Source: Conexibacter woesei Iso977N (GTDB taxonomy: Bacteria > Actinomycetota > Thermoleophilia > Solirubrobacterales > Solirubrobacteraceae). Taken from it: DNA of 64,000 nucleotides. The stretch covers positions 1,364,001 through 1,428,000 of the forward strand of contig NZ_AUKG01000001.1 of assembly GCF_000424625.1 (NCBI RefSeq). The letters run 5' to 3'. Shown here piece after piece: positions 1 to 64,000 of this stretch; within the stretch, counting starts at the first letter, position 1; every line of letters starts with the position of its first letter. A program made the position numbers and the translations under genes. The notes below the pieces were generated by a model. It ran no database searches, had not been told where the DNA came from, and saw nothing but the letters and a program-made list of their open reading frames with translations.

Positions 1-123
1 GTAGAGGAGGGCGAAGGTCCCGAGGCCGGCGGCGAAGAGGGCGATGGCGACGCGGCGGAGACCCGGTGATCCGGTCGTGTGACCGGGATGCTGCAAGGTG
101 CGTAACTCGTCGACGGTGTCCAC
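1..123 (-). CDS. MFS transporter, 5' end only (YnfM-like)
   Basis: The reverse strand encodes 41 residues from a GTG at 123 to the window edge. A short polar leader ending in GLRRV is followed by the first membrane helix, which ends FALLY. This hydrophobic start is typical of YnfM-type MFS exporters, and a divergent LysR gene is their common neighbour. GTG 123 is preferred over an in-frame ATG at 165 because a good promoter (TTGGAA, 18 nt, GATACT) ends 7 nt before it, which implies a leaderless mRNA. The family call rests on one helix and on context, so it is tentative. Confidence 0.5.
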   Translation of the reverse strand, partial: MDTVDELRTLQHPGHTTGSPGLRRVAIALFAAGLGTFALLY

Positions 124-130
124 TCCCTCC

Positions 131-160
131 AGTATCGGACGGATATCGTCATTCTTCCAA
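131..160 (-). promoter_or_regulatory. promoter of the MFS gene
   Basis: On the minus strand a TTGGAA -35 box (155-160) and a GATACT -10 box (131-136) are separated by 18 nt. The -10 ends 7 nt before GTG 123. Confidence 0.5.
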
Positions 161-180
161 TGCATCTTTGCGCGCTGACC

Positions 181-194
181 GATGCGTCGGCATC
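181..194. promoter_or_regulatory. candidate LysR operator
   Basis: GATGC-gtcg-GCATC is a perfect 5-bp inverted repeat in the space between the divergent MFS and LysR genes, 13 nt before the LysR start. LysR proteins usually bind such dyads in their divergent promoters. Assignment is by position only. Confidence 0.4.
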
Positions 195-206
195 ATGTAG
201 CCCACG

Positions 207-1127
207 ATGAACACCGAGGAGCTGCGCTGGTTCGCCGCGCTGGCCGAGCGGCCGCACATGACGGCGGTCGCCAAGGACATGCACATCTCACAGCCCGCGC
301 TGTCGCGCGCGATCGGGCGACTTGAAGCACAACTCGGCGTCGAGCTGTTCGACCGCCGGGGCCGCGTCGTAGCGCTCAACCACCACGGCCGCCGCTACCT
401 CGCCTACGCGCAGCGCGCGCTGGACGAGCTCGACGCCGGCGCCGCCGCGCTGTCGGACCTGGCCGACGCCGAGCGCGGCGAGCTGCGCCTGTGGTTCCTG
501 CACACGCTCGGGTCGTGGATGGTCCCGGCGCTGGTCGGCGCGTTCCGCGAGGACCATCCCAACGTCCGCTTCCGCCTGGCGCAGCGCGGCGGCGCGCCGC
601 TGGTCGAGGCGCTCGACGACGGCGAGGCCGACCTGCTGATGATGGGTCCACGGCCGGCCGGGACGCGCTGGGCGTGGCACCCGCTGGTCACCGAGCCGCT
701 GCTGCTGGCGGTGCCGCCGAACCACCCGCTGGCGGGGCGCAGGTCGGTGTGGCTGCGCGAGGTCGCGCGCGAGCCGTTCGTCACGCTGCACGCGGACACG
801 GCGTTGCGCGCGGTGATCGACGACCTCTGCCGCCGTGCCGGCTTCGAGCCGCGCGTCGCGTTCGAGGGCGACGAGGTCGCCACGCTGCGCGGCCTGGTCG
901 CCGCCGGGCTCGGCGTCGCGCTGATCCCGCCGCAGCGGGTCGCCGCCGAGGAGGTCACGACCGCCACGCCGCACCTGCGCGTCCGCGACGAGGGCGCCGA
1001 GCGCGAGCTCGGCATGGTGTGGGACCCGGAGCGCTCAGAGACACCCGTGGTTCGCGGGTTCCGGGAGTTCGTCCTGCGCAGCGGGCGGAAGCTGTGCAAA
1101 GTGGCGATGGTCCACAAACCGGCCTGA
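207..1127 (+). CDS. LysR-family transcriptional regulator
   Basis: A 306-residue, full-length LysR regulator. The winged helix-turn-helix fills residues 1-60, with the conserved run SQPALSRAIGRLE followed by LFDRRGR. The inducer-binding domain follows at about 90-290. The gene is divergent from the transporter at the window start, so the likely job is ligand-responsive control of that exporter and of itself. The inducer cannot be deduced. The ATG is the natural start because the HTH begins at once, as in most LysR proteins. No clear Shine-Dalgarno is seen. Confidence 0.93.
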   Translation: MNTEELRWFAALAERPHMTAVAKDMHISQPALSRAIGRLEAQLGVELFDRRGRVVALNHHGRRYLAYAQRALDELDAGAAALSDLADAERGELRLWFLHTLGSWMVPALVGAFREDHPNVRFRLAQRGGAPLVEALDDGEADLLMMGPRPAGTRWAWHPLVTEPLLLAVPPNHPLAGRRSVWLREVAREPFVTLHADTALRAVIDDLCRRAGFEPRVAFEGDEVATLRGLVAAGLGVALIPPQRVAAEEVTTATPHLRVRDEGAERELGMVWDPERSETPVVRGFREFVLRSGRKLCKVAMVHKPA

Positions 1128-1184
1128 TCGTCGGGCGGGGATCGCTGGCATCGCGCGGTCCCCGCGCTTACGATCGCCTGTGCC

Positions 1185-2342
1185 GTGCTCTGCGTCGAGG
1201 ACATCGACCTGGCGGATCTGGCCCTCGCGTTGGAGGACCACTCCGACGAGCACGGTTGGACGATCGACGCAGACAGCGGGGCGATCCAGACGCACTTCGG
1301 GCCGCCGGACGGCGGGGTGGCGATCGAGCCGCTGCCGGTCGCCGTCGGCTACGGCGACATGGAGGACTTCGTCGCCTACGTCCGCGACGTCCAGGCGCGC
1401 GATCTGCTGGAGCGCGCGATCGTCGGCCGCGGTGCGTTCCGGCGCTTCAAGGACGCGCTCGGGCAGTACCCGGAGCTGCGCCGCGCCTGGTTCGCCTTCC
1501 ACGATGCGCGCGGGGAGCGGCGGGCGATCGAGTGGCTGGTCGAGCACGAGCTGGTCGGTGCCGACGGCGCGGCCGACGCGATCGCCGCGCGCAGCGATCC
1601 GGAGCCCGGTGACCTGCCGGGGCTGCTCGACGGCCACGGGCTCGCGCACCGGGTCGCGCTGGACCTGCGCCGCATCTACCGGCGCCGCCTGCGCTGCGTG
1701 CTGCTGGTCGGCGCGTGGGCACGCGGCGAGGCGCATCCGGAGTCGCCGGTCGAGCTGGTCGTCGTCCTCGAGGACTTCACCGATCGCTGGGCCGAGAAGC
1801 GCCGGATGGAGCGGGCGCTGTGGCGCCACTCGGTCCGCAACGGCGCGGTGGTGACCGCGCTGCCGCTGCTGGCCGACGAGATCCCGGTGCTGTCGCGCGC
1901 GGCGCTGGACGAGGGCGTGCGCGCGGTCGAGGGCCGCGCGCCGGAGATCGCCGACGGCGACGCGCCCGCGATCGCGCGGCGGCTGGAGCTGGCCAGGCGC
2001 GAGCTGGACACGGCAGCGGCGCTGATCGCCGCCGAGCGGCCCGAGGCGGCGCTCTCCCACGCCTACCGGGCGGCGCTGCTGGCCGCCGAGGCGACGCTCA
2101 TCGCCGCGGGCGAGCCGGCCGTCACGCCCTCGGGGGTCATCGCGGCCTTCGGCCACCAGACCGTCGTCGAGGACGGCCTGGCCCCCGAGCACGCCCGCGC
2201 GCTGCGCCGCCTCTACGAGGACCGCACCACCGCCGACCACGCGCTCACCGACGTCCCGCCCAGGGAGGCGACCGACGCCCTGGCGGCCGCGGCGGCGATC
2301 GTCGAGGCCTGCAGCGCCTGGCTCGCCGCCGCGCCGCGCTGA
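1185..2342 (+). CDS. UPF0158 / degenerate nucleotidyltransferase / HEPN fusion protein
   Basis: A 385-residue protein in which I recognise three parts. Residues 1-120 resemble UPF0158 (GRGAFRRFKD at 81-90, then PELRRAWFAFHD). Residues 165-230 look like a minimal nucleotidyltransferase: the GSxARGE-SDxDL motif appears as GAWARGEAHPESPVEL (176-191), so the metal-binding aspartates are replaced by Pro188 and Glu190. Residues 265-380 form an all-alpha HEPN-like domain carrying RTTADH (R347, H352), which fits the RX4-6H pattern of HEPN ribonucleases. MNT and HEPN usually form two-gene toxin-antitoxin pairs; here they are one polypeptide with a probably inactive transferase. It stands alone, in the same direction as LysR and convergent with the next operon. 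Function unknown. Confidence 0.7.
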   Translation: MLCVEDIDLADLALALEDHSDEHGWTIDADSGAIQTHFGPPDGGVAIEPLPVAVGYGDMEDFVAYVRDVQARDLLERAIVGRGAFRRFKDALGQYPELRRAWFAFHDARGERRAIEWLVEHELVGADGAADAIAARSDPEPGDLPGLLDGHGLAHRVALDLRRIYRRRLRCVLLVGAWARGEAHPESPVELVVVLEDFTDRWAEKRRMERALWRHSVRNGAVVTALPLLADEIPVLSRAALDEGVRAVEGRAPEIADGDAPAIARRLELARRELDTAAALIAAERPEAALSHAYRAALLAAEATLIAAGEPAVTPSGVIAAFGHQTVVEDGLAPEHARALRRLYEDRTTADHALTDVPPREATDALAAAAAIVEACSAWLAAAPR

Positions 2343-2348
2343 GTCGTC

Positions 2349-3773
2349 CTAGGCGTTGGCGTCGATGCCGCGGAGGATCGTGTCCAGCGCCGCCTCCCGC
2401 TCGGCGATCTTGGTGGTGACGTGGCGGAACGCGGCGGCGTCGCCGGTCCGGGCGGTGGTCGCGAGGCGGTGGTAGGCGCGCTGGACGTCGGCGAGGGCCG
2501 CGTCGAGCGCCGCGGGCTGGGGGAGCGCGGCGCGCGCCGCGCCGTAGGACGCGGCCAGCCGGCGGGCGGCGGCGGCCTGCGCGCCGGGGTGGCGCGCGAA
2601 GCGCAGCTGCCGGCGCGCGACCGCGCGCTCGGCGCCGAGCCTCGTCATCGCGCGGCCGAGCGCGGGCGCGTCGTTGCTCGCGCTCGCCCTCGGGCTCGCC
2701 AGCGCCGCGGCGGCCGCGCCGGACGGCGGTGCGGACGCCCGGTGGTCCGGGCCGTTGGTGGCGGTCGCGTAGCCGGCGGTGCCGGCGAGCAGCAGCACCG
2801 CCGCGACACCCACGCCGGACGGCGCCGGCCATCGCGACCGGCGCCGTCTCGACGGGCTCGCCGCGCGGGGTGAGGCGGCCGCGCGCGGCGGGTTCGCCGC
2901 GGTGGCTCGCGGCGAGGGCTGTGGGGTCTTGGCGCGCCTGGGCGCCGGCGGGGCGGCCAGCGCGGGCAGCGGGAAGCGGCGGTGGCCGAGCGCCCGCTGG
3001 GCGGCGCGCATCAGGCCGGTCGGCGTCTGCTGGCGCTGCTCGGGACGCTTGTCGAGCGCGGTCTGCAGGACCCTGTCGAGCGGGTCCGGCAGGCCGGTCG
3101 CCGCGGCGATCCGCGGCGGCGGCTCGGTCCGGTGCGCGTTGAGCACGAGCGCGGGCATGTCATAGGGGAACGGCGGCGCGCCGGTCAGGCACTCGACGAG
3201 CACGCAGGCCAAGGCGTACACGTTGCTCGCCGTCGTCCGCGGACCACCCGCGGCGACCTCCGGCGCGACGTAGTCCGCGTCCGCGACGAGGTCGACCTCG
3301 TCATCCGGGATCCCGTAGTCGTACAACAACGGCTGCGCGGGCGAGCGCCGGGCGAGGCCAATCCGCTGCGGCGTCGGCAACGGCGCGCGCAGGTCCCACG
3401 CGGTCAGCGTGTCGAGCGCCCCCGCGACGAGGCTCAGGACCCGCAACGCCTCGTTGCGCTCCAGCGGACCCTCGGCGAGCCGGTCGGCGAGCGTCGGCCC
3501 GGTCAGGACCGGCCGCGCGATCCAGGCGCGCGCGCCGCCGTCCGCGCTCGCCGCCTCGGTCCCGGTCGCGATCGGGAGCGCCAGGGCCAGGTCGCTCGGC
3601 CTGCGCGGCGCGGTGCGCAGCGCCTCGAGGCGCGCGGCCAGCGCGCCGGCGCCGGGCCGGTCGGAGGTCGCCAGCTCGACGTCGCGGCCGCGGCCGTGGG
3701 CGGCTGAGAGCGTCCAGGCGCCGCGGGTCGCGAGCTCGCGGTCGATCGTGAAGTCGTTGGTCATCGCCATCAC
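2349..3773 (-). CDS. membrane-anchored Ser/Thr protein kinase-like protein (pseudokinase)
   Basis: A 474-residue protein. Residues 1-265 have the outline of a PknB-type kinase: an activation-segment DYG (152-154) in place of DFG, an APE motif (170-172), and a helix-F-like stretch ASNVYALACVLVECLTG with Asn where Asp is usual. I find no glycine loop, no VAxK lysine and no HRD catalytic loop, so phosphotransfer is unlikely. A Pro/Ala/Arg-rich linker leads to one membrane helix (321-338) and an outer domain of about 135 residues. It is the last gene of a five-gene operon; its GTG at 3773 overlaps the previous stop (GTGA), and an ATG at 3770 also works. It may sense or bind the secreted proteins made by the same operon. 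Confidence 0.75.
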   Translation of the reverse strand: MMAMTNDFTIDRELATRGAWTLSAAHGRGRDVELATSDRPGAGALAARLEALRTAPRRPSDLALALPIATGTEAASADGGARAWIARPVLTGPTLADRLAEGPLERNEALRVLSLVAGALDTLTAWDLRAPLPTPQRIGLARRSPAQPLLYDYGIPDDEVDLVADADYVAPEVAAGGPRTTASNVYALACVLVECLTGAPPFPYDMPALVLNAHRTEPPPRIAAATGLPDPLDRVLQTALDKRPEQRQQTPTGLMRAAQRALGHRRFPLPALAAPPAPRRAKTPQPSPRATAANPPRAAASPRAASPSRRRRSRWPAPSGVGVAAVLLLAGTAGYATATNGPDHRASAPPSGAAAAALASPRASASNDAPALGRAMTRLGAERAVARRQLRFARHPGAQAAAARRLAASYGAARAALPQPAALDAALADVQRAYHRLATTARTGDAAAFRHVTTKIAEREAALDTILRGIDANA

Positions 3774-4327
3774 GTGCCGTCGTCGAAGAAGGTGGTGGTC
3801 TGGGGCCTCGCCGCGGGCTGCGCGGCGGCGGGCTGCGGGCGCTTCGGCGCGGCCTTGGGCGCCGGGGTGGCCCGCACCGGGGTCGAGACCGGGACCGTCC
3901 TGACCGGCGTGACGCGCACCGCGCGCCTCGGCGCCGCGACGACCACGGCGGTGCGCCTCGGCGCCGCCACCGCTGCCCTCACCGCGCGCCTCGGCGCAGC
4001 GACGACCGCCACGCGCCTGCGCGCCACCACCGCCGGCGCGGGCAGCGCGGCGGCAGGCGCGAGGCTCACGCGCGCGGCCGGTGCGGCGGCCGCGCGCGCA
4101 GGGGATGGGGAGGACGCCGCAGGCGATCCTCCGGAACCGTCATCGGTCAGCGACCCGACGCCATAGGCCGCCGCGTAGCACACGCCCGCCGCGGCGACGA
4201 GCGCCGCCGCGCGGGCCAGGCCCGACCACTGCGCCACCGAGCGCGTGCTCTTGGCGGTGCTCACGACGCTGGGCGTCGTCGCCCGACGCCCGTCATCGCT
4301 CCTGGCGGTGTTCACGACGCCGGGCAT
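3770..4327 (-). CDS. single-pass membrane protein with Pro/Ala/Arg-rich tail
   Basis: A 185-residue protein not recognised as a named family. A polar N-terminus of about 35 residues precedes one membrane helix (about 36-60). The rest is low-complexity, with repeated APRRAV-type units and many Pro, Ala, Val and Arg, ending FFDDGT. A basic, extended tail outside the membrane could bind cell-wall polymers or the neighbouring secreted proteins. The ATG at 4327 overlaps the 3' end of the PKD gene by 16 nt, and the stop overlaps the pseudokinase start, so the three are translationally coupled. Confidence 0.7.
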   Translation of the reverse strand: MPGVVNTARSDDGRRATTPSVVSTAKSTRSVAQWSGLARAAALVAAAGVCYAAAYGVGSLTDDGSGGSPAASSPSPARAAAAPAARVSLAPAAALPAPAVVARRRVAVVAAPRRAVRAAVAAPRRTAVVVAAPRRAVRVTPVRTVPVSTPVRATPAPKAAPKRPQPAAAQPAARPQTTTFFDDGT

Positions 4328-6003
4328 GACCCCACCTTGGTCCTGCCGTCGGTGCCCTTGACCAGGCACGCCTCGACCCGCTTCGGCGCCTTCGCGCGGC
4401 GCATCGTTAACGTGATGCGCTTGGTCGCGTAGCCGGACTTGCGCAGCGAGATCGTGATCGTCGCGCCCGCGCTCAGCGTTCGCTCCAGGCCCTTCAGCCG
4501 GACCCCGGCGGCGCCCGCGATCGTCCCGCGCAGCGCCCTCCTCGGACACCCGGAGCCGTGGCACGCGGCGGTCACCACCGCGCCCGCCGGACCCAACACC
4601 ATGATCTTGGTGATCCGCGTCCGGGCGCCGGTCACGCTGCCGGCCAGCTGGACGCGCACGCCCCTCAGTCCCCTCAGCGGGGGCGCGGCGGCAGGCCTCG
4701 ACGCCGAGCTGATCGTCGCGGTCGTGCCCGCCGGCGTCGTCGCGCTCGTCCTCGCCCCGACGCCGAGCACCACCGGCTGGCCCGGTCCCGGCACCACGGT
4801 GGGCGGCGTGCCGCCGCCGTCGCCACCGGTCGGCGCGGGCGCGGGCGGGCCGGCGACCGTCAGCGTCTTGGTGGCGATCGTCGCCGCGCCGCCCTTGTCG
4901 GTCACCTTCTCGCCGATCGTGTACGTCCCGGCAGTCAGGAACACGGCCCTCGCGGTCGCGCCGGTCGCGTCGCCGTAGGTGCCGTCGCCGTTGAGATCCC
5001 ACGTCGTCGCGCCGAGGTCGGCGACGCCGTCCGGGTCCGACGCGGTCGAGGAGAACGTCACGGCCTGGCCGGTCTCCGGCGCGGTCGGCGCGACGTCGAA
5101 GCCCGCGACCGGCGGCGAGTTGACGCGGAAGGACGTCGTGGCGATCGTGCTCGCGCCGCCGTTGTCGGTGATCTTCAACCGCACGTCCTTCCTGCCCGCG
5201 GTGGTGAAGTTGGTCAACAACCACGACACGCTGGCGGGCGCGGCGAACGTCCCGGTTCCGAGGTCCCACGCGTAGGACGTGACCGACCCGTCGGGGTCGT
5301 TCGAGGACTGCGCGCTCAGCGCGACCTGCTGGCCGAGCACCGGCGTGAACGGGTCCTGGCCGGCCGGCGCGTTGACCGCGGCGAAGACGAACGACGCCCT
5401 CGGCGGGATGTTGATGTGGATGGTCCTGCTCGCGAACGCGGTCAGCCCGTCGAGCGACGCGGTGACCGTCAGCGTGACGGTCTTGTCGCCGCCCGTCGCA
5501 TAGCTGTGGCTCGGCTGCGCGCCGGAGCCGTTGGTGCCGTCGCCGAACGACCACGCGTAGGAGGCGATCGAGCCGCCCGGGTCGTTGGAGCCGCGGCCGT
5601 CGAACGACACGGTGTCGCCGATGTTCGGCGTCCCCGGCGCGAAGCCGAACGACGCGCTCGGGTTCCCGACGACGCGGATGGGCTGCGTGTCGCTCGCGGT
5701 CTCGCCGTTGGAGTCGGTGGCGGTCAGCGTCACCGTGTACCTGCCGGTCGCGCCGTAGCTGTGCGTGACCGACGCGCCGGAGTCCCCGGCGCCGTCGCCG
5801 TAGCTCCAGGTCAGCGACGCGATCGTCGCGCCGTCGTTGCCGCTCGCGTTCGCGGTGAAGCCGATCGTCTGGTTCACGCGCGCCGTGCTCGCCGACGCGC
5901 TGATCCCGACGTTCGGCGGCGTCGCCAGCGCAGCGGGTGCGGCGATCAACGCCATCAACATGGCGATCGATGCCATCAACATGATGCCTCGTTCACGTCC
6001 CAC
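4312..6003 (-). CDS. secreted PKD-repeat protein
   Basis: A 563-residue exported protein. A signal peptide (basic RER, then a hydrophobic stretch ending APAALA) is followed by four successive PKD-like beta-sandwich repeats with the hallmark SNDPxGSIxSYAWSFGDG sequences (two canonical, two divergent, spanning about 30-385). A Gly/Pro-rich linker and a C-terminal domain with a CHGSGC cysteine pair follow. PKD domains commonly mediate protein or polysaccharide contacts at cell surfaces. GTG 6003 is chosen because GGAGGG lies 8-9 nt upstream; an internal ATG at 5982 is an alternative. The gene starts inside the 3' end of the preceding CxxxC protein gene, so translation is coupled. Confidence 0.85.
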   Translation of the reverse strand: MGRERGIMLMASIAMLMALIAAPAALATPPNVGISASASTARVNQTIGFTANASGNDGATIASLTWSYGDGAGDSGASVTHSYGATGRYTVTLTATDSNGETASDTQPIRVVGNPSASFGFAPGTPNIGDTVSFDGRGSNDPGGSIASYAWSFGDGTNGSGAQPSHSYATGGDKTVTLTVTASLDGLTAFASRTIHINIPPRASFVFAAVNAPAGQDPFTPVLGQQVALSAQSSNDPDGSVTSYAWDLGTGTFAAPASVSWLLTNFTTAGRKDVRLKITDNGGASTIATTSFRVNSPPVAGFDVAPTAPETGQAVTFSSTASDPDGVADLGATTWDLNGDGTYGDATGATARAVFLTAGTYTIGEKVTDKGGAATIATKTLTVAGPPAPAPTGGDGGGTPPTVVPGPGQPVVLGVGARTSATTPAGTTATISSASRPAAAPPLRGLRGVRVQLAGSVTGARTRITKIMVLGPAGAVVTAACHGSGCPRRALRGTIAGAAGVRLKGLERTLSAGATITISLRKSGYATKRITLTMRRAKAPKRVEACLVKGTDGRTKVGSCPAS

Positions 6004-6997
6004 GGTGGATCCCTCCGGTGCTGCGTCGATGGTGTGGGGTGCTGCGCGGCGCGCTGCGCACGTGCACACGCACATGCGCGCGCGCCGCGCGGCGGTGGTG
6101 CTGGACCCGGCGGTGTCGGGTGACGCCGGAGCGCCGCGCCGGCGGCGTCGCCACCGACGCCGCCACGCTCTGCGCTCCCGCCGTGCCGGCAGCAGGCGCG
6201 ACCGCGGTCGGCACAGTCGCGGCGGCGGTGGCAGTCGCGCCGTCCGGGACGTCCGTCCTCGCCGGTTCGGCGCTCGTCGCCACGCTGGTCTGCGCGGTCG
6301 TCGCCTGCTGCACGCTGATCTGGACCTGCACGTCGCCGGCGCAGTGCGCCAGGCACGCGGCGATGTCCTGCTGCTGGACGACGTCCACGGTCGCGGCCCC
6401 CGCGACCGTCGCCAGCCACGTCGTGAACGCGCCGAGGTCCGGGTCCGCGGGCGGCGGCGGCAGCGTGCCGACGTCGCCGCCGGCCGCCTGCACGCCGTCC
6501 GCCGCCTGGTCGACGACCTGGCGGGCGTCGACGTCGACGCACGCCCGCAGGCACGCGTCCTGGTACTGCCAGACGAGCTGGTTGAAGTACATGGTGTTGG
6601 TCGCGCTCGCGGTCAGCCCGGCCGAGATCGCGGTCGCCAGCTGGGACGCGTCGGCGCGCTGCGACGCGATCTGCACGCGCGTCGTCCCGATGCAGAACGC
6701 CACGCACCCGAGCTGGGTCTGGACGATCAGCTGGATCGTCGCGCTGGAGTTCTGAGCGCTCACGGAGCCGGAGCCGACATCGCCGCTCGCCGCGGCGATC
6801 TGGACCGTCGTCGCCTGCTGCGCGGCCTCCTGGGTCTGCGACGTCCCCACGCACTCGCGCGCGCACCCCTGCTGGACCTGCCACAGCAGCTGGATCGTCA
6901 CCGCCACGTTGGCGGCGACCGCGCCGGCAGCGGCGTCGGCGCCGGCGCGCGCCGGAGCGACGACGGCAACCGCCGCCGTCGCCCACAGCACGAGCAT
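5993..6997 (-). CDS. secreted protein with four CxxxC / Gln-rich modules
   Basis: A 334-residue protein with a signal peptide (residues 1-19, ending ARA). Four modules of about 50-65 residues each hold a hydrophobic/Gln stretch (e.g. IQLLWQVQQ), a C-x3-C pair (C45/C49, C98/C102, C149/C153, C215/C219) and a QxQxAxQxA stretch. The same layout, with C-x3-C followed by GQAQ and repeated Gln, occurs twelve times in the protein encoded just upstream, so the two look like related components of one structure, this one being more hydrophobic. The C-terminus is rich in Arg and His. The start lies 4 nt after the stop of the upstream gene, and the 3' end contains the ribosome site of the PKD gene. Not a family I can name. 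Confidence 0.75.
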   Translation of the reverse strand: MLVLWATAAVAVVAPARAGADAAAGAVAANVAVTIQLLWQVQQGCARECVGTSQTQEAAQQATTVQIAAASGDVGSGSVSAQNSSATIQLIVQTQLGCVAFCIGTTRVQIASQRADASQLATAISAGLTASATNTMYFNQLVWQYQDACLRACVDVDARQVVDQAADGVQAAGGDVGTLPPPPADPDLGAFTTWLATVAGAATVDVVQQQDIAACLAHCAGDVQVQISVQQATTAQTSVATSAEPARTDVPDGATATAAATVPTAVAPAAGTAGAQSVAASVATPPARRSGVTRHRRVQHHRRAARAHVRVHVRSAPRSTPHHRRSTGGIHRGT

Positions 6998-7001
6998 GGC
7001 T

Positions 7002-10000
7002 CTAGGCGTTGACGAGATCCTCGACATCGCCCGTGTCCGTCGAGGCGTTGGTGCCGGACTGATCGGCGTTCGCCTCGCTGTACGCATCCTGGGTCGTGGT
7101 CGCGCACTGCTGCGCTTCCTGGACCTGGCCCGGGCCGCTGGAATCAGCGGACTGGTCCTGGTCGACCATCTGGTCGGTGGACGCGTCGTTGTCGGCGGAC
7201 GAGTCCGCCGCGTTGTCCAGGGACTGCTCTCCGCCCGCGTTGACGCCCTTCTGGGACGCGTCCGCGGAGGAGCTGGCCGACTGATCGGTGTCGGCCGACT
7301 GGTCCGACGCCTGCGCCTGGCCGGCCCCGCCACACGCCGCCGCGCAGCTCTCGCTGCTCGACTGCGACTGGTCGGGATCCTGCGTGGTGCTGGCATCGTT
7401 GGACGCCTCGGAGGTGCCCGAGTTGTCCAGCGACTGCGAGCCGCCGGCGTTGGTGCCGGTCTGCTCGGCGTCGCCCTCCGAATCCGCGGACTGGTCCGTC
7501 GAGGCGTCCTGCGACGCCTCCTGGGCCTGCCCGGAACCGCCACAGCCGACCGAGCAGCTGTCGCTGCTCGACTGGTCCTGCGACGTGTCCTGATCCGTCG
7601 ACGCGGTGTTGTCCGCGCTCGAATCGGCGGTGTTGGAGTTGTCCTGCGAGCCCGCGACGTTCACGCCGTCCTGCGTGGCGTAGGCCGCGGAGTCGACCGA
7701 CTGATCGGTGCTGGCCGACTGGTCCGACGACTGCGCCTGACCGGAACCGCCACAGCCGGCGTCGCAGCTGTCGCTGCTGTCCTGGCTCTGGTCGAGGCTC
7801 TGGTCGGTGGACGCGTCGTTGGACGCCTCGGAGGTCCCCGAGTTGTCCAGCGACTGGTCGCCGGCGGTGTTGACGCCGCTCTGCGTGGCGTCGGACTCCG
7901 AGGACGCGGTCTGGTCCGTGGAGGCGTCCTGCGACGCGTCCTGGGCCTGGCCGGAGCCGCCACAACCGGCCGAGCACGAATCGCTGCTCGACTGGTCCTG
8001 CGACGTCCCCTGATCCGTGGACGCGGTGTTGTCCGCGGACGAATCAGCGCTGTTGGAGTTGTCCTGCGCACCCGCGACGTTCACGCCCGACTGGGTCGCG
8101 TCCGCCGTGGAGTCCGCCGACTGCGTGGTGTCAGCCGACTGATCCGCCGACTGGGCCTGCCCGGAGCCGCCACACCCGGCGTCGCAGCTGTCGCTGCTCG
8201 ACTGGGTCTGGTCGGGATCCTGGGAGGTCGACGCGTCGTTGGAGGCCTCGGACGTAGCCGAGTTGTCCAGCGACTGGTCGCCACCGGCGTTGGTGCCGGT
8301 CTGGTCAGCGGTGCCCTCCGACGACGCGCTCTGGTCGGTGGACGCGTCCTGGGACGCCTCCTGAGCCTGACCCGAGCCGCCGCAGCCGGCCGAGCAGCTG
8401 TCGCTGCTGGACTGGTCCTGCGACGTGGACTGGTCCGTCGACGACGTGTTGTCCGCCGAGGAGTCCGCGCTGTTGGAGTTGTCCTGCGAGCCACCGTCGT
8501 TCGTGCCCTTCTGGGTCGCGTCCGCGGTGGAGTCGGCCGACTGATCGGTCTCTGCCGACTGATCCGACGACTGCGCCTGGCCCGAACCGCCACAGCCGGC
8601 CTCGCAGCTTCCGCTGCTCGACTGGGACTGGGACGAGTCCTGGGAGGTGTCGGCGTCGTTCGTGGCCGAGGAATCGGCCGAGTTGTCCAGGCTCTGCGAG
8701 GCAGAGCTCGGCGGATCGACGAAGGAGACCGGCGCATTGGCGTTCGTGCCGGTCTGATCTGCCGTCGAGTCCGACGTCGCGTCCTGATCGGTGGACGCGT
8801 ACTGGGTGCTGTCCTGCGCCTGGCCCGAGCCGCCGCACCCGGCCGTGCAGCTTGAGCTGCTCGACTGGGATTGGTCGTTCGACTGGGTCGTCGACGCCGT
8901 GTTGGACGCACTGGACGACGCCGAGTTGCTGTTGCTCTGCGACGCAGAGCTCGAGCCACCGGAGTAGTCCCCACTGCTGATCGTGACCGGCGTGTTCGCG
9001 TTGACGCCCTTCTGGTCCGCCGTGGCGGAGGAGGAGGCCGTCTGCGAGGTGTCGGCGCTCTGGTCAGACGACTGCGCCTGGCCGGAGCCGCCGCAGCCGT
9101 AACCGCAGGAGCTGCTTGCGGTCTGGGACTGCGGGCCGTTCTGGGTGGTCTCGGCGGAGTTGGACGCCTCCGAACTGGCCGAGTTGCTCAGTGTCTGGTC
9201 GGCGGAGCTGTCGCCCGCCACCACGTCGCCGCCGGCCACGATGACCGGGACGTTCGCGTTGACACCGTTCTGCGTGGCGGTGGCCGACGAGTCCGCGGAC
9301 TGGTCGGTCGATGCCGTCTGACTGCTCTCCTGCGCCTGGCCTGAGCCGCCGCAGCCCGACTGGCAGCTGGAGCTGCTGGTCTGGGTCTGCGAGTTGCTCT
9401 GATCCGTCGTCGCCGTGTTGGACGCCGACGAGTCCGCCGAGTTGCTGTTGCTCTGCGTCGCAGAGCTGTTGCCGCTCGTGACGGACCCACCGCTGACGAT
9501 GACCGGGACATTGGCGTTGACCGCCTTCTGCCTCGCATCTGCGGTGGAGGTGGCGGTCTGATCCGTCGAGGCGTCCTGGGACGACGACTGGGCCTGCCCG
9601 GAACCGCCGCAGCCGGTCACGCAGCTTGAGCTGCTCGACTGGGTCTGCGAGGAGTTCTGGGAGGTGTTCGCCGTGTTGGACGCGGACGAGGTCGCCGCGT
9701 TGCTCGCGTTCTGCGTGGCAGAGGACGAGCCGCTCGCCGGTGCGATGTTCCCGTACGTCTGGGAACCGACCGACACGCCGTCACCGCTCACGACCACTGG
9801 GACGTTCGCGTTGACAGCGTTCTGATTGGCGTTGGCGCTGGAGCTTGCGCTCTGCGTCGTGTCGGAGGATTGCGCAGACTGCTGGGCTTGGCCGGAGCCG
9901 CCACAGCCCGCCGTGCATGACGGCGATGCTGCAGATTGCGACTGGCCTGCACCCTGGGACGTGGTCCCCGAATTGGAGCCCTGGGAGGCGGACGTCTGGG

Positions 10001-10106
10001 CGCCCGTCTGATCGGCTGAGCCGGCCGCGACCGCCGAAGCGATCGGACCGCCGATCACCAGCGCTGCAACGCTGGCAACCAGAGCGATGAAGCGATGAAC
10101 GCTCAT
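7002..10106 (-). CDS. large secreted Ser/Gln/Asp-rich CxxxC repeat protein
   Basis: A 1034-residue acidic protein with a signal peptide (about 1-29, ending ASAVAA). The rest is a tandem array of twelve repeats, each centred on a C-x3-C-GGSGQAQ core followed by SADQSADSTADATQ-type stretches with Gln, Asn and Ser at regular spacing. A thirteenth, cysteine-free copy ends the chain. The first five repeats are about 80-98 residues long and most carry a VPVxV-type insert; the next seven are about 70 residues. Regular Q/N/S ladders of this kind suggest a beta-solenoid or curli-like fold stapled by disulfides (inference). ATG 10106 has AAGGGG a few bases upstream; a TTG at 10109 is less likely. First gene of the five-gene operon. 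Confidence 0.85.
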   Translation of the reverse strand: MSVHRFIALVASVAALVIGGPIASAVAAGSADQTGAQTSASQGSNSGTTSQGAGQSQSAASPSCTAGCGGSGQAQQSAQSSDTTQSASSSANANQNAVNANVPVVVSGDGVSVGSQTYGNIAPASGSSSATQNASNAATSSASNTANTSQNSSQTQSSSSSCVTGCGGSGQAQSSSQDASTDQTATSTADARQKAVNANVPVIVSGGSVTSGNSSATQSNSNSADSSASNTATTDQSNSQTQTSSSSCQSGCGGSGQAQESSQTASTDQSADSSATATQNGVNANVPVIVAGGDVVAGDSSADQTLSNSASSEASNSAETTQNGPQSQTASSSCGYGCGGSGQAQSSDQSADTSQTASSSATADQKGVNANTPVTISSGDYSGGSSSASQSNSNSASSSASNTASTTQSNDQSQSSSSSCTAGCGGSGQAQDSTQYASTDQDATSDSTADQTGTNANAPVSFVDPPSSASQSLDNSADSSATNDADTSQDSSQSQSSSGSCEAGCGGSGQAQSSDQSAETDQSADSTADATQKGTNDGGSQDNSNSADSSADNTSSTDQSTSQDQSSSDSCSAGCGGSGQAQEASQDASTDQSASSEGTADQTGTNAGGDQSLDNSATSEASNDASTSQDPDQTQSSSDSCDAGCGGSGQAQSADQSADTTQSADSTADATQSGVNVAGAQDNSNSADSSADNTASTDQGTSQDQSSSDSCSAGCGGSGQAQDASQDASTDQTASSESDATQSGVNTAGDQSLDNSGTSEASNDASTDQSLDQSQDSSDSCDAGCGGSGQAQSSDQSASTDQSVDSAAYATQDGVNVAGSQDNSNTADSSADNTASTDQDTSQDQSSSDSCSVGCGGSGQAQEASQDASTDQSADSEGDAEQTGTNAGGSQSLDNSGTSEASNDASTTQDPDQSQSSSESCAAACGGAGQAQASDQSADTDQSASSSADASQKGVNAGGEQSLDNAADSSADNDASTDQMVDQDQSADSSGPGQVQEAQQCATTTQDAYSEANADQSGTNASTDTGDVEDLVNA
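7142..9930 (-). repeat. tandem coding repeats, 12 CxxxC units
   Basis: Coding repeats of about 210 bp (last seven units) to about 240-295 bp (first five). Units 6 to 11 alternate between two versions: one continues QDNSNSADSSADNT and the other QSLDNSxTSEASND. The recent unit of duplication was therefore a dimer of about 420 bp. Confidence 0.8.
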
Positions 10107-10156
10107 CAAGCCCCTTTCGATGGTGTGCAGCTGATTGCGGGTCGCGGTGCGCGCCC

Positions 10157-10219
10157 GCCGGTCCCACGGCGTGGGCCCGGCTCATCGAAAGACGATGCCC
10201 CGGATGCGTGTTCCGGGGC
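10157..10219 (-). promoter_or_regulatory. structured mRNA leader of the surface operon (three hairpins)
   Basis: Three hairpins follow one another: GCCCCGGA/TCCGGGGC with a 7-nt loop (10197-10219), CATCG/CGATG (10183-10197), and a stem of GCCGG plus CCCAC pairing around GGC (10157-10181). They lie 50-115 nt before the first gene. The strength and packing suggest a structured leader. I cannot match it to a known riboswitch. Confidence 0.45.
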
Positions 10220-10307
10220 TCGGATCGCGGCGTGGCCCGCAGCAGGCTCCGACACCTGCAGCGGGAGGACCGGGATCCGAATGCTCGGTCGTGCATGCTC
10301 GCCGGAC

Positions 10308-10359
10308 CTTGCGGCCTCCGCAAGCCCCCGGACCGTTTACGCAGCCCGACCGCTTGCGG
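10308..10359. promoter_or_regulatory. CTTGCGG operator-like repeats
   Basis: The heptamer CTTGCGG occurs at 10308-10314, inverted as CCGCAAG at 10318-10324 (3-nt gap), and direct again at 10353-10359. A further dyad, CCGTTT...AAACGG, overlaps the third copy. This looks like a multi-site operator for the surface operon; the regulator is unknown, though the adjacent recombinase-like protein is a candidate. Confidence 0.4.
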
Positions 10360-10415
10360 AAACGGAAGGTTGGACTGGACCTGCGACCAGGCACGGCGCC
10401 GCCACCGTCGAACGC

Positions 10416-10454
10416 AAGTCGTCCGGCCCCCGCATATCGGGGGCCAGACGACTT
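10416..10454. terminator. long hairpin, probable terminator of the recombinase-like gene
   Basis: AAGTCGTC and GACGACTT flank CGGCCCCCG-CATAT-CGGGGGCC, giving a nearly perfect stem of about 16 bp with a 5-nt loop. It lies about 40 nt past the stop of the minus-strand gene ending at 10493. No U-tract is obvious, as is common in actinobacteria. Confidence 0.65.
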
Positions 10455-10492
10455 GGATCCTCGGGGCGTCGCGTCGCGCCGCGGCCTGGTGG

Positions 10493-11881
10493 TCAGACGG
10501 GTTGGGGGTCCGGGAGGCGGCTGGCGGAGCGGGCGTGCTGGGGGCGCTTGTAGCCGGCGGCGGACTGCACCGACGACGGGCGCCACTTGGCGCCGCCGCG
10601 CTGGGTCGGGACGCCTTCGGCGTTCAGCACGTCGGCGATCGCCTGGAGGGTCATGCCGTCGGCGCGCATCGCGGCGATGCGCTGGTGGAGCACGGCCGTC
10701 GCGCGCGCCTTCTCGCCGGTGCCCGAGTGGCGCTTCGCGCGCGCCGCCGCGAGCCCGGCCTTCGTGCGTTCGGAGATCCGTTCGCGCTCCCACTGCGAGA
10801 CCGAGGCGAGCGCGCGCGTCGTCTCGCGGCCCGACGCGGTCGCGGTGTCGAGGTCGAGATCCAGCGCGATCAGCCGGATCTCCAGCCTGTCGAGCCAGCG
10901 CAGCAGCTGGCCCAGCTCGGCGACCGACCTCGAGAGGTGGTCCAGGCCGCAGATGACCAGGCACGCGGCCTCGCCGCGGGCGAGCCGCTGCAGGACGTGC
11001 GACAGCCCGGGCCGTTCCAGCGCCCTGCGGTCCCTGCCGTGCTCGCGGTCACCGACGAGCTCCAGCAGATCGACCTCGTCGCACATCCCACAATGCGCCT
11101 CGATCGCCTGCCGCTGCGCGCACATCGCCGCTGCCGCGCCATCCCTGCTGCCGGCCGCCGACGCGTAGCCGATCGCCCGCACCGGACTCGTCGCCCGCTT
11201 CACGACACCCCGTCGCGGAGGCTCGGGCGCCGGCGCTTCCGCAATGACGGCGGCGGGCGGAGGCTCAGGCGCCGGCGCCGGCGCCACCGCCACCGCCACA
11301 ACGGCGGGCGGAGCGACGGCGGCCAGCGGAGGCACCGCCGTGGGCGGAGTCGCGGGCGTGGGCGGCTCCGCTACCGGCCGCGCTTCGTCGAGCGGGCGCG
11401 CCTCGCCGTTCGTCACGGCCGGCGGAGTCTCGGGCGCGGGAGGCTCCGCGTCCGGCGTCGGCTCGCTCGGAACCACCTGCAGCCAGGGCGCCTGGCGGCG
11501 GCGCGGCTGGTGGCGGAGGGCGAGGTGGCCGGAGGTGCTGGCGGTGTCGAGGCCGACGTCGAGGGCGACGAGGCGGATGCCGGCCGCGTCGATCCGGTCG
11601 AGGACCGCGGAGAGGTCGGCGGATGCGGTCGCGAGGTCGCCGAGGCGGCGCACGACCAGGCAGGACGAGGGGCCGTCGCTGACCGCGTCGAGCGCGAGCG
11701 CGAGCGCGTCAGGGTCGCCATCACCTCCCGCGACGGCGATCACGTCGAGCTGCAGCTCGGCGGCGGCGACGACCAGCGGGTCGCGGTCGGCCGGCGCGCC
11801 GAGGTAGGCGAGCGCGGGGACGAGTTGCGGCAGGTCCGCGGCGCGCATGGTTGGGACAGAAGAGCGCTTCCGATGCCTCAT
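10493..11881 (-). CDS. duplicated serine-recombinase-like protein, catalytic residues lost
   Basis: A 462-residue protein with two resolvase-like domains joined by a Pro/Ala-rich linker (about 135-230). The C-terminal copy (235-385) keeps the fold signatures GLDHLSRSVAEL, LDTATASG and ERERISERTKAG, then a recombinase-type HTH (400-446, AIADVLNAEGVPTQRGG). The active-site stretch YxRxS reads Y239-A-S-A-A243, so both Arg and the nucleophilic Ser are missing, and the LDRLSR arginine is His315. The N-terminal copy (about 30-125) is still more degenerate. It probably binds DNA without cutting it. A strong ribosome site (AGGAAGGA) precedes the ATG. Its position directly upstream of the surface operon makes it a candidate regulator of that operon. 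Confidence 0.8.
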   Translation of the reverse strand: MRHRKRSSVPTMRAADLPQLVPALAYLGAPADRDPLVVAAAELQLDVIAVAGGDGDPDALALALDAVSDGPSSCLVVRRLGDLATASADLSAVLDRIDAAGIRLVALDVGLDTASTSGHLALRHQPRRRQAPWLQVVPSEPTPDAEPPAPETPPAVTNGEARPLDEARPVAEPPTPATPPTAVPPLAAVAPPAVVAVAVAPAPAPEPPPAAVIAEAPAPEPPRRGVVKRATSPVRAIGYASAAGSRDGAAAAMCAQRQAIEAHCGMCDEVDLLELVGDREHGRDRRALERPGLSHVLQRLARGEAACLVICGLDHLSRSVAELGQLLRWLDRLEIRLIALDLDLDTATASGRETTRALASVSQWERERISERTKAGLAAARAKRHSGTGEKARATAVLHQRIAAMRADGMTLQAIADVLNAEGVPTQRGGAKWRPSSVQSAAGYKRPQHARSASRLPDPQPV

Positions 11882-12009
11882 AGGGTCCTTCCTGCCTCCC
11901 GCCTGCCAGTGGGCCGACTCTAGACCGGTGCGTCCGCTCGATCCAGGGTGCTAGCACGACATGTAGGGGTTCTGGCGCACAAGCCATGCAGAGCAATGTC
12001 ATTGGGTAC

Positions 12010-12903
12010 TCAGGTGTCCCGCTCCTGCCTAGGCGCGAAGAGCGCGAGCGCCTGGATCGTCGTGATGGTGAGCAGCGCCGCGGCACGTTCGAGCTGCTCG
12101 TCGGCGGTCGCGTAGTGCTCGTGGTGGACCGGGATCGCTCCCGGCGGACCGCGGTGCAGCGACCCGGCGCACGCCTCGATCACGCCCGCGCCGCACGACA
12201 GGACGAACATCAGCCAGTCCGGCCAGTCGGGCCGCTCGTCGTCGGCGAACGGGTCGTCCCCCGCGCACGCGTGCGCCCGCGCGAGGCGCCAGGCGCGTTC
12301 GAACTCCAGCTCGGCGTCGCACGCCGGGCCGTCGCAGGTCGCGCCGACCGTCAGCCCGACCGCGCCGAGCGCCCGCAGCGCCGACAGCGCCTGCGGCGAC
12401 GGCCGGTCGTCGTCGAGCGGATCGCCCGCGACCGCCGCCAGGCGGCCGAGCGCGGGCGCGACGAGCAGCGCGTCGTCGAGCGTCGTCCCGGTCGCCGGCC
12501 CGAACGCCGTTGGCTCGGCCGCGACGGCGCGCGCCGCCCGCTCCAGCGCGGCGACCCGCCGCGTCGCGAGCACGGCGAGGCGCGACGACGCCGGGACCGG
12601 GGGAGACGCCGTCGTCTCCTCGTCGTCGTCCTCGACGAAGCTGCGGCGCGCCAGCAGCGTCACCTCGGCGCCGTGGACGATCAGGTGCTCGAACGTCGCC
12701 CCGAGCGCGGCGAAGCGCTCGACGCCGAACACGACGTCCGGATGGCGCGCGGCGAGCGCCTCGAGCGGTCCGGCGCGCGGGACGGTCCAGACGAAGCGCG
12801 GTGGATCCGCCGCGACGGGCGTCGCGCCCGCCGCGCCGAGCGCCGCCGCGGCGGCGAGCAACCCGGGCTCCGGGCCGTTGAGGACGATGCGCTGGTGATG
12901 CAT
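12010..12903 (-). CDS. hypothetical protein
   Basis: A 297-residue cytoplasmic protein. The N-terminus (RIVLNGPEPG, later FVWTVPRAGPL and VVFGVERF) suggests a small alpha/beta domain, and an Asp/Glu-rich segment lies near 95. The middle and C-terminus are mostly helical with no motif I can place. The ATG at 12903 is preferred over longer in-frame starts because the conserved-looking sequence begins there and CATGGT sits 6 nt upstream as a possible -10 of a leaderless transcript. Function unknown. Confidence 0.6.
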   Translation of the reverse strand: MHHQRIVLNGPEPGLLAAAAALGAAGATPVAADPPRFVWTVPRAGPLEALAARHPDVVFGVERFAALGATFEHLIVHGAEVTLLARRSFVEDDDEETTASPPVPASSRLAVLATRRVAALERAARAVAAEPTAFGPATGTTLDDALLVAPALGRLAAVAGDPLDDDRPSPQALSALRALGAVGLTVGATCDGPACDAELEFERAWRLARAHACAGDDPFADDERPDWPDWLMFVLSCGAGVIEACAGSLHRGPPGAIPVHHEHYATADEQLERAAALLTITTIQALALFAPRQERDT

Positions 12904-13091
12904 CGCCCCACCATGCATCCCCGGACGCCCCGAACCCGCGCAAAGACGCAGAACCATCGCGAACCCTGCGCGAAGTCGTCGCGAACCGCGCGCCTCGCGC
13001 AACACCTCACGCCCGGCGCACACGATTCCGGATCACCCGCCGCGGGCGATTGCCCGCTCGCCCGGTCCGGGCGCAACGTGGTCCGGGCATC

Positions 13092-13499
13092 GTGCCCGCG
13101 CATCTCTCGCTCCCGACGCACTTCCACCGGCAGTCGCCGCTGCCGCCGCTGCGGACCGTCCTGCCCGGCGCTGCGATCGGCGCCGTCGCGGGTGCCGTGG
13201 CCGGGTTCCTGCTCGACGGCGTCGTCGCGATCGTCCTGCTCGCCCTCGCGGGCGCGCTGCTCGTCGTCGCGCTGGTCGCCGCCCTGCCGGACCGCCGGGA
13301 GCGACCCGAGCCGCCACCACCGCACCACGCACCGCCAGCAGCGACCCCGACAACAACGCTCGCGGTCCCACCGGCCGGCCCCGACGCCCCGCCCGGCTGG
13401 TACCCGGACCCCGACCCGCCCCTGGAGACGCCGCACATCAGGCGCCTCTGGGACGGCGAGCGCTGGACCGAGCACCGCTGGGCCCCGCGCGGCGACTAG
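13092..13499 (+). CDS. DUF2510 membrane protein
   Basis: About 135 residues. Two hydrophobic helices lie in the first half, then a Pro-rich linker and a C-terminal DUF2510 domain with its hallmark PPGWYPDPD...RRLWDGERWTEH. This domain is common at the ends of small actinobacterial membrane proteins of unknown role. GTG 13092 is a tentative start; a TTG at 13050 would lengthen the protein. The 3' end abuts the convergent oxidoreductase gene at 13504. Confidence 0.7.
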   Translation: MPAHLSLPTHFHRQSPLPPLRTVLPGAAIGAVAGAVAGFLLDGVVAIVLLALAGALLVVALVAALPDRRERPEPPPPHHAPPAATPTTTLAVPPAGPDAPPGWYPDPDPPLETPHIRRLWDGERWTEHRWAPRGD

Positions 13500-13503
13500 G
13501 CGA

Positions 13504-14535
13504 TTAGGCCACGGGCGCGGCGCTCGCCTCGCGGCGCGCCACCTCGGCCCGCACGATCGGCGCGACCTCGGTCCCGAACAGCTCCATCGACTTCAACACG
13601 TCCGCATGCGCGACCGCGCCAAGGCTCATGTGCCCCAGGTACCGCTGGTGGCCGAACAGCTCGTGCCCGTAGAGGATCTTCTCCGCGACCTGCTCCACCG
13701 ACCCCGCCGCCAGCGCACCCCGCGGCGACGTCAGCGCATGGAACTGGTCCATCCCCGACGGCCCCCAGCCGCGCTCGCGGCCGATCCGGTTCATGACGCC
13801 CAGATAGCCAGGTGCGAACGCCTGATCGGCATCGCCGACGAACGTGTGCGTGTTGATCGCCACCCGCGCCTCGGCCGGATCGAGGCCCACGGCCGCCCAC
13901 GCCTCGCGGTACAGGTTCACGAGCGGGACGAACTTCTCCAGCTCGCCGCCGATGATCGCGATCGTCAGCGGGAGCCCCAGCGACGCCGCCCGGACCACCG
14001 ACTGCGGCGACCCGCCCACGGCGACCCAGACCGGCAGCGGGTCCTGCACCGGGCGCGGCCACACGCCCGCGTCGACCAACGGCGCGCGGTGCTTGCCGGA
14101 CCACGTCACGACCGGCGACTCACGCAAGGCCAACAACAACTCGAGGTTCTCGAGGTACAGGTCGTCGTAGTCGTCCAAGTCCTTGCCGAACAAGGGGAAC
14201 GACTCGATGAACGACCCGCGCCCGGCCATGATCTCCGCGCGCCCGCCGGAGATCAGGTCGATCTCCGCGAACTGCTGGAAGAGCCGGACCGGGTCCTCGG
14301 AGGAGAGCACGGTGACGGCTGACGAAAGCCGGATGTTGTCCGTGATCGCGGCCGCGGCGCCGAGGGCGACCGTCGGCGAGGAGATCAGGTAGTCGGGGCG
14401 ATGGTGCTCCCCGATGGCGAAGACGTCGAGCCCCAGCTCGTCGGCGAGCTTGGCCTCCTCCAGGAGGTCCTTCATCCGCTGCTGGGGGCTCATGCCGGCC
14501 GGCAGGTCGGCGAAGGTGGCGAGTCCGAGTTCCAT
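13504..14535 (-). CDS. luciferase-like (LLM) flavin-dependent oxidoreductase
   Basis: A 343-residue member of the bacterial luciferase-like flavin monooxygenase superfamily, a TIM barrel using reduced FMN or F420. Signatures include ELGLATFADL at the start, GLDVFAIGEHHRPDY, a SSEDPVRLFQQFAEIDLISGGR region and GRGSF. The substrate is not deducible. It stands alone on the minus strand. The ATG at 14535 begins the first barrel strand. The promoter overlaps a strong palindrome cluster, so expression is probably repressor-controlled. Confidence 0.9.
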   Translation of the reverse strand: MELGLATFADLPAGMSPQQRMKDLLEEAKLADELGLDVFAIGEHHRPDYLISSPTVALGAAAAITDNIRLSSAVTVLSSEDPVRLFQQFAEIDLISGGRAEIMAGRGSFIESFPLFGKDLDDYDDLYLENLELLLALRESPVVTWSGKHRAPLVDAGVWPRPVQDPLPVWVAVGGSPQSVVRAASLGLPLTIAIIGGELEKFVPLVNLYREAWAAVGLDPAEARVAINTHTFVGDADQAFAPGYLGVMNRIGRERGWGPSGMDQFHALTSPRGALAAGSVEQVAEKILYGHELFGHQRYLGHMSLGAVAHADVLKSMELFGTEVAPIVRAEVARREASAAPVA

Positions 14536-14544
14536 AGTGCGCCT

Positions 14545-14581
14545 CACGATAGCACAACTAGTTGCGCGCGCAACCATCGTG
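14545..14581. promoter_or_regulatory. promoter with nested palindromic operator
   Basis: GTTGCGCGCGCAAC (14561-14574) is a perfect 14-bp palindrome, overlapped by the palindrome CAACTAGTTG (14555-14564) and bracketed by CACGAT and ATCGTG (14545-14550, 14576-14581). On the minus strand a TTGCGC -35 and TATCGT -10 (16-nt spacer) lie inside it. A dimeric repressor of MarR or TetR type would cover the promoter. It could also control the divergent gene at 14605. Confidence 0.6.
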
Positions 14582-14604
14582 ATCTCCTAGATTCGCGAGC
14601 ACAC

Positions 14605-14883
14605 ATGGTCATCGCACTCCCCACCCCGGTCCCGCCCGTCGCCACCGCAGCCGCCGTCGTCGACTGCCACAGCTACGCCGACTACCCCAACGTCCTGATC
14701 TCCTCGGCCCGCGGCCTCAGCTGCGCCGCCGCGACCAGGGTCATGAAGTCCTACAGGGGCGACTACTCCAGGACCATCAGGGTCCAGTCCTACCGCTGCA
14801 CCCAGGTCTCCGGCTCCCAGTACGGCGGCCAGTGGCGCTGCGTCAACGGCGCCAAGGCCTTCCGCTTCGAGTTCAAGGACTAG
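14605..14883 (+). CDS. small exported cysteine-containing protein
   Basis: A 92-residue protein. The start is weakly hydrophobic (ALPTPVPPVATAAAVV), possibly a poor signal peptide, and is followed by a domain with four Cys residues (DCHSYADYPN, GLSCAAATRVM, YRCTQVSG, QWRCVNG), an arrangement that occurs in small secreted actinobacterial domains. Two disulfides are likely. It is divergent from the oxidoreductase at 13504 and may share its operator. Function unknown. Confidence 0.6.
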   Translation: MVIALPTPVPPVATAAAVVDCHSYADYPNVLISSARGLSCAAATRVMKSYRGDYSRTIRVQSYRCTQVSGSQYGGQWRCVNGAKAFRFEFKD

Positions 14884-14914
14884 CACTTGAACTCCGTGAG
14901 AAGCTCACAGGCAG

Positions 14915-16603
14915 ATGCCTGACGACGCCGCACCCGCCGCACCCGCGCCCGAGCGCACCCGCCGCCCAGCGATCGTCGCGGTCGACGACGAGCCGGCCGT
15001 CCTGGCCGCCGTCGCCCGCGACCTGCGCCGCCGCTTCGGCGAGCGCTACCGCGTGCTGCGCGCCAACTCGGGCGAGGAGGCGCTCGGGGTCGTCAAGGAG
15101 CTGATCACCCGCGGCGACCAGGTCGCGCTGCTGATCGCCGACCAGCGCATGCCCGGGATGTCCGGGACCGAGTACCTCGTCGAGGCGCGCAAGATCGCGC
15201 CGGCCGCCAAGCGCGTCCTGCTGACCGCCTACGCCGACACGGCCGCGGCGATCACCGCGATCAACGACGTCGCGCTCGACTACTACCTGCTCAAGCCCTG
15301 GGACCCGCCGGAGGAGGAGCTCTACCCGGTCGTCGAGGACCTCCTGCAGACGTGGGAGTCCGGCGCCGCGCTGGAGTCCGGCGGCGTGCGCGTCATCGGC
15401 CACCGCTTCTCCAAGCCCGCCCACGACCTCCGGGACTTCCTGGCGCGCAACCGCGTGCCGGGGCGCTGGCTGGACGTCGAGCGCGACGGCGAGGCGCGCG
15501 AGCTGCTGAAGGTCGCGGGCGTCGCCGAGGACGGGCTGCCGGTCGCGCTGCTGGAGGACGGGTCGATCCTCGAGAAGCCGACGGTCTACGAGCTGGCCGA
15601 GCGCCTCGGCGTCGCTGCCCAGCCGGCGACCGACCACTATGACTTGGTGATCGTCGGTGGCGGGCCCGCGGGGCTGGCGGCGGCGGTCTACGGGGCGAGC
15701 GAGGGGTTGTCCACCGTGATGGTCGAGCGCGAGGCGCCCGGCGGTCAGGCGGGCACGTCGTCGCGGATCGAGAACTACCTCGGCTTCCCGCAAGGCTTGT
15801 CGGGTTCCGACCTCGCGCGGCGCGCGACCGACCAGGCGCGCCGGCTCGGCGCCGAGCTGCTCACGATCCAGGACGCGGTGTCCCTGGAGGTCGAGGGCTC
15901 CGGGCGCATGATCCACCTGTCCGGCGGCGGCCAGCTGTCGGCCAACACGGTGTTGATCGCCTCCGGCGTCTCCTACCGCAAGCTCGCCACGCCCGGCTTC
16001 GACGAGCTCACCGGCAAGGGCATCTACTACGGCGCCGCGCTGACCGAGGCGAGGTCGTGCGCCCAGCAGCGCGTCGTGATCATCGGCGGCGCGAACTCCG
16101 CCGGCCAGGCCGCCGTCTACTTCGCCAACTGGGCCGCGCAGGTGACCATGTTGGTGCGGTCGGACTCGCTGGCCAAGTCGATGTCCAGCTACCTGATCGA
16201 GCAGATCGCCGCGCTGCCGAACATCGACGTGCGGACCTCGACCGAGGCGATCGACGCCCAGGGCGACGACGACCACCTCAAGTGCATGACGTTGCGCGAC
16301 CGCGACGGCAACACGACGGTGGAGGACGTCGACGCGTGCTTCGTGTTCGTCGGCGCCGCGCCCCGGACCGACTGGCTCGGCGCGACCGTCGCGCGCGACG
16401 ACCACGGCTTCATCCTCGCGGGCGCCGACGCGCGCGCGTCCGGGTGGCCGTTGAAGCGCGACCCGTACGTGTTGGAGACCAGCGTCCCCGGCGTGTTCGT
16501 CGCGGGCGACGTCCGGGCGCGCTCGATCAAGCGCGTCGCGAGCGCGGTCGGTGAGGGGTCGATGGCGGTCTCGCTGATCCACGAGTACCTCGCCGCCGCA
16601 TGA
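14915..16603 (+). CDS. receiver / glutaredoxin-like / thioredoxin-reductase-like fusion
   Basis: A 562-residue FAD enzyme-like protein. Residues 18-145 are a response-regulator receiver with acidic residues D24/D25, phosphoacceptor D76 (IADQRMPG), T104 and K127. Residues 155-235 resemble a glutaredoxin fold without CxxC. Residues 240-562 are a thioredoxin-reductase-like FAD/NAD(P)H module (VGGGPAGLAAAVYGASEG, ERExPGGQAG, SSRIENYLGFP). The redox-active CxxC of true thioredoxin reductase is missing at the expected site (GKGIYYGAALTEARS). It heads a three-gene operon with ATGA overlaps to a CNB-histidine kinase and a UBP finger protein, so it probably acts as a redox sensor or signalling output. 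Confidence 0.88.
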   Translation: MPDDAAPAAPAPERTRRPAIVAVDDEPAVLAAVARDLRRRFGERYRVLRANSGEEALGVVKELITRGDQVALLIADQRMPGMSGTEYLVEARKIAPAAKRVLLTAYADTAAAITAINDVALDYYLLKPWDPPEEELYPVVEDLLQTWESGAALESGGVRVIGHRFSKPAHDLRDFLARNRVPGRWLDVERDGEARELLKVAGVAEDGLPVALLEDGSILEKPTVYELAERLGVAAQPATDHYDLVIVGGGPAGLAAAVYGASEGLSTVMVEREAPGGQAGTSSRIENYLGFPQGLSGSDLARRATDQARRLGAELLTIQDAVSLEVEGSGRMIHLSGGGQLSANTVLIASGVSYRKLATPGFDELTGKGIYYGAALTEARSCAQQRVVIIGGANSAGQAAVYFANWAAQVTMLVRSDSLAKSMSSYLIEQIAALPNIDVRTSTEAIDAQGDDDHLKCMTLRDRDGNTTVEDVDACFVFVGAAPRTDWLGATVARDDHGFILAGADARASGWPLKRDPYVLETSVPGVFVAGDVRARSIKRVASAVGEGSMAVSLIHEYLAAA

Positions 16604-18060
16604 CCCCGACCGTCCCGGTGACGCTCGACCAGATCCGGGCCGTCGACCTCTTCGACGGCCTCGACGACGACGAGCTGGAGGCGTGGCGCGAGGCCACGCA
16701 GGCGTTCAGGATCGCGTCCGGCGCGATCGTCCACGAGCAGGACACGTCCCCGCGCGGGTTGTTGTTGCTGTTGGACGGCGGGACGCGCATGTACAAGCTG
16801 GCCGACGAGCGCTTCGAGCCGATCGGCCACATGCACGCGCCGACGTGGATGCAGGCGATCGCAGCGCTGACCGAGACGCCGGTCGGGGTCCGGATGGTCG
16901 CCGAGGGCGACTGCGTGATCGGGCTGGTCCCGATCCAGACGTTCCAGGACCTCGCGCTCAAGCACCGCAGCGTGCACCGCAAGATCATGGCCGCGATCGG
17001 GCCGGTGACCGCGCGGCTGCAGGCGATCGACAACGACCGCGAGCGGCTGGCGTCGCTGGGCACGATGGCCGCGGGGCTGGCGCACGAGCTCAACAACCCG
17101 GCCGCCGCCGTGCAGCGGGCCGCGTCGCAGATGGCCGACACGCTGGACACGGTGATGGACGTGCTCGCGTCGTTCGTCGAGGCGGGCGTGGAGCGCGAGG
17201 GCGCGGAGAAGTTGGTGGCCTTGCAACGCGAGGCGGCGGCGCGGGCCGCTGCCGCGGAGGACCGCTCGACGGTCGACGCCGCCGACGCCGAGGACGAGAT
17301 GCTCGACCGCCTGGAGGACCTGGGCGTCGAGGAGGCGTGGCGGCTGGCCGAGGTGCTGGCGAGCGCGGATCTGGACGACGCGTGGCTGAGCGCGGTGCGC
17401 GACGCCGCGGGGCCGGGCGCGCTGTCGAAGGCGCTGGCGTGGGTCGCCGCGACGCTGAGCGCGCGGGGGCTGGCCGAGGAGCTGCAGGAGTCCGCGGCGC
17501 GGATGAGCGATCTCGTGGGCGCGATCAAGACCTACAGCTACATGGACCGTGGCGAGGTCGTGATCGTCGATGTGCGCGAGGGGATCAAGGCCACCGTGAA
17601 GGTGCTGGGGCACAAGCTCAAGCACACCAACATCAGGGTCGTCAAGGAGTTCGAGGACGACCTGCCGAGGCTCTCCGTGCACGGCAGCGAGCTGAACCAG
17701 GTCTGGACCAACCTGATCGACAACGCGGTCGACGCGATGGGCAAGGACGGGACGCTCACGATCCGGGCGCGCGTGGATGGACCGTGCGTGCAGGTCGACA
17801 TCGGCGACGACGGACCCGGGATCCCGGAGGAGTCGCGCCGGCGGATCCTGGAGCCGTTCTACACCACCAAGGAGCCCGGGAAGGGCACGGGGCTGGGGCT
17901 CGATACCGTCCGGCGGATCGTCGAGGACCGCCACGACGGGTCGATCAGCTTCGACACCGGCGCCGACGGGACGACGTTCCACGTCTGGCTGCCGATCACC
18001 GGCGCGACACCGTCGCTGGCCCGCGCCGAGGACATCAACAACGAGGAGACGCCGCGATGA
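16600..18060 (+). CDS. cyclic-nucleotide-binding sensor histidine kinase
   Basis: A 486-residue soluble kinase. Residues 10-135 are a CNB/CAP-like effector domain. The dimerisation and phosphoacceptor segment holds the H-box GLAHELNNPAAAVQRA. A long helical insert follows, then a HATPase domain with N-box NQVWTNLIDNAVDAM, G1 DDGPGIP and G2 GKGTGLGL. There are no membrane helices. The start overlaps the upstream stop (ATGA) and its stop overlaps the UBP gene. The receiver of the upstream fusion is its natural phosphotransfer partner (inferred from context). Confidence 0.9.
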   Translation: MTPTVPVTLDQIRAVDLFDGLDDDELEAWREATQAFRIASGAIVHEQDTSPRGLLLLLDGGTRMYKLADERFEPIGHMHAPTWMQAIAALTETPVGVRMVAEGDCVIGLVPIQTFQDLALKHRSVHRKIMAAIGPVTARLQAIDNDRERLASLGTMAAGLAHELNNPAAAVQRAASQMADTLDTVMDVLASFVEAGVEREGAEKLVALQREAAARAAAAEDRSTVDAADAEDEMLDRLEDLGVEEAWRLAEVLASADLDDAWLSAVRDAAGPGALSKALAWVAATLSARGLAEELQESAARMSDLVGAIKTYSYMDRGEVVIVDVREGIKATVKVLGHKLKHTNIRVVKEFEDDLPRLSVHGSELNQVWTNLIDNAVDAMGKDGTLTIRARVDGPCVQVDIGDDGPGIPEESRRRILEPFYTTKEPGKGTGLGLDTVRRIVEDRHDGSISFDTGADGTTFHVWLPITGATPSLARAEDINNEETPR

Positions 18061-18374
18061 GCACGAGCTGCAGCCACCTGGACCAGATCGAGATCACCGA
18101 GCTGCCCGAGGAGGTCGCCGGCTGCGAGGACTGCCTCGCGACCGGCGGCGTCTGGCTCCACCTCCGGATCTGCCTGACCTGCGGCCACGTCGGCTGCTGC
18201 GACGACTCACCCGGCAGGCACGCGACGGCCCACGCCGGCGCGTCCAGCCACCAACTCATCCGCTCACTTGAGCCGGGGGAGGACTGGGTCTGGTGCTTCG
18301 CCGACGAGCTCGGCATGCGCATCCCGACGATCACAGGGCAGACGCGCATCCCACCGTCACCGATGCTCTCCTAG
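18057..18374 (+). CDS. UBP-type zinc finger protein
   Basis: A 105-residue protein consisting almost only of a UBP-type zinc finger: CSHL, GCEDCLATGG, LRICLTCGHVGCCDDSPGRHATAH, then SSHQLI and WCFADE. In eukaryotes this fold binds free ubiquitin tails. In bacteria it often lies beside the same FAD and histidine-kinase genes, as here; its ligand is unknown. It is the last gene of the three-gene operon (ATGA overlap). Confidence 0.9.
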   Translation: MSTSCSHLDQIEITELPEEVAGCEDCLATGGVWLHLRICLTCGHVGCCDDSPGRHATAHAGASSHQLIRSLEPGEDWVWCFADELGMRIPTITGQTRIPPSPMLS

Positions 18375-18688
18375 CTCGGTACACGCGGTATCGAGGCGTC
18401 CCGGCGGCGCGACGGTCTGCGTCCGCGGCCGCAGTCCCGGCTCCGCCAACGCTTGGTGTACCGATGCGTGAGTCGCGTCCACGCTTCGGGGCCGAGCCAC
18501 AGGGTCAACGGTGCATTTTGGTTCGTATAGAACCCAAATGCACCGTTGACCCTCGACGACGTCCAGCCGCCTGGCGGCCGGCGTCGCGCCTCTAGGACCG
18601 CTGGACGATCAGCGCCATCCCCGGGTGGAAGCGGACGCTTGCCACGTCGTCCCGCAGGCGCGCCAGCCCGCGGCCGCTGCCAGGCGCG
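18375..18688. other. 314-bp intergenic region with one strong hairpin
   Basis: No credible gene is visible. The region lies between the 3' ends of the UBP gene and the convergent DUF6510-like gene, and holds the long stem at 18501-18553. Confidence 0.6.
18501..18553. repeat. 24-bp-stem hairpin, terminator or mobile palindrome
   Basis: The two arms run from AGGGTCAACGGTGCATTT (left) to AAATGCACCGTTGACCCT (right). They pair over 24 bp with one G-T mismatch around a GTATA loop. This is longer than an intrinsic terminator needs and much richer in A and T than the surroundings, so a dispersed palindromic repeat is possible. It sits between convergent genes. Confidence 0.6.
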
Positions 18689-18961
18689 CTAGCGCGGCGT
18701 CCGGATCGACCACGTGCCCGTCAGCCGGACCGAGCGGTGGCCGTCGGCGTCGATCAGCGTCAGCGCGACGTCGTCGCAGCCCGGGCAGCGTAGGACGAAG
18801 CCGGGGCCGCGGTAGAGGCGATGCTCGCCGATCGCGTGGAGCTGGCCGCAGCTGCCGCAGCCGCGTAGCGCGGCGGTCACCTCGGCGCCGTTGAACACGT
18901 CGGCCAGCAGGCCGGCGATCGCGTTGCCGTCGAGGGTCAGGGCGGAGTCGTCCATGGTCAT
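18689..18961 (-). CDS. DUF6510-like zinc-ribbon protein
   Basis: A 90-residue protein with two CxxC pairs (GCGSCGQLH and RCPGCDD) that would form a zinc ribbon, preceded by a short helical part (DGNAIAGLLADVF). I believe this matches DUF6510, a family found next to sulfite-oxidase-like enzymes, as here. The ATG overlaps the reductase stop (TGATG), so it is the third gene of that operon. It may deliver or sense metal or redox state; this is unproven. Confidence 0.75.
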   Translation of the reverse strand: MTMDDSALTLDGNAIAGLLADVFNGAEVTAALRGCGSCGQLHAIGEHRLYRGPGFVLRCPGCDDVALTLIDADGHRSVRLTGTWSIRTPR

Positions 18962-19722
18962 CAACTTCCGGTCGGGCCGAAGCGCTCGGTGTGGATCGCG
19001 GCGGCGGTGTGGCCAAGCGACACGAGCGCGTCGGCCACCGCCTCCACGAACGGCGTCGGGCCGCAGACGAACGCGCGCGGCATCGCCACCGCGTCCGGCC
19101 CGACGGTCTGCAACATGTCCATGTCGACGCGGCGCGTGAAGCCCTTCCACCGCTCCGGCGCGCCGCGGGTCAAGGTGTAGGTGATGCTCAACGAGGGATC
19201 GGCGGCCAGCGCCTCCAGCTCCTCGCGGTACAGGAGATCTTCCACATGTCGCGCGCTCACCAGCAGCCGCGCGTCCACGGTGCTCCTGGCCTGCGCGCGA
19301 TGGCGCAGCATCGCCATCAGCGGCACCAACCCGCTCCCGCCGGCGACCAGCAGGACCGGCCCGCCGTCGCCCACGCGCCACGTGAAGTGCCCGCCGATCG
19401 GCCCGCGGACCTCGAACGCGTCGCCGACGACAACGTCGCCGGCGAGGTACGGCGAGACCTCGCCGTCGTCGATCCGCTCGATCGTCAGCGCCACCCGCGC
19501 GTCCTCAGGGGCCGAAGCGATCGAGTACGACCGCTCGGCGACGTAGCCGTCCTCGGCCGTCAGCCGGACGTCGAGGTGCTGCCCGGCGTCGTGGCCCGGC
19601 CAGTCCGGGACGTCCAGGACCAGCGTCCGCGCGCTCGGCGTCTCGTCGATCAGCTCGACGACCCTCGCCTCGCGCCACGTGATCCGCGCGGCCGCCGCGG
19701 CGCCCGCAACAACGGCGCCCAC
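18961..19722 (-). CDS. FAD/NAD(P)H ferredoxin-reductase-like protein
   Basis: A 253-residue FNR-fold oxidoreductase. The FAD site is RSYSIASAP, the NAD(P) site LVAGGSGLVPLMAML, and the C-terminal CGPTPFVEAV is typical of the family. No iron-sulfur motif is present. The GTG at 19722 directly follows the stop of the molybdoenzyme gene, so this is probably its dedicated electron donor or acceptor. Confidence 0.88.
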   Translation of the reverse strand: MGAVVAGAAAAARITWREARVVELIDETPSARTLVLDVPDWPGHDAGQHLDVRLTAEDGYVAERSYSIASAPEDARVALTIERIDDGEVSPYLAGDVVVGDAFEVRGPIGGHFTWRVGDGGPVLLVAGGSGLVPLMAMLRHRAQARSTVDARLLVSARHVEDLLYREELEALAADPSLSITYTLTRGAPERWKGFTRRVDMDMLQTVGPDAVAMPRAFVCGPTPFVEAVADALVSLGHTAAAIHTERFGPTGS

Positions 19723-20331
19723 TCAGTCGCTCCAGTAGCGCTGCTCGCGCCACGGGTCGCCGTAGTTGTGGTACCCGGCCAGCTCCCAGAACCCGGGCTC
19801 GTCGTCGATCGTGAGGTCCAGCCCCCGGACCCACTTCGCGCTCTTCCAGAAGTACAGGTGCGGGACGACCAGCCGCGCCGGCCCGCCGTGCGCGGGCTCC
19901 AGCGGCTCGCCCTCGAACGTGTGCGCGACCCACGCCTTGCCGTCCATCAGATCCTCGAGCGGCACGTTGGTGGTGTAGCCGCCGTCGGCGTAGACGCTCA
20001 CGTACTCGGCGGTCGTCGCGACATCCTCGAGCAGCGTGTCGACCGACACGCCCGTCCACGTCGTCCCGAGCTTGGACCACTTCGTCACGCAGTGGATGTC
20101 CACCGTGAACGTCTCCTGCGGGAGCGCGTTGAGCTCCTCCCACGTCCACGTCTTCGCGCCGCCGTCGACCGCGCCCTGGACGGTGAACGACCACTGGTCC
20201 AACGGCGTCCGCGGCGTCGGCCCGGCCGACAGGACCGGGAAGTCGTTGGTGACGTACTGCCCCGGCGGGACCCGCGACGGGTCGACCTCGGGGCGGCGGG
20301 GGCGTCCGTGGAAGCCGCGGGAGAGGGGCAT
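19723..20331 (-). CDS. sulfite-oxidase-like molybdopterin oxidoreductase
   Basis: A 202-residue protein of the oxidoreductase molybdopterin-binding family (PF00174). The molybdenum-ligand Cys lies in DIHCVTKW, followed by WTGVSVDTLLED and PHLYFWKSAKWVRGLDL, as in small bacterial homologues such as MsrP. No Tat signal is visible, so it should work in the cytoplasm. It is the first gene of an operon with an FNR-type reductase and a zinc-ribbon protein. A TAGCAT -10 element 8 nt before the ATG indicates a leaderless mRNA. Substrate unknown (sulfoxide or sulfite-like is a guess). Confidence 0.88.
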   Translation of the reverse strand: MPLSRGFHGRPRRPEVDPSRVPPGQYVTNDFPVLSAGPTPRTPLDQWSFTVQGAVDGGAKTWTWEELNALPQETFTVDIHCVTKWSKLGTTWTGVSVDTLLEDVATTAEYVSVYADGGYTTNVPLEDLMDGKAWVAHTFEGEPLEPAHGGPARLVVPHLYFWKSAKWVRGLDLTIDDEPGFWELAGYHNYGDPWREQRYWSD

Positions 20332-20339
20332 GGGGCGCG

Positions 20340-20345
20340 ATGCTA
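20340..20345 (-). promoter_or_regulatory. -10 box of the molybdoenzyme operon
   Basis: TAGCAT on the minus strand, 8 nt before ATG 20331. Confidence 0.4.
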
Positions 20346-20377
20346 CGCCGCGCCCGCACCGACCGCCAACCGCCGGA

Positions 20378-21163
20378 TCACCCGGCGGCGACCACGTCCT
20401 CCTCGGCCAGGCGGTTCCACTCCGCCTTGTCGTCGCGCCAGCCCTCTTCGGTGCGCGTCTGCTTCCAGTAGCCGGACGCCGAGATCGCCTCTCGTGCGAT
20501 CGCCCGATCCACCAGCAGGTGCTTGCGGACCGCCCGGACCGTCGACGCCTCGCCGTGCACGAACGCGCTGACCGGGCCCTCCGGGAAGGTGTAGGACTCG
20601 ACCACGTCCACGATCGACCCGGGGCCGCCGTGCACGTAGGTGACGTGGAGGTCGCCGTCCGTCTCCAGCGGCTGCTCGTCGTCGGCGGAGTCCACCTCCA
20701 CCAGCACGTGCACCGGCACGCCCGCCGGAATCCGCTGAAGCGACGCGCCGATCGCGGGCAGGACCGACGGGTCGCCGACCATCAGGTGCCACGCGGCGTC
20801 CGGGTCCGGCGCGTAGGCGCCGCCGGGGCCGTTCAAGTTGATGGTGTCGCCCGGCTGCGCGCGCTGCGCCCACGGGCCGGCGTAGCCCTCGTCGCCGTGC
20901 ACGACGAAGTCGATCGTCAGCTCGCCGCGCTCCTCGTCCCAGCGCCGGACCGTGTAGGTCCGGGTGCGCGTGGCGCCCTCGCCGGCGGCGGGATCCGGGA
21001 CCTGCAGCTTGACGTAGTGGTCGGTGAACTCCCCGGCGCCGAAGCCGGCGAGGCCCTCGCCACCGAAGACGATCCGGACCATGTTGGGGGTCAACGTGGT
21101 CTTGCTGACCACCTGGGCGGTGCGGGGGACGCGCCTCGGGCGCGGCGGGGTCTGCTCAGCCAT
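20378..21163 (-). CDS. siderophore-interacting protein (flavin ferric-siderophore reductase)
   Basis: A 261-residue member of the SIP family (FAD-binding 9 plus SIP domain). Motifs include TRTYTVRRWD (flavin binding), VHGDEGYAGPWAQRAQPGD and, near the end, GYWKQTRTEEGWRDDK, which is characteristic. These proteins reduce ferric siderophores in the cytoplasm. The ATG at 21163 lies inside the end of the TetR gene (8-nt overlap), so the regulator and this reductase are co-translated. Confidence 0.92.
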   Translation of the reverse strand: MAEQTPPRPRRVPRTAQVVSKTTLTPNMVRIVFGGEGLAGFGAGEFTDHYVKLQVPDPAAGEGATRTRTYTVRRWDEERGELTIDFVVHGDEGYAGPWAQRAQPGDTINLNGPGGAYAPDPDAAWHLMVGDPSVLPAIGASLQRIPAGVPVHVLVEVDSADDEQPLETDGDLHVTYVHGGPGSIVDVVESYTFPEGPVSAFVHGEASTVRAVRKHLLVDRAIAREAISASGYWKQTRTEEGWRDDKAEWNRLAEEDVVAAG

Positions 21164-21866
21164 GGCCACCCGGTATAGCGGGTCGGTCGACGTCCTCATA
21201 CGCGCGCGCGAGGCGCGTGAAGGCCTCGTCGACGACGGCGCGCACGCGGCGCTCGACGGTCCGGGTGCTCAGCCGCTCCAGCATCGCGGCGGTCAGCGTG
21301 CGCGCGCGGAGGTTCATCGTGGCGATCACGAAGTTCGCCAGCGTGGTCGCGCGGGGGTCGCCGGGCTTGAGCCTGAGCTGGTGCGCGATGCACTGCGCCA
21401 GGCGCGCGGTCCACAGCTCGCCGATCGCCAGGCGGCGGGTCCGCAGGGCGGCGGAGGCCTCTTCGGTGGCCAGGAACCTCCGGAAGCTCTCGTAGTTGGT
21501 GGGGTCGTTCAGGAACGCCCAGCCGTCGGGGTTGAAGGGGACGACGCGGTCGGCCAGGTGGGCGTGGATCGCCCCGACGATCGTCTGGTCGCCGCGGTCG
21601 ACGACGGCGCTGGTCAGCGCGGCGATGACGTCCTCGGCGCGGTCGAAGAAGAGGTCCTCCTTCGACGGGAAGTAGTTGAACACCGTCTTGACCGAGACCT
21701 CGGCGGCGGCCGCGATCTGCGCGACGGTCACGGCCTCGTAGCCGTCGCGCATGAACAGGCCCGTCGCGACGTCCGAGATCGTCTGACGGGTGCGCTCCTT
21801 CTTCCAGGCCCGCAGACCGGCCGCGGGCGGGACGCCGGTGGTGGACGGCGAGCCCATGTTTGCCAT
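21156..21866 (-). CDS. TetR-family repressor
   Basis: A 236-residue regulator. The N-terminal HTH is clear (RQTISDVATGLFMRDGYEAVTVAQIAAAAEVS..VFNYFPSKEDLF in outline), followed by a helical ligand domain. It is divergent from the DrrAB exporter, with a dyad between them, and overlaps the siderophore-reductase gene. It likely represses itself and the exporter. A textbook promoter (TTGACA, 16 nt, TAAAGT) ends 7 nt before the ATG, so the mRNA is leaderless. Confidence 0.92.
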   Translation of the reverse strand: MANMGSPSTTGVPPAAGLRAWKKERTRQTISDVATGLFMRDGYEAVTVAQIAAAAEVSVKTVFNYFPSKEDLFFDRAEDVIAALTSAVVDRGDQTIVGAIHAHLADRVVPFNPDGWAFLNDPTNYESFRRFLATEEASAALRTRRLAIGELWTARLAQCIAHQLRLKPGDPRATTLANFVIATMNLRARTLTAAMLERLSTRTVERRVRAVVDEAFTRLARAYEDVDRPAIPGGHG

Positions 21867-21871
21867 GAGTC

Positions 21872-21904
21872 GAACTTTACACCGAGTGGAAGTTCTGTCA
21901 AAGT
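21872..21904. promoter_or_regulatory. divergent promoters sharing a TetR operator
   Basis: The dyad GAACTT (21872-21877) / AAGTTC (21890-21895) is the probable TetR site. On the minus strand TTGACA (21896-21901), 16 nt and TAAAGT (21874-21879) serve TetR. On the plus strand TTTACA (21876-21881), 17 nt and CAAAGT (21899-21904) serve the ABC gene, 7 nt before GTG 21912. A bound repressor would block both. Confidence 0.65.
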
Positions 21905-21911
21905 CCTTCGC

Positions 21912-22913
21912 GTGACCCCTCTCCCCAAGGCGATCGAAGCGACCGGTCTGGTCAAGGTGTATGGCGAGAAACGTGCGCTCGATGGCGTAGATCTTGATGT
22001 TGAACGCGGCGCGGTGTGCGCGCTCCTGGGCCCCAACGGGGCCGGGAAGACGACGGCCGTCCGCGTGTTGACGACGCTCACGCACCCCGACCAGGGGCGT
22101 GCTTCCGTGGCGGGCCACGACGTGGTCCAGGACCCGGTCTCGGTGCGCCGTGTGCTCGGACTGGCCGCGCAGGACGCGACGGTCGACCAGCTGCTGACGG
22201 GGTTCGAGAACCTCGTGATGATCGGCGAGCTGCACCACCTCGGGCGCAAGGTCGCGCGCGAGCGCGCGGGGCTGCTCCTGGAGCAGTTCTCGCTGGCCGA
22301 CGCCGCCAGGAAGCTGGCCAAGGAGTACAGCGGCGGCATGCGGCGGCGGCTGGACCTGGCGGCGACGCTGGTCAACCGGCCGGAGGTGCTGTTCCTCGAC
22401 GAGCCGACCACGGGCCTGGACCCGCGTGCGCGTAACGAGCTGTGGGACGTCCTGGAGGGCCTGGTCGGCGACGGCGCGACGCTGCTGCTGACGACGCAGT
22501 ACCTCGAGGAGGCCGACCGGCTGGCGGACGACATCGTGGTCGTCGACCACGGGAAGGTGATCGCGCGCGGCGATGCGCGGTCGCTCAAGCGCCAGGTCGG
22601 CGGCGACCAGCTGCGGGTGGTCGTGGCGTCGCGCTCTGATCTGCAGCGGGTGGCGGGTGTCGTGGCGCGCGTGGCGGGCTGCGATCCGGTGATCGACGAG
22701 GGCGCGCGATCGGTGGTCGCGCAGGTCGCGTCCGGCGGTGTGGCGGCGGTCGGCGCGCTGGCAGAAGCTTTGGGCGCCGAGGGCGTCGTCGTCGAGGACC
22801 TCGGGCTGGCGCAGCCGACGCTGGACGACGTGTTCCTGACGCTGACGGGCCGGCCGCCGGAGGACGAGGGCGCCGGCGATGACGTGAAGGTCCCTGAGGA
22901 GGTCGCGCGATGA
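21912..22913 (+). CDS. DrrA-type ABC exporter ATPase
   Basis: A 333-residue ATPase of the daunorubicin-resistance class: Walker A GPNGAGKTT, Q-loop AAQDATVD, signature YSGGMRRRLDLA, Walker B LFLDEPTTGLD, and a C-terminal DrrA extension ending in the TLDDVFLTLTG motif. It pairs with the permease that starts within its stop codon (ATGA). Likely exports a hydrophobic drug or metabolite. Leaderless GTG start. Confidence 0.93.
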   Translation: MTPLPKAIEATGLVKVYGEKRALDGVDLDVERGAVCALLGPNGAGKTTAVRVLTTLTHPDQGRASVAGHDVVQDPVSVRRVLGLAAQDATVDQLLTGFENLVMIGELHHLGRKVARERAGLLLEQFSLADAARKLAKEYSGGMRRRLDLAATLVNRPEVLFLDEPTTGLDPRARNELWDVLEGLVGDGATLLLTTQYLEEADRLADDIVVVDHGKVIARGDARSLKRQVGGDQLRVVVASRSDLQRVAGVVARVAGCDPVIDEGARSVVAQVASGGVAAVGALAEALGAEGVVVEDLGLAQPTLDDVFLTLTGRPPEDEGAGDDVKVPEEVAR

Positions 22914-23770
22914 GCGCCGCGGATGCCGCCATCGAGCTCGACCGCCCGACCGGCTCGCCGCCGGCCTCGGCGAGGGCGACGTTCCTGTCCGACACCTGGG
23001 TGATCGCCCGGCGCGGGCTGCTGCACATGCGCCGCCAGCCGGAGGCGCTGAGCGACGCGACGATCCAGCCGGTGATGTTCGTGCTGCTGTTCGCGTTCGT
23101 GTTCGGCGGGGCGATCAGCGTGCCGGGTGGCGGGAGCTACAAGGAGTTCCTGATGGGCGGGATCTTCGCCCAGACGATCGTGTTCGGCTGCTTCGGCGTG
23201 GCGCTGGCGCTGTCCAACGACCGCAACAACGGGGCGATCGACCGCTTCCACTCGCTGCCGATCCCGCGGTCGAGCGTGCTCGCCGGCCATGCCGTGGCGA
23301 ACCTGCTGCGGGCGTGCCTGCCGATCGCGTTCATGACCGTGACGGGCTTCGTGGTCGGCTGGCGGATCCACAGCGGCCCGCTCGACATCCTCGCCGCCTA
23401 CGGCCTGATGTTCGCGTTCTCGTTCGCGATGATCTGGGTCGGCGTGTTGTTGGGGTCCTTGGTCCCGACGCCAGAAGGGGTACAGGGGGTGGCCTTCGTG
23501 GTGATCTTCCCTGTCACGTTCATCGCTTCGACGTTCGTCCCGACCTCCACGCTTCCGGGCGTGCTGAAGACGATCGCCGAGTGGAACCCGACGTCATCGC
23601 TGGCCAACGCGCTGCGCCACCTGTTCGAGAACCCGGGCGGCGTCGCACCCCCGAACTCACCTTGGCCCCTCGAGCACCCGGTCGCCTACACGCTGATCTG
23701 GGCGATCGCGATCGTGGTCATCGCCGCCCCGTTGGCCGTGCGCGCGTACCAGCGCTCCATCAAGTCCTAG
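22910..23770 (+). CDS. DrrB-type ABC-2 exporter permease
   Basis: A 286-residue ABC-2 membrane protein with about six hydrophobic segments. Typical motifs are IQPVMFVLLFAFVFGGAI, DRFHSLPIPRSSVLAGH, and PVTFIASTFVPTSTLPGVLKTI followed by NPTSSLANALR. It overlaps the ATPase gene by four bases and completes the exporter. A strong terminator follows about 30 nt downstream. Confidence 0.93.
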   Translation: MSAADAAIELDRPTGSPPASARATFLSDTWVIARRGLLHMRRQPEALSDATIQPVMFVLLFAFVFGGAISVPGGGSYKEFLMGGIFAQTIVFGCFGVALALSNDRNNGAIDRFHSLPIPRSSVLAGHAVANLLRACLPIAFMTVTGFVVGWRIHSGPLDILAAYGLMFAFSFAMIWVGVLLGSLVPTPEGVQGVAFVVIFPVTFIASTFVPTSTLPGVLKTIAEWNPTSSLANALRHLFENPGGVAPPNSPWPLEHPVAYTLIWAIAIVVIAAPLAVRAYQRSIKS

Positions 23771-23798
23771 TCCTAGCGCCAGGGCGGTTTCCCCCGCG

Positions 23799-23830
23799 GG
23801 CTCCGGCGGCGTCGCCTCGCCGCCGGAGCC
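23799..23830 (+). terminator. terminator after drrAB-like operon
   Basis: GGCTCCGGCGGCG and CGCCGCCGGAGCC form a perfect 13-bp stem with a 6-nt loop, 28 nt after the permease stop. Confidence 0.75.
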
Positions 23831-23956
23831 TCGTGCCGCCCTTCCGGCTCAGCGCTTCCCGCGGTTCGATGCTGCGGGGCGTGGACCGTGTCGTGGCCGG
23901 CAATGGAGTGGGGGTGTGACTGCAAAGCTGGCGGGTGGGGTGGAGGTGGGCGTGGC

Positions 23957-23962
23957 TACGTT
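23957..23962 (+). promoter_or_regulatory. -10 box of the HTH regulator
   Basis: TACGTT, 8 nt before ATG 23971; supports that start and a leaderless mRNA. Confidence 0.4.
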
Positions 23963-23970
23963 GCCGCGCC

Positions 23971-24429
23971 ATGGCCACGACCAAGAGGCAGATGCAGCAG
24001 CGGCGAGCGACGCTCAGGCCGCACCCGGTGCGGGATCAGATCGTCGATGTGATGCGCAGCTACGGCAAGCCGATCAGCCCGACTCAGTTGTCGCGGATCA
24101 CCGGCGGGACGCTGGGGTCGGTGGCGTACCACGTGCGGACGCTGACCGCGGCGGGCGTCGTCGTGCTCGCCGACGAGGGCCGCGTCCGCGGCGCCGTCGA
24201 GCACTTCTACATGTTGGCCCTGGACGAGGGCGAGACGACGCTCGTCGACCCGGCCGACACCCTGCTCGCGCTGTGCGGTGCGTTGACGGTCCCCGGCGCC
24301 GACGGCGGCTACCCCGAGGCCGTCCGCCTCGACGACCGCGCGCGCCGCGACCTCAACCGCCTCATCACGACGCTTCAGCCCGAGGTCCGCGCGATCGCGA
24401 CGGCCTCAACGGCCCGCCTCGCCGCCTAG
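23971..24429 (+). CDS. winged-helix (ArsR-like) regulator
   Basis: A 152-residue DNA-binding protein. A basic N-terminus precedes a winged helix (about 20-85): HPVRDQIVDVMRSYGKPISP, then LSRITGGTLGSVAYHVRTLTAAGVV, a clear ArsR-type recognition helix and wing. The C-terminal 70 residues are helical with no metal-binding cysteine pair, so this is not a classical metal sensor. It stands alone, flanked by terminators. Target unknown. Confidence 0.85.
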   Translation: MATTKRQMQQRRATLRPHPVRDQIVDVMRSYGKPISPTQLSRITGGTLGSVAYHVRTLTAAGVVVLADEGRVRGAVEHFYMLALDEGETTLVDPADTLLALCGALTVPGADGGYPEAVRLDDRARRDLNRLITTLQPEVRAIATASTARLAA

Positions 24430-24441
24430 CGGCCGAGGGAC

Positions 24442-24512
24442 CGGCGCCGGCGTCTCCGTCCACGCCGGCGCCGTTCCGTGCCTCCGCCCGTCGCGATCCT
24501 CGCGGCGGGCGG
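24442..24512. terminator. two back-to-back terminator hairpins
   Basis: CGGCGCCGGCGT/ACGCCGGCGCCG (24442-24473) and CCGCCCG-tCGCG/CGCGg-CGGGCGG (24484-24512) are adjacent strong stems between two convergent regulator genes, one probably serving each direction. Confidence 0.7.
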
Positions 24513-24529
24513 TCGTCGTTCAGCGCCGC

Positions 24530-24844
24530 CTACTCGGAGCGGCGGCGGGTCAGAGCGAGGAGCTGGCGCTCGACGGCTTCGAGGCGCTCGGTGAGCGAGG
24601 GGTGCTCGGCGTCGTCGGCGATCGCGGCGCCGAGGTCGGGGACCGTGAACCAGGCGTAGGGCAGCTCGCAGGCGGCGGCGATGACGCGCAGGTGCGTTTC
24701 GGTCGCGCGGCCGCGGACGGTGCCGAGGTCCTTCAGCGTCGAGCGCGACAGCGGGGTCCGGTCGGCGAGCTCATCCCAGCTGGAGATGTCGGCGAGCGCC
24801 ATCGCGGCGCGGATGCGGCGTCGGATCTCAGGCTGGTCGAGCAC
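24530..24844 (-). CDS. XRE-like helix-turn-helix regulator
   Basis: A 104-residue protein. Residues 5-68 resemble a Cro/C1 helix-turn-helix (RAAMALADISSWDELADRTPLSRSTLKDL) and a short C-terminal coil (RLEAVERQLLALTRR) may dimerise. The GTG start at 24844 directly adjoins a region filled with GACAGGA repeats and a perfect inverted repeat, a likely binding array, so autoregulation is plausible. Confidence 0.7.
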   Translation of the reverse strand: MLDQPEIRRRIRAAMALADISSWDELADRTPLSRSTLKDLGTVRGRATETHLRVIAAACELPYAWFTVPDLGAAIADDAEHPSLTERLEAVERQLLALTRRRSE

Positions 24845-24950
24845 GGACAGGACGGACCGTACGCGGACAGGATCGGCCGGAGGTTGACAGGATCATCCGG
24901 TCCGGCTAGGTTCTGCCTGTTCCTGTCTGCGGCCGACAGGAACAGCCGGA
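24845..24950. repeat. GACAGGA repeat array with perfect 11-bp inverted repeat
   Basis: GGACAGGA occurs at 24845 and 24865, and GACAGGATCATCCGG at 24886. CTGTTCCTGTC (24917-24927) and GACAGGAACAG (24935-24945) form a perfect inverted repeat with a 7-nt gap. Several copies share the extended form GACAGGA-TC/AA-GGCCGGA. This looks like a multi-copy regulator binding site. Confidence 0.6.
24884..24912 (+). promoter_or_regulatory. strong sigma-70-type promoter reading into the non-coding interval
   Basis: TTGACA (24884-24889), a 17-nt spacer and TAGGTT (24907-24912) make one of the best promoters in the window. The inverted repeat at 24917-24945 sits at the expected transcription start. The nearest plus-strand gene begins 440 nt later. 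Confidence 0.55.
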
Positions 24951-25047
24951 CGCCGACTCTTTGCCTCGATCGCCCTGCGCACTCTTCCACGTCGACCTCA
25001 TCGCCGCCGAACGCGTGTTGCCGCGCGAAGCGATCGGGCCAGACGGC

Positions 25048-25185
25048 GCGTCAAGCCGCGCTTTGCAGTTGCGTCGCGAGGCGCGTCGAGTCGCTTTGCC
25101 GGCTCGCCACGCGGTGCGTCAAGCCGGGCTTTGCAGTTGCGTCGCGAGGCGCGTCAAGCCGCGCTTTGCAGTCGTATCGCGGCCC
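25048..25185 (+). repeat. three degenerate direct repeats of about 35-40 bp
   Basis: Copies starting at about 25048, 25116 and 25153 share GCGTCAAGCCGCGCTTTGCA, and the first two continue GTTGCGTCGCGAGGCGCGTC. Spacing is uneven (68 and 37 bp). A fourth, more degraded copy (GAGTCGCTTTGCCGG) lies near 25088. Confidence 0.6.
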
Positions 25186-25349
25186 GCTGTGGCCGCCGAT
25201 CGAAGGACAGAATCGGCCGCCGGGCAGAGGCGTCCCTCGTTCGGAGTCGTGACGGCGGCGAAGCGCCGCGCGGTGGGTGGTGAGGCTCCGCGGACCTCGC
25301 TTCGCCGGGCGGCGGCGCCTCGGGGGCGGCGGAGCGGCAGAATGGGGGA

Positions 25350-26288
25350 GTGGGTTCTGGGTTCCCGGTCCGGCGGGTGGTGGTGCTCGTCGCGTTGCAG
25401 GTCGTCGCGCTGCTCGCGCTCGTCCTCTGGTGGCAGCACGCGAACGGCGACCATCACCATCAACAACTGAAGCTCGCCGCGGTCACGACCCCGGCGGCGA
25501 CGACGCATCGGTTCGACGTCGAGCGGGCGCTGAGGACGGTCCGGATGCAACTCGCCGCGGGCCCGCGCCCCGCGGCGTCGCCCGCGCTGCGCGAGGTCGC
25601 GGAGAAGCTCAGGCGCCGGCTGCCCGACGCGCACTTCGAGGACGTCCCGGACAACCCCGGCATGCGCAACATCGTCGGCGAGCTGCCCGGCACCGAGCCG
25701 GCGATCGTCCTCGGCGCGCACTACGAGACGATCAACAGGCCGAAGGGGTTCGTCGGGGCCAACGACGCGGCGGCGGCCGTCGGCGCGCTCGTCGAGATCG
25801 CCCACGACCTGCGCCACGCCGACCGCGGCCCGGACGCACCCGCGATCAAGTTCGTGCTCTTCGACGGTGAGGAGGAGCTGGCTCCGACCGACGACTTCTA
25901 CGCCGACGCGCTGCGCGGATCCAAGGCCTACATGAACGCCCACGCCGGCCAGGTGCGCGCGATGTTGTTGTTGGACTACATGGGCAACAAGGGCGTCCGC
26001 CTGCCGCGCGAGGCGACCTCCGACGCCGCGCTCTGGAAGCAGGTCCGCGCGGCCGCCAGGCGCGTCGGGACCGAGTCGATCTTCCCGTCCGCCACCGAGA
26101 CCGGCATCCTCGACGACCACACGCCCTTCCTCCGCGCCGGCGTGCCCGCCGTCGACTTCATCGACTGGTCCTATCCCGTCGCCCACACCTTGGACGACAA
26201 CTACGACCACCTCTCCGCCGCCGCCATCGACGCCGTCGGCGAGACCGTCACCGACCTCCTCCTCCACTGGCCCCAGTCGATCGGCTAG
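25350..26288 (+). CDS. M28-family zinc metallopeptidase, membrane-anchored or secreted
   Basis: A 312-residue peptidase with an N-terminal hydrophobic helix (residues 9-28), then a M28 aminopeptidase-like domain. Zinc ligands in family order are His in LGAHYET, Asp in GANDAAA, Glu in DGEEEL (with the catalytic Glu beside it), Asp in LLLDYMG and His in VAHTLDDNYD. It acts outside the membrane, probably releasing N-terminal residues or cyclising N-terminal Gln. GTG 25350 is supported by CAGAAT 6 nt upstream (leaderless). Convergent with the next gene, with stops overlapping by 4 nt. Confidence 0.88.
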   Translation: MGSGFPVRRVVVLVALQVVALLALVLWWQHANGDHHHQQLKLAAVTTPAATTHRFDVERALRTVRMQLAAGPRPAASPALREVAEKLRRRLPDAHFEDVPDNPGMRNIVGELPGTEPAIVLGAHYETINRPKGFVGANDAAAAVGALVEIAHDLRHADRGPDAPAIKFVLFDGEEELAPTDDFYADALRGSKAYMNAHAGQVRAMLLLDYMGNKGVRLPREATSDAALWKQVRAAARRVGTESIFPSATETGILDDHTPFLRAGVPAVDFIDWSYPVAHTLDDNYDHLSAAAIDAVGETVTDLLLHWPQSIG

Positions 26289-28108
26289 CCGACGACGACG
26301 CGGTCGCGGCCGCCGGCCTTGGCGGAGTACAGCGCCTGGTCGGCGGCGTCGATGAGCGCTCGGGGTGCGGTGCGGCCGTCGGAGGTCGCGACGCCGGCGG
26401 AGAAGGTGACGTTGTCGGGCAGGGTCCCGCGCAACCGCTCGATGAGGCGGGCGGCGCCCGCGCCGTCGCAGCCGGGCAGCATCAGCGCGAACTCCTCGCC
26501 GCCCCACCGCGCGAGCACGTCGGACGAACGCAGCGTCGACTGCCACGCGGCCGCCGCCGCGCGCAGCAACCGGTCGCCGGCGAGATGCCCGTGCTCGTCG
26601 TTGTACCTCTTGAAGAAGTCGAGGTCCAACATCGCGACGCTCAACGCGTCGCCGTGGCGCTCCGCGACGGCGAGCTCCTGCACCAGCAACTCGTCCCACG
26701 CCCGGCGGTTCGGGAGCCCCGTCAGCTCGTCGGTCCGGGTCAGCTCGTCCAACCGCCCCAGCAGGTCGGCCCGCTGCATCGCGATCGCCGCCTCGCCCGC
26801 CAGCACGCCGACGAGCAACATGTCGTTGTCGGTCGCCGACGCGCGCCGCGCCGGCCAGGAGATCGCCAGCGCGCCCCGGGCGCCGCTGGACGCATCGCTC
26901 AAGCCGATCGGGATGAACAACACCGACTCGGCCCCGAGCAGCCTGATGATCCGCCGGTCGCAGTGCGGGCTCGCCGCCGCCTCGGCGACGAACAGCGGCG
27001 TCCCGGTCCGCATCACGTAGTGCGCCCCGTGCTCGCTCTCGCTCCCCGCCACGCGATACGGCGCCGTCGTCTCCGGCAGCGTCGCGGTCGTCGTCAAAGC
27101 ACCATCGGATCCCAGCTCCCACAGCGACACCGCATGCGCGCCGTCGCACAGCGCCAGCGCCGTGCGGCAGATCGTCGGCCGGACCTCCAGCGGGTCGCAG
27201 TGCCCGATCTCGCGCAGCACGTCGGCGATCGACGCCAGCTGCTCCGCATGCCGCCGCTGCGCATCTTCGTGCGCGCGCAAAGCCGTGACATCCCGGACCG
27301 TGTTCAAGAAGCATCGCGTGCCGTCGCCGACGTCGGTCGGCAGCGCCGAGATCTCGGCCGGGAACCGCGTCCCGTCACGCCGGACCAGCTCGATCGCGAA
27401 CGACCCGCCACCCTCGGCGACGACCCTGCGCAGCAGCCCCGCGTTGACCTCGGCGGACTCCGGCGGCCAGAACGCGAACGGCGCGCCCATCCCCAGCAGC
27501 TCGCTCTCCGGGAACCCCGTGATCGCGGTCAGCGCCGGGTTGACCTGCACGATCACGCCGTCGCGCGTCAAGGCGAAGCCCTCGCCCATCGCGCCCAGGA
27601 TCGCGGCGGAGCGACCCGCCTCGTTGCGCACGTGCTCGACCAGCTCGATGACCGCGTAGCCGATCCCACCGCTCACGACGACCATCAGGATCGCCCCGCG
27701 CCACTGCGTCGTCGGGTAACGGTCCAACCCCAACAACAACGGCGTGAAGTACACCAACGCCACGCCGACGAGCACGAACGCGAGGTCCCTGCGCCGGCGC
27801 TCCAACGCGCTCCACAGCACCGGGAGGAAGATCAGCGGCCCGTAGCCCGCGCTCGGCCCGACGCTGTCGCGCATCAGCGCGATCCCGACGAGGCAGACCG
27901 CCAGCCCCGCGGCCCCCAGCCAGCGCCGCCCCGCGGTCCACGGGGCCTTCGAGGACACCGAGATCAGCGTGGTCGCCGAGCCGGTCAGCAGCAGCACCGC
28001 CAGGACGACCTCGCCCCAGCGCGCGCCGTCGGCGATCGGCAGCAGCGCCAGGATCACCGCCAGGCAGGCGGTGAAGAGGACTGCGACTTTTTTGGCCGGA
28101 CGCGTCAC
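26285..28108 (-). CDS. membrane PAS-GAF-GGDEF diguanylate cyclase
   Basis: A 607-residue c-di-GMP synthase. About five membrane helices (8-155), a PAS domain (about 165-285), a GAF-like domain (about 295-445) and a GGDEF domain (450-607). The active site is GGEEF (536-540), and an inhibitory RxxD site (RSSD) stands five residues before it, so product feedback is expected. Leader and -10 signals are not obvious. Divergent from the MetE-like gene. Confidence 0.93.
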   Translation of the reverse strand: MTRPAKKVAVLFTACLAVILALLPIADGARWGEVVLAVLLLTGSATTLISVSSKAPWTAGRRWLGAAGLAVCLVGIALMRDSVGPSAGYGPLIFLPVLWSALERRRRDLAFVLVGVALVYFTPLLLGLDRYPTTQWRGAILMVVVSGGIGYAVIELVEHVRNEAGRSAAILGAMGEGFALTRDGVIVQVNPALTAITGFPESELLGMGAPFAFWPPESAEVNAGLLRRVVAEGGGSFAIELVRRDGTRFPAEISALPTDVGDGTRCFLNTVRDVTALRAHEDAQRRHAEQLASIADVLREIGHCDPLEVRPTICRTALALCDGAHAVSLWELGSDGALTTTATLPETTAPYRVAGSESEHGAHYVMRTGTPLFVAEAAASPHCDRRIIRLLGAESVLFIPIGLSDASSGARGALAISWPARRASATDNDMLLVGVLAGEAAIAMQRADLLGRLDELTRTDELTGLPNRRAWDELLVQELAVAERHGDALSVAMLDLDFFKRYNDEHGHLAGDRLLRAAAAAWQSTLRSSDVLARWGGEEFALMLPGCDGAGAARLIERLRGTLPDNVTFSAGVATSDGRTAPRALIDAADQALYSAKAGGRDRVVVG

Positions 28109-28234
28109 GATGCAGGGTGGTGGGCAGTGCGAACGTCAGCGCGCAGACACCTCCCCGCGCGGTCGCCTCGATGATCGGCCCAGCCGTTCGGGTCTGAAGC
28201 TCCAGCGCGCCAGGTTCCCGACAGCGGTCCGGGG

Positions 28235-28240
28235 TAGGTT
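28235..28240 (+). promoter_or_regulatory. -10 box of the MetE-like gene
   Basis: TAGGTT, 7 nt before ATG 28248, indicating a leaderless transcript. Confidence 0.4.
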
Positions 28241-28247
28241 CAACCCC

Positions 28248-29369
28248 ATGTCCCAGCGCACCCGCCCGCCGTTCCGCGCCGACCACGTCGGCAGCCTGCT
28301 CCGTCCGCCCGCGCTCATCGACGCGCGCGCCGACCACGCCGCCGGGAAGATCGACGCCGCCGAGCTTCACGCGCGCGAGGACGACGCGATCCGCGACGTC
28401 GTGAGGATGCAGCGGGACGTCGGCCTGCAGTCCGCGACCGACGGCGAGTTCCGCCGCGCGTCCTGGCACATGGACTTCATCTACCAGCTGGACGGGATCT
28501 CAAAGGCGCCCGGCGACCTGAAGGTCCAGTTCCACAACAGCGAGGGCGACATCGAGTTCACGCCCGCCGCGATGCAGATCGACGGCAGGCTCGGCGTGAC
28601 CGACACGATCTTCGGCGACGCCTTCGACTTCCTCAAGCAGACGACGGCCGCGGACCAGACCCCGAAGCTCACGATCCCGAGCCCCTCGATGGTCCACTAC
28701 CGCGGCGGCCGCGCCTCGATCGACACCACCATCTACCCCGAGCTCGACGCGTTCTGGACCGACCTCACGGCCGCCTACGCCGAGCAGGTCCGCAGGCTCG
28801 GCGACGCCGGCTGCACCTACCTGCAGTTCGACGACACCTCGCTCGCCTACCTCAACGACCCCGAGCAGCGCAAGCACGTCACCGAGATCGGCGGCGACGC
28901 CGAGCACCAGCACGAGGCCTACATCAAGCACATCAACGAGGCGTTGAAGGCCCGTCCCGAAGGCATGGCGATCACCACCCACATGTGCCGCGGCAACTTC
29001 CGCAGCTCCTGGGTCGCCTCCGGCGGCTACGACTTCGTCGCCGAGGCGCTGTTCAACGACCTCGAGGTCGACGGCTTCTTCATGGAGTGGGACGACGCCC
29101 GCTCCGGCGGCTTCGAGCCGCTGCGCTTCGTCCCCAAGGGCAAGATGGTGGTCCTGGGCCTCGTCACCACCAAGAGGGGCGATCTCGAGTCCGCCGACGA
29201 CCTCAAGCGCCGCATCGAAGAGGCCTCCCAGTACGTGGATCTTGACCAGTTGTGCCTGTCGCCGCAGTGCGGGTTCTCCTCCACGGTCGAGGGCAACGCG
29301 CTGACCTACGACCAGGAGGTCGCCAAGCTGCGCCGCGTGGTCGAGGTCGCCCAGGACGTCTGGGGCTAG
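28248..29369 (+). CDS. MetE C-terminal-domain methyltransferase-like protein (YxjG family)
   Basis: A 373-residue protein corresponding to the catalytic C-terminal half of cobalamin-independent methionine synthase. Signatures are FRADHVGSLLRP at the start, TDGEFRRASWHMDF, YLQFDDTSLAY, THMCRGNFRSSW (zinc-ligand region) and LCLSPQCGFSST. Stand-alone proteins of this kind (YxjG/YxjH) use short methyl donors and likely supply methionine or act in organosulfur salvage; they lack the folate-binding N-terminal half. Confidence 0.9.
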   Translation: MSQRTRPPFRADHVGSLLRPPALIDARADHAAGKIDAAELHAREDDAIRDVVRMQRDVGLQSATDGEFRRASWHMDFIYQLDGISKAPGDLKVQFHNSEGDIEFTPAAMQIDGRLGVTDTIFGDAFDFLKQTTAADQTPKLTIPSPSMVHYRGGRASIDTTIYPELDAFWTDLTAAYAEQVRRLGDAGCTYLQFDDTSLAYLNDPEQRKHVTEIGGDAEHQHEAYIKHINEALKARPEGMAITTHMCRGNFRSSWVASGGYDFVAEALFNDLEVDGFFMEWDDARSGGFEPLRFVPKGKMVVLGLVTTKRGDLESADDLKRRIEEASQYVDLDQLCLSPQCGFSSTVEGNALTYDQEVAKLRRVVEVAQDVWG

Positions 29370-29394
29370 ACACACCGCGGCGCCACTGCGCGCG

Positions 29395-29412
29395 GGATCT
29401 CTGCACAGATCC
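29395..29412. other. inverted repeat between MetE-like and synthase genes
   Basis: GGATCT-ctgcac-AGATCC is a perfect 6-bp dyad 25 nt after the methyltransferase stop. It could be a weak terminator or an operator for the following operon. Confidence 0.4.
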
Positions 29413-29488
29413 TGCAGAAAAACGTCCAATTGCCTGGACAAAGCTCAAATCGGACGCGTGTGTCCCGATCACAACGCCAAGAGCAGCC

Positions 29489-30823
29489 ATGCGTCCGACT
29501 TCGACTTCCCCTGCCGTCGCCACCGCCGCACCGACCGGGCCCAGCCCGGTCGCGCGCCGCCCGTGGCTCGATCACTGGCTCGAGACGTGCCGCGACCTCG
29601 CCGAGCTGAAGGCGTCGCACCCGATGGTCGACGCCGTCATCGACGAGATCGACGGCCGCATGATCCGCGTCGGCGACCAGTGGCTCGCCGACTTCGCGTC
29701 GTGCAACTACCTCGGCTTCGACCTCGACCGCGAGATCATCGACGCGGTCCCCGAGTACCTGGAGAAGTGGGGCACGCACCCGTCGTGGTCGCGCCTGCTC
29801 GGCTCGCCGGTGCTCTACGAGGAGATCGAGGAGCAGCTGACCGCGCTGCTCGGCTCCGAGGACTCGCTGGTCCTGCCGACGATCACGCACATCCACCTGA
29901 GCGTGATCCCGCTGCTGGCCGCGTCCGGGACGATCTTCCTCGACGCCCGCGCCCACAAGACGATCTACGACGGCTGCCAGGCCGCCCGCGCCCGCGGCGC
30001 CGCGGTCCGCCGCTTCCGCTTCGAGGACCCGGACCACCTGGACGAGCTGCTCAGCGCCGAGCGCGACCCCACGCGCCTGGTCTGCATGGACGGCGTCAAC
30101 TCGATGACCGGCAACCCGCCGGACCTCCCGGCCTTCGCGGCGGTCGCCCGCAAGCACGGCGCGCTGCTCTACGTCGACGACGCCCACGGCTTCGGCGTCA
30201 TCGGGGAGCGCACCGGCGAGACGACCAACCCCTATGGGTCGAAGGGCAACTCGATCGTCAAGCACTTCGGCGAGTCCTACGACAACCTGATCCTCGTCGG
30301 CGGCTTCTCCAAGTCCTACAGCTCGCTGCTGGCCTTCATCGCCTGCCCGACGGAGGTCAAGGACCTGCTCAAGGTCGCGGCCCCGCCGTACCTCTACTCC
30401 GGGCCCTCTCCGGTGGCGAGCCTCGCGACCGTCCTCGAGGGCCTGAAGGTCAACGAGCAGCGTGGCGACGCGCTGCGCGACGAGCTCGAGCGCCTGACGC
30501 GCAAGACGCTCGACGGCCTCCAGCGCCTGGACGTCCACACGCCCAACCGCACCGGCCTGCCGATCATCGAGATCCCGCTGCGCGATCACGAGCAGATCGA
30601 CTCGGTCGGCCGCTTCCTCTTCGAGCGCGGCGTCTACGTGACGCTCGCCGCCTACCCGCTCGTCCCCAAGGACGAGGTCGGGTTCCGCGTGCAGCTGACC
30701 GCGGTCAACACCGACGAGGAAGTGGACACGCTCCTCACCACGGTCGAGGAGCTGGCCGGCCGCGGCGTCCTGCGACCTGCCTCCGAGCCCCCGTCATCCA
30801 ACAGCCTCCGGAGCGCCGCCTGA
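29489..30823 (+). CDS. alpha-oxoamine synthase (PLP-dependent, BioF/CqsA-like)
   Basis: A 444-residue PLP enzyme that by family condenses an amino acid with an acyl-CoA to give an alpha-amino ketone. Motifs are FASCNYLGF, DARAHKTIYDG, a cofactor Asp/His segment LLYVDDAHGFGVIG, and the Schiff-base Lys in VGGFSKSYSS. It is not in a biotin cluster. Its stop overlaps the ATG of a membrane GGDEF-EAL protein (TGATG), and an MFS transporter follows. Relatives CqsA and LqsA make ketone autoinducers, so signal synthesis is one possibility; a lipid or metabolite role (serine palmitoyltransferase-like) is the alternative. Confidence 0.88.
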   Translation: MRPTSTSPAVATAAPTGPSPVARRPWLDHWLETCRDLAELKASHPMVDAVIDEIDGRMIRVGDQWLADFASCNYLGFDLDREIIDAVPEYLEKWGTHPSWSRLLGSPVLYEEIEEQLTALLGSEDSLVLPTITHIHLSVIPLLAASGTIFLDARAHKTIYDGCQAARARGAAVRRFRFEDPDHLDELLSAERDPTRLVCMDGVNSMTGNPPDLPAFAAVARKHGALLYVDDAHGFGVIGERTGETTNPYGSKGNSIVKHFGESYDNLILVGGFSKSYSSLLAFIACPTEVKDLLKVAAPPYLYSGPSPVASLATVLEGLKVNEQRGDALRDELERLTRKTLDGLQRLDVHTPNRTGLPIIEIPLRDHEQIDSVGRFLFERGVYVTLAAYPLVPKDEVGFRVQLTAVNTDEEVDTLLTTVEELAGRGVLRPASEPPSSNSLRSAA

Positions 30824-33800
30824 TGACCCGCGACGCCGTGCGCCGCAACGCCTGGATCCCGTTCCTGGGCGTTGCCGCTGTCCTGGCCACGTTGTACATG
30901 TTGGTGCCGCCCTTCAAGGGCAACTCCTACGTGATGTTCACGCTGGGGCTCTCGCCCGTCGTCGCGATCCCGCTCGCCGTCCGCCTGCACAGGCCCGAGG
31001 CCAAGGCACCGTGGTACTGGTTCGCCGCCGGCTTCCTGCTGTTCTGGGCGGGCGACCTCTACACCTACACCTACCCGAGGCTCCACCGGGGTACCGCCAC
31101 GCCGTTCCCGTCGCTGGGCGACGCGTCCTACGTGGCGGTCTACCCGGTCCTGATGGTCGGCCTGCTGCTGCTCGTCAGGCGCCGCTCGGCGCGCTCGACC
31201 GACCGCGGCTTCCTCGACGCCGCGATCCTCTCGATCGGCCTCGCGGTCCCGCAGTGGATCGCGCTGATGGCGCCGGACCTGCACATCGCCGAGCTGTCCA
31301 CGCTCGGCAAGATCGTCCAGGTCGCCTACCCGTTCGGCGATGTCATCCTGCTGTCGGCGGCGCTGCTGCTGGCGCTCGACGGCGGCAAGCGCGGCGTCTC
31401 GTTCCACTTCATGTTCACGGCGATCGTCTGCCTGCTGGCGACGGACTTCGTGTACGGGTTGAAGCTGCTCGACGGCACCTACGACAACCAGCTCTGGCTC
31501 GACCTCGGCTGGATGGGCTTCTACGTCCTCTGGGCCGCCGCGGCGCTGCACCCGTCGATGACGATCGTCGACCACGGCCGCCCGGCCAAGGGCCTGCTGA
31601 CGCGCTGGCGCCTGGCGCTGCTGAGCGTCGCGTGCCTGGTCGCGCCGGTCGTCGAAGGGCTCCACCACCTGCACTCGCGCAACTGGGACATGTTGGTCGT
31701 CACCGGCGCGTCGATCGTCCTGTTCGGCTTCGTTGTCGCCCGCATGTCCGGGCTGGTGCGCGTGCAGGAGCGCTCGACCGAGCGCGAGCGCGCGCTGTCG
31801 CAGGTCGGTGCCGCGCTCGTCGGCGCCGCGACGCACGCCGAGGTGACCGCGGTCGCCGTGGCCGCCACGCGCGAGCTGGCCGGCGACGACGTGCGCGTCG
31901 AGCTGCTCGGCGCCGAGCACACCGCGGCCGCCAACGACGGCGCCTACGGCAGCCCGTCGCTGGTCCTGGAGCTGCCGCCCCACGACGGCGTCGCGTCGAT
32001 CCTCGTCGCCGCGGGCCCCGCGGTCGCCGACCGGACCGTGCACAACACGCTGACCGCGCTCGGCTCGCAGATCGTCCTCGCCTTCGAGCGCGCCGCGCTC
32101 AGCCAGGAACTGGGGCGCCGCCAGAGCGAGGCGCGCTTCGCGTCGCTGGTCCAGCACTCGTCGGACCTGATCACGGTCCTGGCCCCGGACGCGACGATCG
32201 CCTACCAGTCGCCGGCGATCGAGCGCGTGCTCGGCTGGACGCCGGAGGAGGTCGTCGGGCGCCGCATCGACGAGCTCGTCGACAAGCACGACAACTCGCG
32301 CCTGCTGCGGCTGATCGCCGACGGCAACGAGGCGCCGGTCGCCGGCTCGCAGACGCTGGAGTGCTCGCTCGCGCACCGCGACGGCGGCACCCGCCAGTTC
32401 GAGGTGTTGTTCACCAACTTGACGCACGACGAGCACGTCGGCGGCATCGTCCTCAACTCGCGCGACGTCAGCGAGCGCAAGGCGTTCGAGCGCCAGCTCG
32501 CCCACCAGGCGTTCCACGACCCGGTCACCGGGCTGCCCAACCGCGCGCTGTTCGTCGAGCGCGTCCGCCACGCGCTGGCGCGCTCGCGCCGCGAGCAGCG
32601 AGGGATCGGCATCGTCTTCGTCGACCTCGACGACTTCAAGATCATCAACGACTCGCTCGGCCACGCCGCCGGCGACGAGGTGCTCAACCAGGTCGCCCAG
32701 CGCCTGGCGCTCTCGATCCGTGCCAGCGACACCGCCGCGCGCTTCGGCGGCGACGAGTTCGCCGTGCTGCTCGAGGACATCGAGGGCGTGCAGGAGGCGG
32801 CCGACGCCGCCGAGCGCATCATGGAGGCGATCGCCGCCCCGCTTACCGCCGCGCACAAGGAGCTGGCGGTCCGCTGCTCGCTGGGCATCACGATCGCGGC
32901 CGAGGACGGCAGCGCCGACGCCGACGAGCTGATCCGCGACGCCGACGCCGCGATGTACATCGCCAAGCGCGACGGCAAGGGCGGCTACCGCCTGTTCGAG
33001 CCCGACATGCACGAGGGCGTCCTGCAGCGGCTCGAGCTGCGCACCGACCTGCAGCGCGCGCTCGTCTCCGACCAGCTGGAGCTCTTCTACCAGCCGGTGA
33101 TCCGGCTGGAGGACGGGACGATCAGCGGCGTCGAGGCGCTGCTGCGCTGGAACCACCCGGAGCGCGGGATGGTCGGCCCCGACCAGTTCATCCCGCTCGC
33201 CGAGGAGACGGGGCTGATCGTCCCGATCGGCCGCTGGGTCCTGCGCGAAGGGTGCCGCGAGGGCAAGCGCCTGCTCGACGGCGTCCCGAGCGACAGGCCC
33301 GCGACGCTGGCGATCAACCTGTCGCTCAAGCAGCTGCAGAACTCCGACATCGTCGCCGACGTGCGCGACGCGCTGGAGGAGTCCGGCCTGGCGCCGGAGC
33401 GCCTGACGCTGGAGATCACCGAGTCGGTCCTGATGGCCGACACCGACCTCGCCGTGCAGCGGCTGGCCGAGTTGAAGGCCTTGGGGATCAAGCTCGCGCT
33501 CGACGACTTCGGGACCGGCTACTCGTCGCTGTCCTACCTGTCGAAGTTCCCGGTCGACGTGCTGAAGATGGACCGCTCGTTCCTGCGCGAGGGCGCGTCG
33601 CAGCAGACGACCGACCTGGCCAACGCGGTCGTCGCGCTGGGCTCCACGCTGTCGCTGGAGGTCGTTGCCGAAGGCATCGAGCTTCCCGAGCAGTGGGAGA
33701 CGCTGCGTGACCTCGGCTGCGAGCTGGGCCAGGGCTTCTACTTCGCGCGGCCGATGAACGCGGAGGCCGCGCGCGCGTTCCTCGCCGAGGGGCGGGCCGG

Positions 33801-33843
33801 CGATGCCACCGGCGTGCTCTCGGCGGGCGACGATGCACCATAG
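30823..33843 (+). CDS. membrane sensor GAF-PAS-GGDEF-EAL protein
   Basis: A 1006-residue c-di-GMP enzyme. Eight or nine membrane helices (about 10-305) precede a GAF-like region (about 315-435), a PAS domain (about 440-555), GGDEF (GGDEF at 642-646 with an RxxD inhibitory site, RASD, five residues earlier) and EAL (EAL at 771-773, LEITES, DDFGTGYSSL, KMDRSF). Both catalytic domains look intact, so it may make and destroy c-di-GMP in response to a signal sensed by the membrane or PAS part. Translationally coupled to the oxoamine synthase upstream and the MFS gene downstream. Confidence 0.93.
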   Translation: MTRDAVRRNAWIPFLGVAAVLATLYMLVPPFKGNSYVMFTLGLSPVVAIPLAVRLHRPEAKAPWYWFAAGFLLFWAGDLYTYTYPRLHRGTATPFPSLGDASYVAVYPVLMVGLLLLVRRRSARSTDRGFLDAAILSIGLAVPQWIALMAPDLHIAELSTLGKIVQVAYPFGDVILLSAALLLALDGGKRGVSFHFMFTAIVCLLATDFVYGLKLLDGTYDNQLWLDLGWMGFYVLWAAAALHPSMTIVDHGRPAKGLLTRWRLALLSVACLVAPVVEGLHHLHSRNWDMLVVTGASIVLFGFVVARMSGLVRVQERSTERERALSQVGAALVGAATHAEVTAVAVAATRELAGDDVRVELLGAEHTAAANDGAYGSPSLVLELPPHDGVASILVAAGPAVADRTVHNTLTALGSQIVLAFERAALSQELGRRQSEARFASLVQHSSDLITVLAPDATIAYQSPAIERVLGWTPEEVVGRRIDELVDKHDNSRLLRLIADGNEAPVAGSQTLECSLAHRDGGTRQFEVLFTNLTHDEHVGGIVLNSRDVSERKAFERQLAHQAFHDPVTGLPNRALFVERVRHALARSRREQRGIGIVFVDLDDFKIINDSLGHAAGDEVLNQVAQRLALSIRASDTAARFGGDEFAVLLEDIEGVQEAADAAERIMEAIAAPLTAAHKELAVRCSLGITIAAEDGSADADELIRDADAAMYIAKRDGKGGYRLFEPDMHEGVLQRLELRTDLQRALVSDQLELFYQPVIRLEDGTISGVEALLRWNHPERGMVGPDQFIPLAEETGLIVPIGRWVLREGCREGKRLLDGVPSDRPATLAINLSLKQLQNSDIVADVRDALEESGLAPERLTLEITESVLMADTDLAVQRLAELKALGIKLALDDFGTGYSSLSYLSKFPVDVLKMDRSFLREGASQQTTDLANAVVALGSTLSLEVVAEGIELPEQWETLRDLGCELGQGFYFARPMNAEAARAFLAEGRAGDATGVLSAGDDAP

Positions 33844-35206
33844 CTACGAGGCATTGGACGGAGCGGGCGCGCCGCCGGGCGGCCCGACCGGCTCCGTCCT
33901 GACGCCGCTGCGCGTCGCGCGGGACTTCCGGCTGCTGTGGTCGGGCGCGACCGCGTCGCTGGTCGGCGACGGCGCGTTCCTGGTGGCCTTGGCCTGGCAG
34001 GTGTACGCGATGAGCGGCGGGCCGGGCGGGATGTCGCTGGTCGGGATCGCGATGACGGTCCCGACGATCGCGTTCCTGCTTGTTGGTGGTGTTGCTTCGG
34101 ACCGCTTCGAGCGCCGCTGGCTGCTGGTCGGCGCCGACCTGCTGCGCGCGCTGGCCGTCGCGCTGCTGGCGGGGCTGGCGATCGGCGGGCAGCTGCAGCT
34201 CTGGCATGTTGTCGTCCTTGCTGCGTTCTACGGGACCGGCTCCGCGTTCCACGCGCCGGCCTTCGACGCGCTCGTGCCCGAGATCCTGCAGGGCGAGCGG
34301 TTGACGCAGGCCAACGCGCTGGACCAGCTGATCCGGCCGCTGGCGCTGCGGCTCGCCGGCCCGGCGCTGGGCGGAGTGATCGTGGGGATCGCCGGCGCGG
34401 CGGGCGTGTTCCTGCTCGACTGCGCGACGTTCCTGGCCGCGGCCGGGACCGTGTTGATGATGGCGCCGGGCACGCGCGAAGCGACGCGCGTAGGCGACTC
34501 GGCGGAGCCGGGCGACACGCCCGCGCCGTCGATGCTCGCCGACCTCAGGACCGGGTGGCGCTTCGTTCGTGGCCACGCCTGGCTGTGGGCGACGTTCGCC
34601 TCGGCCGCGGTCGCGTACCTGCTGTTCATGGGTCCGGTCGAGGTGCTGCTGCCGTGGATCGTCAAGACCGGGATGGGCGGCTCCGCGTTCGACCTCGGCC
34701 TCGTCTTCGCCGCGGGCGGGCTGGCCTCGATGGCGACGGCGCTGGGCGTCGGCAAGCTCGGGCTGCCGCGCCGCGGCATCACCTACATGTTGGTTGCCTG
34801 GACGCTCGCGACGCTGGCCGTCGCCGGCTACGGCGCGGCGACCGCGATCTGGCAGCTGATGCTCGCCTCCGCCGCCTTCAACGCGCTGGAGACCGCGGGC
34901 ACGATCGTCTGGGCGACGACCAAGCAGCGCCATGTGCCCTCACAACTGCTGGGCCGCGTGTCCTCGCTGGACTGGCTGATCTCCGTCGGCCTGCTGCCGC
35001 TGAGCTTCGCGCTCACCGGCCCGGTCAGCGGCGCGATCGGCGCCCGCGCGACGCTCGTCGGCGCCGGGATCCTGGGCGCGGTCGTCACGCTCGCCGCGCT
35101 CTACGTCCCGGGCATGCGCGTCCTGGACGACCGCGCGGAGGCGGCGCACCGGCGCCGCCTCGCGGTCGAGCGGCGGCTCGCGGCCGCCGCGCCCGCTACG
35201 TCCTAG
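33833..35206 (+). CDS. MFS transporter
   Basis: A 457-residue MFS protein with about 10-12 helices, of the MFS_3 (enterobactin exporter-like) type: RDFRLLWSGATASLVGDG at the first helix, GVASDRFERRWLLVGADLLRA between helices 2 and 3. The ATG at 33833 overlaps the end of the GGDEF-EAL gene by 11 nt, making this the third gene of the operon. It could export the synthase product (inference). Ends back to back with the convergent fprA stop. Confidence 0.9.
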   Translation: MHHSYEALDGAGAPPGGPTGSVLTPLRVARDFRLLWSGATASLVGDGAFLVALAWQVYAMSGGPGGMSLVGIAMTVPTIAFLLVGGVASDRFERRWLLVGADLLRALAVALLAGLAIGGQLQLWHVVVLAAFYGTGSAFHAPAFDALVPEILQGERLTQANALDQLIRPLALRLAGPALGGVIVGIAGAAGVFLLDCATFLAAAGTVLMMAPGTREATRVGDSAEPGDTPAPSMLADLRTGWRFVRGHAWLWATFASAAVAYLLFMGPVEVLLPWIVKTGMGGSAFDLGLVFAAGGLASMATALGVGKLGLPRRGITYMLVAWTLATLAVAGYGAATAIWQLMLASAAFNALETAGTIVWATTKQRHVPSQLLGRVSSLDWLISVGLLPLSFALTGPVSGAIGARATLVGAGILGAVVTLAALYVPGMRVLDDRAEAAHRRRLAVERRLAAAAPATS

Positions 35207-36604
35207 CTACGACGCGTTGGTCGCGCGCGAGCGCTCGACCAGGTCGGCCAACCGCACCAACTTGACCCGCGGGCGGCCGTGCGGCTCGCCGGAGGTCCTC
35301 TCGTGCGCGTCGATCGCCTCCCAGCCGGCCCAGGTGACCGAGTCCGGCGCGCGCTCGGCGTAGAACGCGGCGATCGCGTCGTGGTCGTTGATCGTCGGCG
35401 TGTTGAGCCTGCCGGCGTCGCGGTCCTCGCCGATCTTGACGGTCGTGTCGGCCGAGTCCTTCTTGTTGGTGCCGATCACGCCCGACGGCCCGCGCTTGAT
35501 CCAGCCGACGACGTACTCGCCGGCGTGCGCGTCGCCGGTCTCGGCGCTGACGCGCCCGCCGGTGTTGCGGATCAGGCCGCGGCGCTCGTCGAACGGGACG
35601 TCGTCGACGGGCTTGCCGCGGTAGCCGATCGAGCGCAGGACCAGGCCCGCCTCGATGACCTCCTCGTCCCCGGTCGCGACCGCGCGCAGCGAGCCGTCGT
35701 CGTTCTTGACGATCTCGTTGCGGACGACGCGCACGCCGGTGACCGGGCCGTCCTCGCCCTCGCCGAGGATCTCGACCGGCGAGCGCAGGAAGCGCAGGAC
35801 GATCTTGTGCGATGACTCCCTCGGGCCGGACGCCGCGTAGGCGCTGAGGATCTCGACGTTCTTCTTCGACGTGATGTCGGCCTCGTTCTCCAGCCACGCG
35901 GCGGAGTGCTCGTCGAGCTCGAGGTCGGTCGCGTCCACGACGACGCCCGCCCGCTGCAGGTCGATCAGCTCGCGCAGCTCCGGGTTGGTGAACGCCGCCT
36001 GCGCGGGGCCGCGGCGGCCGAGCAACACCACTTCCTTGATGTTCGAGTCGCGGAACGCCTCGATCGCGTGGTCGGCGGTGTCGGTCGGCGCGAGCTCGTC
36101 GGGGTGCAACACCAACATGCGCGCGACATCGATCGCGACGTTGCCGTTGCCGATGACGACCGCGCGCTCGCAGGTCAGGTCGTAGGCGTGGTCGGACGCG
36201 TCCGGGTGGCCGTTGTACCAGGAGACGAACTGCGTGGCGCCGTGGACGCCGGGGCGGTCCTCGCCCGGGATCCCGAGGCGGTTGTCGTCGCTGGTGCCGA
36301 GGGCGTAGACGACCGCGTGGTAGCGCTCCAGCAGCTCGGCGCGCGTGACGTCGCGGCCCAGGACGACGCCGCCGAAGAAGCGGAAGCCGTCCTTCCGGGC
36401 GGTCTTCTCGTAGACGCGCGTGACGGCCTTGATCTTCGGGTGGTCCGGGGCGACGCCCGCGCGGACGAGGCCGAACGGGGTCGGCAGCGCGTCGAGCACG
36501 TCGACCTCGAAGCCGAGGTTCAGCAGCTGGTCGGCGGCGTAGAAGCCGGACGGGCCGGCGCCGACGATGACGGCGCGCGGGGTGTCGGTGGAGTTCTCTG
36601 ACAT
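35207..36604 (-). CDS. fprA: FprA-type ferredoxin/adrenodoxin-NADP+ reductase
   Basis: A 465-residue flavoprotein. Motifs are VGAGPSGFYAADQLL (FAD), GLVRAGVAPDHPKIK, IGNGNVAIDVARML (NADPH) and GWIKRGPSGVIGTNKKDSADT, all diagnostic of the FprA/adrenodoxin reductase family. It passes electrons from NADPH to ferredoxins, for example for cytochromes P450 or iron metabolism. No ferredoxin gene adjoins it. Start ATG at 36604; a TAAAGT element lies about 45 nt upstream. Confidence 0.94.
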   Translation of the reverse strand: MSENSTDTPRAVIVGAGPSGFYAADQLLNLGFEVDVLDALPTPFGLVRAGVAPDHPKIKAVTRVYEKTARKDGFRFFGGVVLGRDVTRAELLERYHAVVYALGTSDDNRLGIPGEDRPGVHGATQFVSWYNGHPDASDHAYDLTCERAVVIGNGNVAIDVARMLVLHPDELAPTDTADHAIEAFRDSNIKEVVLLGRRGPAQAAFTNPELRELIDLQRAGVVVDATDLELDEHSAAWLENEADITSKKNVEILSAYAASGPRESSHKIVLRFLRSPVEILGEGEDGPVTGVRVVRNEIVKNDDGSLRAVATGDEEVIEAGLVLRSIGYRGKPVDDVPFDERRGLIRNTGGRVSAETGDAHAGEYVVGWIKRGPSGVIGTNKKDSADTTVKIGEDRDAGRLNTPTINDHDAIAAFYAERAPDSVTWAGWEAIDAHERTSGEPHGRPRVKLVRLADLVERSRATNAS

Positions 36605-36668
36605 CGGGGTCGCGTCAATTCCTGTGAAAGGGGACCAGGAACCCCGACTTTAGCGCTCGGATATGGGG

Positions 36669-36683
36669 AGGCGCTGAGCGCCT
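36669..36683. other. short perfect palindrome
   Basis: AGGCGCT-G-AGCGCCT, between the fprA start and the tiny reading frame at 36693. May be a terminator for the latter or an operator. Confidence 0.3.
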
Positions 36684-36692
36684 GCCGGGATG

Positions 36693-36779
36693 TCAGCGCT
36701 GCTTGTCGCGCTTGCCGATCAGGCGATCGACTGCGGCGAGCAGCCAGGTGCCGACGGCGACGACGACCGCCGTGCTCAT
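36693..36779 (-). CDS. possible 28-residue single-helix membrane peptide
   Basis: A short ATG frame encoding one hydrophobic helix (STAVVVAVGTWLLAAVDRLI) followed by a basic tail (GKRDKQR) and a TGA stop. The composition is right for a small membrane peptide and the tail obeys the positive-inside rule, but I see no good ribosome site. Tentative. Confidence 0.3.
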   Translation of the reverse strand: MSTAVVVAVGTWLLAAVDRLIGKRDKQR

Positions 36780-36789
36780 CAGCGGGGGA

Positions 36790-36807
36790 TGTCAGCGATC
36801 GTTGACA
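36790..36807. promoter_or_regulatory. candidate operator dyad
   Basis: TGTCA-gCGATCGt-TGACA: an inverted repeat around a CGATCG palindrome in the divergent space before the F420-type oxidoreductase. Another TGTCAGCG half-site lies at 36692. Confidence 0.4.
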
Positions 36808-36851
36808 CTTGCACGAACAACCATAGCACGCCTTTAGGTGCCCGTGCATGG

Positions 36852-36857
36852 TAGGTT
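36852..36857 (+). promoter_or_regulatory. -10 box of the F420-type oxidoreductase
   Basis: TAGGTT, 6 nt before ATG 36864 (leaderless). Confidence 0.4.
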
Positions 36858-36863
36858 CGATGA

Positions 36864-37778
36864 ATGTCGAACAAGATCTGGGCGGACGGAGCGGAAGCGA
36901 AGCGGCAGCTCGGGCGCGTGGGCGTCTGGCTCGGGGCGCTCGGCTTCGCGCCGTGGGACGAGACCGCGGCGGCGGCACGGCGCATCGAGGAGCTCGGCTA
37001 CTCGGCGCTCTGGATCTCCGAGACGCCGGTCGGCCGCGAGCCGTTCTCGCACGCCGGGCTGCTGCTCGGCGCGACGCAGCGGATCCCGGTCGCGACCGGG
37101 ATCGCGTCGATCTGGTCGCGCGACGCGCTGGCCGCGCGCAACGGCGCGCTCGGGCTGGCGCATGCGTTCCCGGGGCGCTTCACGCTCGGGCTCGGCGTCT
37201 CGCACGCGCCCGCGGTCAAGCTGCGCGGGCAGGAGTACGAGAAGCCGCTGACCGCGATGCGCACCTACCTCGACGGCTTCGAGGCCGCCGACTACCGCGG
37301 CGCCGCGCCGGCTGCGCCGGTCCCGGTCGTCCTCGCCGCGCTGCGCCCGAAGATGCTGGAGCTGTCGGCGTCCCGGACCGCGGGCGCGCACCCGTACTTC
37401 GTGCCGGTGGAGCACACGCGGATCGCGCGCGAGCGGCTCGGCGCCGACGCGATCCTGGCGCCGGAGGTCGGCGTGGTGCTGGAGACCGACCCCGCGCTCG
37501 CGCGCGCACGTGCGCGGGACTTCATGAAGCTCTACCTCGCGCTGCCCAACTACACCAACAACCTCAAGGACCTCGGCTGGACCGACGCGGACCTGGCCGA
37601 CGGCGGCAGCGACGCGCTGGTCGACGCGCTGATCGGCTGGGGCGACGCCGAGCGCGTCGCGGCGTTCGTGCAGCAGCACCTCGACGCGGGCGCCGACCAC
37701 GTCTGCCTGCAGCCGGTCGGGACGTCGGTGACCGGCGCGGTCGACGAGCTCGCGGCGCTGGCGCCGCTGTTGTTGTAG
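36864..37778 (+). CDS. LLM-class F420-dependent oxidoreductase (TIGR03620-like)
   Basis: A 304-residue luciferase-like TIM-barrel enzyme. Sequence landmarks are GRVGVWLGALGFAPWDET, RRIEELGYSALWISETP, GIASIWSRDALAARNGA and FPGRFTLGLGVSHAP. This pattern is that of the mycobacterial-type F420-dependent family TIGR03620. Substrate unknown. Single gene behind a leaderless promoter, with a possible operator dyad upstream. Confidence 0.88.
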   Translation: MSNKIWADGAEAKRQLGRVGVWLGALGFAPWDETAAAARRIEELGYSALWISETPVGREPFSHAGLLLGATQRIPVATGIASIWSRDALAARNGALGLAHAFPGRFTLGLGVSHAPAVKLRGQEYEKPLTAMRTYLDGFEAADYRGAAPAAPVPVVLAALRPKMLELSASRTAGAHPYFVPVEHTRIARERLGADAILAPEVGVVLETDPALARARARDFMKLYLALPNYTNNLKDLGWTDADLADGGSDALVDALIGWGDAERVAAFVQQHLDAGADHVCLQPVGTSVTGAVDELAALAPLLL

Positions 37779-37796
37779 GCCTCGCCTCGGCCGGGG

Positions 37797-37967
37797 CTAC
37801 CAGTCGTCGGGGTCCGGCTCGTCCTCGGTGAAGATCGCCTTCACCGGGTGGCGCAGCAGGACCCCGAGCTTGGTCCGATCCTCCGCGCCGAGCGTGAAGT
37901 ACACGGCCACGGCCATGATCGCGATCGCGAGCAGGCCGGCACCGGTGGCGAGGAGGATCATCTCCAT
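37797..37967 (-). CDS. small single-pass membrane protein
   Basis: A 56-residue protein: a hydrophobic helix (MILLATGAGLLAIAIMAVAVYF) then a short cytoplasmic tail ending EPDPDDW. Start ATG 37967 is supported by TACCGT 7 nt upstream (leaderless), whereas a longer frame would run through the divergent promoter. Function unknown. Confidence 0.65.
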   Translation of the reverse strand: MEMILLATGAGLLAIAIMAVAVYFTLGAEDRTKLGVLLRHPVKAIFTEDEPDPDDW

Positions 37968-37974
37968 GGCGCCG

Positions 37975-38003
37975 ACGGTAGCGCTTCGGGCGCCCGGTAC
38001 GGT
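37975..38003. promoter_or_regulatory. divergent leaderless promoter pair
   Basis: TACCGT on the minus strand (37980-37975) lies 7 nt before ATG 37967. TACGGT on the plus strand (37998-38003) lies 7 nt before ATG 38011. Confidence 0.45.
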
Positions 38004-38010
38004 CCGGTCC

Positions 38011-38364
38011 ATGGGCGTCAACCGCATCGTGCCGAACCTCCACAACGCCGATCCCGCCGCGGCGGCCGGGTTCTACAGGGAGGTCGTCGGCCTCGAGGCC
38101 GGGATGGACATGGGCTGGATCGTGACGCTCGTGGCGCCCGGCGAGCGCCGGATCCAGCTGTCGCTGATCAGCGCGGACGAGACCGCGCCGGTCGTCGCCG
38201 ACGTGTCGATCGAGGTCGACGACGTCGACGCCGCGTGGGCCGCCGCGCAGGCGCGCGGGGACGAGATCGTCCACCCGCTGACCGACGAGCCGTGGGGCGT
38301 CCGGCGCTTCTTCGTCCGCGACCCGGGCGGCAAGGTCATCAACATCGTCATGCACGCGCAGTAG
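38011..38364 (+). CDS. VOC (glyoxalase/bleomycin-resistance-like) protein
   Basis: A 117-residue protein with two beta-alpha-beta-beta-beta units. FYREVVGLEAG and DVSIEVDDVDAAWAAAQARG are typical of the fold, as is the ending WGVRRFFVRDPGGKVINIVMH with its conserved metal-ligand region. Role (dioxygenase, epimerase, resistance or binding) is not deducible. The 3' end overlaps the convergent MFS gene by 17 nt. Confidence 0.88.
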   Translation: MGVNRIVPNLHNADPAAAAGFYREVVGLEAGMDMGWIVTLVAPGERRIQLSLISADETAPVVADVSIEVDDVDAAWAAAQARGDEIVHPLTDEPWGVRRFFVRDPGGKVINIVMHAQ

Positions 38365-39574
38365 GCGCGGGCTCGGCCGGGAGGTCCCGGACCGCGCGGA
38401 CCAGCAGCGGCGCGAAGAGGCTGGTGACGCCGAGCGCGAACGCGATCCACAGCGCGGTCGCGGTGCTCGTCGCGGCGGCGACCGGGCCCCAGATCGCCAG
38501 CCCGATCGGCTCGAAGACCAGCGAGCCGAGCCAGTCGTAGGCCGACACGCGGGAGAGCAGGCGCGCTTCGACGTGGCGCTGCATCGTCGACTCCCAGACG
38601 GTCATGCCGAGGACCATCCCGACCTCGCCCACGAACGCGGCCGCCGCGATGATCGCGGTCGGGGCGACCACCGCGAGCAGCGCGAACTGCACGAAGAACG
38701 CGCCGACCGCGCAGGTCATGAACACGAGCGGGCGCCGCGGGGCGAGGCGCAGCGCGAACAGGCCGCCGAGGACCCCGCCCGCGCCGGCGGCGGCGACGAT
38801 CGCCGACCACGCGCCGACGCCGCCGAGCTCGGTCTTGGCGACGACCGGGCCGAGGACCTTCCAGGCGCCGTTGCACAGGTTGCCGACGGCGGCGCTGGCG
38901 ACGATCGCGACCAGCCAGGTCATGGAGCGGAACGCGGTCCAGCCGGTGCGCAGCTCGTCGAGGAACGACTCGGTCGCGCCCGCGGCGCGCCCGGCGCCCC
39001 GGACCGCCATCGCGGCGACCAGCGCGGCGGACACCGCGTAGCTGGCGGCGTCGACGGCGATCGCCCAGCCGGCGCCCGCGGTCGCGACGAGCAGGCCCGC
39101 GAGCAGCGGCCCGGCGATCCGTCCGCCCGAGCTCGCGAGGCTGCGCAGCGCGTTGGCCTCCTGCAGGCCTTCGGCGGAGACGACCTCGGGCAGGAAGCCG
39201 GTCGCGGTCGGGTTGAAGACGCCGGTCGCCGCGCCGGTCACCGCGGAGAGCGCGGCGAGCAGCGCGATGCTGCCGTTGCCGCTGATCAGCACGGCGGCGA
39301 CCGCGCCCTGCGAGCCGATCCGGACGACGTCGGTCGCGATCAGGACCGCGCGCCGCGGCAGGCGGTCGCCGATGACGCCGCCGCCGAGCAGGAAGGCGAT
39401 CACCGCCAGCGAGCGCGCGGCCAGCACGATCCCGACGTCGGACGCGCTGCCGCCGTGGTCGAGGATGCCGAACGCGAGCGCGACGGTGACCATCTGGTCG
39501 CCGAGCAGCGACGCCAGCTGGGCGCCGAAGAGGAGGCGGTACTCGCGCTCGTGCAGGACGGCGGGCAGCCGCAT
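38348..39574 (-). CDS. MFS transporter
   Basis: A 408-residue MFS_3-type exporter with about twelve helices: EYRLLFGAQLASLLGDQMVTVALAF at helix 1 and GVIGDRLPRRAVLIATDVVR between helices 2 and 3. TAGGCT lies 6 nt before the ATG, so the mRNA is probably leaderless. The MarR regulator just upstream on the same strand may control it. Confidence 0.9.
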   Translation of the reverse strand: MRLPAVLHEREYRLLFGAQLASLLGDQMVTVALAFGILDHGGSASDVGIVLAARSLAVIAFLLGGGVIGDRLPRRAVLIATDVVRIGSQGAVAAVLISGNGSIALLAALSAVTGAATGVFNPTATGFLPEVVSAEGLQEANALRSLASSGGRIAGPLLAGLLVATAGAGWAIAVDAASYAVSAALVAAMAVRGAGRAAGATESFLDELRTGWTAFRSMTWLVAIVASAAVGNLCNGAWKVLGPVVAKTELGGVGAWSAIVAAAGAGGVLGGLFALRLAPRRPLVFMTCAVGAFFVQFALLAVVAPTAIIAAAAFVGEVGMVLGMTVWESTMQRHVEARLLSRVSAYDWLGSLVFEPIGLAIWGPVAAATSTATALWIAFALGVTSLFAPLLVRAVRDLPAEPAPTARA

Positions 39575-39580
39575 CCGCGG

Positions 39581-39586
39581 AGCCTA
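39581..39586 (-). promoter_or_regulatory. -10 box of MFS gene
   Basis: TAGGCT on the minus strand, 6 nt before ATG 39574. Confidence 0.35.
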
Positions 39587-39603
39587 GCTCACTAGTCGTA
39601 TGC

Positions 39604-40098
39604 CTAGTCGTCGTCCCAGTCGGCCGCGGTGCGCTGGTCGACGGCGAGCAGGAGCGTCCTCAGCGAGGCGCGCTGGCGGTCGGAGAGCCCGCCGAGCAGG
39701 CGGTCCTCGACGGCCTCGACCGCGGCGTCGGCGGCCGCGCGCTTGCGCAGGCCGGCGCGGGTGATCGTGACGATGTGGCGGCGGCGGTCGGCGGTGTCGC
39801 GGGTGCGCGCGACCAGGCCGGCGGCCTCCAACTTGTTCAACATCGTGACCAGGTTGGAGGGGTCGGAGTGCAGCAGCTCGCCGAGCTGGGCCTGGGTCAG
39901 CCCCTCGCCGTCGGCGTCGCCGTCGGCGGCGCGCAGGCGCAGCAGGATCTCCGCCTCGCGGCCGTTGAGGTCCAGCGGCGCGAGCGCCTCGTGGATCCAG
40001 CGGCGGGCGACGAAGCCGACCTTGTTCAACAGGAACCCCGGGCTGGAGAAGCGCTCCTCGGGGGTCAGCTCGGTGGTCGGCGTCAGCGTCGGCGGCAC
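39604..40098 (-). CDS. MarR-family regulator
   Basis: A 164-residue winged-helix regulator. The HTH and wing are clear: LTQAQLGELLHSDPSNLVTMLNKLEAAGLVARTRDTADRRRH in outline, in the usual place (about 70-115) between dimerisation helices. A perfect dyad, ATCATCGG/CCGATGAT, stands in the divergent space touching the -35 of the sulfonate operon, so it likely controls that operon and itself. GTG 40098 has TACGCT 6 nt upstream. Confidence 0.9.
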   Translation of the reverse strand: MPPTLTPTTELTPEERFSSPGFLLNKVGFVARRWIHEALAPLDLNGREAEILLRLRAADGDADGEGLTQAQLGELLHSDPSNLVTMLNKLEAAGLVARTRDTADRRRHIVTITRAGLRKRAAADAAVEAVEDRLLGGLSDRQRASLRTLLLAVDQRTAADWDDD

Positions 40099-40104
40099 GG
40101 GGCC

Positions 40105-40110
40105 AGCGTA
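40105..40110 (-). promoter_or_regulatory. -10 box of the MarR gene
   Basis: TACGCT on the minus strand, 6 nt before GTG 40098. Confidence 0.35.
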
Positions 40111-40131
40111 CCCGCCGTGACGGTCGTGCAG

Positions 40132-40180
40132 ATCATCGGCATGTACCGATGATTGACAAGCAACCCGAGTCTGCTAATGT
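40132..40180 (+). promoter_or_regulatory. promoter and operator of the organosulfur operon
   Basis: ATCATCGG (40132-40139) and CCGATGAT (40146-40153) form a perfect 8-bp dyad with a 6-nt gap. It touches the -35 TTGACA (40153-40158), which is followed after 16 nt by TAATGT (40175-40180). A bound regulator, probably the adjacent MarR protein, would block or tune transcription. Confidence 0.65.
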
Positions 40181-40222
40181 CGGCATTGTCGACCAACTTT
40201 ATCGACTTTACCTCACGACGTC

Positions 40223-40996
40223 ATGTCCTCCACTTTCCTCAAGGTCGCGCGCCGGGCTTCCGGCGTCCTGCTGATCCTCGCCCTCTGGGAGCTCTCGACC
40301 GCCGTCTTCGGCGTGTTCGAGCCGACCGTCCTGCCCTCGCCGGCGACGGTCTTCACCACGTTCAAGGAGCTGATCCGCAGCGGCGACCTGATCGGCCAGG
40401 TCGGCACGTCGGTGCGCCGCGCGCTGATCGGCGCCGCGCTCGGCGTCTCCGTCGGCGCGATGCTCGGCGCGCTCTCCGGCCTCTGGCGGCGCGGGGAGGA
40501 CCTGATCGACGCGCCCGTCCAGATGCTGCAGGCCGTCCCGTTCACCGCGGTCGTCCCGCTGTTCATCGTGTGGTTCGGGATCGGCGAGCTGCCGAAGATC
40601 CTGATCATCGCGTTCGGCGCCGCGTTCCCGATGTACTTGAACGTCTACGGCGCGATCCGCAACGTGGACGACAAGCTCGTCGAGGCCGCGCGCGTGTTCG
40701 GCCTGAACCGCCGCGGGCTGATCTGGCACGTGATCCTGCCCGCCGCCGTCCAGCCCGCGCTGGTCGCGCTGCGCCAGTCGCTGGCGATCAGCGTCGTGGC
40801 GCTCGTCGCCGCCGAGCAGCTCAACGCGTCGTCGGGGATCGGCTTCGTGCTCGGCCAGGCGCGCGAGTTCCTGCGGGCCGACATCGTCCTGGTCTGCATC
40901 GCGATCTACGCCGCGCTGGGCCTGACCGGCGACCTGATCGCCCGGACCCTCGAACGCCGCCTGCTCGGCTGGCGCCGGACCTACCGCGGCGCATGA
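40223..40996 (+). CDS. ssuC: sulfonate-type ABC transporter permease
   Basis: A 257-residue membrane protein with about six helices and the cytoplasmic EAA loop (VEAARVFGLNRRGLIWHVILPAA) of the SsuC/TauC/NrtB permease family. First gene of an operon whose later members are SsuB, a binding lipoprotein, a desulfinase-like protein and SsuD, so a sulfonate or sulfinate substrate is likely. ATGA overlap with ssuB. Confidence 0.88.
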   Translation: MSSTFLKVARRASGVLLILALWELSTAVFGVFEPTVLPSPATVFTTFKELIRSGDLIGQVGTSVRRALIGAALGVSVGAMLGALSGLWRRGEDLIDAPVQMLQAVPFTAVVPLFIVWFGIGELPKILIIAFGAAFPMYLNVYGAIRNVDDKLVEAARVFGLNRRGLIWHVILPAAVQPALVALRQSLAISVVALVAAEQLNASSGIGFVLGQAREFLRADIVLVCIAIYAALGLTGDLIARTLERRLLGWRRTYRGA

Positions 40997-41727
40997 GCGG
41001 CGTCCGCGTTCGCAACCTGCGCAGGGACTACGGGTCCCGGACCGTCCTGCGCGAGCTCGACCTCGACGTCGCGCCGGGCGAGTTCGTCGCGCTGCTGGGC
41101 AAGACCGGCTGCGGCAAGACGACGCTGCTGCGCGTGCTCGCGGGGCTGGACCCGGCGACGGGCGGCTCGGTCGAGGCGCCGTCGTCGCCCGCGGTCGTCT
41201 TCCAGGAGCCGCGGCTGCTGCCGTGGAAGCGCGTGCTCGACAACGTCACGCTCGGCCAGGGCCGCGGCGCGGCGGCGCGCGAGGCGGCGCGGCGCGCGCT
41301 CCAAGAAGTGGGCCTTGAAGCCCACGCCGACGCGTGGCCGCTGACGCTGTCGGGCGGCGAGGCGCAGCGTGCAGCGCTGGCGCGGGCGCTGGTCCGCGAG
41401 CCCGAGCTGCTCCTGCTCGACGAGCCGTTCGCCGCGCTCGACGCGCTGACCCGGATCAAGATGCACGCCTTGGTCCGCGCGCTGTGGCGCAAGCACCGGC
41501 CCGCCGTCCTGCTCGTCACCCACGACGTCGACGAGGCGCTGCTGCTCGCCGACCGGGTGATCGTCATGGCCGAGGGCAGGATCGCCCACGCCGAGGTCAT
41601 CGACGCCGAGCACCCGCGCGACCGCACCGACGCCTGGTTCGAGGCGCTGCGCACCGACCTTCTCTCCCAGCTCGGCGTCACCGGCGCCGAGGACGTGTCA
41701 CCCACCCCAACGAGGACCCTCGCATGA
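40993..41727 (+). CDS. ssuB: sulfonate-type ABC transporter ATPase
   Basis: A 244-residue ATPase: Walker A GKTGCGKTT, the Q-loop VVFQEPRLLPWKRV typical of SsuB/TauB, signature LSGGEAQR, Walker B LLLLDEPFAALD and switch His in LVTHDVDEAL. Overlaps the permease and binding-protein genes by four bases on each side, so the three are co-translated. Confidence 0.9.
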   Translation: MSGVRVRNLRRDYGSRTVLRELDLDVAPGEFVALLGKTGCGKTTLLRVLAGLDPATGGSVEAPSSPAVVFQEPRLLPWKRVLDNVTLGQGRGAAAREAARRALQEVGLEAHADAWPLTLSGGEAQRAALARALVREPELLLLDEPFAALDALTRIKMHALVRALWRKHRPAVLLVTHDVDEALLLADRVIVMAEGRIAHAEVIDAEHPRDRTDAWFEALRTDLLSQLGVTGAEDVSPTPTRTLA

Positions 41728-42761
41728 AGAACATGAACTTGTCCCGCACCCGCCTCGTGGCGGTCGCGGGCGTGCTCGCCGCGACCGCCGCGCTGGCGTC
41801 CGCGTGCGGGAGCGCCTCCGACGACGCCGCGACCGCGGCGACGCCGCCGTCCGGGTCGTCCGCCGTCAAGGGCGGCGGCGGGACGCTGCGGATCGCGCTG
41901 ATCGGGACGACCGGGCCGGTCGCGGCGGCCAAGAACGACGGGTCGCTGGCCAAGGACCTCGCGAAGGTCGGCGCCAAGGTTCAGTTCACCGGGCAGTTCC
42001 CGGCGTTCGCCCCCGCGGCCGAGGCGATCAACGCGGGCGCGCTGGACGCGGCGCAGGGGTCGATCTCGTCCGCGATCGGCGCGCTGGCGCAGAAGCCGTC
42101 GTTCAAGGTCTTCGCCGCGCAGCTCGACAACGCGTCGTCGGAGGGGATCCTGGTCAAGGACCCCAACATCAAGACGGTCGCCGACCTCGTCGGCAAGAAG
42201 GTCGCGGTCAACCCGAAGGGGACCGGCGAGTACCTGTTGTTGAAGGCCCTGCAGAAGAACGGCGTCGATCCGTCGAAGGTCAGGCGCGTGTACCTGGGCG
42301 CGGCCGACGGCGCGACGGCGTTCTCGTCGGGCAAGGTCGACGCGTGGGCCGCGTGGGCGGACTTCGTGGCGACCGCGAAGGCCAGGGGCGCGCGGCTGGT
42401 CGCCGACGGCGCGCAGGTCGGCTCCGAGAACGACACCACCTACTCGATCTCCAACTCGTTCTTGAAGGCGCACCCCGCGACGGTCAAGGCGTTCTACGAC
42501 AACATCCGCGCGCACTCGCTGGCCGAGCACAGCGACCCGCAGGCGGCGGTGGCGAAGGAGAACGTCGGCGCGATCAAGTTGGATGACAAGGCCGCCGCGA
42601 TCCTGGCCGAGAACTACAAGACGCAGGCGCCGGTCGCGCCGATCGACGACAACTTCCGCAAGCGCTTCGGCGACGTCGCGCAGTTCTTCGCCGACCAGAA
42701 GGTGATCCCGTCCGGGCTGGACCCGGCGACGTTCACGGTCGACCCGGAGACGCTGAAGTGA
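41724..42761 (+). CDS. ssuA: SsuA-like substrate-binding lipoprotein
   Basis: A 345-residue exported binding protein. A lipoprotein signal ends LASAC (lipid-anchored Cys near residue 28), followed by an SsuA/NMT1-type periplasmic-binding fold (INAGALDAAQGSISSAIGAL, KDPNIKTVADLVGKKVAVNPKGTGEYLLLKAL). It captures the sulfonate for the SsuBC transporter. The stop overlaps the GTG of the next gene. Confidence 0.85.
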   Translation: MKNMNLSRTRLVAVAGVLAATAALASACGSASDDAATAATPPSGSSAVKGGGGTLRIALIGTTGPVAAAKNDGSLAKDLAKVGAKVQFTGQFPAFAPAAEAINAGALDAAQGSISSAIGALAQKPSFKVFAAQLDNASSEGILVKDPNIKTVADLVGKKVAVNPKGTGEYLLLKALQKNGVDPSKVRRVYLGAADGATAFSSGKVDAWAAWADFVATAKARGARLVADGAQVGSENDTTYSISNSFLKAHPATVKAFYDNIRAHSLAEHSDPQAAVAKENVGAIKLDDKAAAILAENYKTQAPVAPIDDNFRKRFGDVAQFFADQKVIPSGLDPATFTVDPETLK

Positions 42762-43753
42762 GCGCCGCGGCCGCTGAGCTGTGGTTCACGCGCTGCCCGG
42801 TGCCGACGGCGACGGGGCTGGCGGCGGACCGCGGGTGGTTCGACGAGGAGTTCGCCGCTGACGGCATCGCCGTGCGGTCGCTGCAGGATCGCGACGCCGC
42901 GTCGCTGCGGTCGGAGCACTTCAACCACGAGCTGTCGTCGTTGATCCGGGAGGGCGGCAACGTCCCGGCGCTGTGGGCGAAGGCCCGCGGCGCGGGCACG
43001 CGGCTGATCGGGCTGACGTGGATCGAGGAGCGCCAGGCGATCGTGGTCCGGGGCGACGACCCGGTCGCGGATCCGGCCGACCTCGTGGGGCGGCGTGTCG
43101 CCGTGCCGGCGCGGCCGGGCGAGGCGGTGGACTTCTGGCGCGCGATGGCGCTGGCGGGGTTCGCCGGCGCGCTGCGCTGCGCGGGGCTGGGGCTGAGCGA
43201 TGTCGTACGTGTTGACGTCGCGCCGACGGCCGACGGCGGGTTCTTCCCGGAGACGGCCGCGGTGGCGGACGGGCGCGCGGATGCCGCCTACGTCAAGGGC
43301 GCGCCGGGGCTGGAGGCCGCGGCGCGCGCGGGGCTGCGAATCGCGTTGGACCTCGACGACCTCCCGGACCGGCGGTCGCGCGTGAACAACGGCACGCCGC
43401 GACCCATCACCGTCCACCAGGCGCTTCTGGAGGAGCGGCCGGACGATGTCGCGCGGTTCGTCGCCGTCCTGCTCCGTTCGGCGGACTGGGCGGCGGCGAA
43501 CGGCGACGCCTTCACGGAGATCCTGGCGCGCGAGACCGGCGCGGGCGCGGAGTTCGTCCCGGACGCCTACCGCGCCGACCACCACGCGTCGCTGCAGGTG
43601 TCGCTCAGCGACGAGCGGCTCGCGCTGCTCGACCAGCAGCAGGAGTTCCTGTACGCCAACGGCTTCCTGGAGCGCGGCGTGGACGTCGCGGCCTGGGCCG
43701 ATCACACCATCCTGGCCGCCGCGCGCGACCTGACCCTCGAGAAGGCGAGCTAG
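42758..43753 (+). CDS. DszB-like desulfinase
   Basis: A 331-residue protein with no signal peptide and a periplasmic-binding-protein fold, like the sulfinate desulfinase DszB (hydroxybiphenyl sulfinate desulfinase). The known catalytic triad can be lined up: Cys13 in TRCPVPTA (DszB NCPVPN, Cys27), His54 in SEHFNHE (His60) and Arg64 in IREGGNVPAL (Arg70), with the same ten-residue His-Arg spacing. It would cleave C-S bonds of aryl or alkyl sulfinates to give sulfite. It sits between the sulfonate transporter and SsuD. The alternative is a cytoplasmic substrate-binding protein. Confidence 0.75.
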   Translation: MSAAAAELWFTRCPVPTATGLAADRGWFDEEFAADGIAVRSLQDRDAASLRSEHFNHELSSLIREGGNVPALWAKARGAGTRLIGLTWIEERQAIVVRGDDPVADPADLVGRRVAVPARPGEAVDFWRAMALAGFAGALRCAGLGLSDVVRVDVAPTADGGFFPETAAVADGRADAAYVKGAPGLEAAARAGLRIALDLDDLPDRRSRVNNGTPRPITVHQALLEERPDDVARFVAVLLRSADWAAANGDAFTEILARETGAGAEFVPDAYRADHHASLQVSLSDERLALLDQQQEFLYANGFLERGVDVAAWADHTILAAARDLTLEKAS

Positions 43754-43756
43754 ATC

Positions 43757-44884
43757 ATGGCCTCGGACTACTTGTGGTACATCATCCCCCGCGACGGCGC
43801 CTACCCGTGGGAGCCGGAGGGGACGCGGGCGGTCGACTTCGACTACCTGAAGCACTTGGCGACGGGCGTCGAGCGGCTCGGCTTCAGCGGTGCGTTGCTG
43901 GCGACCGACATCCACGACGTGTGGGTGCTGGGGAGCGCGCTGGCCGCGCACACGAAGCGGCTGCGGCCGCTGCTGGCCGTACACCCGGGGCTGATCTCGC
44001 CGACGCTGCTGGCGAAGATGGCGCTGACGTTCGACGACCTGTTCGACGGGCGGCTGCAGATCAACGTCGTCAACGGCGAGACGCGGACGCTGAAGCAGTT
44101 CGGCCTCGAGGTCGAGCACGACGAGCGCTACGAGCTGGCCGGCGAGTACTGGGAGATCTTCCGGCGGTTGGTCTCCGGTGAGGTCGTGGACTTCGAGGGG
44201 CGGCACTTCTCGGTGCGCGGCGCGGGGTCGAGCTTCGGCCTGCCGGTCGTGCAGAAGCCGCACATCCCGCTGTGGTTCGGCGGGTCGTCGGAGGCCGGGA
44301 TGCGGATGGCCGCGCAGCACATCGACCGCTACCTGTCGTGGGGCGAGCCGCCGGAGGCGGTCGCGCAGAAGATCGCGCGCTTGAACGAGCTGGCGGCGGG
44401 CTACGAGCGTGAGGTGTCGTTCGGGATGCGGCTGCACCTCGTCGTGCGCGACACCGAGCAGGAGGCGTGGGACCACGTCGACCGGATCCTGCGCGCGACG
44501 TCCTCGGCCACCTACCAGCGCATGGCGGCGTCCAACGCGGGGTCGGACTCGGTCGGCATGCAGAGGCAGTTCGCCAACCACAACGGCAGGGTCCCGGACC
44601 GCGCGAAGGACCTGGAGTCGTATCCCAACATCTGGCCGGGGATGTCGCTGCTGCGGCCAGGGCCGGGGACCGCGCTGGTCGGCTCGACCGAGCAGGTCAT
44701 CGAGCGGCTGCAGGAGTTCGAGGCGCTCGGGGTCGACACCTTCATCTTGAGCGGCAACCCGCTGCTGGAGGAGGCCTACCGGGTGTCCGAGACCGTGCTG
44801 CCCAAGCTCGGCGTGCGGCCGGGGGACGGGGTGCGCGCGCGGGACCACCAGGCGATCGTCGACGTGCCGGTCGCGGCCGGCTGA
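43757..44884 (+). CDS. ssuD: FMNH2-dependent alkanesulfonate monooxygenase
   Basis: A 375-residue luciferase-like monooxygenase matching SsuD along its length: PVDFDYL-type start, ERLGFSGALLATD, GRLQINVVNGE, PLWFGGSSEAGMRMAAQHIDRYLSWGEPPE, FGMRLHLVVRDTEQEAW, SVGMQRQ, PNIWPGMSLLRPGPGTALVGS. SsuD oxidises sulfonates to aldehyde and sulfite using FMNH2. No SsuE-type flavin reductase gene adjoins it, so reduced flavin must come from elsewhere. Confidence 0.92.
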   Translation: MASDYLWYIIPRDGAYPWEPEGTRAVDFDYLKHLATGVERLGFSGALLATDIHDVWVLGSALAAHTKRLRPLLAVHPGLISPTLLAKMALTFDDLFDGRLQINVVNGETRTLKQFGLEVEHDERYELAGEYWEIFRRLVSGEVVDFEGRHFSVRGAGSSFGLPVVQKPHIPLWFGGSSEAGMRMAAQHIDRYLSWGEPPEAVAQKIARLNELAAGYEREVSFGMRLHLVVRDTEQEAWDHVDRILRATSSATYQRMAASNAGSDSVGMQRQFANHNGRVPDRAKDLESYPNIWPGMSLLRPGPGTALVGSTEQVIERLQEFEALGVDTFILSGNPLLEEAYRVSETVLPKLGVRPGDGVRARDHQAIVDVPVAAG

Positions 44885-44912
44885 ACTTCAACACAAGGGC
44901 ATTGAGAACATC

Positions 44913-45839
44913 ATGAGCAACACCCTCAAGATCGGCGTCCACGTCAACAACCCCGCGTTGTTCCTGCTGTCGCACCTGGAGCTGGCCCAGGAGGCGCTGG
45001 CGCCGTTCGGCACCGAGGTCGAGTTCCATCACTACACGGGCGGGACGCAGACGGGCGTGAAGCTCGTCGACGGGACGATCGACGTCGGCGGGACCGGCGC
45101 GACGCCGCCGATCAGCGACCAGGCCGCCGGGCTCGACGTCGTCTACCTCGCGCACTCCGACCCGCGGCCGGCGCACGGGACGCTGCTGGTGGCGCCGGGG
45201 TCCGACGTGCGGTCGGTGGCGGACCTGCGCGGGCGCAGGGTCGCACTGGGCATCGGGTCCTGGCAGACGCTGCTGCTCGCGGTCGCGCTGGACCGCGCGG
45301 GTGTCGCCTACGACGAGGTCGAGGCGGTGCACTCCGGGCCGTCGTCGCTCGACGAGCTGCGCAGCGGCGAGCTGGCCGCGTGGATCGGGCAGGGGCCGGA
45401 GCACGTCCGGGCGGTGTCGTCGGGCGCGGCGGTCGAGCTGGTCCCGGCGTCGGATCTGATCACGAACCCGTCGCTGTGGTTCACGCGCCGCGACGTGGCG
45501 GTGCAGCGGGGGCCGGAGCTGGGGGCCATCGCCGCCGCGCTGGAGGCCGCGGGGCTGTGGGCGGCGGCGTCGCCGGGCGCGGCGGCGGAGCTGTTCGCGG
45601 AGTCCGAGGGCGGTCGGCCCGACGACTGGGAGGCGTTCGTGCGGCGGATCCCGTGGACGGTCCACGCGGTCGGCTCGGGGTTCGTCGAGGAGCAGCAGCG
45701 GGGCGCCGACGTGCTGGCGCGCGTGGGGTTCCTGCCGCGCTCGGTCGCGATCGCCGACGCGGTCGTGCCGTCGCTGGCGGGGGACGTGGAGGCGGCGCTG
45801 GCGGCCGCACGGGAGGCGCGGGAGGTGGCCGTCCGCTAG
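44913..45839 (+). CDS. signal-less SsuA-like binding-fold protein
   Basis: A 308-residue protein with the SsuA/DszB fold (GGTQTGVKLVDGTIDVGGTGATPP, SDVRSVADLRGRRVALGIGSWQT) but no export signal, so it should be cytoplasmic. It does not carry the DszB Cys-His-Arg pattern. It may be an intracellular carrier, a transport accessory or an unrecognised enzyme of sulfur release. Last gene of the organosulfur operon, 28 nt after ssuD. Confidence 0.75.
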   Translation: MSNTLKIGVHVNNPALFLLSHLELAQEALAPFGTEVEFHHYTGGTQTGVKLVDGTIDVGGTGATPPISDQAAGLDVVYLAHSDPRPAHGTLLVAPGSDVRSVADLRGRRVALGIGSWQTLLLAVALDRAGVAYDEVEAVHSGPSSLDELRSGELAAWIGQGPEHVRAVSSGAAVELVPASDLITNPSLWFTRRDVAVQRGPELGAIAAALEAAGLWAAASPGAAAELFAESEGGRPDDWEAFVRRIPWTVHAVGSGFVEEQQRGADVLARVGFLPRSVAIADAVVPSLAGDVEAALAAAREAREVAVR

Positions 45840-45849
45840 ATATGGAGGC

Positions 45850-47562
45850 ATGACGGACGTCCTCGCTCGCCGCATCCGGGTTGCCCGGGGCGCAGAACCG
45901 GCCGACCTGGTGGTGCGGGGAGCGCGGGTGGTCGACGTGCTGACGCAGCAGGTGCGGGAGGGGGACGTGGCGGTCGTGGGGTCGGCGATCGCGGCGGTTG
46001 GTGCCGTCGGGTCGCTGTCCGGTGCCGAGGTCGTGGAGGCCCGCGGGCGGTACCTGGCGCCGGGGTTCATCGACGCGCACGTGCACATCGAGTCGTCGAT
46101 GGTCGCGCCGGGGCGGTTCGCGGATGCGGTCCTGCCGCACGGGACGACGACGATCGTCTCGGATCCCCACGAGATCGCGAACGTCCTGGGCGTGGCGGGG
46201 ATCGAGTGGATGCTGCGCGCGTCGGAGGGGCTCGACCTGTCGGTGTTGATGATGGCGCCGGCGTGCGTGCCGGCGTCGCCGCTGGAGACGTCGGGCGCGC
46301 GGCTGCTCGCGGACGACCTCGTGGGGTTGGCGGCGCGGCATGAGCGGGTGCTCGGGCTCGCCGAGATGATGAACTACCCGGGCGTCCTGGCGGCGGACCC
46401 GGTGGAGCTGGCGAAGCTGGCGGCGTTCTCGGGGTCGTTGGTCGACGGGCATGCGCCGGGCGTCGTCGGGGACGAGCTGCAGGCCTACCTCGGGGCGGGC
46501 GTCGTGAGCGACCACGAGTGCCTGACGGCCGACGAGGCGCTGGAGAAGGTCGCGCACGGGATGATGGTGTTCCTGCGCGAGGCGACCAACGCGCGCAACC
46601 TGCTGGACGTGCTGCCGGCGGTGAGCGCGGGGAACGCGCGGCGCTTCGCGTTCTGCACCGACGACCGCGTGCCGGGCGAGCTGCTCGACGACGGGTCGAT
46701 CGACGCGCTGGTCCGGATGGCGGTCGGCGCCGGGCTCGATCCGATCGTGGCGATCACGCTGGCGACGCTCAACGCCGCCGAGCACTACGGGTTGCGCGAC
46801 CGTGGCGCGGTGGCGCCGGGGCGGCGGGCGGACCTGGTGCTGTTCTCCGATCTCGGCGACATCCGCCCGGATGTGGTGATCGCGGGCGGGCGCGTGGTCG
46901 CGCGGGAAGGCGTACGGGTCGGTGGGGGAGGGGCGGCGCCCGACACGCTGCCGCCGACGATGAACGTCGCGTGGCGCGACTCGCTCGCGCTCGCGCGGGG
47001 CGGGGACCGAGTCAAGGCCATTGGGTTGATCGAGGACCAGCTCATCACGACGGCGGAGATCGCGTCGCTGGCGCCGGGCTCGTCAGCCGGGCCGGACCCG
47101 TCGCAGGACCTGCTGCGCCTGAGCGTCATCGAGCGCCACCACGCGACGGGCAACGTCGGCTCCGGCTTCGTCCAGGGCTTCGGCCTTCGGGCGGGCGCGC
47201 TGGCCTCCTCGGTGGCGCACGACTCGCACAACATCGTGGTGGCGGCGGCCGACGACCACGACGCGCTGGTGGCGGCGCGCGCGGCGGCCGAGCTGGGCGG
47301 CGGGCTGGTCGTCGCGTCCGGGGGCGAGGTCCGGGCGACGGTCCCGTTGCCGCTCGCCGGCCTGATGGCCGACCGTCCGCCGCGCGAGATCGCCGACCAG
47401 CTGGCGAACGCCGAGGGCGTGGCGCGCGAGCTCGGCTGCAAGGTCGGCGCGCCCTTCATGGCGCTTTCGTTCCTGGCGCTCCCCGTGATCCCCTCGCTGA
47501 AGCTGACCGACCAGGGCCTCGTCGACGTCGACACGTTCGCGCTCACCGACGTCTTCTTGTAG
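45850..47562 (+). CDS. ade: adenine deaminase
   Basis: A 570-residue amidohydrolase-type adenine deaminase (adenine to hypoxanthine, purine salvage). Metal and active-site motifs are PGFIDAHVHIESSM, GTTTIVSDPHEIANV, VSDHECLTADEALEK, FCTDDRVPGEL and, near the C-terminus, VAHDSHNIVVAAADDHDA. Length and order fit the bacterial Ade family. A GGAGG site lies just before the ATG, 10 nt after the previous stop. Confidence 0.95.
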   Translation: MTDVLARRIRVARGAEPADLVVRGARVVDVLTQQVREGDVAVVGSAIAAVGAVGSLSGAEVVEARGRYLAPGFIDAHVHIESSMVAPGRFADAVLPHGTTTIVSDPHEIANVLGVAGIEWMLRASEGLDLSVLMMAPACVPASPLETSGARLLADDLVGLAARHERVLGLAEMMNYPGVLAADPVELAKLAAFSGSLVDGHAPGVVGDELQAYLGAGVVSDHECLTADEALEKVAHGMMVFLREATNARNLLDVLPAVSAGNARRFAFCTDDRVPGELLDDGSIDALVRMAVGAGLDPIVAITLATLNAAEHYGLRDRGAVAPGRRADLVLFSDLGDIRPDVVIAGGRVVAREGVRVGGGGAAPDTLPPTMNVAWRDSLALARGGDRVKAIGLIEDQLITTAEIASLAPGSSAGPDPSQDLLRLSVIERHHATGNVGSGFVQGFGLRAGALASSVAHDSHNIVVAAADDHDALVAARAAAELGGGLVVASGGEVRATVPLPLAGLMADRPPREIADQLANAEGVARELGCKVGAPFMALSFLALPVIPSLKLTDQGLVDVDTFALTDVFL

Positions 47563-47565
47563 TCC

Positions 47566-48303
47566 ATGGAGCTCCTCCGCGCGCGCCATCCGAAGGACCC
47601 CGTCCTCGACGCTGCGATCACCCATGCGTTGCTGCAGCAGGTCGCCTCCGGCGAGAAGCCGCCGACCGCGCGCATCTTCCGCCCCGGTCCGACCATGGCC
47701 TTCGGCCGCCTGGACGCACTCGACCAGGGTCGCTACACATCAGCCCTGGCAGCGGCGCGGGCGCACGGCTACACGCCGATCCTCCGCCTCGGCGGCGGCC
47801 ACGCAGCGGGCTACGACGAGGGCTCAGTGCTGATCGAGCTGATCCGCCCCAACACGACCATCGCCGAAGGCATCCCCGAACGCTTCGCCTCCATGACCTC
47901 GTTGTTGATGGAGTCCCTCTCAACCCTCGGGATCACCGCCCGCACCGGCGAGCTCCCCGGCGAGTACTGCGCCGGCGACTGGTCCGTCAACGCCGCCGGC
48001 GTCAAGCTCGCCGGGACAGCGCAGCGCTCCATCCGCGGCGCGTCGCTCGTCACCGCGATGCTGATCGTGGAAAACGGCACCGCTCTCCGCACCGCGCTCA
48101 CCGACATCTACGACTCACTATCGATCCCCTGGCGCCCCTCCACCGCCGCCGCCGCCCGCGACATCATCCCCTCACTCACCACCGCCGACGCCGAGCGCAT
48201 CCTCGTCTCCACCCTCGCCGCCCACGAGCGCCTGACGGCAACGACCCTCTCCGACTCAACCCTCCTCCTCGCCGAGCAACTCCGCTCCGCTCACGCCGCC
48301 TGA
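47566..48303 (+). CDS. lipoate-protein ligase / octanoyltransferase family protein
   Basis: A 245-residue protein of the BPL/LplA fold: RLGGGHAAGYDEGSVLIEL, GEYCAGDWSVN, and the lysine of GVKLAGTAQRSIRGA, as in cofactor ligases and LipM-like transferases. It probably transfers octanoyl or lipoyl groups to 2-oxoacid dehydrogenase or glycine-cleavage proteins. It follows ade by 3 nt, but a metabolic link is not obvious. The 3' end overlaps the convergent next gene. Confidence 0.85.
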   Translation: MELLRARHPKDPVLDAAITHALLQQVASGEKPPTARIFRPGPTMAFGRLDALDQGRYTSALAAARAHGYTPILRLGGGHAAGYDEGSVLIELIRPNTTIAEGIPERFASMTSLLMESLSTLGITARTGELPGEYCAGDWSVNAAGVKLAGTAQRSIRGASLVTAMLIVENGTALRTALTDIYDSLSIPWRPSTAAAARDIIPSLTTADAERILVSTLAAHERLTATTLSDSTLLLAEQLRSAHAA

Positions 48304-48680
48304 CGCTTGAACAGGCTCCGCGTCTCGCCCAGCGAACCGACGGCCTCGAGCCCGAGGTGCGGCGCGGTCGGATTGCTCCACGTCTCGCGGCTCACCAGCT
48401 CCCAGCCCTGGTTCCCGAGCTCGTTGAACAGCGAGAGCTCCAGGTTCGTCCCCTCCGGTTGCTCCTGATCCACGGTGTGGATCGTCGGTTCTGCGTTGCC
48501 CGGGGCATGGATGTAGATCCGATCCACGGTCACCCAGACCGAAGGGGTCCTGGCAAGCCCGCGCTCGAGCCCCTCGGCTTCACTCCAGTCCGCCATGCCC
48601 GAGGCGGGGCCGGCCGGCGGCGGAAGCCTCACAACGCGCCGCACCCACATCACCGAGAGGTACTCCCAAGGCCGGTTCAT
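48291..48680 (-). CDS. DUF4177-like hypothetical protein
   Basis: A 129-residue protein. The start (MNRPWEYLSV) and the segment LFNELGNQGWELVSRETW...FKR match the small DUF4177 pattern (WEY..., LN..G..GWELV..., FKR). Role unknown. Overlaps the ligase gene 3' end by 13 nt. Confidence 0.65.
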   Translation of the reverse strand: MNRPWEYLSVMWVRRVVRLPPPAGPASGMADWSEAEGLERGLARTPSVWVTVDRIYIHAPGNAEPTIHTVDQEQPEGTNLELSLFNELGNQGWELVSRETWSNPTAPHLGLEAVGSLGETRSLFKRQAA

Positions 48681-48723
48681 GAGGGCGCGAAGCGTACCTG
48701 CGCTCCATGGTGGCGGCCAGCGC

Positions 48724-50148
48724 TCAGGCGGGGCCGTCGGCGGTGACGGGTGGGCTGTGGTGGGGGGTGTCGGCTGGTGTGTAGGCCGGCAGGGTCAGGG
48801 TGAAGCGGGCGCCGGGGTGGGCGGGGTGGAGGGTGACGTCGCCGTTCATGCGGCGGGCCAGGCCGCGGGCGATGGGGAGGCCGAGGCCGAAGCCGTGGGC
48901 GCCGCGGGCGGCGGCTCGTTCGAAGCGGCCGAAGATGCGCTCGGCGTCCGCTTCGGGGATGCCGGTGCCGGTGTCGCGGACGGCGACCGCGGCGGTCTCG
49001 CCGTCGGTGGTGACGGTGACGGTCAGCGCGGTGTCGGGCGGTGCTCCGTGGCGGAGGGCGTTGTCGAGGAGCACTCGGATGATGCGCGCCACGGCGAGGT
49101 GATCTCCGAGCGCCCAGGCCGACCCGTAGGACTCGACCTGCAGGACGACGTTGCCCGCATGGGCCGAGGGCTCGGCCTCCTGGGCGATCGTGTGGGCCAG
49201 CTCGGCGAGGTCGACGGGCTCGACCTTGACGGGGATCGCGGCGTCGAGGCGCCCCAACCCCAAGAGGTCGTCGGCGAGGGTCGACAGGCGCTGGGCCTGG
49301 CGCGCCACGGACTCGGCGCGCAACGCGGCGGCGTCGAGGTTGGGGTGCGGCGACGCCAGCTCCTCCTCGAGCAGCTCGGCGGCCCCCAACAGCGACGCGA
49401 CGGGCGTCCGGAGCTCGTGCGAGGCGGTGGAGAGGAACGCCTGGCGGCCCTGCTCCTGCGCCTGCAACCGCGTGCGCATCGACTCCAGCGCGACGGCCAG
49501 CTCGCCGACCTCGTCGCGCCCCGCGGCGGCGACGTCCACCGGCTGCTCGATGCCGTCCTCGCCGAGCCGGCGGGCCTCGCGGCGCAGGCCTTCCAACCGC
49601 CTCAGCAGTCCATACCCGAGCAGCGCACCCAACGCGGCGGCGACGAGCAACCCCACGCCACCCGCCACCGGCAGCGCGCTCTCCACGACCGCCACCGCAG
49701 CATGTTCATCATCAAGCGACCGCCGCAGGACGATCGTCCGCTCGCCCGCACGCGTCGCCGCGCTGGCGACCACCACCGCGGCACCGTCGCTCAACCTCTG
49801 GTGGACGCCGTCGTCCTCGGTCATCGCGACCGGCACCGTCCTCGGCGCCGTCGGCCCGGACGCGGCGACGGGAGCACCGGACTCGTCGAACAGCGCGACG
49901 TCGCCGCCGACGCGGCTCGCCAGCCGGTGCACCATCCGCCGCGACCCGACGGCACCCGTGCGCAGGTCGCCGGCCGGCATCCGCGTCAGCGCCAGCCCTG
50001 CGGTCCGCGCCAGCTCGCGCAGGTCCCGGACGCGGTCCTGCTCCAGCCGGTGCTCCAGCGGCGGGACGAGCGTCCCGACGCTCACCGCCAGCGTGATCGC
50101 GCTCGTCGCGACGAAGGCCAGCGCCAGCTTGACGCGCAGCCCCAGCAC
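48724..50148 (-). CDS. two-component sensor histidine kinase
   Basis: A 474-residue membrane kinase. One helix at residues 5-27, an extracytoplasmic sensor of about 130 residues, a second helix near 160-180, a HAMP linker, the H-box ASHELRTPVAS (His near 244), then HATPase motifs VLLDNALRHG, DTGTGIP and GFGLGLPIARGLARR. Starts 7 nt after the regulator's stop, so they form an operon. Signal unknown. Confidence 0.92.
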   Translation of the reverse strand: MLGLRVKLALAFVATSAITLAVSVGTLVPPLEHRLEQDRVRDLRELARTAGLALTRMPAGDLRTGAVGSRRMVHRLASRVGGDVALFDESGAPVAASGPTAPRTVPVAMTEDDGVHQRLSDGAAVVVASAATRAGERTIVLRRSLDDEHAAVAVVESALPVAGGVGLLVAAALGALLGYGLLRRLEGLRREARRLGEDGIEQPVDVAAAGRDEVGELAVALESMRTRLQAQEQGRQAFLSTASHELRTPVASLLGAAELLEEELASPHPNLDAAALRAESVARQAQRLSTLADDLLGLGRLDAAIPVKVEPVDLAELAHTIAQEAEPSAHAGNVVLQVESYGSAWALGDHLAVARIIRVLLDNALRHGAPPDTALTVTVTTDGETAAVAVRDTGTGIPEADAERIFGRFERAAARGAHGFGLGLPIARGLARRMNGDVTLHPAHPGARFTLTLPAYTPADTPHHSPPVTADGPA

Positions 50149-50155
50149 GCGAGGC

Positions 50156-50866
<711 letters not shown>

Positions 50867-50872
50867 AGCGCG

Positions 50873-50878
50873 ACTGTA
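50873..50878 (-). promoter_or_regulatory. -10 box of the two-component operon
   Basis: TACAGT on the minus strand, 6 nt before GTG 50866. Confidence 0.4.
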
Positions 50879-50990
50879 CGGCCGGATCGTCGGCTGAACG
50901 CAGGCTTCGCGGGATGCCAACACGATCACAACAGGCGGCACCCGGCGGGCCAACGGTCGCTTGGGAAACGCCTCAGCAACGCGGCGGACC

Positions 50991-51791
50991 ATGCGGCGCA
51001 TGGAACGCTTGGGTGACGACGCCGGCCGCGGACCCGTTCCGCGCCTGGCGGGTGTGTCGATCGTGCTCCCGTGCCACGACGAGGCGGGCAACGTGGCGCG
51101 GATGGTGGCCGAGGCCACCGCGGCGGCCGAGGCGGCCGCCGACGCCCACGAGATCCTGCTCGTCGACGACGGCTCCACCGACGGGACGGGCGAAGCGGCG
51201 CTGGCCGAGGTCGCCGCCGATCCGCGCGTCCGGCTGCTCGTCCACGAGCACAACCGGGGCTACGGCGCCGCGCTGCGGACCGGCTTCCGGGCCGCGCGGC
51301 TGGAGTGGATCTTCCTCACCGACGCCGACTGCCAGTTCGAGTTGATGGAGTTGGTCGACGCGCTGCCGCAGGCGGCGGCGTGCGACCTCGTCTGCGGCCA
51401 TCGCGTGCGCCGCGCCGATCCGCTGCACCGGCGGATGAACGCGCGCGCCTGGAACGCGCTCGTGGACCGGATGTTCGACCTGCACGTCCGGGACGTCGAC
51501 TGCGCGTTCAAGTTGATGCGGCGCGAGGTGATCCAGTCCCTGGACCTGGACGCCGACGGCGCCGTCGTCAGCACCGAGCTGCTGGTCCGGGCGCAGTCTG
51601 CGGGCGCCCGGATCGGCGAGCTCGGGGTCAGCCACCGGCCGCGGGCCAGCGGCCGGTCGTCGGGCGCGAGCCCGGCGGTCGTCCTGCGGGCCTTCCGCGA
51701 GCTGCGTGCGCTGAGCGCCCAGCTCCGGGCCGAGGAGGCCGCCGCGGCCGGCGCCGCAGCCCCCGGCGCCGCGCGGCCGCGGCCCGCCTGA
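50991..51791 (+). CDS. family 2 glycosyltransferase (polyprenyl-phosphate sugar synthase-like)
   Basis: A 266-residue GT-A enzyme: VSIVLPCHDEAGN, LLVDDGSTDGT (nucleotide-sugar binding), FLTDADCQFE (DxD-like) and VDCAFKLMRREV. It resembles dolichyl/polyprenyl-phosphate mannose or glucose synthases but has no membrane helices of its own. Neighbouring genes encode GtrA and membrane glycosyltransferases that use such lipid-linked sugars. ATG 50991 or 51000 are possible starts. Confidence 0.88.
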   Translation: MRRMERLGDDAGRGPVPRLAGVSIVLPCHDEAGNVARMVAEATAAAEAAADAHEILLVDDGSTDGTGEAALAEVAADPRVRLLVHEHNRGYGAALRTGFRAARLEWIFLTDADCQFELMELVDALPQAAACDLVCGHRVRRADPLHRRMNARAWNALVDRMFDLHVRDVDCAFKLMRREVIQSLDLDADGAVVSTELLVRAQSAGARIGELGVSHRPRASGRSSGASPAVVLRAFRELRALSAQLRAEEAAAAGAAAPGAARPRPA

Positions 51792-51799
51792 GACTCGGG

Positions 51800-53962
51800 A
51801 TGGCCGCGGTTGCGGCTCCGCCCGGCGCGGTGCGTGCTCCGGCAGGGATGCCGGGGCGCGCGATCGCCGCGCGGTTGTTGATGTGGTTGCCGGAGGTCGT
51901 CGTCGTCGCGGTGGCCTGCGCGCTGCGGCTGATCGGCCTGGCGCGGGTCCCGCTGGACCCGTACTACGACGCGGCCGTGCGGTCGATGGGCACGTCGTGG
52001 GGCGCGCTGCTGGGCGGCGCGTTCGAGCCGGGACGGCGGGTGAGCATCGACAAGCCGCCGCTGGACCTGTGGCTGCAGGTCGCCGCGACGAAGGCGCTCG
52101 GCTTCGGCACGTTCGCGCTGCACCTGCCGGAGGCGCTCGGCGGGATCGCGCTGGTTGTATTGGTGATGGCCTTGCTGCGGCCGTTGTTCGGGCGGGGCGC
52201 CGGGCTTGTTGGTGGCCTTGCGCTGGCCGTGTTGCCGAGCGCGGTCGTGACCGCTCGCAGCGACACGATGGACTCGGTCATGGCCGCGCTGTGCGTCGCG
52301 GGCGCGGTCGTCGCGGTGCGCTCCGGGAAACGGGGCCGCGCGGGCGGGATGGCGGGCGCCGGGTTGTTGGTGGGGTTGGCGTTCGACGTCAAGCTCGCGG
52401 AGTCGCTGCTGGGCGCCGCCGCGGTCGGGGGCTTCTGGCTGGCCTGCGCGCCGCGCGGCGCGGTGCGATGGCGCGGGGCCGGGATCGGGGCGACCGCGTT
52501 CGCGCTGACCGCCGTGGCCTGGCTCGTCGCCGTCTCGATCGTGCCGCTGCACCCGCGCCCGTGGGCGCTCGGCGCGAGCAACGGCTCGCCCTGGAACGCC
52601 GCGCTCGTCTACAACGGCCTCGACCGCCTCGACGGCCGCGCCGCCAGCATGGACGCCGCCGCGGCGGGCGGAGGCGCGCCGGTGGGCGGAGCCGCGGCGA
52701 CACCGGCGACGCCGCTCGGCCCGCGCGCGGCGGCGCGGCGAGCGGCGACGTTGCAGCGGCGGGTGGCCGAGCACCAGGTCGCGCTGGAGCGACGGCCGGC
52801 GGGCCCGTCGCCGTGGCGGCTGTTCACCACGCGCGCGCACGTCGGCGCCTGGATCGGCGTCGAGGTGGCGCTCGCGGCGGTGATGCTCCTCGCGGGCTGG
52901 CAGGCGAGCGCGGCGTTCGCCGTCGTCGCGCTCTGGTTCCTCGGCGGCGTCGCGCTCAACAGCGCGATGCCCGACCTCCATGTGCGGTACCTCGCCACGC
53001 TCGACCCGGCGGTCGCGTGCGCGATCGGGGCGGGCGCCGCGCGCTTGCGCTGGGGCAGAGCGGCGTTGCTGGCGTTGCTCGTGCCGGCCGTGGTGAGCGT
53101 CGGCGTCGTGGCGAGGGCGAGCCAGGACTCGGGCCGCCCCGGCGCGCTGCCGGCGGCGAGAGTCGACGCGCTCTCCAAGTTCCTCGACAACAACGACGCC
53201 GCGGGCCAGCTCGCCGCCGCCGCGCCCGCGAAGGCCGCGCAGCTGATCGCGCGCAACGGGAAGCCGACCCTCCTGCTCTCCGACGGCTACGGGCGCCAGC
53301 TCGTCACGCCGCAGCACCTACAACAACTGGTGGCCGACGGCACCATCCGCTACGCCTTGCTCGGCGCGTCCTGCTCCGCGGACTCCGGGACCTCCGCGAC
53401 CGGCTGCCTCCCCGTCGTCCGCTGGGCGCACCGCCACGGCACCGACGTCTCGGACCTCGCCGGCCAGCCGCACCGCGGGACGCTCTACGCGCTCACGACG
53501 GCAGCGGTGCCCGTGGCGGCAGGGAGCGGAAGAACTCCCACGTGCGCCAGGTCGTCGAGAACGCCGCGGTCGACGGGGTCGTCCTCGGACCGCCCGGCCA
53601 GCCGTGCGCCTGATGGTCAAGGCGTACATGTTCGACCGACGTCCCCGCCCTGCAGTCCTTCCACGCGAACTCGTGCACGCCCGGCGCCGGGTTCGACCTC
53701 TGCGCCTTCCCGGTACAGCCGTCCAGCCGCCGCCAGCGGGCCAGGTACCTCAACACGCTGCCCGCGTACTCCGGCGCGATCCCGCCGTACGGGACGACCT
53801 GGTCGCCGGTCCCGTGGATCTCGAGGATCGGCAGCGGCCGGTCCGGATGGCACGGCGGCAGCGCCCTGTACCCACCCGCGACCGGCGCCGCGCCCGCGAG
53901 CCGGTCCGACAGCTCGCACGCCAGCCGCGCGGTCATCCCGCCGCCGTTCGACACGCCGGTGA
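51800..53962 (+). CDS. PMT/ArnT-like membrane glycosyltransferase with run-on C-terminus
   Basis: A multi-helix GT39-type transferase of the YkcB kind: DPYYDAAVRSMGTSW, the IDKPPLDLW motif and about ten helices, then an outer domain ending GTLYAL near nt 53490. Beyond that the frame stays open for another 150-160 residues of Ser/Arg/Pro-rich sequence that is simply the antisense of the hydrolase gene. The natural end is probably near 53500, and either a stop codon was lost or the extension is real. It would transfer a lipid-linked sugar outside the membrane. Starts 8 nt after the GT2 stop. Confidence 0.75.
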   Translation: MAAVAAPPGAVRAPAGMPGRAIAARLLMWLPEVVVVAVACALRLIGLARVPLDPYYDAAVRSMGTSWGALLGGAFEPGRRVSIDKPPLDLWLQVAATKALGFGTFALHLPEALGGIALVVLVMALLRPLFGRGAGLVGGLALAVLPSAVVTARSDTMDSVMAALCVAGAVVAVRSGKRGRAGGMAGAGLLVGLAFDVKLAESLLGAAAVGGFWLACAPRGAVRWRGAGIGATAFALTAVAWLVAVSIVPLHPRPWALGASNGSPWNAALVYNGLDRLDGRAASMDAAAAGGGAPVGGAAATPATPLGPRAAARRAATLQRRVAEHQVALERRPAGPSPWRLFTTRAHVGAWIGVEVALAAVMLLAGWQASAAFAVVALWFLGGVALNSAMPDLHVRYLATLDPAVACAIGAGAARLRWGRAALLALLVPAVVSVGVVARASQDSGRPGALPAARVDALSKFLDNNDAAGQLAAAAPAKAAQLIARNGKPTLLLSDGYGRQLVTPQHLQQLVADGTIRYALLGASCSADSGTSATGCLPVVRWAHRHGTDVSDLAGQPHRGTLYALTTAAVPVAAGSGRTPTCARSSRTPRSTGSSSDRPASRAPDGQGVHVRPTSPPCSPSTRTRARPAPGSTSAPSRYSRPAAASGPGTSTRCPRTPARSRRTGRPGRRSRGSRGSAAAGPDGTAAAPCTHPRPAPRPRAGPTARTPAARSSRRRSTRR

Positions 53963-54422
53963 CGAACACGCGCGAGCGGTCGACGCACGCCACGCCCTCC
54001 AGCGCGTCCAGCGACCGCTCCAGCTGCTCGACCTCCTCCGGGAGGTCCTTCTGGGTCTGCCCGGTGATGTTCCAGAACGAGTTCGGCCCGACCGCGGTCG
54101 GGTAGGCCACCAGGAACCCCTCGCGGTCGGCGAGCTTGGAGAACCCGGTGTCGCCCGCGAACCGCGGCCCGTTCTCGCCCGCGCCGTGCAGCGCGATCAC
54201 CAGCGGCCGCGGCGAGTAGGCGCCGGTCTTCGGGACGTGCAGCAGCACCGGCCGCAGCTCGCCGTCGACGTCCAGCACCTTGACCGTGTGGTCGCCCGGC
54301 GTCAGGACCGTGCACGGCGTCCGCGACGGGCTCGCCGCGTACTTGGTGGCGAACGCGCCCGTCGCCCACGCCGCGATGCCCAGCAGGACCAGCGCGCCGA
54401 TCGAGGCCGCGGCGCGCTTCAC
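53493..54422 (-). CDS. secreted PHB-depolymerase/feruloyl-esterase-like hydrolase
   Basis: A 309-residue alpha/beta hydrolase of the LpqC/polyhydroxybutyrate depolymerase type. An N-terminal helix (VKRAAASIGALVLLGIAAW) serves as signal or anchor. The oxyanion region is IALHGAGENG, the nucleophile lies in GVSNGGGMTARLA, an Asp in ILEIHGTGDQVVPYGG and the His in DHQAHGWPGG. It acts outside the cell on polyesters or esters. GTG 54422 overlaps the GtrA stop (GTGA). Its last 470 bp overlap the open frame of the convergent glycosyltransferase. Confidence 0.85.
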   Translation of the reverse strand: MKRAAASIGALVLLGIAAWATGAFATKYAASPSRTPCTVLTPGDHTVKVLDVDGELRPVLLHVPKTGAYSPRPLVIALHGAGENGPRFAGDTGFSKLADREGFLVAYPTAVGPNSFWNITGQTQKDLPEEVEQLERSLDALEGVACVDRSRVFVTGVSNGGGMTARLACELSDRLAGAAPVAGGYRALPPCHPDRPLPILEIHGTGDQVVPYGGIAPEYAGSVLRYLARWRRLDGCTGKAQRSNPAPGVHEFAWKDCRAGTSVEHVRLDHQAHGWPGGPRTTPSTAAFSTTWRTWEFFRSLPPRAPLPS

Positions 54423-54820
54423 GCCGCGAACACCCACGCGCGGCACAGGACGAAGGCCAGCGCGCTGGCGACCGGCAAGGACACCAACTCGGCCACGGCG
54501 TGCGGCACCGATCCTCCGAGCACGACGACGCCGCCCGCCGAGACGCCCGCCGCGAGGCCCTGCACGACGAGGTAGCGCCCCGCCGGCCCCAGGCCGCGCG
54601 CCGCGCTCGCGAACGTCCAGCCGCGGTTGAGGCGGTAGCCGTTGGCCGCGCCCACGGCCCAGCCGAGCACCGCCGCCGCGACCGCGGGCATCACGGCGCT
54701 CAGCAGGATGTAGGCGATGAACGTGAGCACGGTGTTGGACGCGCCCACGACCGCGAAGCGCACGACCTGGCGCGGCAGCGGGCCGCGGAGCGACGGGGGA
54801 TGGGGAAGGGCGATGCTCAT
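54419..54820 (-). CDS. GtrA-family membrane protein
   Basis: A 133-residue protein with four membrane helices (FAVVGASNTVLTFIAYILL, GWAVGAANGYRLNRGWTF and two more), matching GtrA, which helps move or position polyprenyl-linked sugars for glycosylation. Its ATG overlaps the stop of the upstream glycosyltransferase and its stop overlaps the hydrolase start. Confidence 0.88.
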   Translation of the reverse strand: MSIALPHPPSLRGPLPRQVVRFAVVGASNTVLTFIAYILLSAVMPAVAAAVLGWAVGAANGYRLNRGWTFASAARGLGPAGRYLVVQGLAAGVSAGGVVVLGGSVPHAVAELVSLPVASALAFVLCRAWVFAA

Positions 54821-56271
54821 CGCAGGTACCTCTGCGTGTAGTCGTGGTTGATCTTCCCAGCCGCGCTGCGCGTGGGGTAGAAGCCGGCGTCGTGGATCAG
54901 CCGCGGCATCTGCGGGATCGCGCCGAGCGCCAGCCACGCGGTCAGGACGATGCACGCCGCGGTCAGCGCGCGCGTCCGGGCCAGCGCCGCGAACGGCAGG
55001 ATCCACCAGGCGTACCAGGGCATCGTCCAGCCGAGGGTCAGGACCGAGAACAGCATCACGAGCCCCGCGGCGCCCGCCAGCCGGTCGCGCCGGCGCCAGA
55101 CCGCGACGGTCGCGCCGAGCGCCACCACCGCCAGGACCGCGTGCGCGAGCGTGCGGTCGAAGGCGGTCATCCCGCCCTGCCCGGCCAGCGCCGCCAGGAC
55201 GTTCCCGACCGAGAGCGGCGTCACGAAGCGGTCCTGGATCCCGGTCGCCGGGAGGTGCCCGCCGTAGTGCACCAACACCACCAACCCGGTCACGGCGCCC
55301 GCCGCCGCGGCCCCGGCCAGCGCGCGCCACCGGCGCGACGACCCCGCCACGACCAACAGCACCAACAACGCCGCGCTCGGCTTGACGCCCGCCGCGAGCA
55401 CCGCGCAGGCGCCCGCCTCGATGTCGCGATCCAGCAGCACCAGGCACACCGCCGCGACCGCCAGCACCAGCATGAACGGCTCGCCGTGCGCGCCGCCGAT
55501 CCCGTAGACCAACACCAAGGGGTTGAAGGCGACCAGCGCCACCGCGGGCTTCCACGGCTTCCCGAGCCGCCGTGCGGCGACGGCGACCAAGGCCAGCGTC
55601 CCCAGCGAGCAGACCAACAACAAGGCCTTGATCGTCCAGTACGCGGCGGGCACCGACAGCCCCGCGACCGCCTCGCCGATCAGCGTGAACAGCGGCCCGT
55701 AGGGCGACGGCAGGTGGTGCCAGTTGGAGTACAGGTAGGTCGGGTCGTCGCGTGCTGCGACCGGGAGCGACACGTAGGGGTTGAGCCCGTGCTCCGGGAG
55801 CATCCGCCCGTAGTGCAGGTAGTTGAAGATGTCGGTCAGCGACAGCGGCGGCCCCAGCAGCAGCACGACGTAGGACACCAGGATCGCCCCGCACAGCACC
55901 AGCGCGGGGATCCGCGCGGCGCACAGCCACACGACCAGCCACAGTGCGCCGAGCGCGACGAGCACCCGCACGAGGTCGGCCTCCAGCGCCGGTGGCGACG
56001 CCGGCAGCGCGCCGAACCGTCCCGCCAGCGGCCCCACCATCCAGCGCGGGAACCCGTGCTCCGCCGGTCCCGACAGGAACGACGGGCGCTCCGCGGCGGC
56101 GAGCACGAGGGCTGAGCAGAGGCCGACGATCGCACCCGCCGCCGCGGTTCCGAGAACCCCGAGCCCGGCCGCCGCCCACCCTGCAGGCAGGGGAAGTCGC
56201 AGGGCGGTCCGCCGCGCAGGCGACGAGGCCTGCGCGGCGGACGCGGCGGCATAGGCCGGGGTCTCACGCAC
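54817..56271 (-). CDS. polyprenol-phosphate mannosyltransferase-like membrane protein (GT87/MptB type)
   Basis: A roughly 484-residue membrane protein with about 12 helices. After the first helices comes an acidic catalytic-loop region (LTDIFNYLHYGRMLPEHGLNPY), then YLYSNWHHLPSPYGPLFTLI, like the GT-C mannosyltransferases of actinobacterial lipoglycan synthesis. The start is uncertain: GTG 56271 is used here, and the frame stays open to 56436. First gene of an operon with GtrA and a hydrolase. Confidence 0.8.
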   Translation of the reverse strand: MRETPAYAAASAAQASSPARRTALRLPLPAGWAAAGLGVLGTAAAGAIVGLCSALVLAAAERPSFLSGPAEHGFPRWMVGPLAGRFGALPASPPALEADLVRVLVALGALWLVVWLCAARIPALVLCGAILVSYVVLLLGPPLSLTDIFNYLHYGRMLPEHGLNPYVSLPVAARDDPTYLYSNWHHLPSPYGPLFTLIGEAVAGLSVPAAYWTIKALLLVCSLGTLALVAVAARRLGKPWKPAVALVAFNPLVLVYGIGGAHGEPFMLVLAVAAVCLVLLDRDIEAGACAVLAAGVKPSAALLVLLVVAGSSRRWRALAGAAAAGAVTGLVVLVHYGGHLPATGIQDRFVTPLSVGNVLAALAGQGGMTAFDRTLAHAVLAVVALGATVAVWRRRDRLAGAAGLVMLFSVLTLGWTMPWYAWWILPFAALARTRALTAACIVLTAWLALGAIPQMPRLIHDAGFYPTRSAAGKINHDYTQRYLR

Positions 56272-56434
56272 CGTGCAAGAGGGTCCCGGCCGACCCTGAA
56301 CCCCCACCAACCGCGCGATGGCGATCGGGTAGGACGAATGTTGGGTTCCGATTGGCCGAACCGTTGGTCCGCGGACGCCTCCCCCGGTCGGGGGATCAAA
56401 GTTCACCATCGCTACGCCGATCCAAGCGGACGAC

Positions 56435-57628
56435 ATGGACGTCGCCCTGGCCAGCTCCGTCGCCGTCGCGCGACAGCCGATCCTCGATCAGCGCCAGCAG
56501 CTGCGTGGGTACGAGCTCCTGCACCGCGGCATGGCCAACTACGGCGAGCAGGCGACCGCCCAGGTCCTGCTCGCGGCCTACGGCGACATCGGCCTGCGCC
56601 CGCTCGTCGGCAGCGCGCCTGCGTGGGTCAACGTCACCCGGCGCTTCCTGCTCGACGTCGACCCGCTGCCGCTCGCGCCCGAGGACGTCGTCCTCGAGCT
56701 GCTCGAGAACCAGAACCTCGACGACGACCTGCTCGGCCGCCTGCAGGAGCTGCACGCCGCGGGCTTCAAGATCGCGCTCGACGACTTCGTGTACTCCAAG
56801 GAGGCCGACGACGTCCTGTCGCTGGCCTCGATCGTGAAGATCGACGTCCTGGCCGGCGGCCACAACCACGCCAAGGAGCAGGCCGAGCTGCTGCGCCCGT
56901 TCGGCGTGCAGCTGCTGGCCGAGAAGGTCGAGGACCGCGGCATGTTCGCGTACTGCCTCGGCCTCGGCTACGAGCTGTTCCAGGGCTACTTCTTCTGCAA
57001 GCCGGAGATCATCACCGGCCGCGAGATCCCGACGTCGATGTCGTCGTCGCTGCACGACATCGCCGTGCTGTCGCGCTCCGACGCGACGTTCGAGGAGATC
57101 GAGTCGGTCGTCGCCCGTGATCCGGGCCTGACGCTGCGCCTGCTGCGCCTGCTGAACTCCGCGTCGTTCTCGCTGCGCAAGCGCGTGACGAGCGTGCACG
57201 AGGCCGTCACGATGCTCGGCTCCCGGACCGTCCGGCAGTGGGCGATGTTGTTGGTGCTGGGCGGGATCTCCACCAACTGCGACGAGCTGGTCCCGACCGC
57301 GCTGAGCCGCGCCCGGACGCTGTCGCGCCTGGCCGAGGGCCGTGGCGGCGACACCGACGTCGCGTTCTCGGTCGGCCTGCTGTCGGTCGCCGACGCGCTG
57401 CTGGGCGTCTCGATGGAGGACGCGCTGCAGGGCCTGCCGCTCGTCGACGCCGTCATCGACGCGCTGCTGCACCGCGACGGCGCGGACGGCGCGGCGCTGA
57501 CCGCGGTCCTGGACTACGAGTGGGGCATGGGCCCCGTCGGCGATCCGGGCGCGCACGACCCGCTGGGCGAGGCCTACGCCGAGGCGCTCACCTGGTCGCT
57601 GCAGACGACCGCGCTGGCGCGGACGTAG
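56435..57628 (+). CDS. EAL-HDOD (YuxH-like) signalling protein
   Basis: A 397-residue soluble protein. Residues 10-205 are an EAL-type domain with partly conserved motifs (GYELLHRG, VLELLENQNLDDD, ALDDFVYSKEAD, AEKVED); the canonical EAL and several metal ligands differ, so phosphodiesterase activity is doubtful. Residues 210-395 are an HDOD domain (VVARDPGLTLRLLRLLNSASF, VTMLGSRTVRQW). YuxH-type proteins link c-di-GMP to regulation through binding. Single gene. Confidence 0.9.
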   Translation: MDVALASSVAVARQPILDQRQQLRGYELLHRGMANYGEQATAQVLLAAYGDIGLRPLVGSAPAWVNVTRRFLLDVDPLPLAPEDVVLELLENQNLDDDLLGRLQELHAAGFKIALDDFVYSKEADDVLSLASIVKIDVLAGGHNHAKEQAELLRPFGVQLLAEKVEDRGMFAYCLGLGYELFQGYFFCKPEIITGREIPTSMSSSLHDIAVLSRSDATFEEIESVVARDPGLTLRLLRLLNSASFSLRKRVTSVHEAVTMLGSRTVRQWAMLLVLGGISTNCDELVPTALSRARTLSRLAEGRGGDTDVAFSVGLLSVADALLGVSMEDALQGLPLVDAVIDALLHRDGADGAALTAVLDYEWGMGPVGDPGAHDPLGEAYAEALTWSLQTTALART

Positions 57629-57967
57629 AGCCCCTAACGCGGCCGGGGTCGCGCGCGTCGTCGCGGCGTGCCCTGGCGGTCGAGCTCGCGCTGGGGCGAG
57701 GATGTAAGAATGGACGCTGATCAATGAGTCCTACATTCCTGGGTATCGCGCCGGCAGTGGGAACGCGGTGCCTCGATCCATGGCCAGCGGGCCGTCGGCG
57801 CGCCAGGATGTCGCGCCCGTGGCGGCCGTGAGCCCGCGGTGGTAGGGCGCGTTTGGCAGATCGCACAGGATTTGCAATGGTTAAACACTGCTGAGCTTCT
57901 GGAGATTGGTACTCGTCAGGTCTAGAGTGGCCACCGTCCAACGCGGTGCCAACGGAAAGGAACCACC
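57629..57967 (+). other. 339-bp intergenic region
   Basis: No gene seen. The last 120 bp are unusually AT-rich for the window (TTTGCAATGGTTAAACACTG near 57871) and should hold the promoter of the tiny gene at 57968; TAGAGT at 57923 is a possible -10. Confidence 0.4.
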
Positions 57968-58096
57968 ATGACGGGAACCACCAAGGAAAATTTGGTCGAC
58001 GATCTCCTGAAGGTCGTCACCGCCCTGGAACCCATCGTCGTCCCCATCATCTCCAGCAACCGGGACGTCAAGCACGACGTCAAGGTCATCGCCTAG
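57968..58096 (+). CDS. 42-residue protein with strong ribosome site
   Basis: A short gene with an excellent Shine-Dalgarno (GGAAAGGA, about 7 nt before the ATG) and an AT-rich upstream region, which set it apart from random frames. The product has a helical start (TKENLVDDLLKVVTALEP), a hydrophobic middle (IVVPIISS) and a charged tail (NRDVKHDVKVIA). No cysteine or signal peptide. Not a family I know. It precedes the S74-like gene by 34 nt. Confidence 0.6.
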   Translation: MTGTTKENLVDDLLKVVTALEPIVVPIISSNRDVKHDVKVIA

Positions 58097-58130
58097 GTCT
58101 TCCGACCCGACCTCCCCGTGGTACCGGCGA

Positions 58131-58520
58131 GTGGCAGCGATGTCGCTCGCCGTTGGGGGTTGCATGCGCATCATCAGCACGTTCCGCGGGTATCGCTCGA
58201 CGTTCTTCGGGCCCCGCCCTCCGCGAACCGAGAGAGCCGAACCGCTCACCCGGGCGCAGATCCTGGAGCTGCTCGACGGCCTCGCCGTCAGCGAGTGGCG
58301 CTATGACCGGGACCCCGACGCCCTCCACATCGGCCCCATGGCCCAGGACTGGTGGGCCGCCTTCGGCTACGGCCGCCGCGACACCACCATCGATGTCGTC
58401 GACGCCAACGGCGTCCTGATCGCCGCCGTCCAAGAGCTCTCCCGCCGCGTCCGACAGCTCGAAGAGCAGCAGCCCCTCGCCGCTCAGGGCCCGGCCGCCG
58501 ATCCCGCCGACGTGCAGTGA
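58131..58520 (+). CDS. stand-alone peptidase S74-type chaperone domain
   Basis: A 129-residue (or shorter) protein whose main part (ILELLDGLAVSEWRY, then HIGPMAQDWWAAFGYG, VDANGVLIAAVQELSRRV) matches the end of the intramolecular chaperone domain of phage tail spikes and bacterial surface proteins (S74). The self-cleavage motif (Ser-Asp near SDxxLK) and the whole fibre part are missing. A C-terminal coiled coil (RQLEEQQ) remains. Starts at GTG 58131, ATG 58140 or ATG 58164 are possible. The stop overlaps the next start (GTGA). Confidence 0.75.
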   Translation: MAAMSLAVGGCMRIISTFRGYRSTFFGPRPPRTERAEPLTRAQILELLDGLAVSEWRYDRDPDALHIGPMAQDWWAAFGYGRRDTTIDVVDANGVLIAAVQELSRRVRQLEEQQPLAAQGPAADPADVQ

Positions 58521-58897
58521 TCGAAGATCCGAGCGGCAAGTCCACAAGCAGACCGGCGGTCACCTGGCACGCCGCGTGGTCGAAAGTGCACAGGAGACAG
58601 CTCGTCCTGACTGCACGATGCCCTACGACAATCGTCCGTTGCACCGGTTACGCCACCGCGACGCTGCGGACGCGGAGGGCCGGCGTGGTGACGGCGTCGT
58701 ACGCCCGCGTCGCGACCCGCCACGCGTACCGGACGACGTCTTCCAAGCGTGTCGTGACCCTCCGGATCACCGTGAAAACCGCCGCGTACCAGCGAGTCCG
58801 GCGCGCCGCGGTCCGGCGGGTGGTCCTGGCGCTCCGGGCCACGCGGCCGCTGGCGGGGACGTCGCGGAGCAGCGTCATGCTGCCGCGCCCACGCTGA
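58517..58897 (+). CDS. Ig-like C-terminal-domain fragment protein
   Basis: A 126-residue, highly basic, beta-rich protein. The pattern (LVLTARCPTTIVRCTGYATATLRT, then alternating Val/Arg strands, ending VMLPRPR) resembles the Ig-like C-terminal module of secreted Thermoleophilia proteins. No signal peptide is encoded. GTG 58517 overlaps the S74-like gene stop, so the pair is co-translated. Together they may be remnants or spare parts of a larger surface protein. Confidence 0.55.
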   Translation: MIEDPSGKSTSRPAVTWHAAWSKVHRRQLVLTARCPTTIVRCTGYATATLRTRRAGVVTASYARVATRHAYRTTSSKRVVTLRITVKTAAYQRVRRAAVRRVVLALRATRPLAGTSRSSVMLPRPR

Positions 58898-58965
58898 ACG
58901 GCCGTTGGAGCGACGAGTGGCCAATTCGCTTAACCGAACGGCGATAGGGCCGATCATGCGGCACA

Positions 58966-59991
58966 GTGCAGGAGATGCCTGATGGGGACCCGCTGCGGCT
59001 GACCCGCGGTCTCGAAGCGATCATCGACGCGGCCGCGTCGATCCTCGCCGAGGGCTCCCTGTCGTCGACCTTCGACGAGATGGCGCGGGCGCTCGAGACG
59101 ATCGTCCCGTTCACGTCGCTGGCGGTGTACGCGACGCAGGACGGCGTGCCCTTCCTGCTGCCGGTCTTCGCGGTCGGCCGCTACGTCGAGGAGACGCTCG
59201 GCGCGCGCCCGCCGCTGCACAAGTCGATCGCGGGCAGGGTCGTCCGGACGCGCACGCTCGTGCACCTGGAGGCCAACGGGTCGCGCGAGGCGATCTACCA
59301 GGTGCCGAACACGCCCGACGACGAGCCCGAGGCGCTGGTGTGCACGCCGCTGATCGCGGGGTCGCGCGTGCTCGGGACGCTGAACGTGTGGCGCGAGGGC
59401 GCGGTGGCGGAGTTCGCCCCCGAGGAGGTCGAGCTGATCCAGCGCTTCGCGACGCTGGCGGCGTTGGCCTATGACAACGCCAGGCAGCGCGAGCGTTTGA
59501 ACGAGCAGGCCCGGACCGACGACCTCACCGGGCTGTTCAACCGGCGCCACTTCTACGAGCGGCTCGGCGCCGAGCTGGCACGGACGCGGCGATCGGGCGA
59601 TCCGGTTGCGCTGGTGCTCCTGGACGTCGACGACTTCAAGGCGGTCAACGACGCGCACGGCCATCCGGTCGGCGACGGCGTCCTGCGGGCGTTCGCGGAC
59701 CTCGTCCGCGAGACGGTCCGGGGCGCCGACATCGTGTGCCGGACCGGCGGCGAGGAGTTCGCCGTGATCCTGCCCGGCGCCGACGAGGACGAGGCCGTGA
59801 CGGCGGCGCACCGGCTTGTGACGGCGGTCCGCGAGGGCTGCCTCGGGCCGGCGGGCGCGCTGACCGCGTCGGTCGGGCTGGCGACCGCGCCGCTGGAGGG
59901 CGACACGGTCGCCGCGCTGTTCCGGACGGCCGACGACCGCCTGCTGGCGGCCAAGGCCGCCGGCAAGGACCGCGCGGTCACCGGCCGCTGA
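58966..59991 (+). CDS. GAF-GGDEF diguanylate cyclase
   Basis: A 341-residue soluble cyclase: GAF domain (about 20-175) and GGDEF domain (180-340) with active site GGEEF and an RxxD inhibitory site (RGAD) five residues before it. Both catalytic and feedback sites are intact. GTG 58966 is used; an ATG at 58975 (with GGAG immediately before it) is the alternative. Fourth c-di-GMP-related gene in the window. Confidence 0.92.
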   Translation: MQEMPDGDPLRLTRGLEAIIDAAASILAEGSLSSTFDEMARALETIVPFTSLAVYATQDGVPFLLPVFAVGRYVEETLGARPPLHKSIAGRVVRTRTLVHLEANGSREAIYQVPNTPDDEPEALVCTPLIAGSRVLGTLNVWREGAVAEFAPEEVELIQRFATLAALAYDNARQRERLNEQARTDDLTGLFNRRHFYERLGAELARTRRSGDPVALVLLDVDDFKAVNDAHGHPVGDGVLRAFADLVRETVRGADIVCRTGGEEFAVILPGADEDEAVTAAHRLVTAVREGCLGPAGALTASVGLATAPLEGDTVAALFRTADDRLLAAKAAGKDRAVTGR

Positions 59992-60030
59992 AGGTCCCTG
60001 CGCGGTCGAGCGGCCGCGCGCCCGGCGGGC

Positions 60031-60036
60031 TAGTGT
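60031..60036 (+). promoter_or_regulatory. -10 box of the DHA2 exporter gene
   Basis: TAGTGT, 7 nt before ATG 60044; it overlaps and so argues against the alternative GTG start at 60035. Confidence 0.4.
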
Positions 60037-60043
60037 GCGGCGC

Positions 60044-61639
60044 ATGCTCTCGTCGTTGAAGGACCCCAAGCGGCTGTCGTTGGTCGCGGCGATCATGGGG
60101 TCCTTCGTGGTCGGGCTGGATGCCACGGTGGTCAACGTGGCGCTGCCGTCGATCAGCGACGACCTCGGCGGTGGGTTGGCGGGGCAGCAGTGGGTGTCGA
60201 ACGCGTACCTGCTGGCGCTGGGGTCGCTGATCCTGATCGGCGGGTCGCTGGGCGACCTGCTCGGCGAGCGGCGGGTGTTCGCGATCGGCGTCGGCGGGTT
60301 CGGCGCGGTGTCGCTGCTGTGCGCGCTGGCGCCGTCGATGGACGTGCTGATCGCGGGACGCGCGCTGCAGGGCGTGTTCGGCGCGCTGCTGACGCCGAGC
60401 GCGCTGGCGGTGATCGTCAGCGCGTTCCCGCCGGACGAGCGCGGCGGCGCGATCGGGTCCTGGACGGCGTGGTCGGGGATCGCGACGGTGATCGGGCCGC
60501 TGTGCGGCGGTTACCTGATCGACGCGACCTCGTGGCGGTGGATCTTCGCCATCAACATCCCGTTCGTGGTCATCACGTTGATGTTGATCCTCGTCGCGGT
60601 GCCCAAGCGGGAGCGGGACACGCGGCACGCGCCGATCGACTGGGTCGGCGCGGTGCTGTGCGCGCTGGGGCTCGCGGGGCCGGTGTTCGCGCTGATCCGC
60701 CAGCCGGCGCTGGGCTGGGGCGCGCCGGGGGTCCTGATCCCGGCGGTGGCCGGCATCGCGCTGTTCTTGGGGTTCTTGGTCTGGGAGTCGCGCGTCGCGC
60801 ACCCGATGCTGCCGCTGGGGCTGTTCGCGCGGCGCAACTTCGCCGTGGGCAACGCGCAGACGTTCGCGATGTACGGCGGCCTGGGGATCACGTTCTTCTT
60901 CCTGGTGCTGTTCCTGCAGCAGGTCGCCGGCTACGACGCGCTGCAGGCGGGGCTGGCGACCGTGCCCGCGACGGTCGTGATGTTCCTGCTCAGCAAGCGC
61001 GCGGGCCGATTGGCCGATCGCTTCGGGCCGCGGTTGTTCATGGGGTTGGGGCCGCTGATCGCGGCGGCGGGGCTGGCGCTGATGCAGCGCGTGGGCGCCG
61101 ACCCGGACTACTGGACCGACGTGTTCCCGGCGATCCTGCTGTTCGCGGTGGGGCTCTCGGCCACGGTGGCTCCGTTGACCGCGACGGTGCTGGCCGACGC
61201 CGACGAGCAGAACGCGGGGATCGCGTCGGGCGTCAACAACGCGGTGGCGCGCGTGGCGTCGCTGCTGGCGGTCGCCGCGCTGGGTGCGGTGGTGTCGTCG
61301 TCGTTCACGTCGTCGATCGACTCGGCGTTCGGCGGCAGCAACCGCGTGCTGTCGCCGGCCGGCGCGGCGACGGTCGCGCACGCCAAGAGGCAGACGCTGG
61401 CGACCGCGGACGTGAGCGGGCTGCCCCCGGAGGAGGCGGCCGAGGTCTCCGCCGCGGTGACCCACGCGTCCGTCAAGGCCTTCCACCTCGGCATGGGCCT
61501 GTCCACCGGGCTCGTCGCGATCGGCGGGATCCTGGGCCTGGTCGGCATCGTCAACCCCCGCCGCGAGGTGCGCTGCGAGGACTGCGCGGGCGGCGCGCTG
61601 GTGGGCGTCCCGCAGGACGCCGCCGCGGGCGCGGCGTAA
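60044..61639 (+). CDS. DHA2-family (EmrB/QacA) drug exporter
   Basis: A 531-residue MFS exporter with 14 helices. Motifs: LDATVVNVALPSIS (helix 1, DHA2 hallmark), GSLGDLLGERRVFAIG (motif A), GRALQGVFGALLTPSALAVI (motif C region) and a cytoplasmic C-terminus with CEDC. Proton-driven export of drugs or metabolites. Start ATG 60044 chosen from the promoter position. Confidence 0.92.
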   Translation: MLSSLKDPKRLSLVAAIMGSFVVGLDATVVNVALPSISDDLGGGLAGQQWVSNAYLLALGSLILIGGSLGDLLGERRVFAIGVGGFGAVSLLCALAPSMDVLIAGRALQGVFGALLTPSALAVIVSAFPPDERGGAIGSWTAWSGIATVIGPLCGGYLIDATSWRWIFAINIPFVVITLMLILVAVPKRERDTRHAPIDWVGAVLCALGLAGPVFALIRQPALGWGAPGVLIPAVAGIALFLGFLVWESRVAHPMLPLGLFARRNFAVGNAQTFAMYGGLGITFFFLVLFLQQVAGYDALQAGLATVPATVVMFLLSKRAGRLADRFGPRLFMGLGPLIAAAGLALMQRVGADPDYWTDVFPAILLFAVGLSATVAPLTATVLADADEQNAGIASGVNNAVARVASLLAVAALGAVVSSSFTSSIDSAFGGSNRVLSPAGAATVAHAKRQTLATADVSGLPPEEAAEVSAAVTHASVKAFHLGMGLSTGLVAIGGILGLVGIVNPRREVRCEDCAGGALVGVPQDAAAGAA

Positions 61640-61657
61640 ATGGGTAAGGCTTGACGC

Positions 61658-62365
61658 ATGCTCGGACTTCCGGATGACATCGAGGCACTGCTGTTCGACC
61701 TCGATGGCGTGCTCAGCCAGACCGCCAAGGTCCACGCGCGGGCGTGGAAGGAGATGTTCGACGGCTACCTGAAGGACAGGGCCGAGAGGGAGGGCGGCGA
61801 GTTCGTCCCGTTCGACGCGCACGACGACTACGACGAGTACGTCGACGGCCTGCCGCGCGAGGACGGGGTCCGGTCGTTCCTGAGGTCGCGGGGGATCAGG
61901 TTCGACGAGGACCTGGTCCATCAGTTGAGCGACAAGAAGAACAGGCTCGTGCTCGAGATCATCAAGAAGGACGGCGTCGAGGCGTACTCCGGCTCGGTGA
62001 AGTACGTGGACGCGGCGCGCGAAGCCGGGCTGAAGATGGCGGTGGTGTCGTCGTCGGCGAACGCGCGCGACGTGCTCAAGGCGATTGGGTTGCTCGACAG
62101 GTTCCCGGAGATCGTGGACGGGCATGCCGTCGCGGAGGAGGGGCTGAAGGGCAAGCCGGCGCCGGACACGTTCCTGGAGGGCGCGAGGCGGCTGGGCGTT
62201 GCGCCGTCGCATGCCGCGGTCTTCGAGGACGCGCTGGCGGGCGTCCAGGCCGGGCGCGACGGCAGGTTCGGCGCCGTTGTCGGGGTCGATCGCGTCGGGC
62301 AGGCGGCGGCGCTGCGCGACCACGGCGCGACGATCGTCGTCCAGGACCTGGCGGAGTTGTTGTAG
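61658..62365 (+). CDS. beta-phosphoglucomutase-like HAD enzyme
   Basis: A 235-residue HAD protein: nucleophile motif LLFDLDGVLSQT, motif II VVSSSANARDVL, lysine in EEGLKGKPAPDTFLEG and acidic motif VFEDALAGVQAG. These match beta-phosphoglucomutases, which convert beta-glucose 1-phosphate to glucose 6-phosphate. The following GH65 phosphorylase makes beta-glucose 1-phosphate, so the two form a disaccharide-use pair. TAAGGC lies 7 nt before the ATG. Confidence 0.9.
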   Translation: MLGLPDDIEALLFDLDGVLSQTAKVHARAWKEMFDGYLKDRAEREGGEFVPFDAHDDYDEYVDGLPREDGVRSFLRSRGIRFDEDLVHQLSDKKNRLVLEIIKKDGVEAYSGSVKYVDAAREAGLKMAVVSSSANARDVLKAIGLLDRFPEIVDGHAVAEEGLKGKPAPDTFLEGARRLGVAPSHAAVFEDALAGVQAGRDGRFGAVVGVDRVGQAAALRDHGATIVVQDLAELL

Positions 62366-62371
62366 ACCTTC

Positions 62372-64000
62372 ATGATCACCCACCCCAACTACGACGCGAA
62401 CGACCCGTGGGCGCTGCGCGAGCGCGGCCTGGACCTCGGGACGCTGGCGCAGTCCGAGTCGGTCTTCGCGCTGGCCAACGGCCACATCGGCCTGCGCGGG
62501 AACCTCGACGAGGGCGAGCCGGTCGGCCTGCCGGGGACGTACCTCAACGGCTTCCACGAGACGCGGCCGCTGCCCTACGCCGAGTCGGCATACGGGAACC
62601 CGGAGGCGGGGGAGACGGTCGTCAACGTCACCGACGCCAAGTTGATGCGGTTGCACGTCGACGACGAGCTGTTCGACGTGCGCTACGGCGAGCTGCTGTC
62701 GCACGAGCGCGTGCTCGACTTCCGGGCGGGGATGCTGCGGCGCGAGGTGCACTGGCGCTCGCCGGCCGGCGCGGAGGTCCGGATCCGGTCCAAGCGGCTG
62801 GTGTCGTTCTCGCAGCGGGGCGTGGCGGCGATCGAGTACGAGGTCGAGCCGGTCGGCAGGTCTGCGCGCTTGGTCATCCAGAGCGAGCTGGTCACCAACG
62901 AGGACGGGCACACGGGTGCGCCCTCGGGGCCGGGCGGGGCCGAGCACGGCGGCGACCCGCGCGGCGCGGCGGCGCTGGCGCAGCCGCTGGAGGGGCTGGA
63001 GTCGTTCGCGGATGACATGCGGGTGTCGCTCGTGCACCGGACCAAGCGCTCCGGGGCGTTGGTGTGCGTGAGCGCCGATCACGAGGTGGAGGGCCCGGCG
63101 GGGACCGAGACGACGGTGGAGCACGGGGACGACGCGGCGCGGGTGATCGTGGCGGCCGACGTGCCCGAGGGCTCGACGCTGCGCGTGTTGAAGTTCATCT
63201 CGTATGCGTGGTCGGGACACCGGGCGCTGCCGTCGGTCCGCGCCCAGGCGCGCGGCGGCCTGGCCGAGGCGGCGCACACGGGCTGGGACGGGCTGTGCGA
63301 GGAGCAGAGGGCCTACTTGGACGCGTTCTGGGAGGGCGCGGACGTCGAGGTCGATGGCGACGGCGAGCTGCAGCAGGCGATCCGGTTCTCGTTGTTCCAC
63401 GTGTTGCAGGCGGGCGCGCGGGCGGAGCGACGGGCGATCGCGGCGAAGGGGCTGACGGGGTCCGGGTACGACGGGCACGCGTTCTGGGACAGCGAGTCCT
63501 TCGTGTTGCCGGTGTTGACCTACACGTCGCCGGATGCGGCGGCGGACGCGCTGCGGTGGCGGTTCGAGACCTTGGGGTTGGCGCGCGACCGGGCGCAGCA
63601 GCTGGGGTGGGCGGGGGCGGCGTTCCCGTGGCGGACGATCACGGGGCAGGAGTGCTCCGGGTACTGGCCTGCGGGCAGCGCGGCGGTGCACATCGGGGCC
63701 GACATCGCGGATGCCGTGCTGCGCTATCAGCGGGCGTCGGGCGATCCGGTGTTCGCGCGCGAGGTCGGGCTGCCGCTGCTGGTGGAGACGGCGCGGCTGT
63801 GGATCTCGCTCGGGCACTACGACCGCAAGAACCGGTTCCGGCTGGCGGGCGTGACGGGCCCGGACGAGTACAGCGCTTTGAGCGACGACAACACGTACAC
63901 CAACTTGATGGCGCGCCGGAACCTGCTGGGCGCGGCCGAGGCGGTCGACGCGCATCCGGAGAGCGCGGCGGGGCTGGGCGTGGGGCACGACGAGTCGACG
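62372..64000 (+). CDS. GH65 disaccharide phosphorylase (trehalose/kojibiose type), 3' end cut
   Basis: The first 543 residues of a glycoside hydrolase family 65 enzyme; the gene continues past the window. The N-terminal beta-sandwich (SVFALANGHIGLRGNLDEGEP, GTYLNGFHET) leads to the (alpha/alpha)6 barrel (SGYDGHAFWDSESFVLPVL, GAAFPWRTITGQECSGYWPAG) with the catalytic acid Glu in GVTGPDEYSAL. Such enzymes phosphorolyse trehalose, maltose or kojibiose to beta-glucose 1-phosphate. Starts 6 nt after the phosphoglucomutase-like gene, its metabolic partner. Confidence 0.92.
   Translation, partial: MITHPNYDANDPWALRERGLDLGTLAQSESVFALANGHIGLRGNLDEGEPVGLPGTYLNGFHETRPLPYAESAYGNPEAGETVVNVTDAKLMRLHVDDELFDVRYGELLSHERVLDFRAGMLRREVHWRSPAGAEVRIRSKRLVSFSQRGVAAIEYEVEPVGRSARLVIQSELVTNEDGHTGAPSGPGGAEHGGDPRGAAALAQPLEGLESFADDMRVSLVHRTKRSGALVCVSADHEVEGPAGTETTVEHGDDAARVIVAADVPEGSTLRVLKFISYAWSGHRALPSVRAQARGGLAEAAHTGWDGLCEEQRAYLDAFWEGADVEVDGDGELQQAIRFSLFHVLQAGARAERRAIAAKGLTGSGYDGHAFWDSESFVLPVLTYTSPDAAADALRWRFETLGLARDRAQQLGWAGAAFPWRTITGQECSGYWPAGSAAVHIGADIADAVLRYQRASGDPVFAREVGLPLLVETARLWISLGHYDRKNRFRLAGVTGPDEYSALSDDNTYTNLMARRNLLGAAEAVDAHPESAAGLGVGHDEST

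What the first reader, a model, noticed from the sequence alone, without database searches (positions are those of the whole stretch)
29489..35206. Alpha-oxoamine synthase coupled to a membrane c-di-GMP sensor and exporter
The synthase stop overlaps the start of an 8-9-helix GAF-PAS-GGDEF-EAL protein, which overlaps an MFS gene. CqsA and LqsA, of the same enzyme family, make ketone autoinducers paired with histidine-kinase receptors. Here a GGDEF-EAL protein replaces the kinase, which would link a small ketone signal directly to c-di-GMP.
Basis: partly seen in the sequence, partly recalled or inferred. Interest (0 to 1): 0.65.

Follow-up and report, generated by a model that had tools for sequence, protein, structure and literature searches.

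The report
Ketone synthase paired with membrane receptor
Across many actinobacteria an enzyme that should make a fatty amino-ketone is encoded beside, or fused to, one particular ten-helix membrane sensor whose output is usually the second messenger c-di-GMP, which looks like an undescribed chemical signalling system, although no signal molecule has been shown.

Summary
In detail: an alpha-oxoamine synthase (29489-30823), a membrane PAS-GGDEF-EAL protein (30823-33843) and an MFS exporter (33833-35206) form an overlapping operon. Corrections: the sensor has ten predicted helices, and no GAF domain is detectable.

The pair is strongly conserved. Of 86 distinct synthase loci, 68 carry the same 10TM domain nearby, in several gene arrangements. 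In 26 the two are one open frame: 25 of Streptomyces type, plus one independent fusion to a different GGDEF-EAL protein. In 346 actinomycetote genomes, all 25 with the synthase have the 10TM domain on the same contig (48 of 321 others have it anywhere).

The constant partners are the synthase and the 10TM domain. The output changes: GGDEF-EAL, GGDEF alone, or several kinds of histidine kinase, sometimes kinase and GGDEF-EAL in one operon with related 10TM domains. This favours a synthase-receptor pair, as in CqsA/CqsS and RpfF/RpfR. In one genus the synthase is fused behind an acyl-AMP ligase and an acyl carrier protein, pointing to a fatty aminoketone.

The synthase is its own clade, below every NCBIfam cut-off (BioF, KBL, SPT, ALAS, CqsA). 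Ligand, product and direction of control are inferred.

The parts
29489..30823 (+). alpha-oxoamine synthase (SYN), 444 aa, PLP-dependent
   Evidence: Pfam PF00155 5e-28; NCBIfam AOS models all below cut-off; AF2 model pLDDT 88, VIA Z 40-47 to AOS structures; 58-89% identical relatives across Actinomycetota
30311..30313 (+). codon of the predicted PLP-binding lysine K275 (GGFSKSYSS)
   Evidence: aligns with the Schiff-base lysine of BioF, KBL and CqsA; invariant in the 28-row alignment A2
30823..33843 (+). membrane receptor-like protein, 1006 aa: 10TM-PAS-GGDEF-EAL
   Evidence: GGDEF, I-site RxxD and EAL motifs intact
30823..31812 (+). 10TM sensor domain (residues 1-330), the part that stays constant beside the synthase
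   Evidence: AF2 model of 10 helices, pLDDT 93; alignment A1 of 44 members; tree
32134..32466 (+). PAS domain (residues 438-548)
   Evidence: Pfam PF00989 2e-9
32509..32979 (+). GGDEF domain (residues 563-719), motif GGDEF and I-site RASD intact
   Evidence: Pfam PF00990 9e-48
33043..33753 (+). EAL domain (residues 741-977) with catalytic motifs
   Evidence: Pfam PF00563 6e-73
33833..35206 (+). MFS_3 family exporter (an alternative start is 33803)
   Evidence: Pfam PF05977 1e-31; 50-82% identical homologue beside SYN in about 22 loci, including three without the 10TM gene nearby

Best explanation
A self-contained chemical signalling module. SYN condenses an amino acid with a fatty acyl thioester (CoA or ACP) to an alpha-aminoketone, which may be modified further. 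The MFS protein carries it out of the cell. The 10TM domain of the neighbouring protein binds it in the membrane, and the signal passes through PAS to the GGDEF-EAL domains and changes c-di-GMP turnover. In other lineages the same 10TM domain drives a histidine kinase instead. In Streptomyces synthase and receptor are one polypeptide, so the receptor end may also control synthesis, as RpfR controls RpfF. Shown here: gene order, conservation, fusions, output exchange, intact catalytic motifs, AOS fold, 10TM topology (predicted). Inferred: substrates, product, export, ligand binding, direction of signalling.
For: SYN and 10TM domain co-occur 25 of 25 on one contig against 48 of 321 genomes without SYN having any 10TM match (Fisher 3e-19, not corrected for phylogeny). 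68 of 86 distinct SYN loci carry the 10TM protein nearby: 26 fused, 20 SYN->TM, 15 TM->SYN, 6 divergent, 1 convergent (counting L109 as a duplicate of L019). Output exchange with the 10TM domain kept: L101 kinase-REC-REC-Hpt against L102 GGDEF-EAL in one genus (10TM 71% identical); kinase and GGDEF-EAL receptors together in the operons L103, L106 and L107 (10TM 67, 56 and 65% identical). The two supported clades of SYN-linked 10TM domains contain only rows from SYN-bearing genomes; the 10TM domains from the SYN-less genomes lie outside them. SYN fused behind AMP ligase and ACP in L101/L102, and an AMP-binding ligase gene overlapping the SYN stop in L054, point to acyl thioester donors. MFS gene in about 22 loci. 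Precedents for synthase plus cognate receptor gene pairs: PMC3376566 (CqsA/CqsS, LqsA/LqsS), PMC6361424 (RpfF/RpfR, with receptor-synthase complex).
Against: No ligand or product is known. The 10TM domain is a wider family: 10 to 24 matches per Actinoplanes genome with a single SYN found there, and present in 48 SYN-less genomes, so it can sense other things. Yersinia nurmii has SYN beside a ureohydrolase and no 10TM protein at all, and the Actinoplanes clade has unlinked the two. A sensor that merely controls a biosynthetic enzyme would give the same linkage. Direct sequence evidence that the 10TM domain has a ligand pocket was not obtained.
Confidence: 0.5

Rival explanations
1. Sensor-controlled biosynthesis without feedback: the 10TM domain senses some other cue (membrane state, a host or competitor compound) and, through c-di-GMP or phosphorelay, switches on SYN and the MFS pump, which make and export a specialised metabolite or lipid. 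In Streptomyces the fused SYN would be the output domain.
For: Order of the fusion is sensor, GGDEF-EAL, SYN, the usual N-terminal sensor to C-terminal output order. 10TM domains occur in many genomes without SYN. A LuxR-type response regulator lies in the same run of genes in L105. SYN can exist without the 10TM protein in Yersinia nurmii.
Against: It does not explain why the same 10TM subfamily follows SYN through changes of output domain, nor why SYN-linked 10TM clades occur only in SYN-bearing genomes, unless the cue itself is tied to the pathway.
Confidence: 0.33
2. c-di-GMP as allosteric regulator of the synthase: GGDEF-EAL acts mainly as a local c-di-GMP device that turns SYN on or off at the membrane, independent of the sensor's ligand.
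For: Fusion in Streptomyces; two different GGDEF-EAL types are fused to SYN (L023 type and L078).
Against: Histidine kinases replace GGDEF-EAL next to SYN in L101, L104, L105 and L112, so c-di-GMP is not the constant element.
Confidence: 0.09
3. Housekeeping AOS (biotin, threonine or sphingolipid pathway) that happens to lie next to a regulator.
For: SYN shares the fold and catalytic residues of BioF, KBL and SPT; its deep place among AOS enzymes is unresolved (AU p 0.07-0.15 for grouping with BioF, KBL or CqsA).
Against: The host has its own BioF above the curated cut-off (453.9 bits) and a second AOS paralogue; SYN is far below every cut-off; only 25 of 346 actinomycetote genomes carry it; no biotin, threonine or ceramide genes beside it in the loci examined.
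Confidence: 0.05

Closest known systems
RpfF/RpfR (DSF/BDSF system, Burkholderia and Cronobacter; PMC6361424)
   Same: Signal synthase gene paired with a PAS-GGDEF-EAL receptor, so a fatty-acid-derived signal acts on c-di-GMP; synthase and receptor physically interact, which parallels the Streptomyces fusion. From general knowledge, the DSF family also has a kinase-receptor version (RpfC/RpfG).
   Different: RpfF is not a PLP enzyme (general knowledge: crotonase fold). RpfR binds its ligand with a cytosolic PAS domain, here the constant element is a 10TM domain. The MFS partner, and covalent fusion, are features of the present loci.
CqsA/CqsS and LqsA/LqsS (alpha-hydroxyketone quorum sensing; PMC3376566)
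   Same: AOS-family, PLP-dependent synthase encoded next to a multi-helix membrane receptor; some receptors here are also histidine kinases.
   Different: SYN scores 82 bits against a cut-off of 428 for the CqsA-type family. The CqsS sensor has six helices and no detectable relation to the 10TM domain. The usual output here is GGDEF-EAL.
Streptomyces CdgF and CdgC (10TM-PAS-PAC-GGDEF-EAL; PMC6205966)
   Same: Same architecture of ten helices, PAS, GGDEF, EAL in Streptomyces; CdgF of S. venezuelae is membrane-bound, with both active sites conserved and no phenotype known.
   Different: The paper's domain table lists no synthase domain. Whether CdgF is the fused protein seen in related Streptomyces (for example L027, L032, L034) could not be checked because that genome was not available by name.
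ThAOS, SPT, KBL and BioF enzymes
   Same: Fold (VIA Z 44-47) and catalytic residues.
   Different: Clade-specific motifs GTHPSWSR, MDGVNSMTG and an insertion around PYGxRGNSIVRH; separate clade with 100/100 support.

Membership tests
alpha-oxoamine synthase (AOS) family | PLP fold type I with Schiff-base lysine, stacking His, Asp/His of the DDAHG motif, C-terminal Arg | tested here: met
   alignment; A2 invariants H156, D230, H233, K275, R400; structure match Z 40-47
BioF (AONS) | score above the curated TIGR00858 cut-off (426 bits) | tested here: not met
   193 bits; the host's own BioF scores 453.9
serine palmitoyltransferase, KBL and ALAS | score above the NCBIfam cut-offs | tested here: not met
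   SPT 180 of 500, KBL 150 of 460, ALAS 100 of 339 bits
CqsA/LqsA autoinducer synthases | score above the NF005526 cut-off (428 bits) | tested here: not met
   82 bits
CqsA/LqsA autoinducer synthases | one clade with CqsA/LqsA-type enzymes | tested here: inconclusive
   separate in the tree, but holding them together is not rejected (p-AU 0.147)
CqsS/LqsS receptors | homologous six-helix sensor domain | tested here: not met
   hhalign probability 0.1% against a Vibrio CqsS sensor from beside cqsA; 10 helices predicted
autoinducer synthase-receptor pair (kind of system) | conserved genetic linkage of synthase and receptor | tested here: met
autoinducer synthase-receptor pair (kind of system) | receptor binds the product of the synthase; density-dependent response | not testable with these tools
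   needs experiment
RpfR-type c-di-GMP receptor | GGDEF and EAL domains with catalytic motifs | tested here: met
   Pfam
RpfR-type c-di-GMP receptor | N-terminal FI domain and DSF-binding PAS, partner RpfF | not tested
   the window's synthase is an AOS enzyme, so RpfF is not the partner here; the PAS ligand is unknown

The most novel reading that the evidence does not exclude
A new class of cell-cell or self-sensing signal in Actinobacteria: a fatty alpha-aminoketone made by an undescribed AOS subfamily and read by an undescribed 10TM receptor family with exchangeable outputs (c-di-GMP or phosphorelay). In Streptomyces synthase, receptor and second-messenger enzyme are one polypeptide, possibly including CdgF of the model S. 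venezuelae.
Probability: 0.4. Interest if true: 0.9.

Novelty: new variant of a known kind. Interest (0 to 1): 0.72.

Why it matters
Streptomyces development and antibiotic production are governed by c-di-GMP, yet what its GGDEF/EAL proteins perceive is unknown (PMC6205966 states this for the PAS/GAF-containing ones). A synthase fused to such a protein names a candidate signal class and a direct test. The 10TM domain would be a new receptor family with mixed outputs, and AOS-made signals would extend beyond Vibrio and Legionella. It also bears on whether signal synthases can be covalently joined to their receptors.

Tried and rejected
CqsS homology of the 10TM domain: hhalign probability 0.1%. 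PDB by profile with the 10TM alignment: nothing up to E 1. Pfam: no family for the 10TM domain; weak MASE5 matches in 7 of 44 members, best 0.0013. Foldseek: no match under 0.001. VIA: the middle helices (about 27-248) superpose on GPCR and rhodopsin folds at Z 9-10.4, below the tool's caution level for helical bundles, so not used. A GAF domain in the window protein: not found. Plasmid search for close SYN relatives: best about 31% identity, only general AOS enzymes. Literature: no paper in the library holds both 'oxoamine synthase' and GGDEF, nor 'oxoamine synthase' and 'fatty acyl-AMP ligase'; the two that hold BioF's name and GGDEF are unrelated. A quick tree of 87 rows placed SYN with a very long stem; the careful tree with the AMP ligase-ACP-SYN rows kept the clade but left its deep position open. 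An early tally listed L019 and L109 as two loci; they are one record. A CqsA sequence written from memory served only as a search key; all reference rows came from records. My simple gene caller fails on AT-rich or low-bias loci (L012, L015, L051), which were read by tblastn or ORF lists instead.

Full report
What is in the window. Three same-strand genes overlap: an AOS-family enzyme (29489-30823), a 1006-aa protein (30823-33843) and an MFS_3 exporter (33833-35206). The middle protein has PAS, GGDEF and EAL domains above Pfam cut-offs and no detectable GAF domain. Its first 330 residues form ten membrane helices in an AlphaFold2 model built from 44 homologues (pLDDT 93, pTM 0.89). GGDEF, I-site and EAL motifs are intact in it and in nearly all relatives.

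The enzyme. It keeps the AOS catalytic residues (K275, H156, D230, H233, R400), and its predicted structure matches ThAOS, BioF, SPT and KBL at Z 44-47 and CqsA at about 40. It is under every curated NCBIfam cut-off: BioF 193/426, SPT 180/500, KBL 150/460, ALAS 100/339, CqsA-type 82/428 bits. The host has a separate true BioF (453.9 bits). Relatives at 58-89% identity occur in Solirubrobacterales, Acidimicrobiia, Euzebyaceae, Micromonosporaceae, Kineosporia, Streptomyces and, alone outside the phylum, Yersinia nurmii. They form one clade with motifs of their own. The deep position of that clade is unresolved: holding it with CqsA, BioF or KBL is not rejected (p-AU 0.147, 0.072, 0.074).

The pair is conserved. 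Across 87 loci, of which L109 repeats L019, 68 of 86 have the 10TM protein nearby: 26 as one open frame, 20 synthase first, 15 receptor first, 6 divergent, 1 convergent. The fused frame has 10TM, PAS, GGDEF, EAL and aminotransferase-fold domains in that order and is found in 24 named Streptomyces loci plus L110; in one further Streptomyces (L076) the frame is broken. L078, from a Solirubrobacteraceae metagenome-assembled genome, is an independent fusion to a GGDEF-EAL protein of another type; it rests on one contig that ends inside the synthase. In 346 evenly drawn actinomycetote genomes, 25 have the synthase and all 25 have the 10TM domain on the same contig; 48 of the 321 others have a 10TM match (Fisher 3e-19, uncorrected for kinship).

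What stays constant is the 10TM domain, not the c-di-GMP part. Beside the synthase it is joined to GGDEF-EAL (most), GGDEF alone (L056), PAS plus histidine kinase (L103, L106, L107), HisKA_3 kinase (L104, L112), kinase plus receiver (L105, followed by a LuxR-type response regulator) or kinase plus two receivers plus Hpt (L101). L101 and L102 belong to one genus: their 10TM domains are 71% identical, while one ends in a kinase and the other in GGDEF-EAL. L103, L106 and L107 carry a kinase receptor and a GGDEF-EAL receptor in one run of genes, with 10TM domains 67, 56 and 65% identical; those of L103 and L107 are close relatives in the tree. The two supported clades that hold most synthase-linked 10TM domains contain only rows from genomes with a synthase; four unlinked rows inside (L130, L133, L134, L135) come from genomes that carry the synthase elsewhere. 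Of the 10TM domains fetched from genomes without a close synthase, all fall outside. L128, whose genome G130 has a distant synthase remnant beside a short-chain dehydrogenase, groups with L101/L102.

Clues to the chemistry. In L101 and L102 the synthase is the C-terminal part of an AMP ligase-ACP-synthase polypeptide, so the acyl donor there should be an acyl-ACP; by homology to fatty-acyl-AMP ligases, which is my reading of the Pfam pattern, a fatty acid. In L054 an AMP-binding ligase gene overlaps the synthase stop, with homologues after the synthase in L055 and L060. In most Streptomyces loci the fused gene is followed by a protein weakly similar to NNMT/PNMT/TEMT N-methyltransferases, just under the Pfam cut-off. 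MFS_3 exporters lie beside the synthase in about 22 loci. In Yersinia nurmii the neighbour is an arginase-family ureohydrolase. These fit an exported alpha-aminoketone that is further modified; none proves it.

Mechanism. The simplest reading that uses the constant parts is a synthase and its own receptor. The product is exported, binds the 10TM domain, and changes c-di-GMP or starts a phosphorelay. CqsA/CqsS and LqsA/LqsS pair AOS enzymes with kinase receptors (PMC3376566); RpfF/RpfR pairs a different synthase with a PAS-GGDEF-EAL receptor, and the receptor binds and inhibits the synthase (PMC6361424). The present system resembles a cross of the two and may likewise have receptor control over synthesis. 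The main rival is a sensor of something else that controls a biosynthetic enzyme. It is weakened, not excluded, by the output exchange and by the clade distribution. Against any strict pairing stand the orphan synthase of Yersinia, the unlinked Actinoplanes clade, and the many 10TM paralogues in Actinoplanes.

Novelty. No paper found links AOS enzymes with GGDEF proteins. Streptomyces CdgF is described as 10TM-PAS-PAC-GGDEF-EAL with unknown function (PMC6205966); it may be the fused protein, which could not be verified here. The concept of a synthase with a c-di-GMP receptor is known from RpfF/RpfR, so this is a new variant of a known kind; the enzyme clade, the receptor domain and the fusion appear undescribed in the library searched. 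That library holds open-licence papers only.

Noticed in passing
window 26285-28108 (-): A second c-di-GMP protein (PAS, GAF_2, GGDEF, 607 aa) lies two genes upstream; it and the Meth_synt_2 gene at 28248-29369 have homologues upstream of the synthase in Conexibacter locus L079.
   Followed up: partly
L051:6242-10279: Yersinia nurmii carries the synthase directly followed by an arginase-family ureohydrolase, with a folE2 gene upstream, and no 10TM protein in its genome: an apparent transfer out of Actinobacteria with a different partner.
   Followed up: partly
L046-L062 genomes (handles G346-G356): Actinoplanes-group genomes hold 10 to 24 matches to the 10TM domain each, with frames from about 490 to over 1800 aa: a large unnamed actinobacterial sensor family absent from Pfam.
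   Followed up: partly
L023:9302-10096 and counterparts: A protein weakly similar to NNMT/PNMT/TEMT methyltransferases follows the fused receptor-synthase gene in most Streptomyces loci.
   Followed up: partly
L108:6652-7419 and L129:593-1465: Short-chain dehydrogenases sit beside the synthase in two genomes; they could reduce the ketone.
   Followed up: no
G000 (host genome): The host genome has 59 places matching the GGDEF or EAL part of the window protein, an unusually large c-di-GMP set.
   Followed up: no
window 38348-39574 (-): A second MFS_3 exporter, 33% identical to the one in the operon, next to a MarR-like gene at 39604-40098.
   Followed up: no
L078:2027-4912: The same metagenome-assembled genome as L009 has a second synthase, fused to an 8TM-type GGDEF-EAL protein.
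   Followed up: partly
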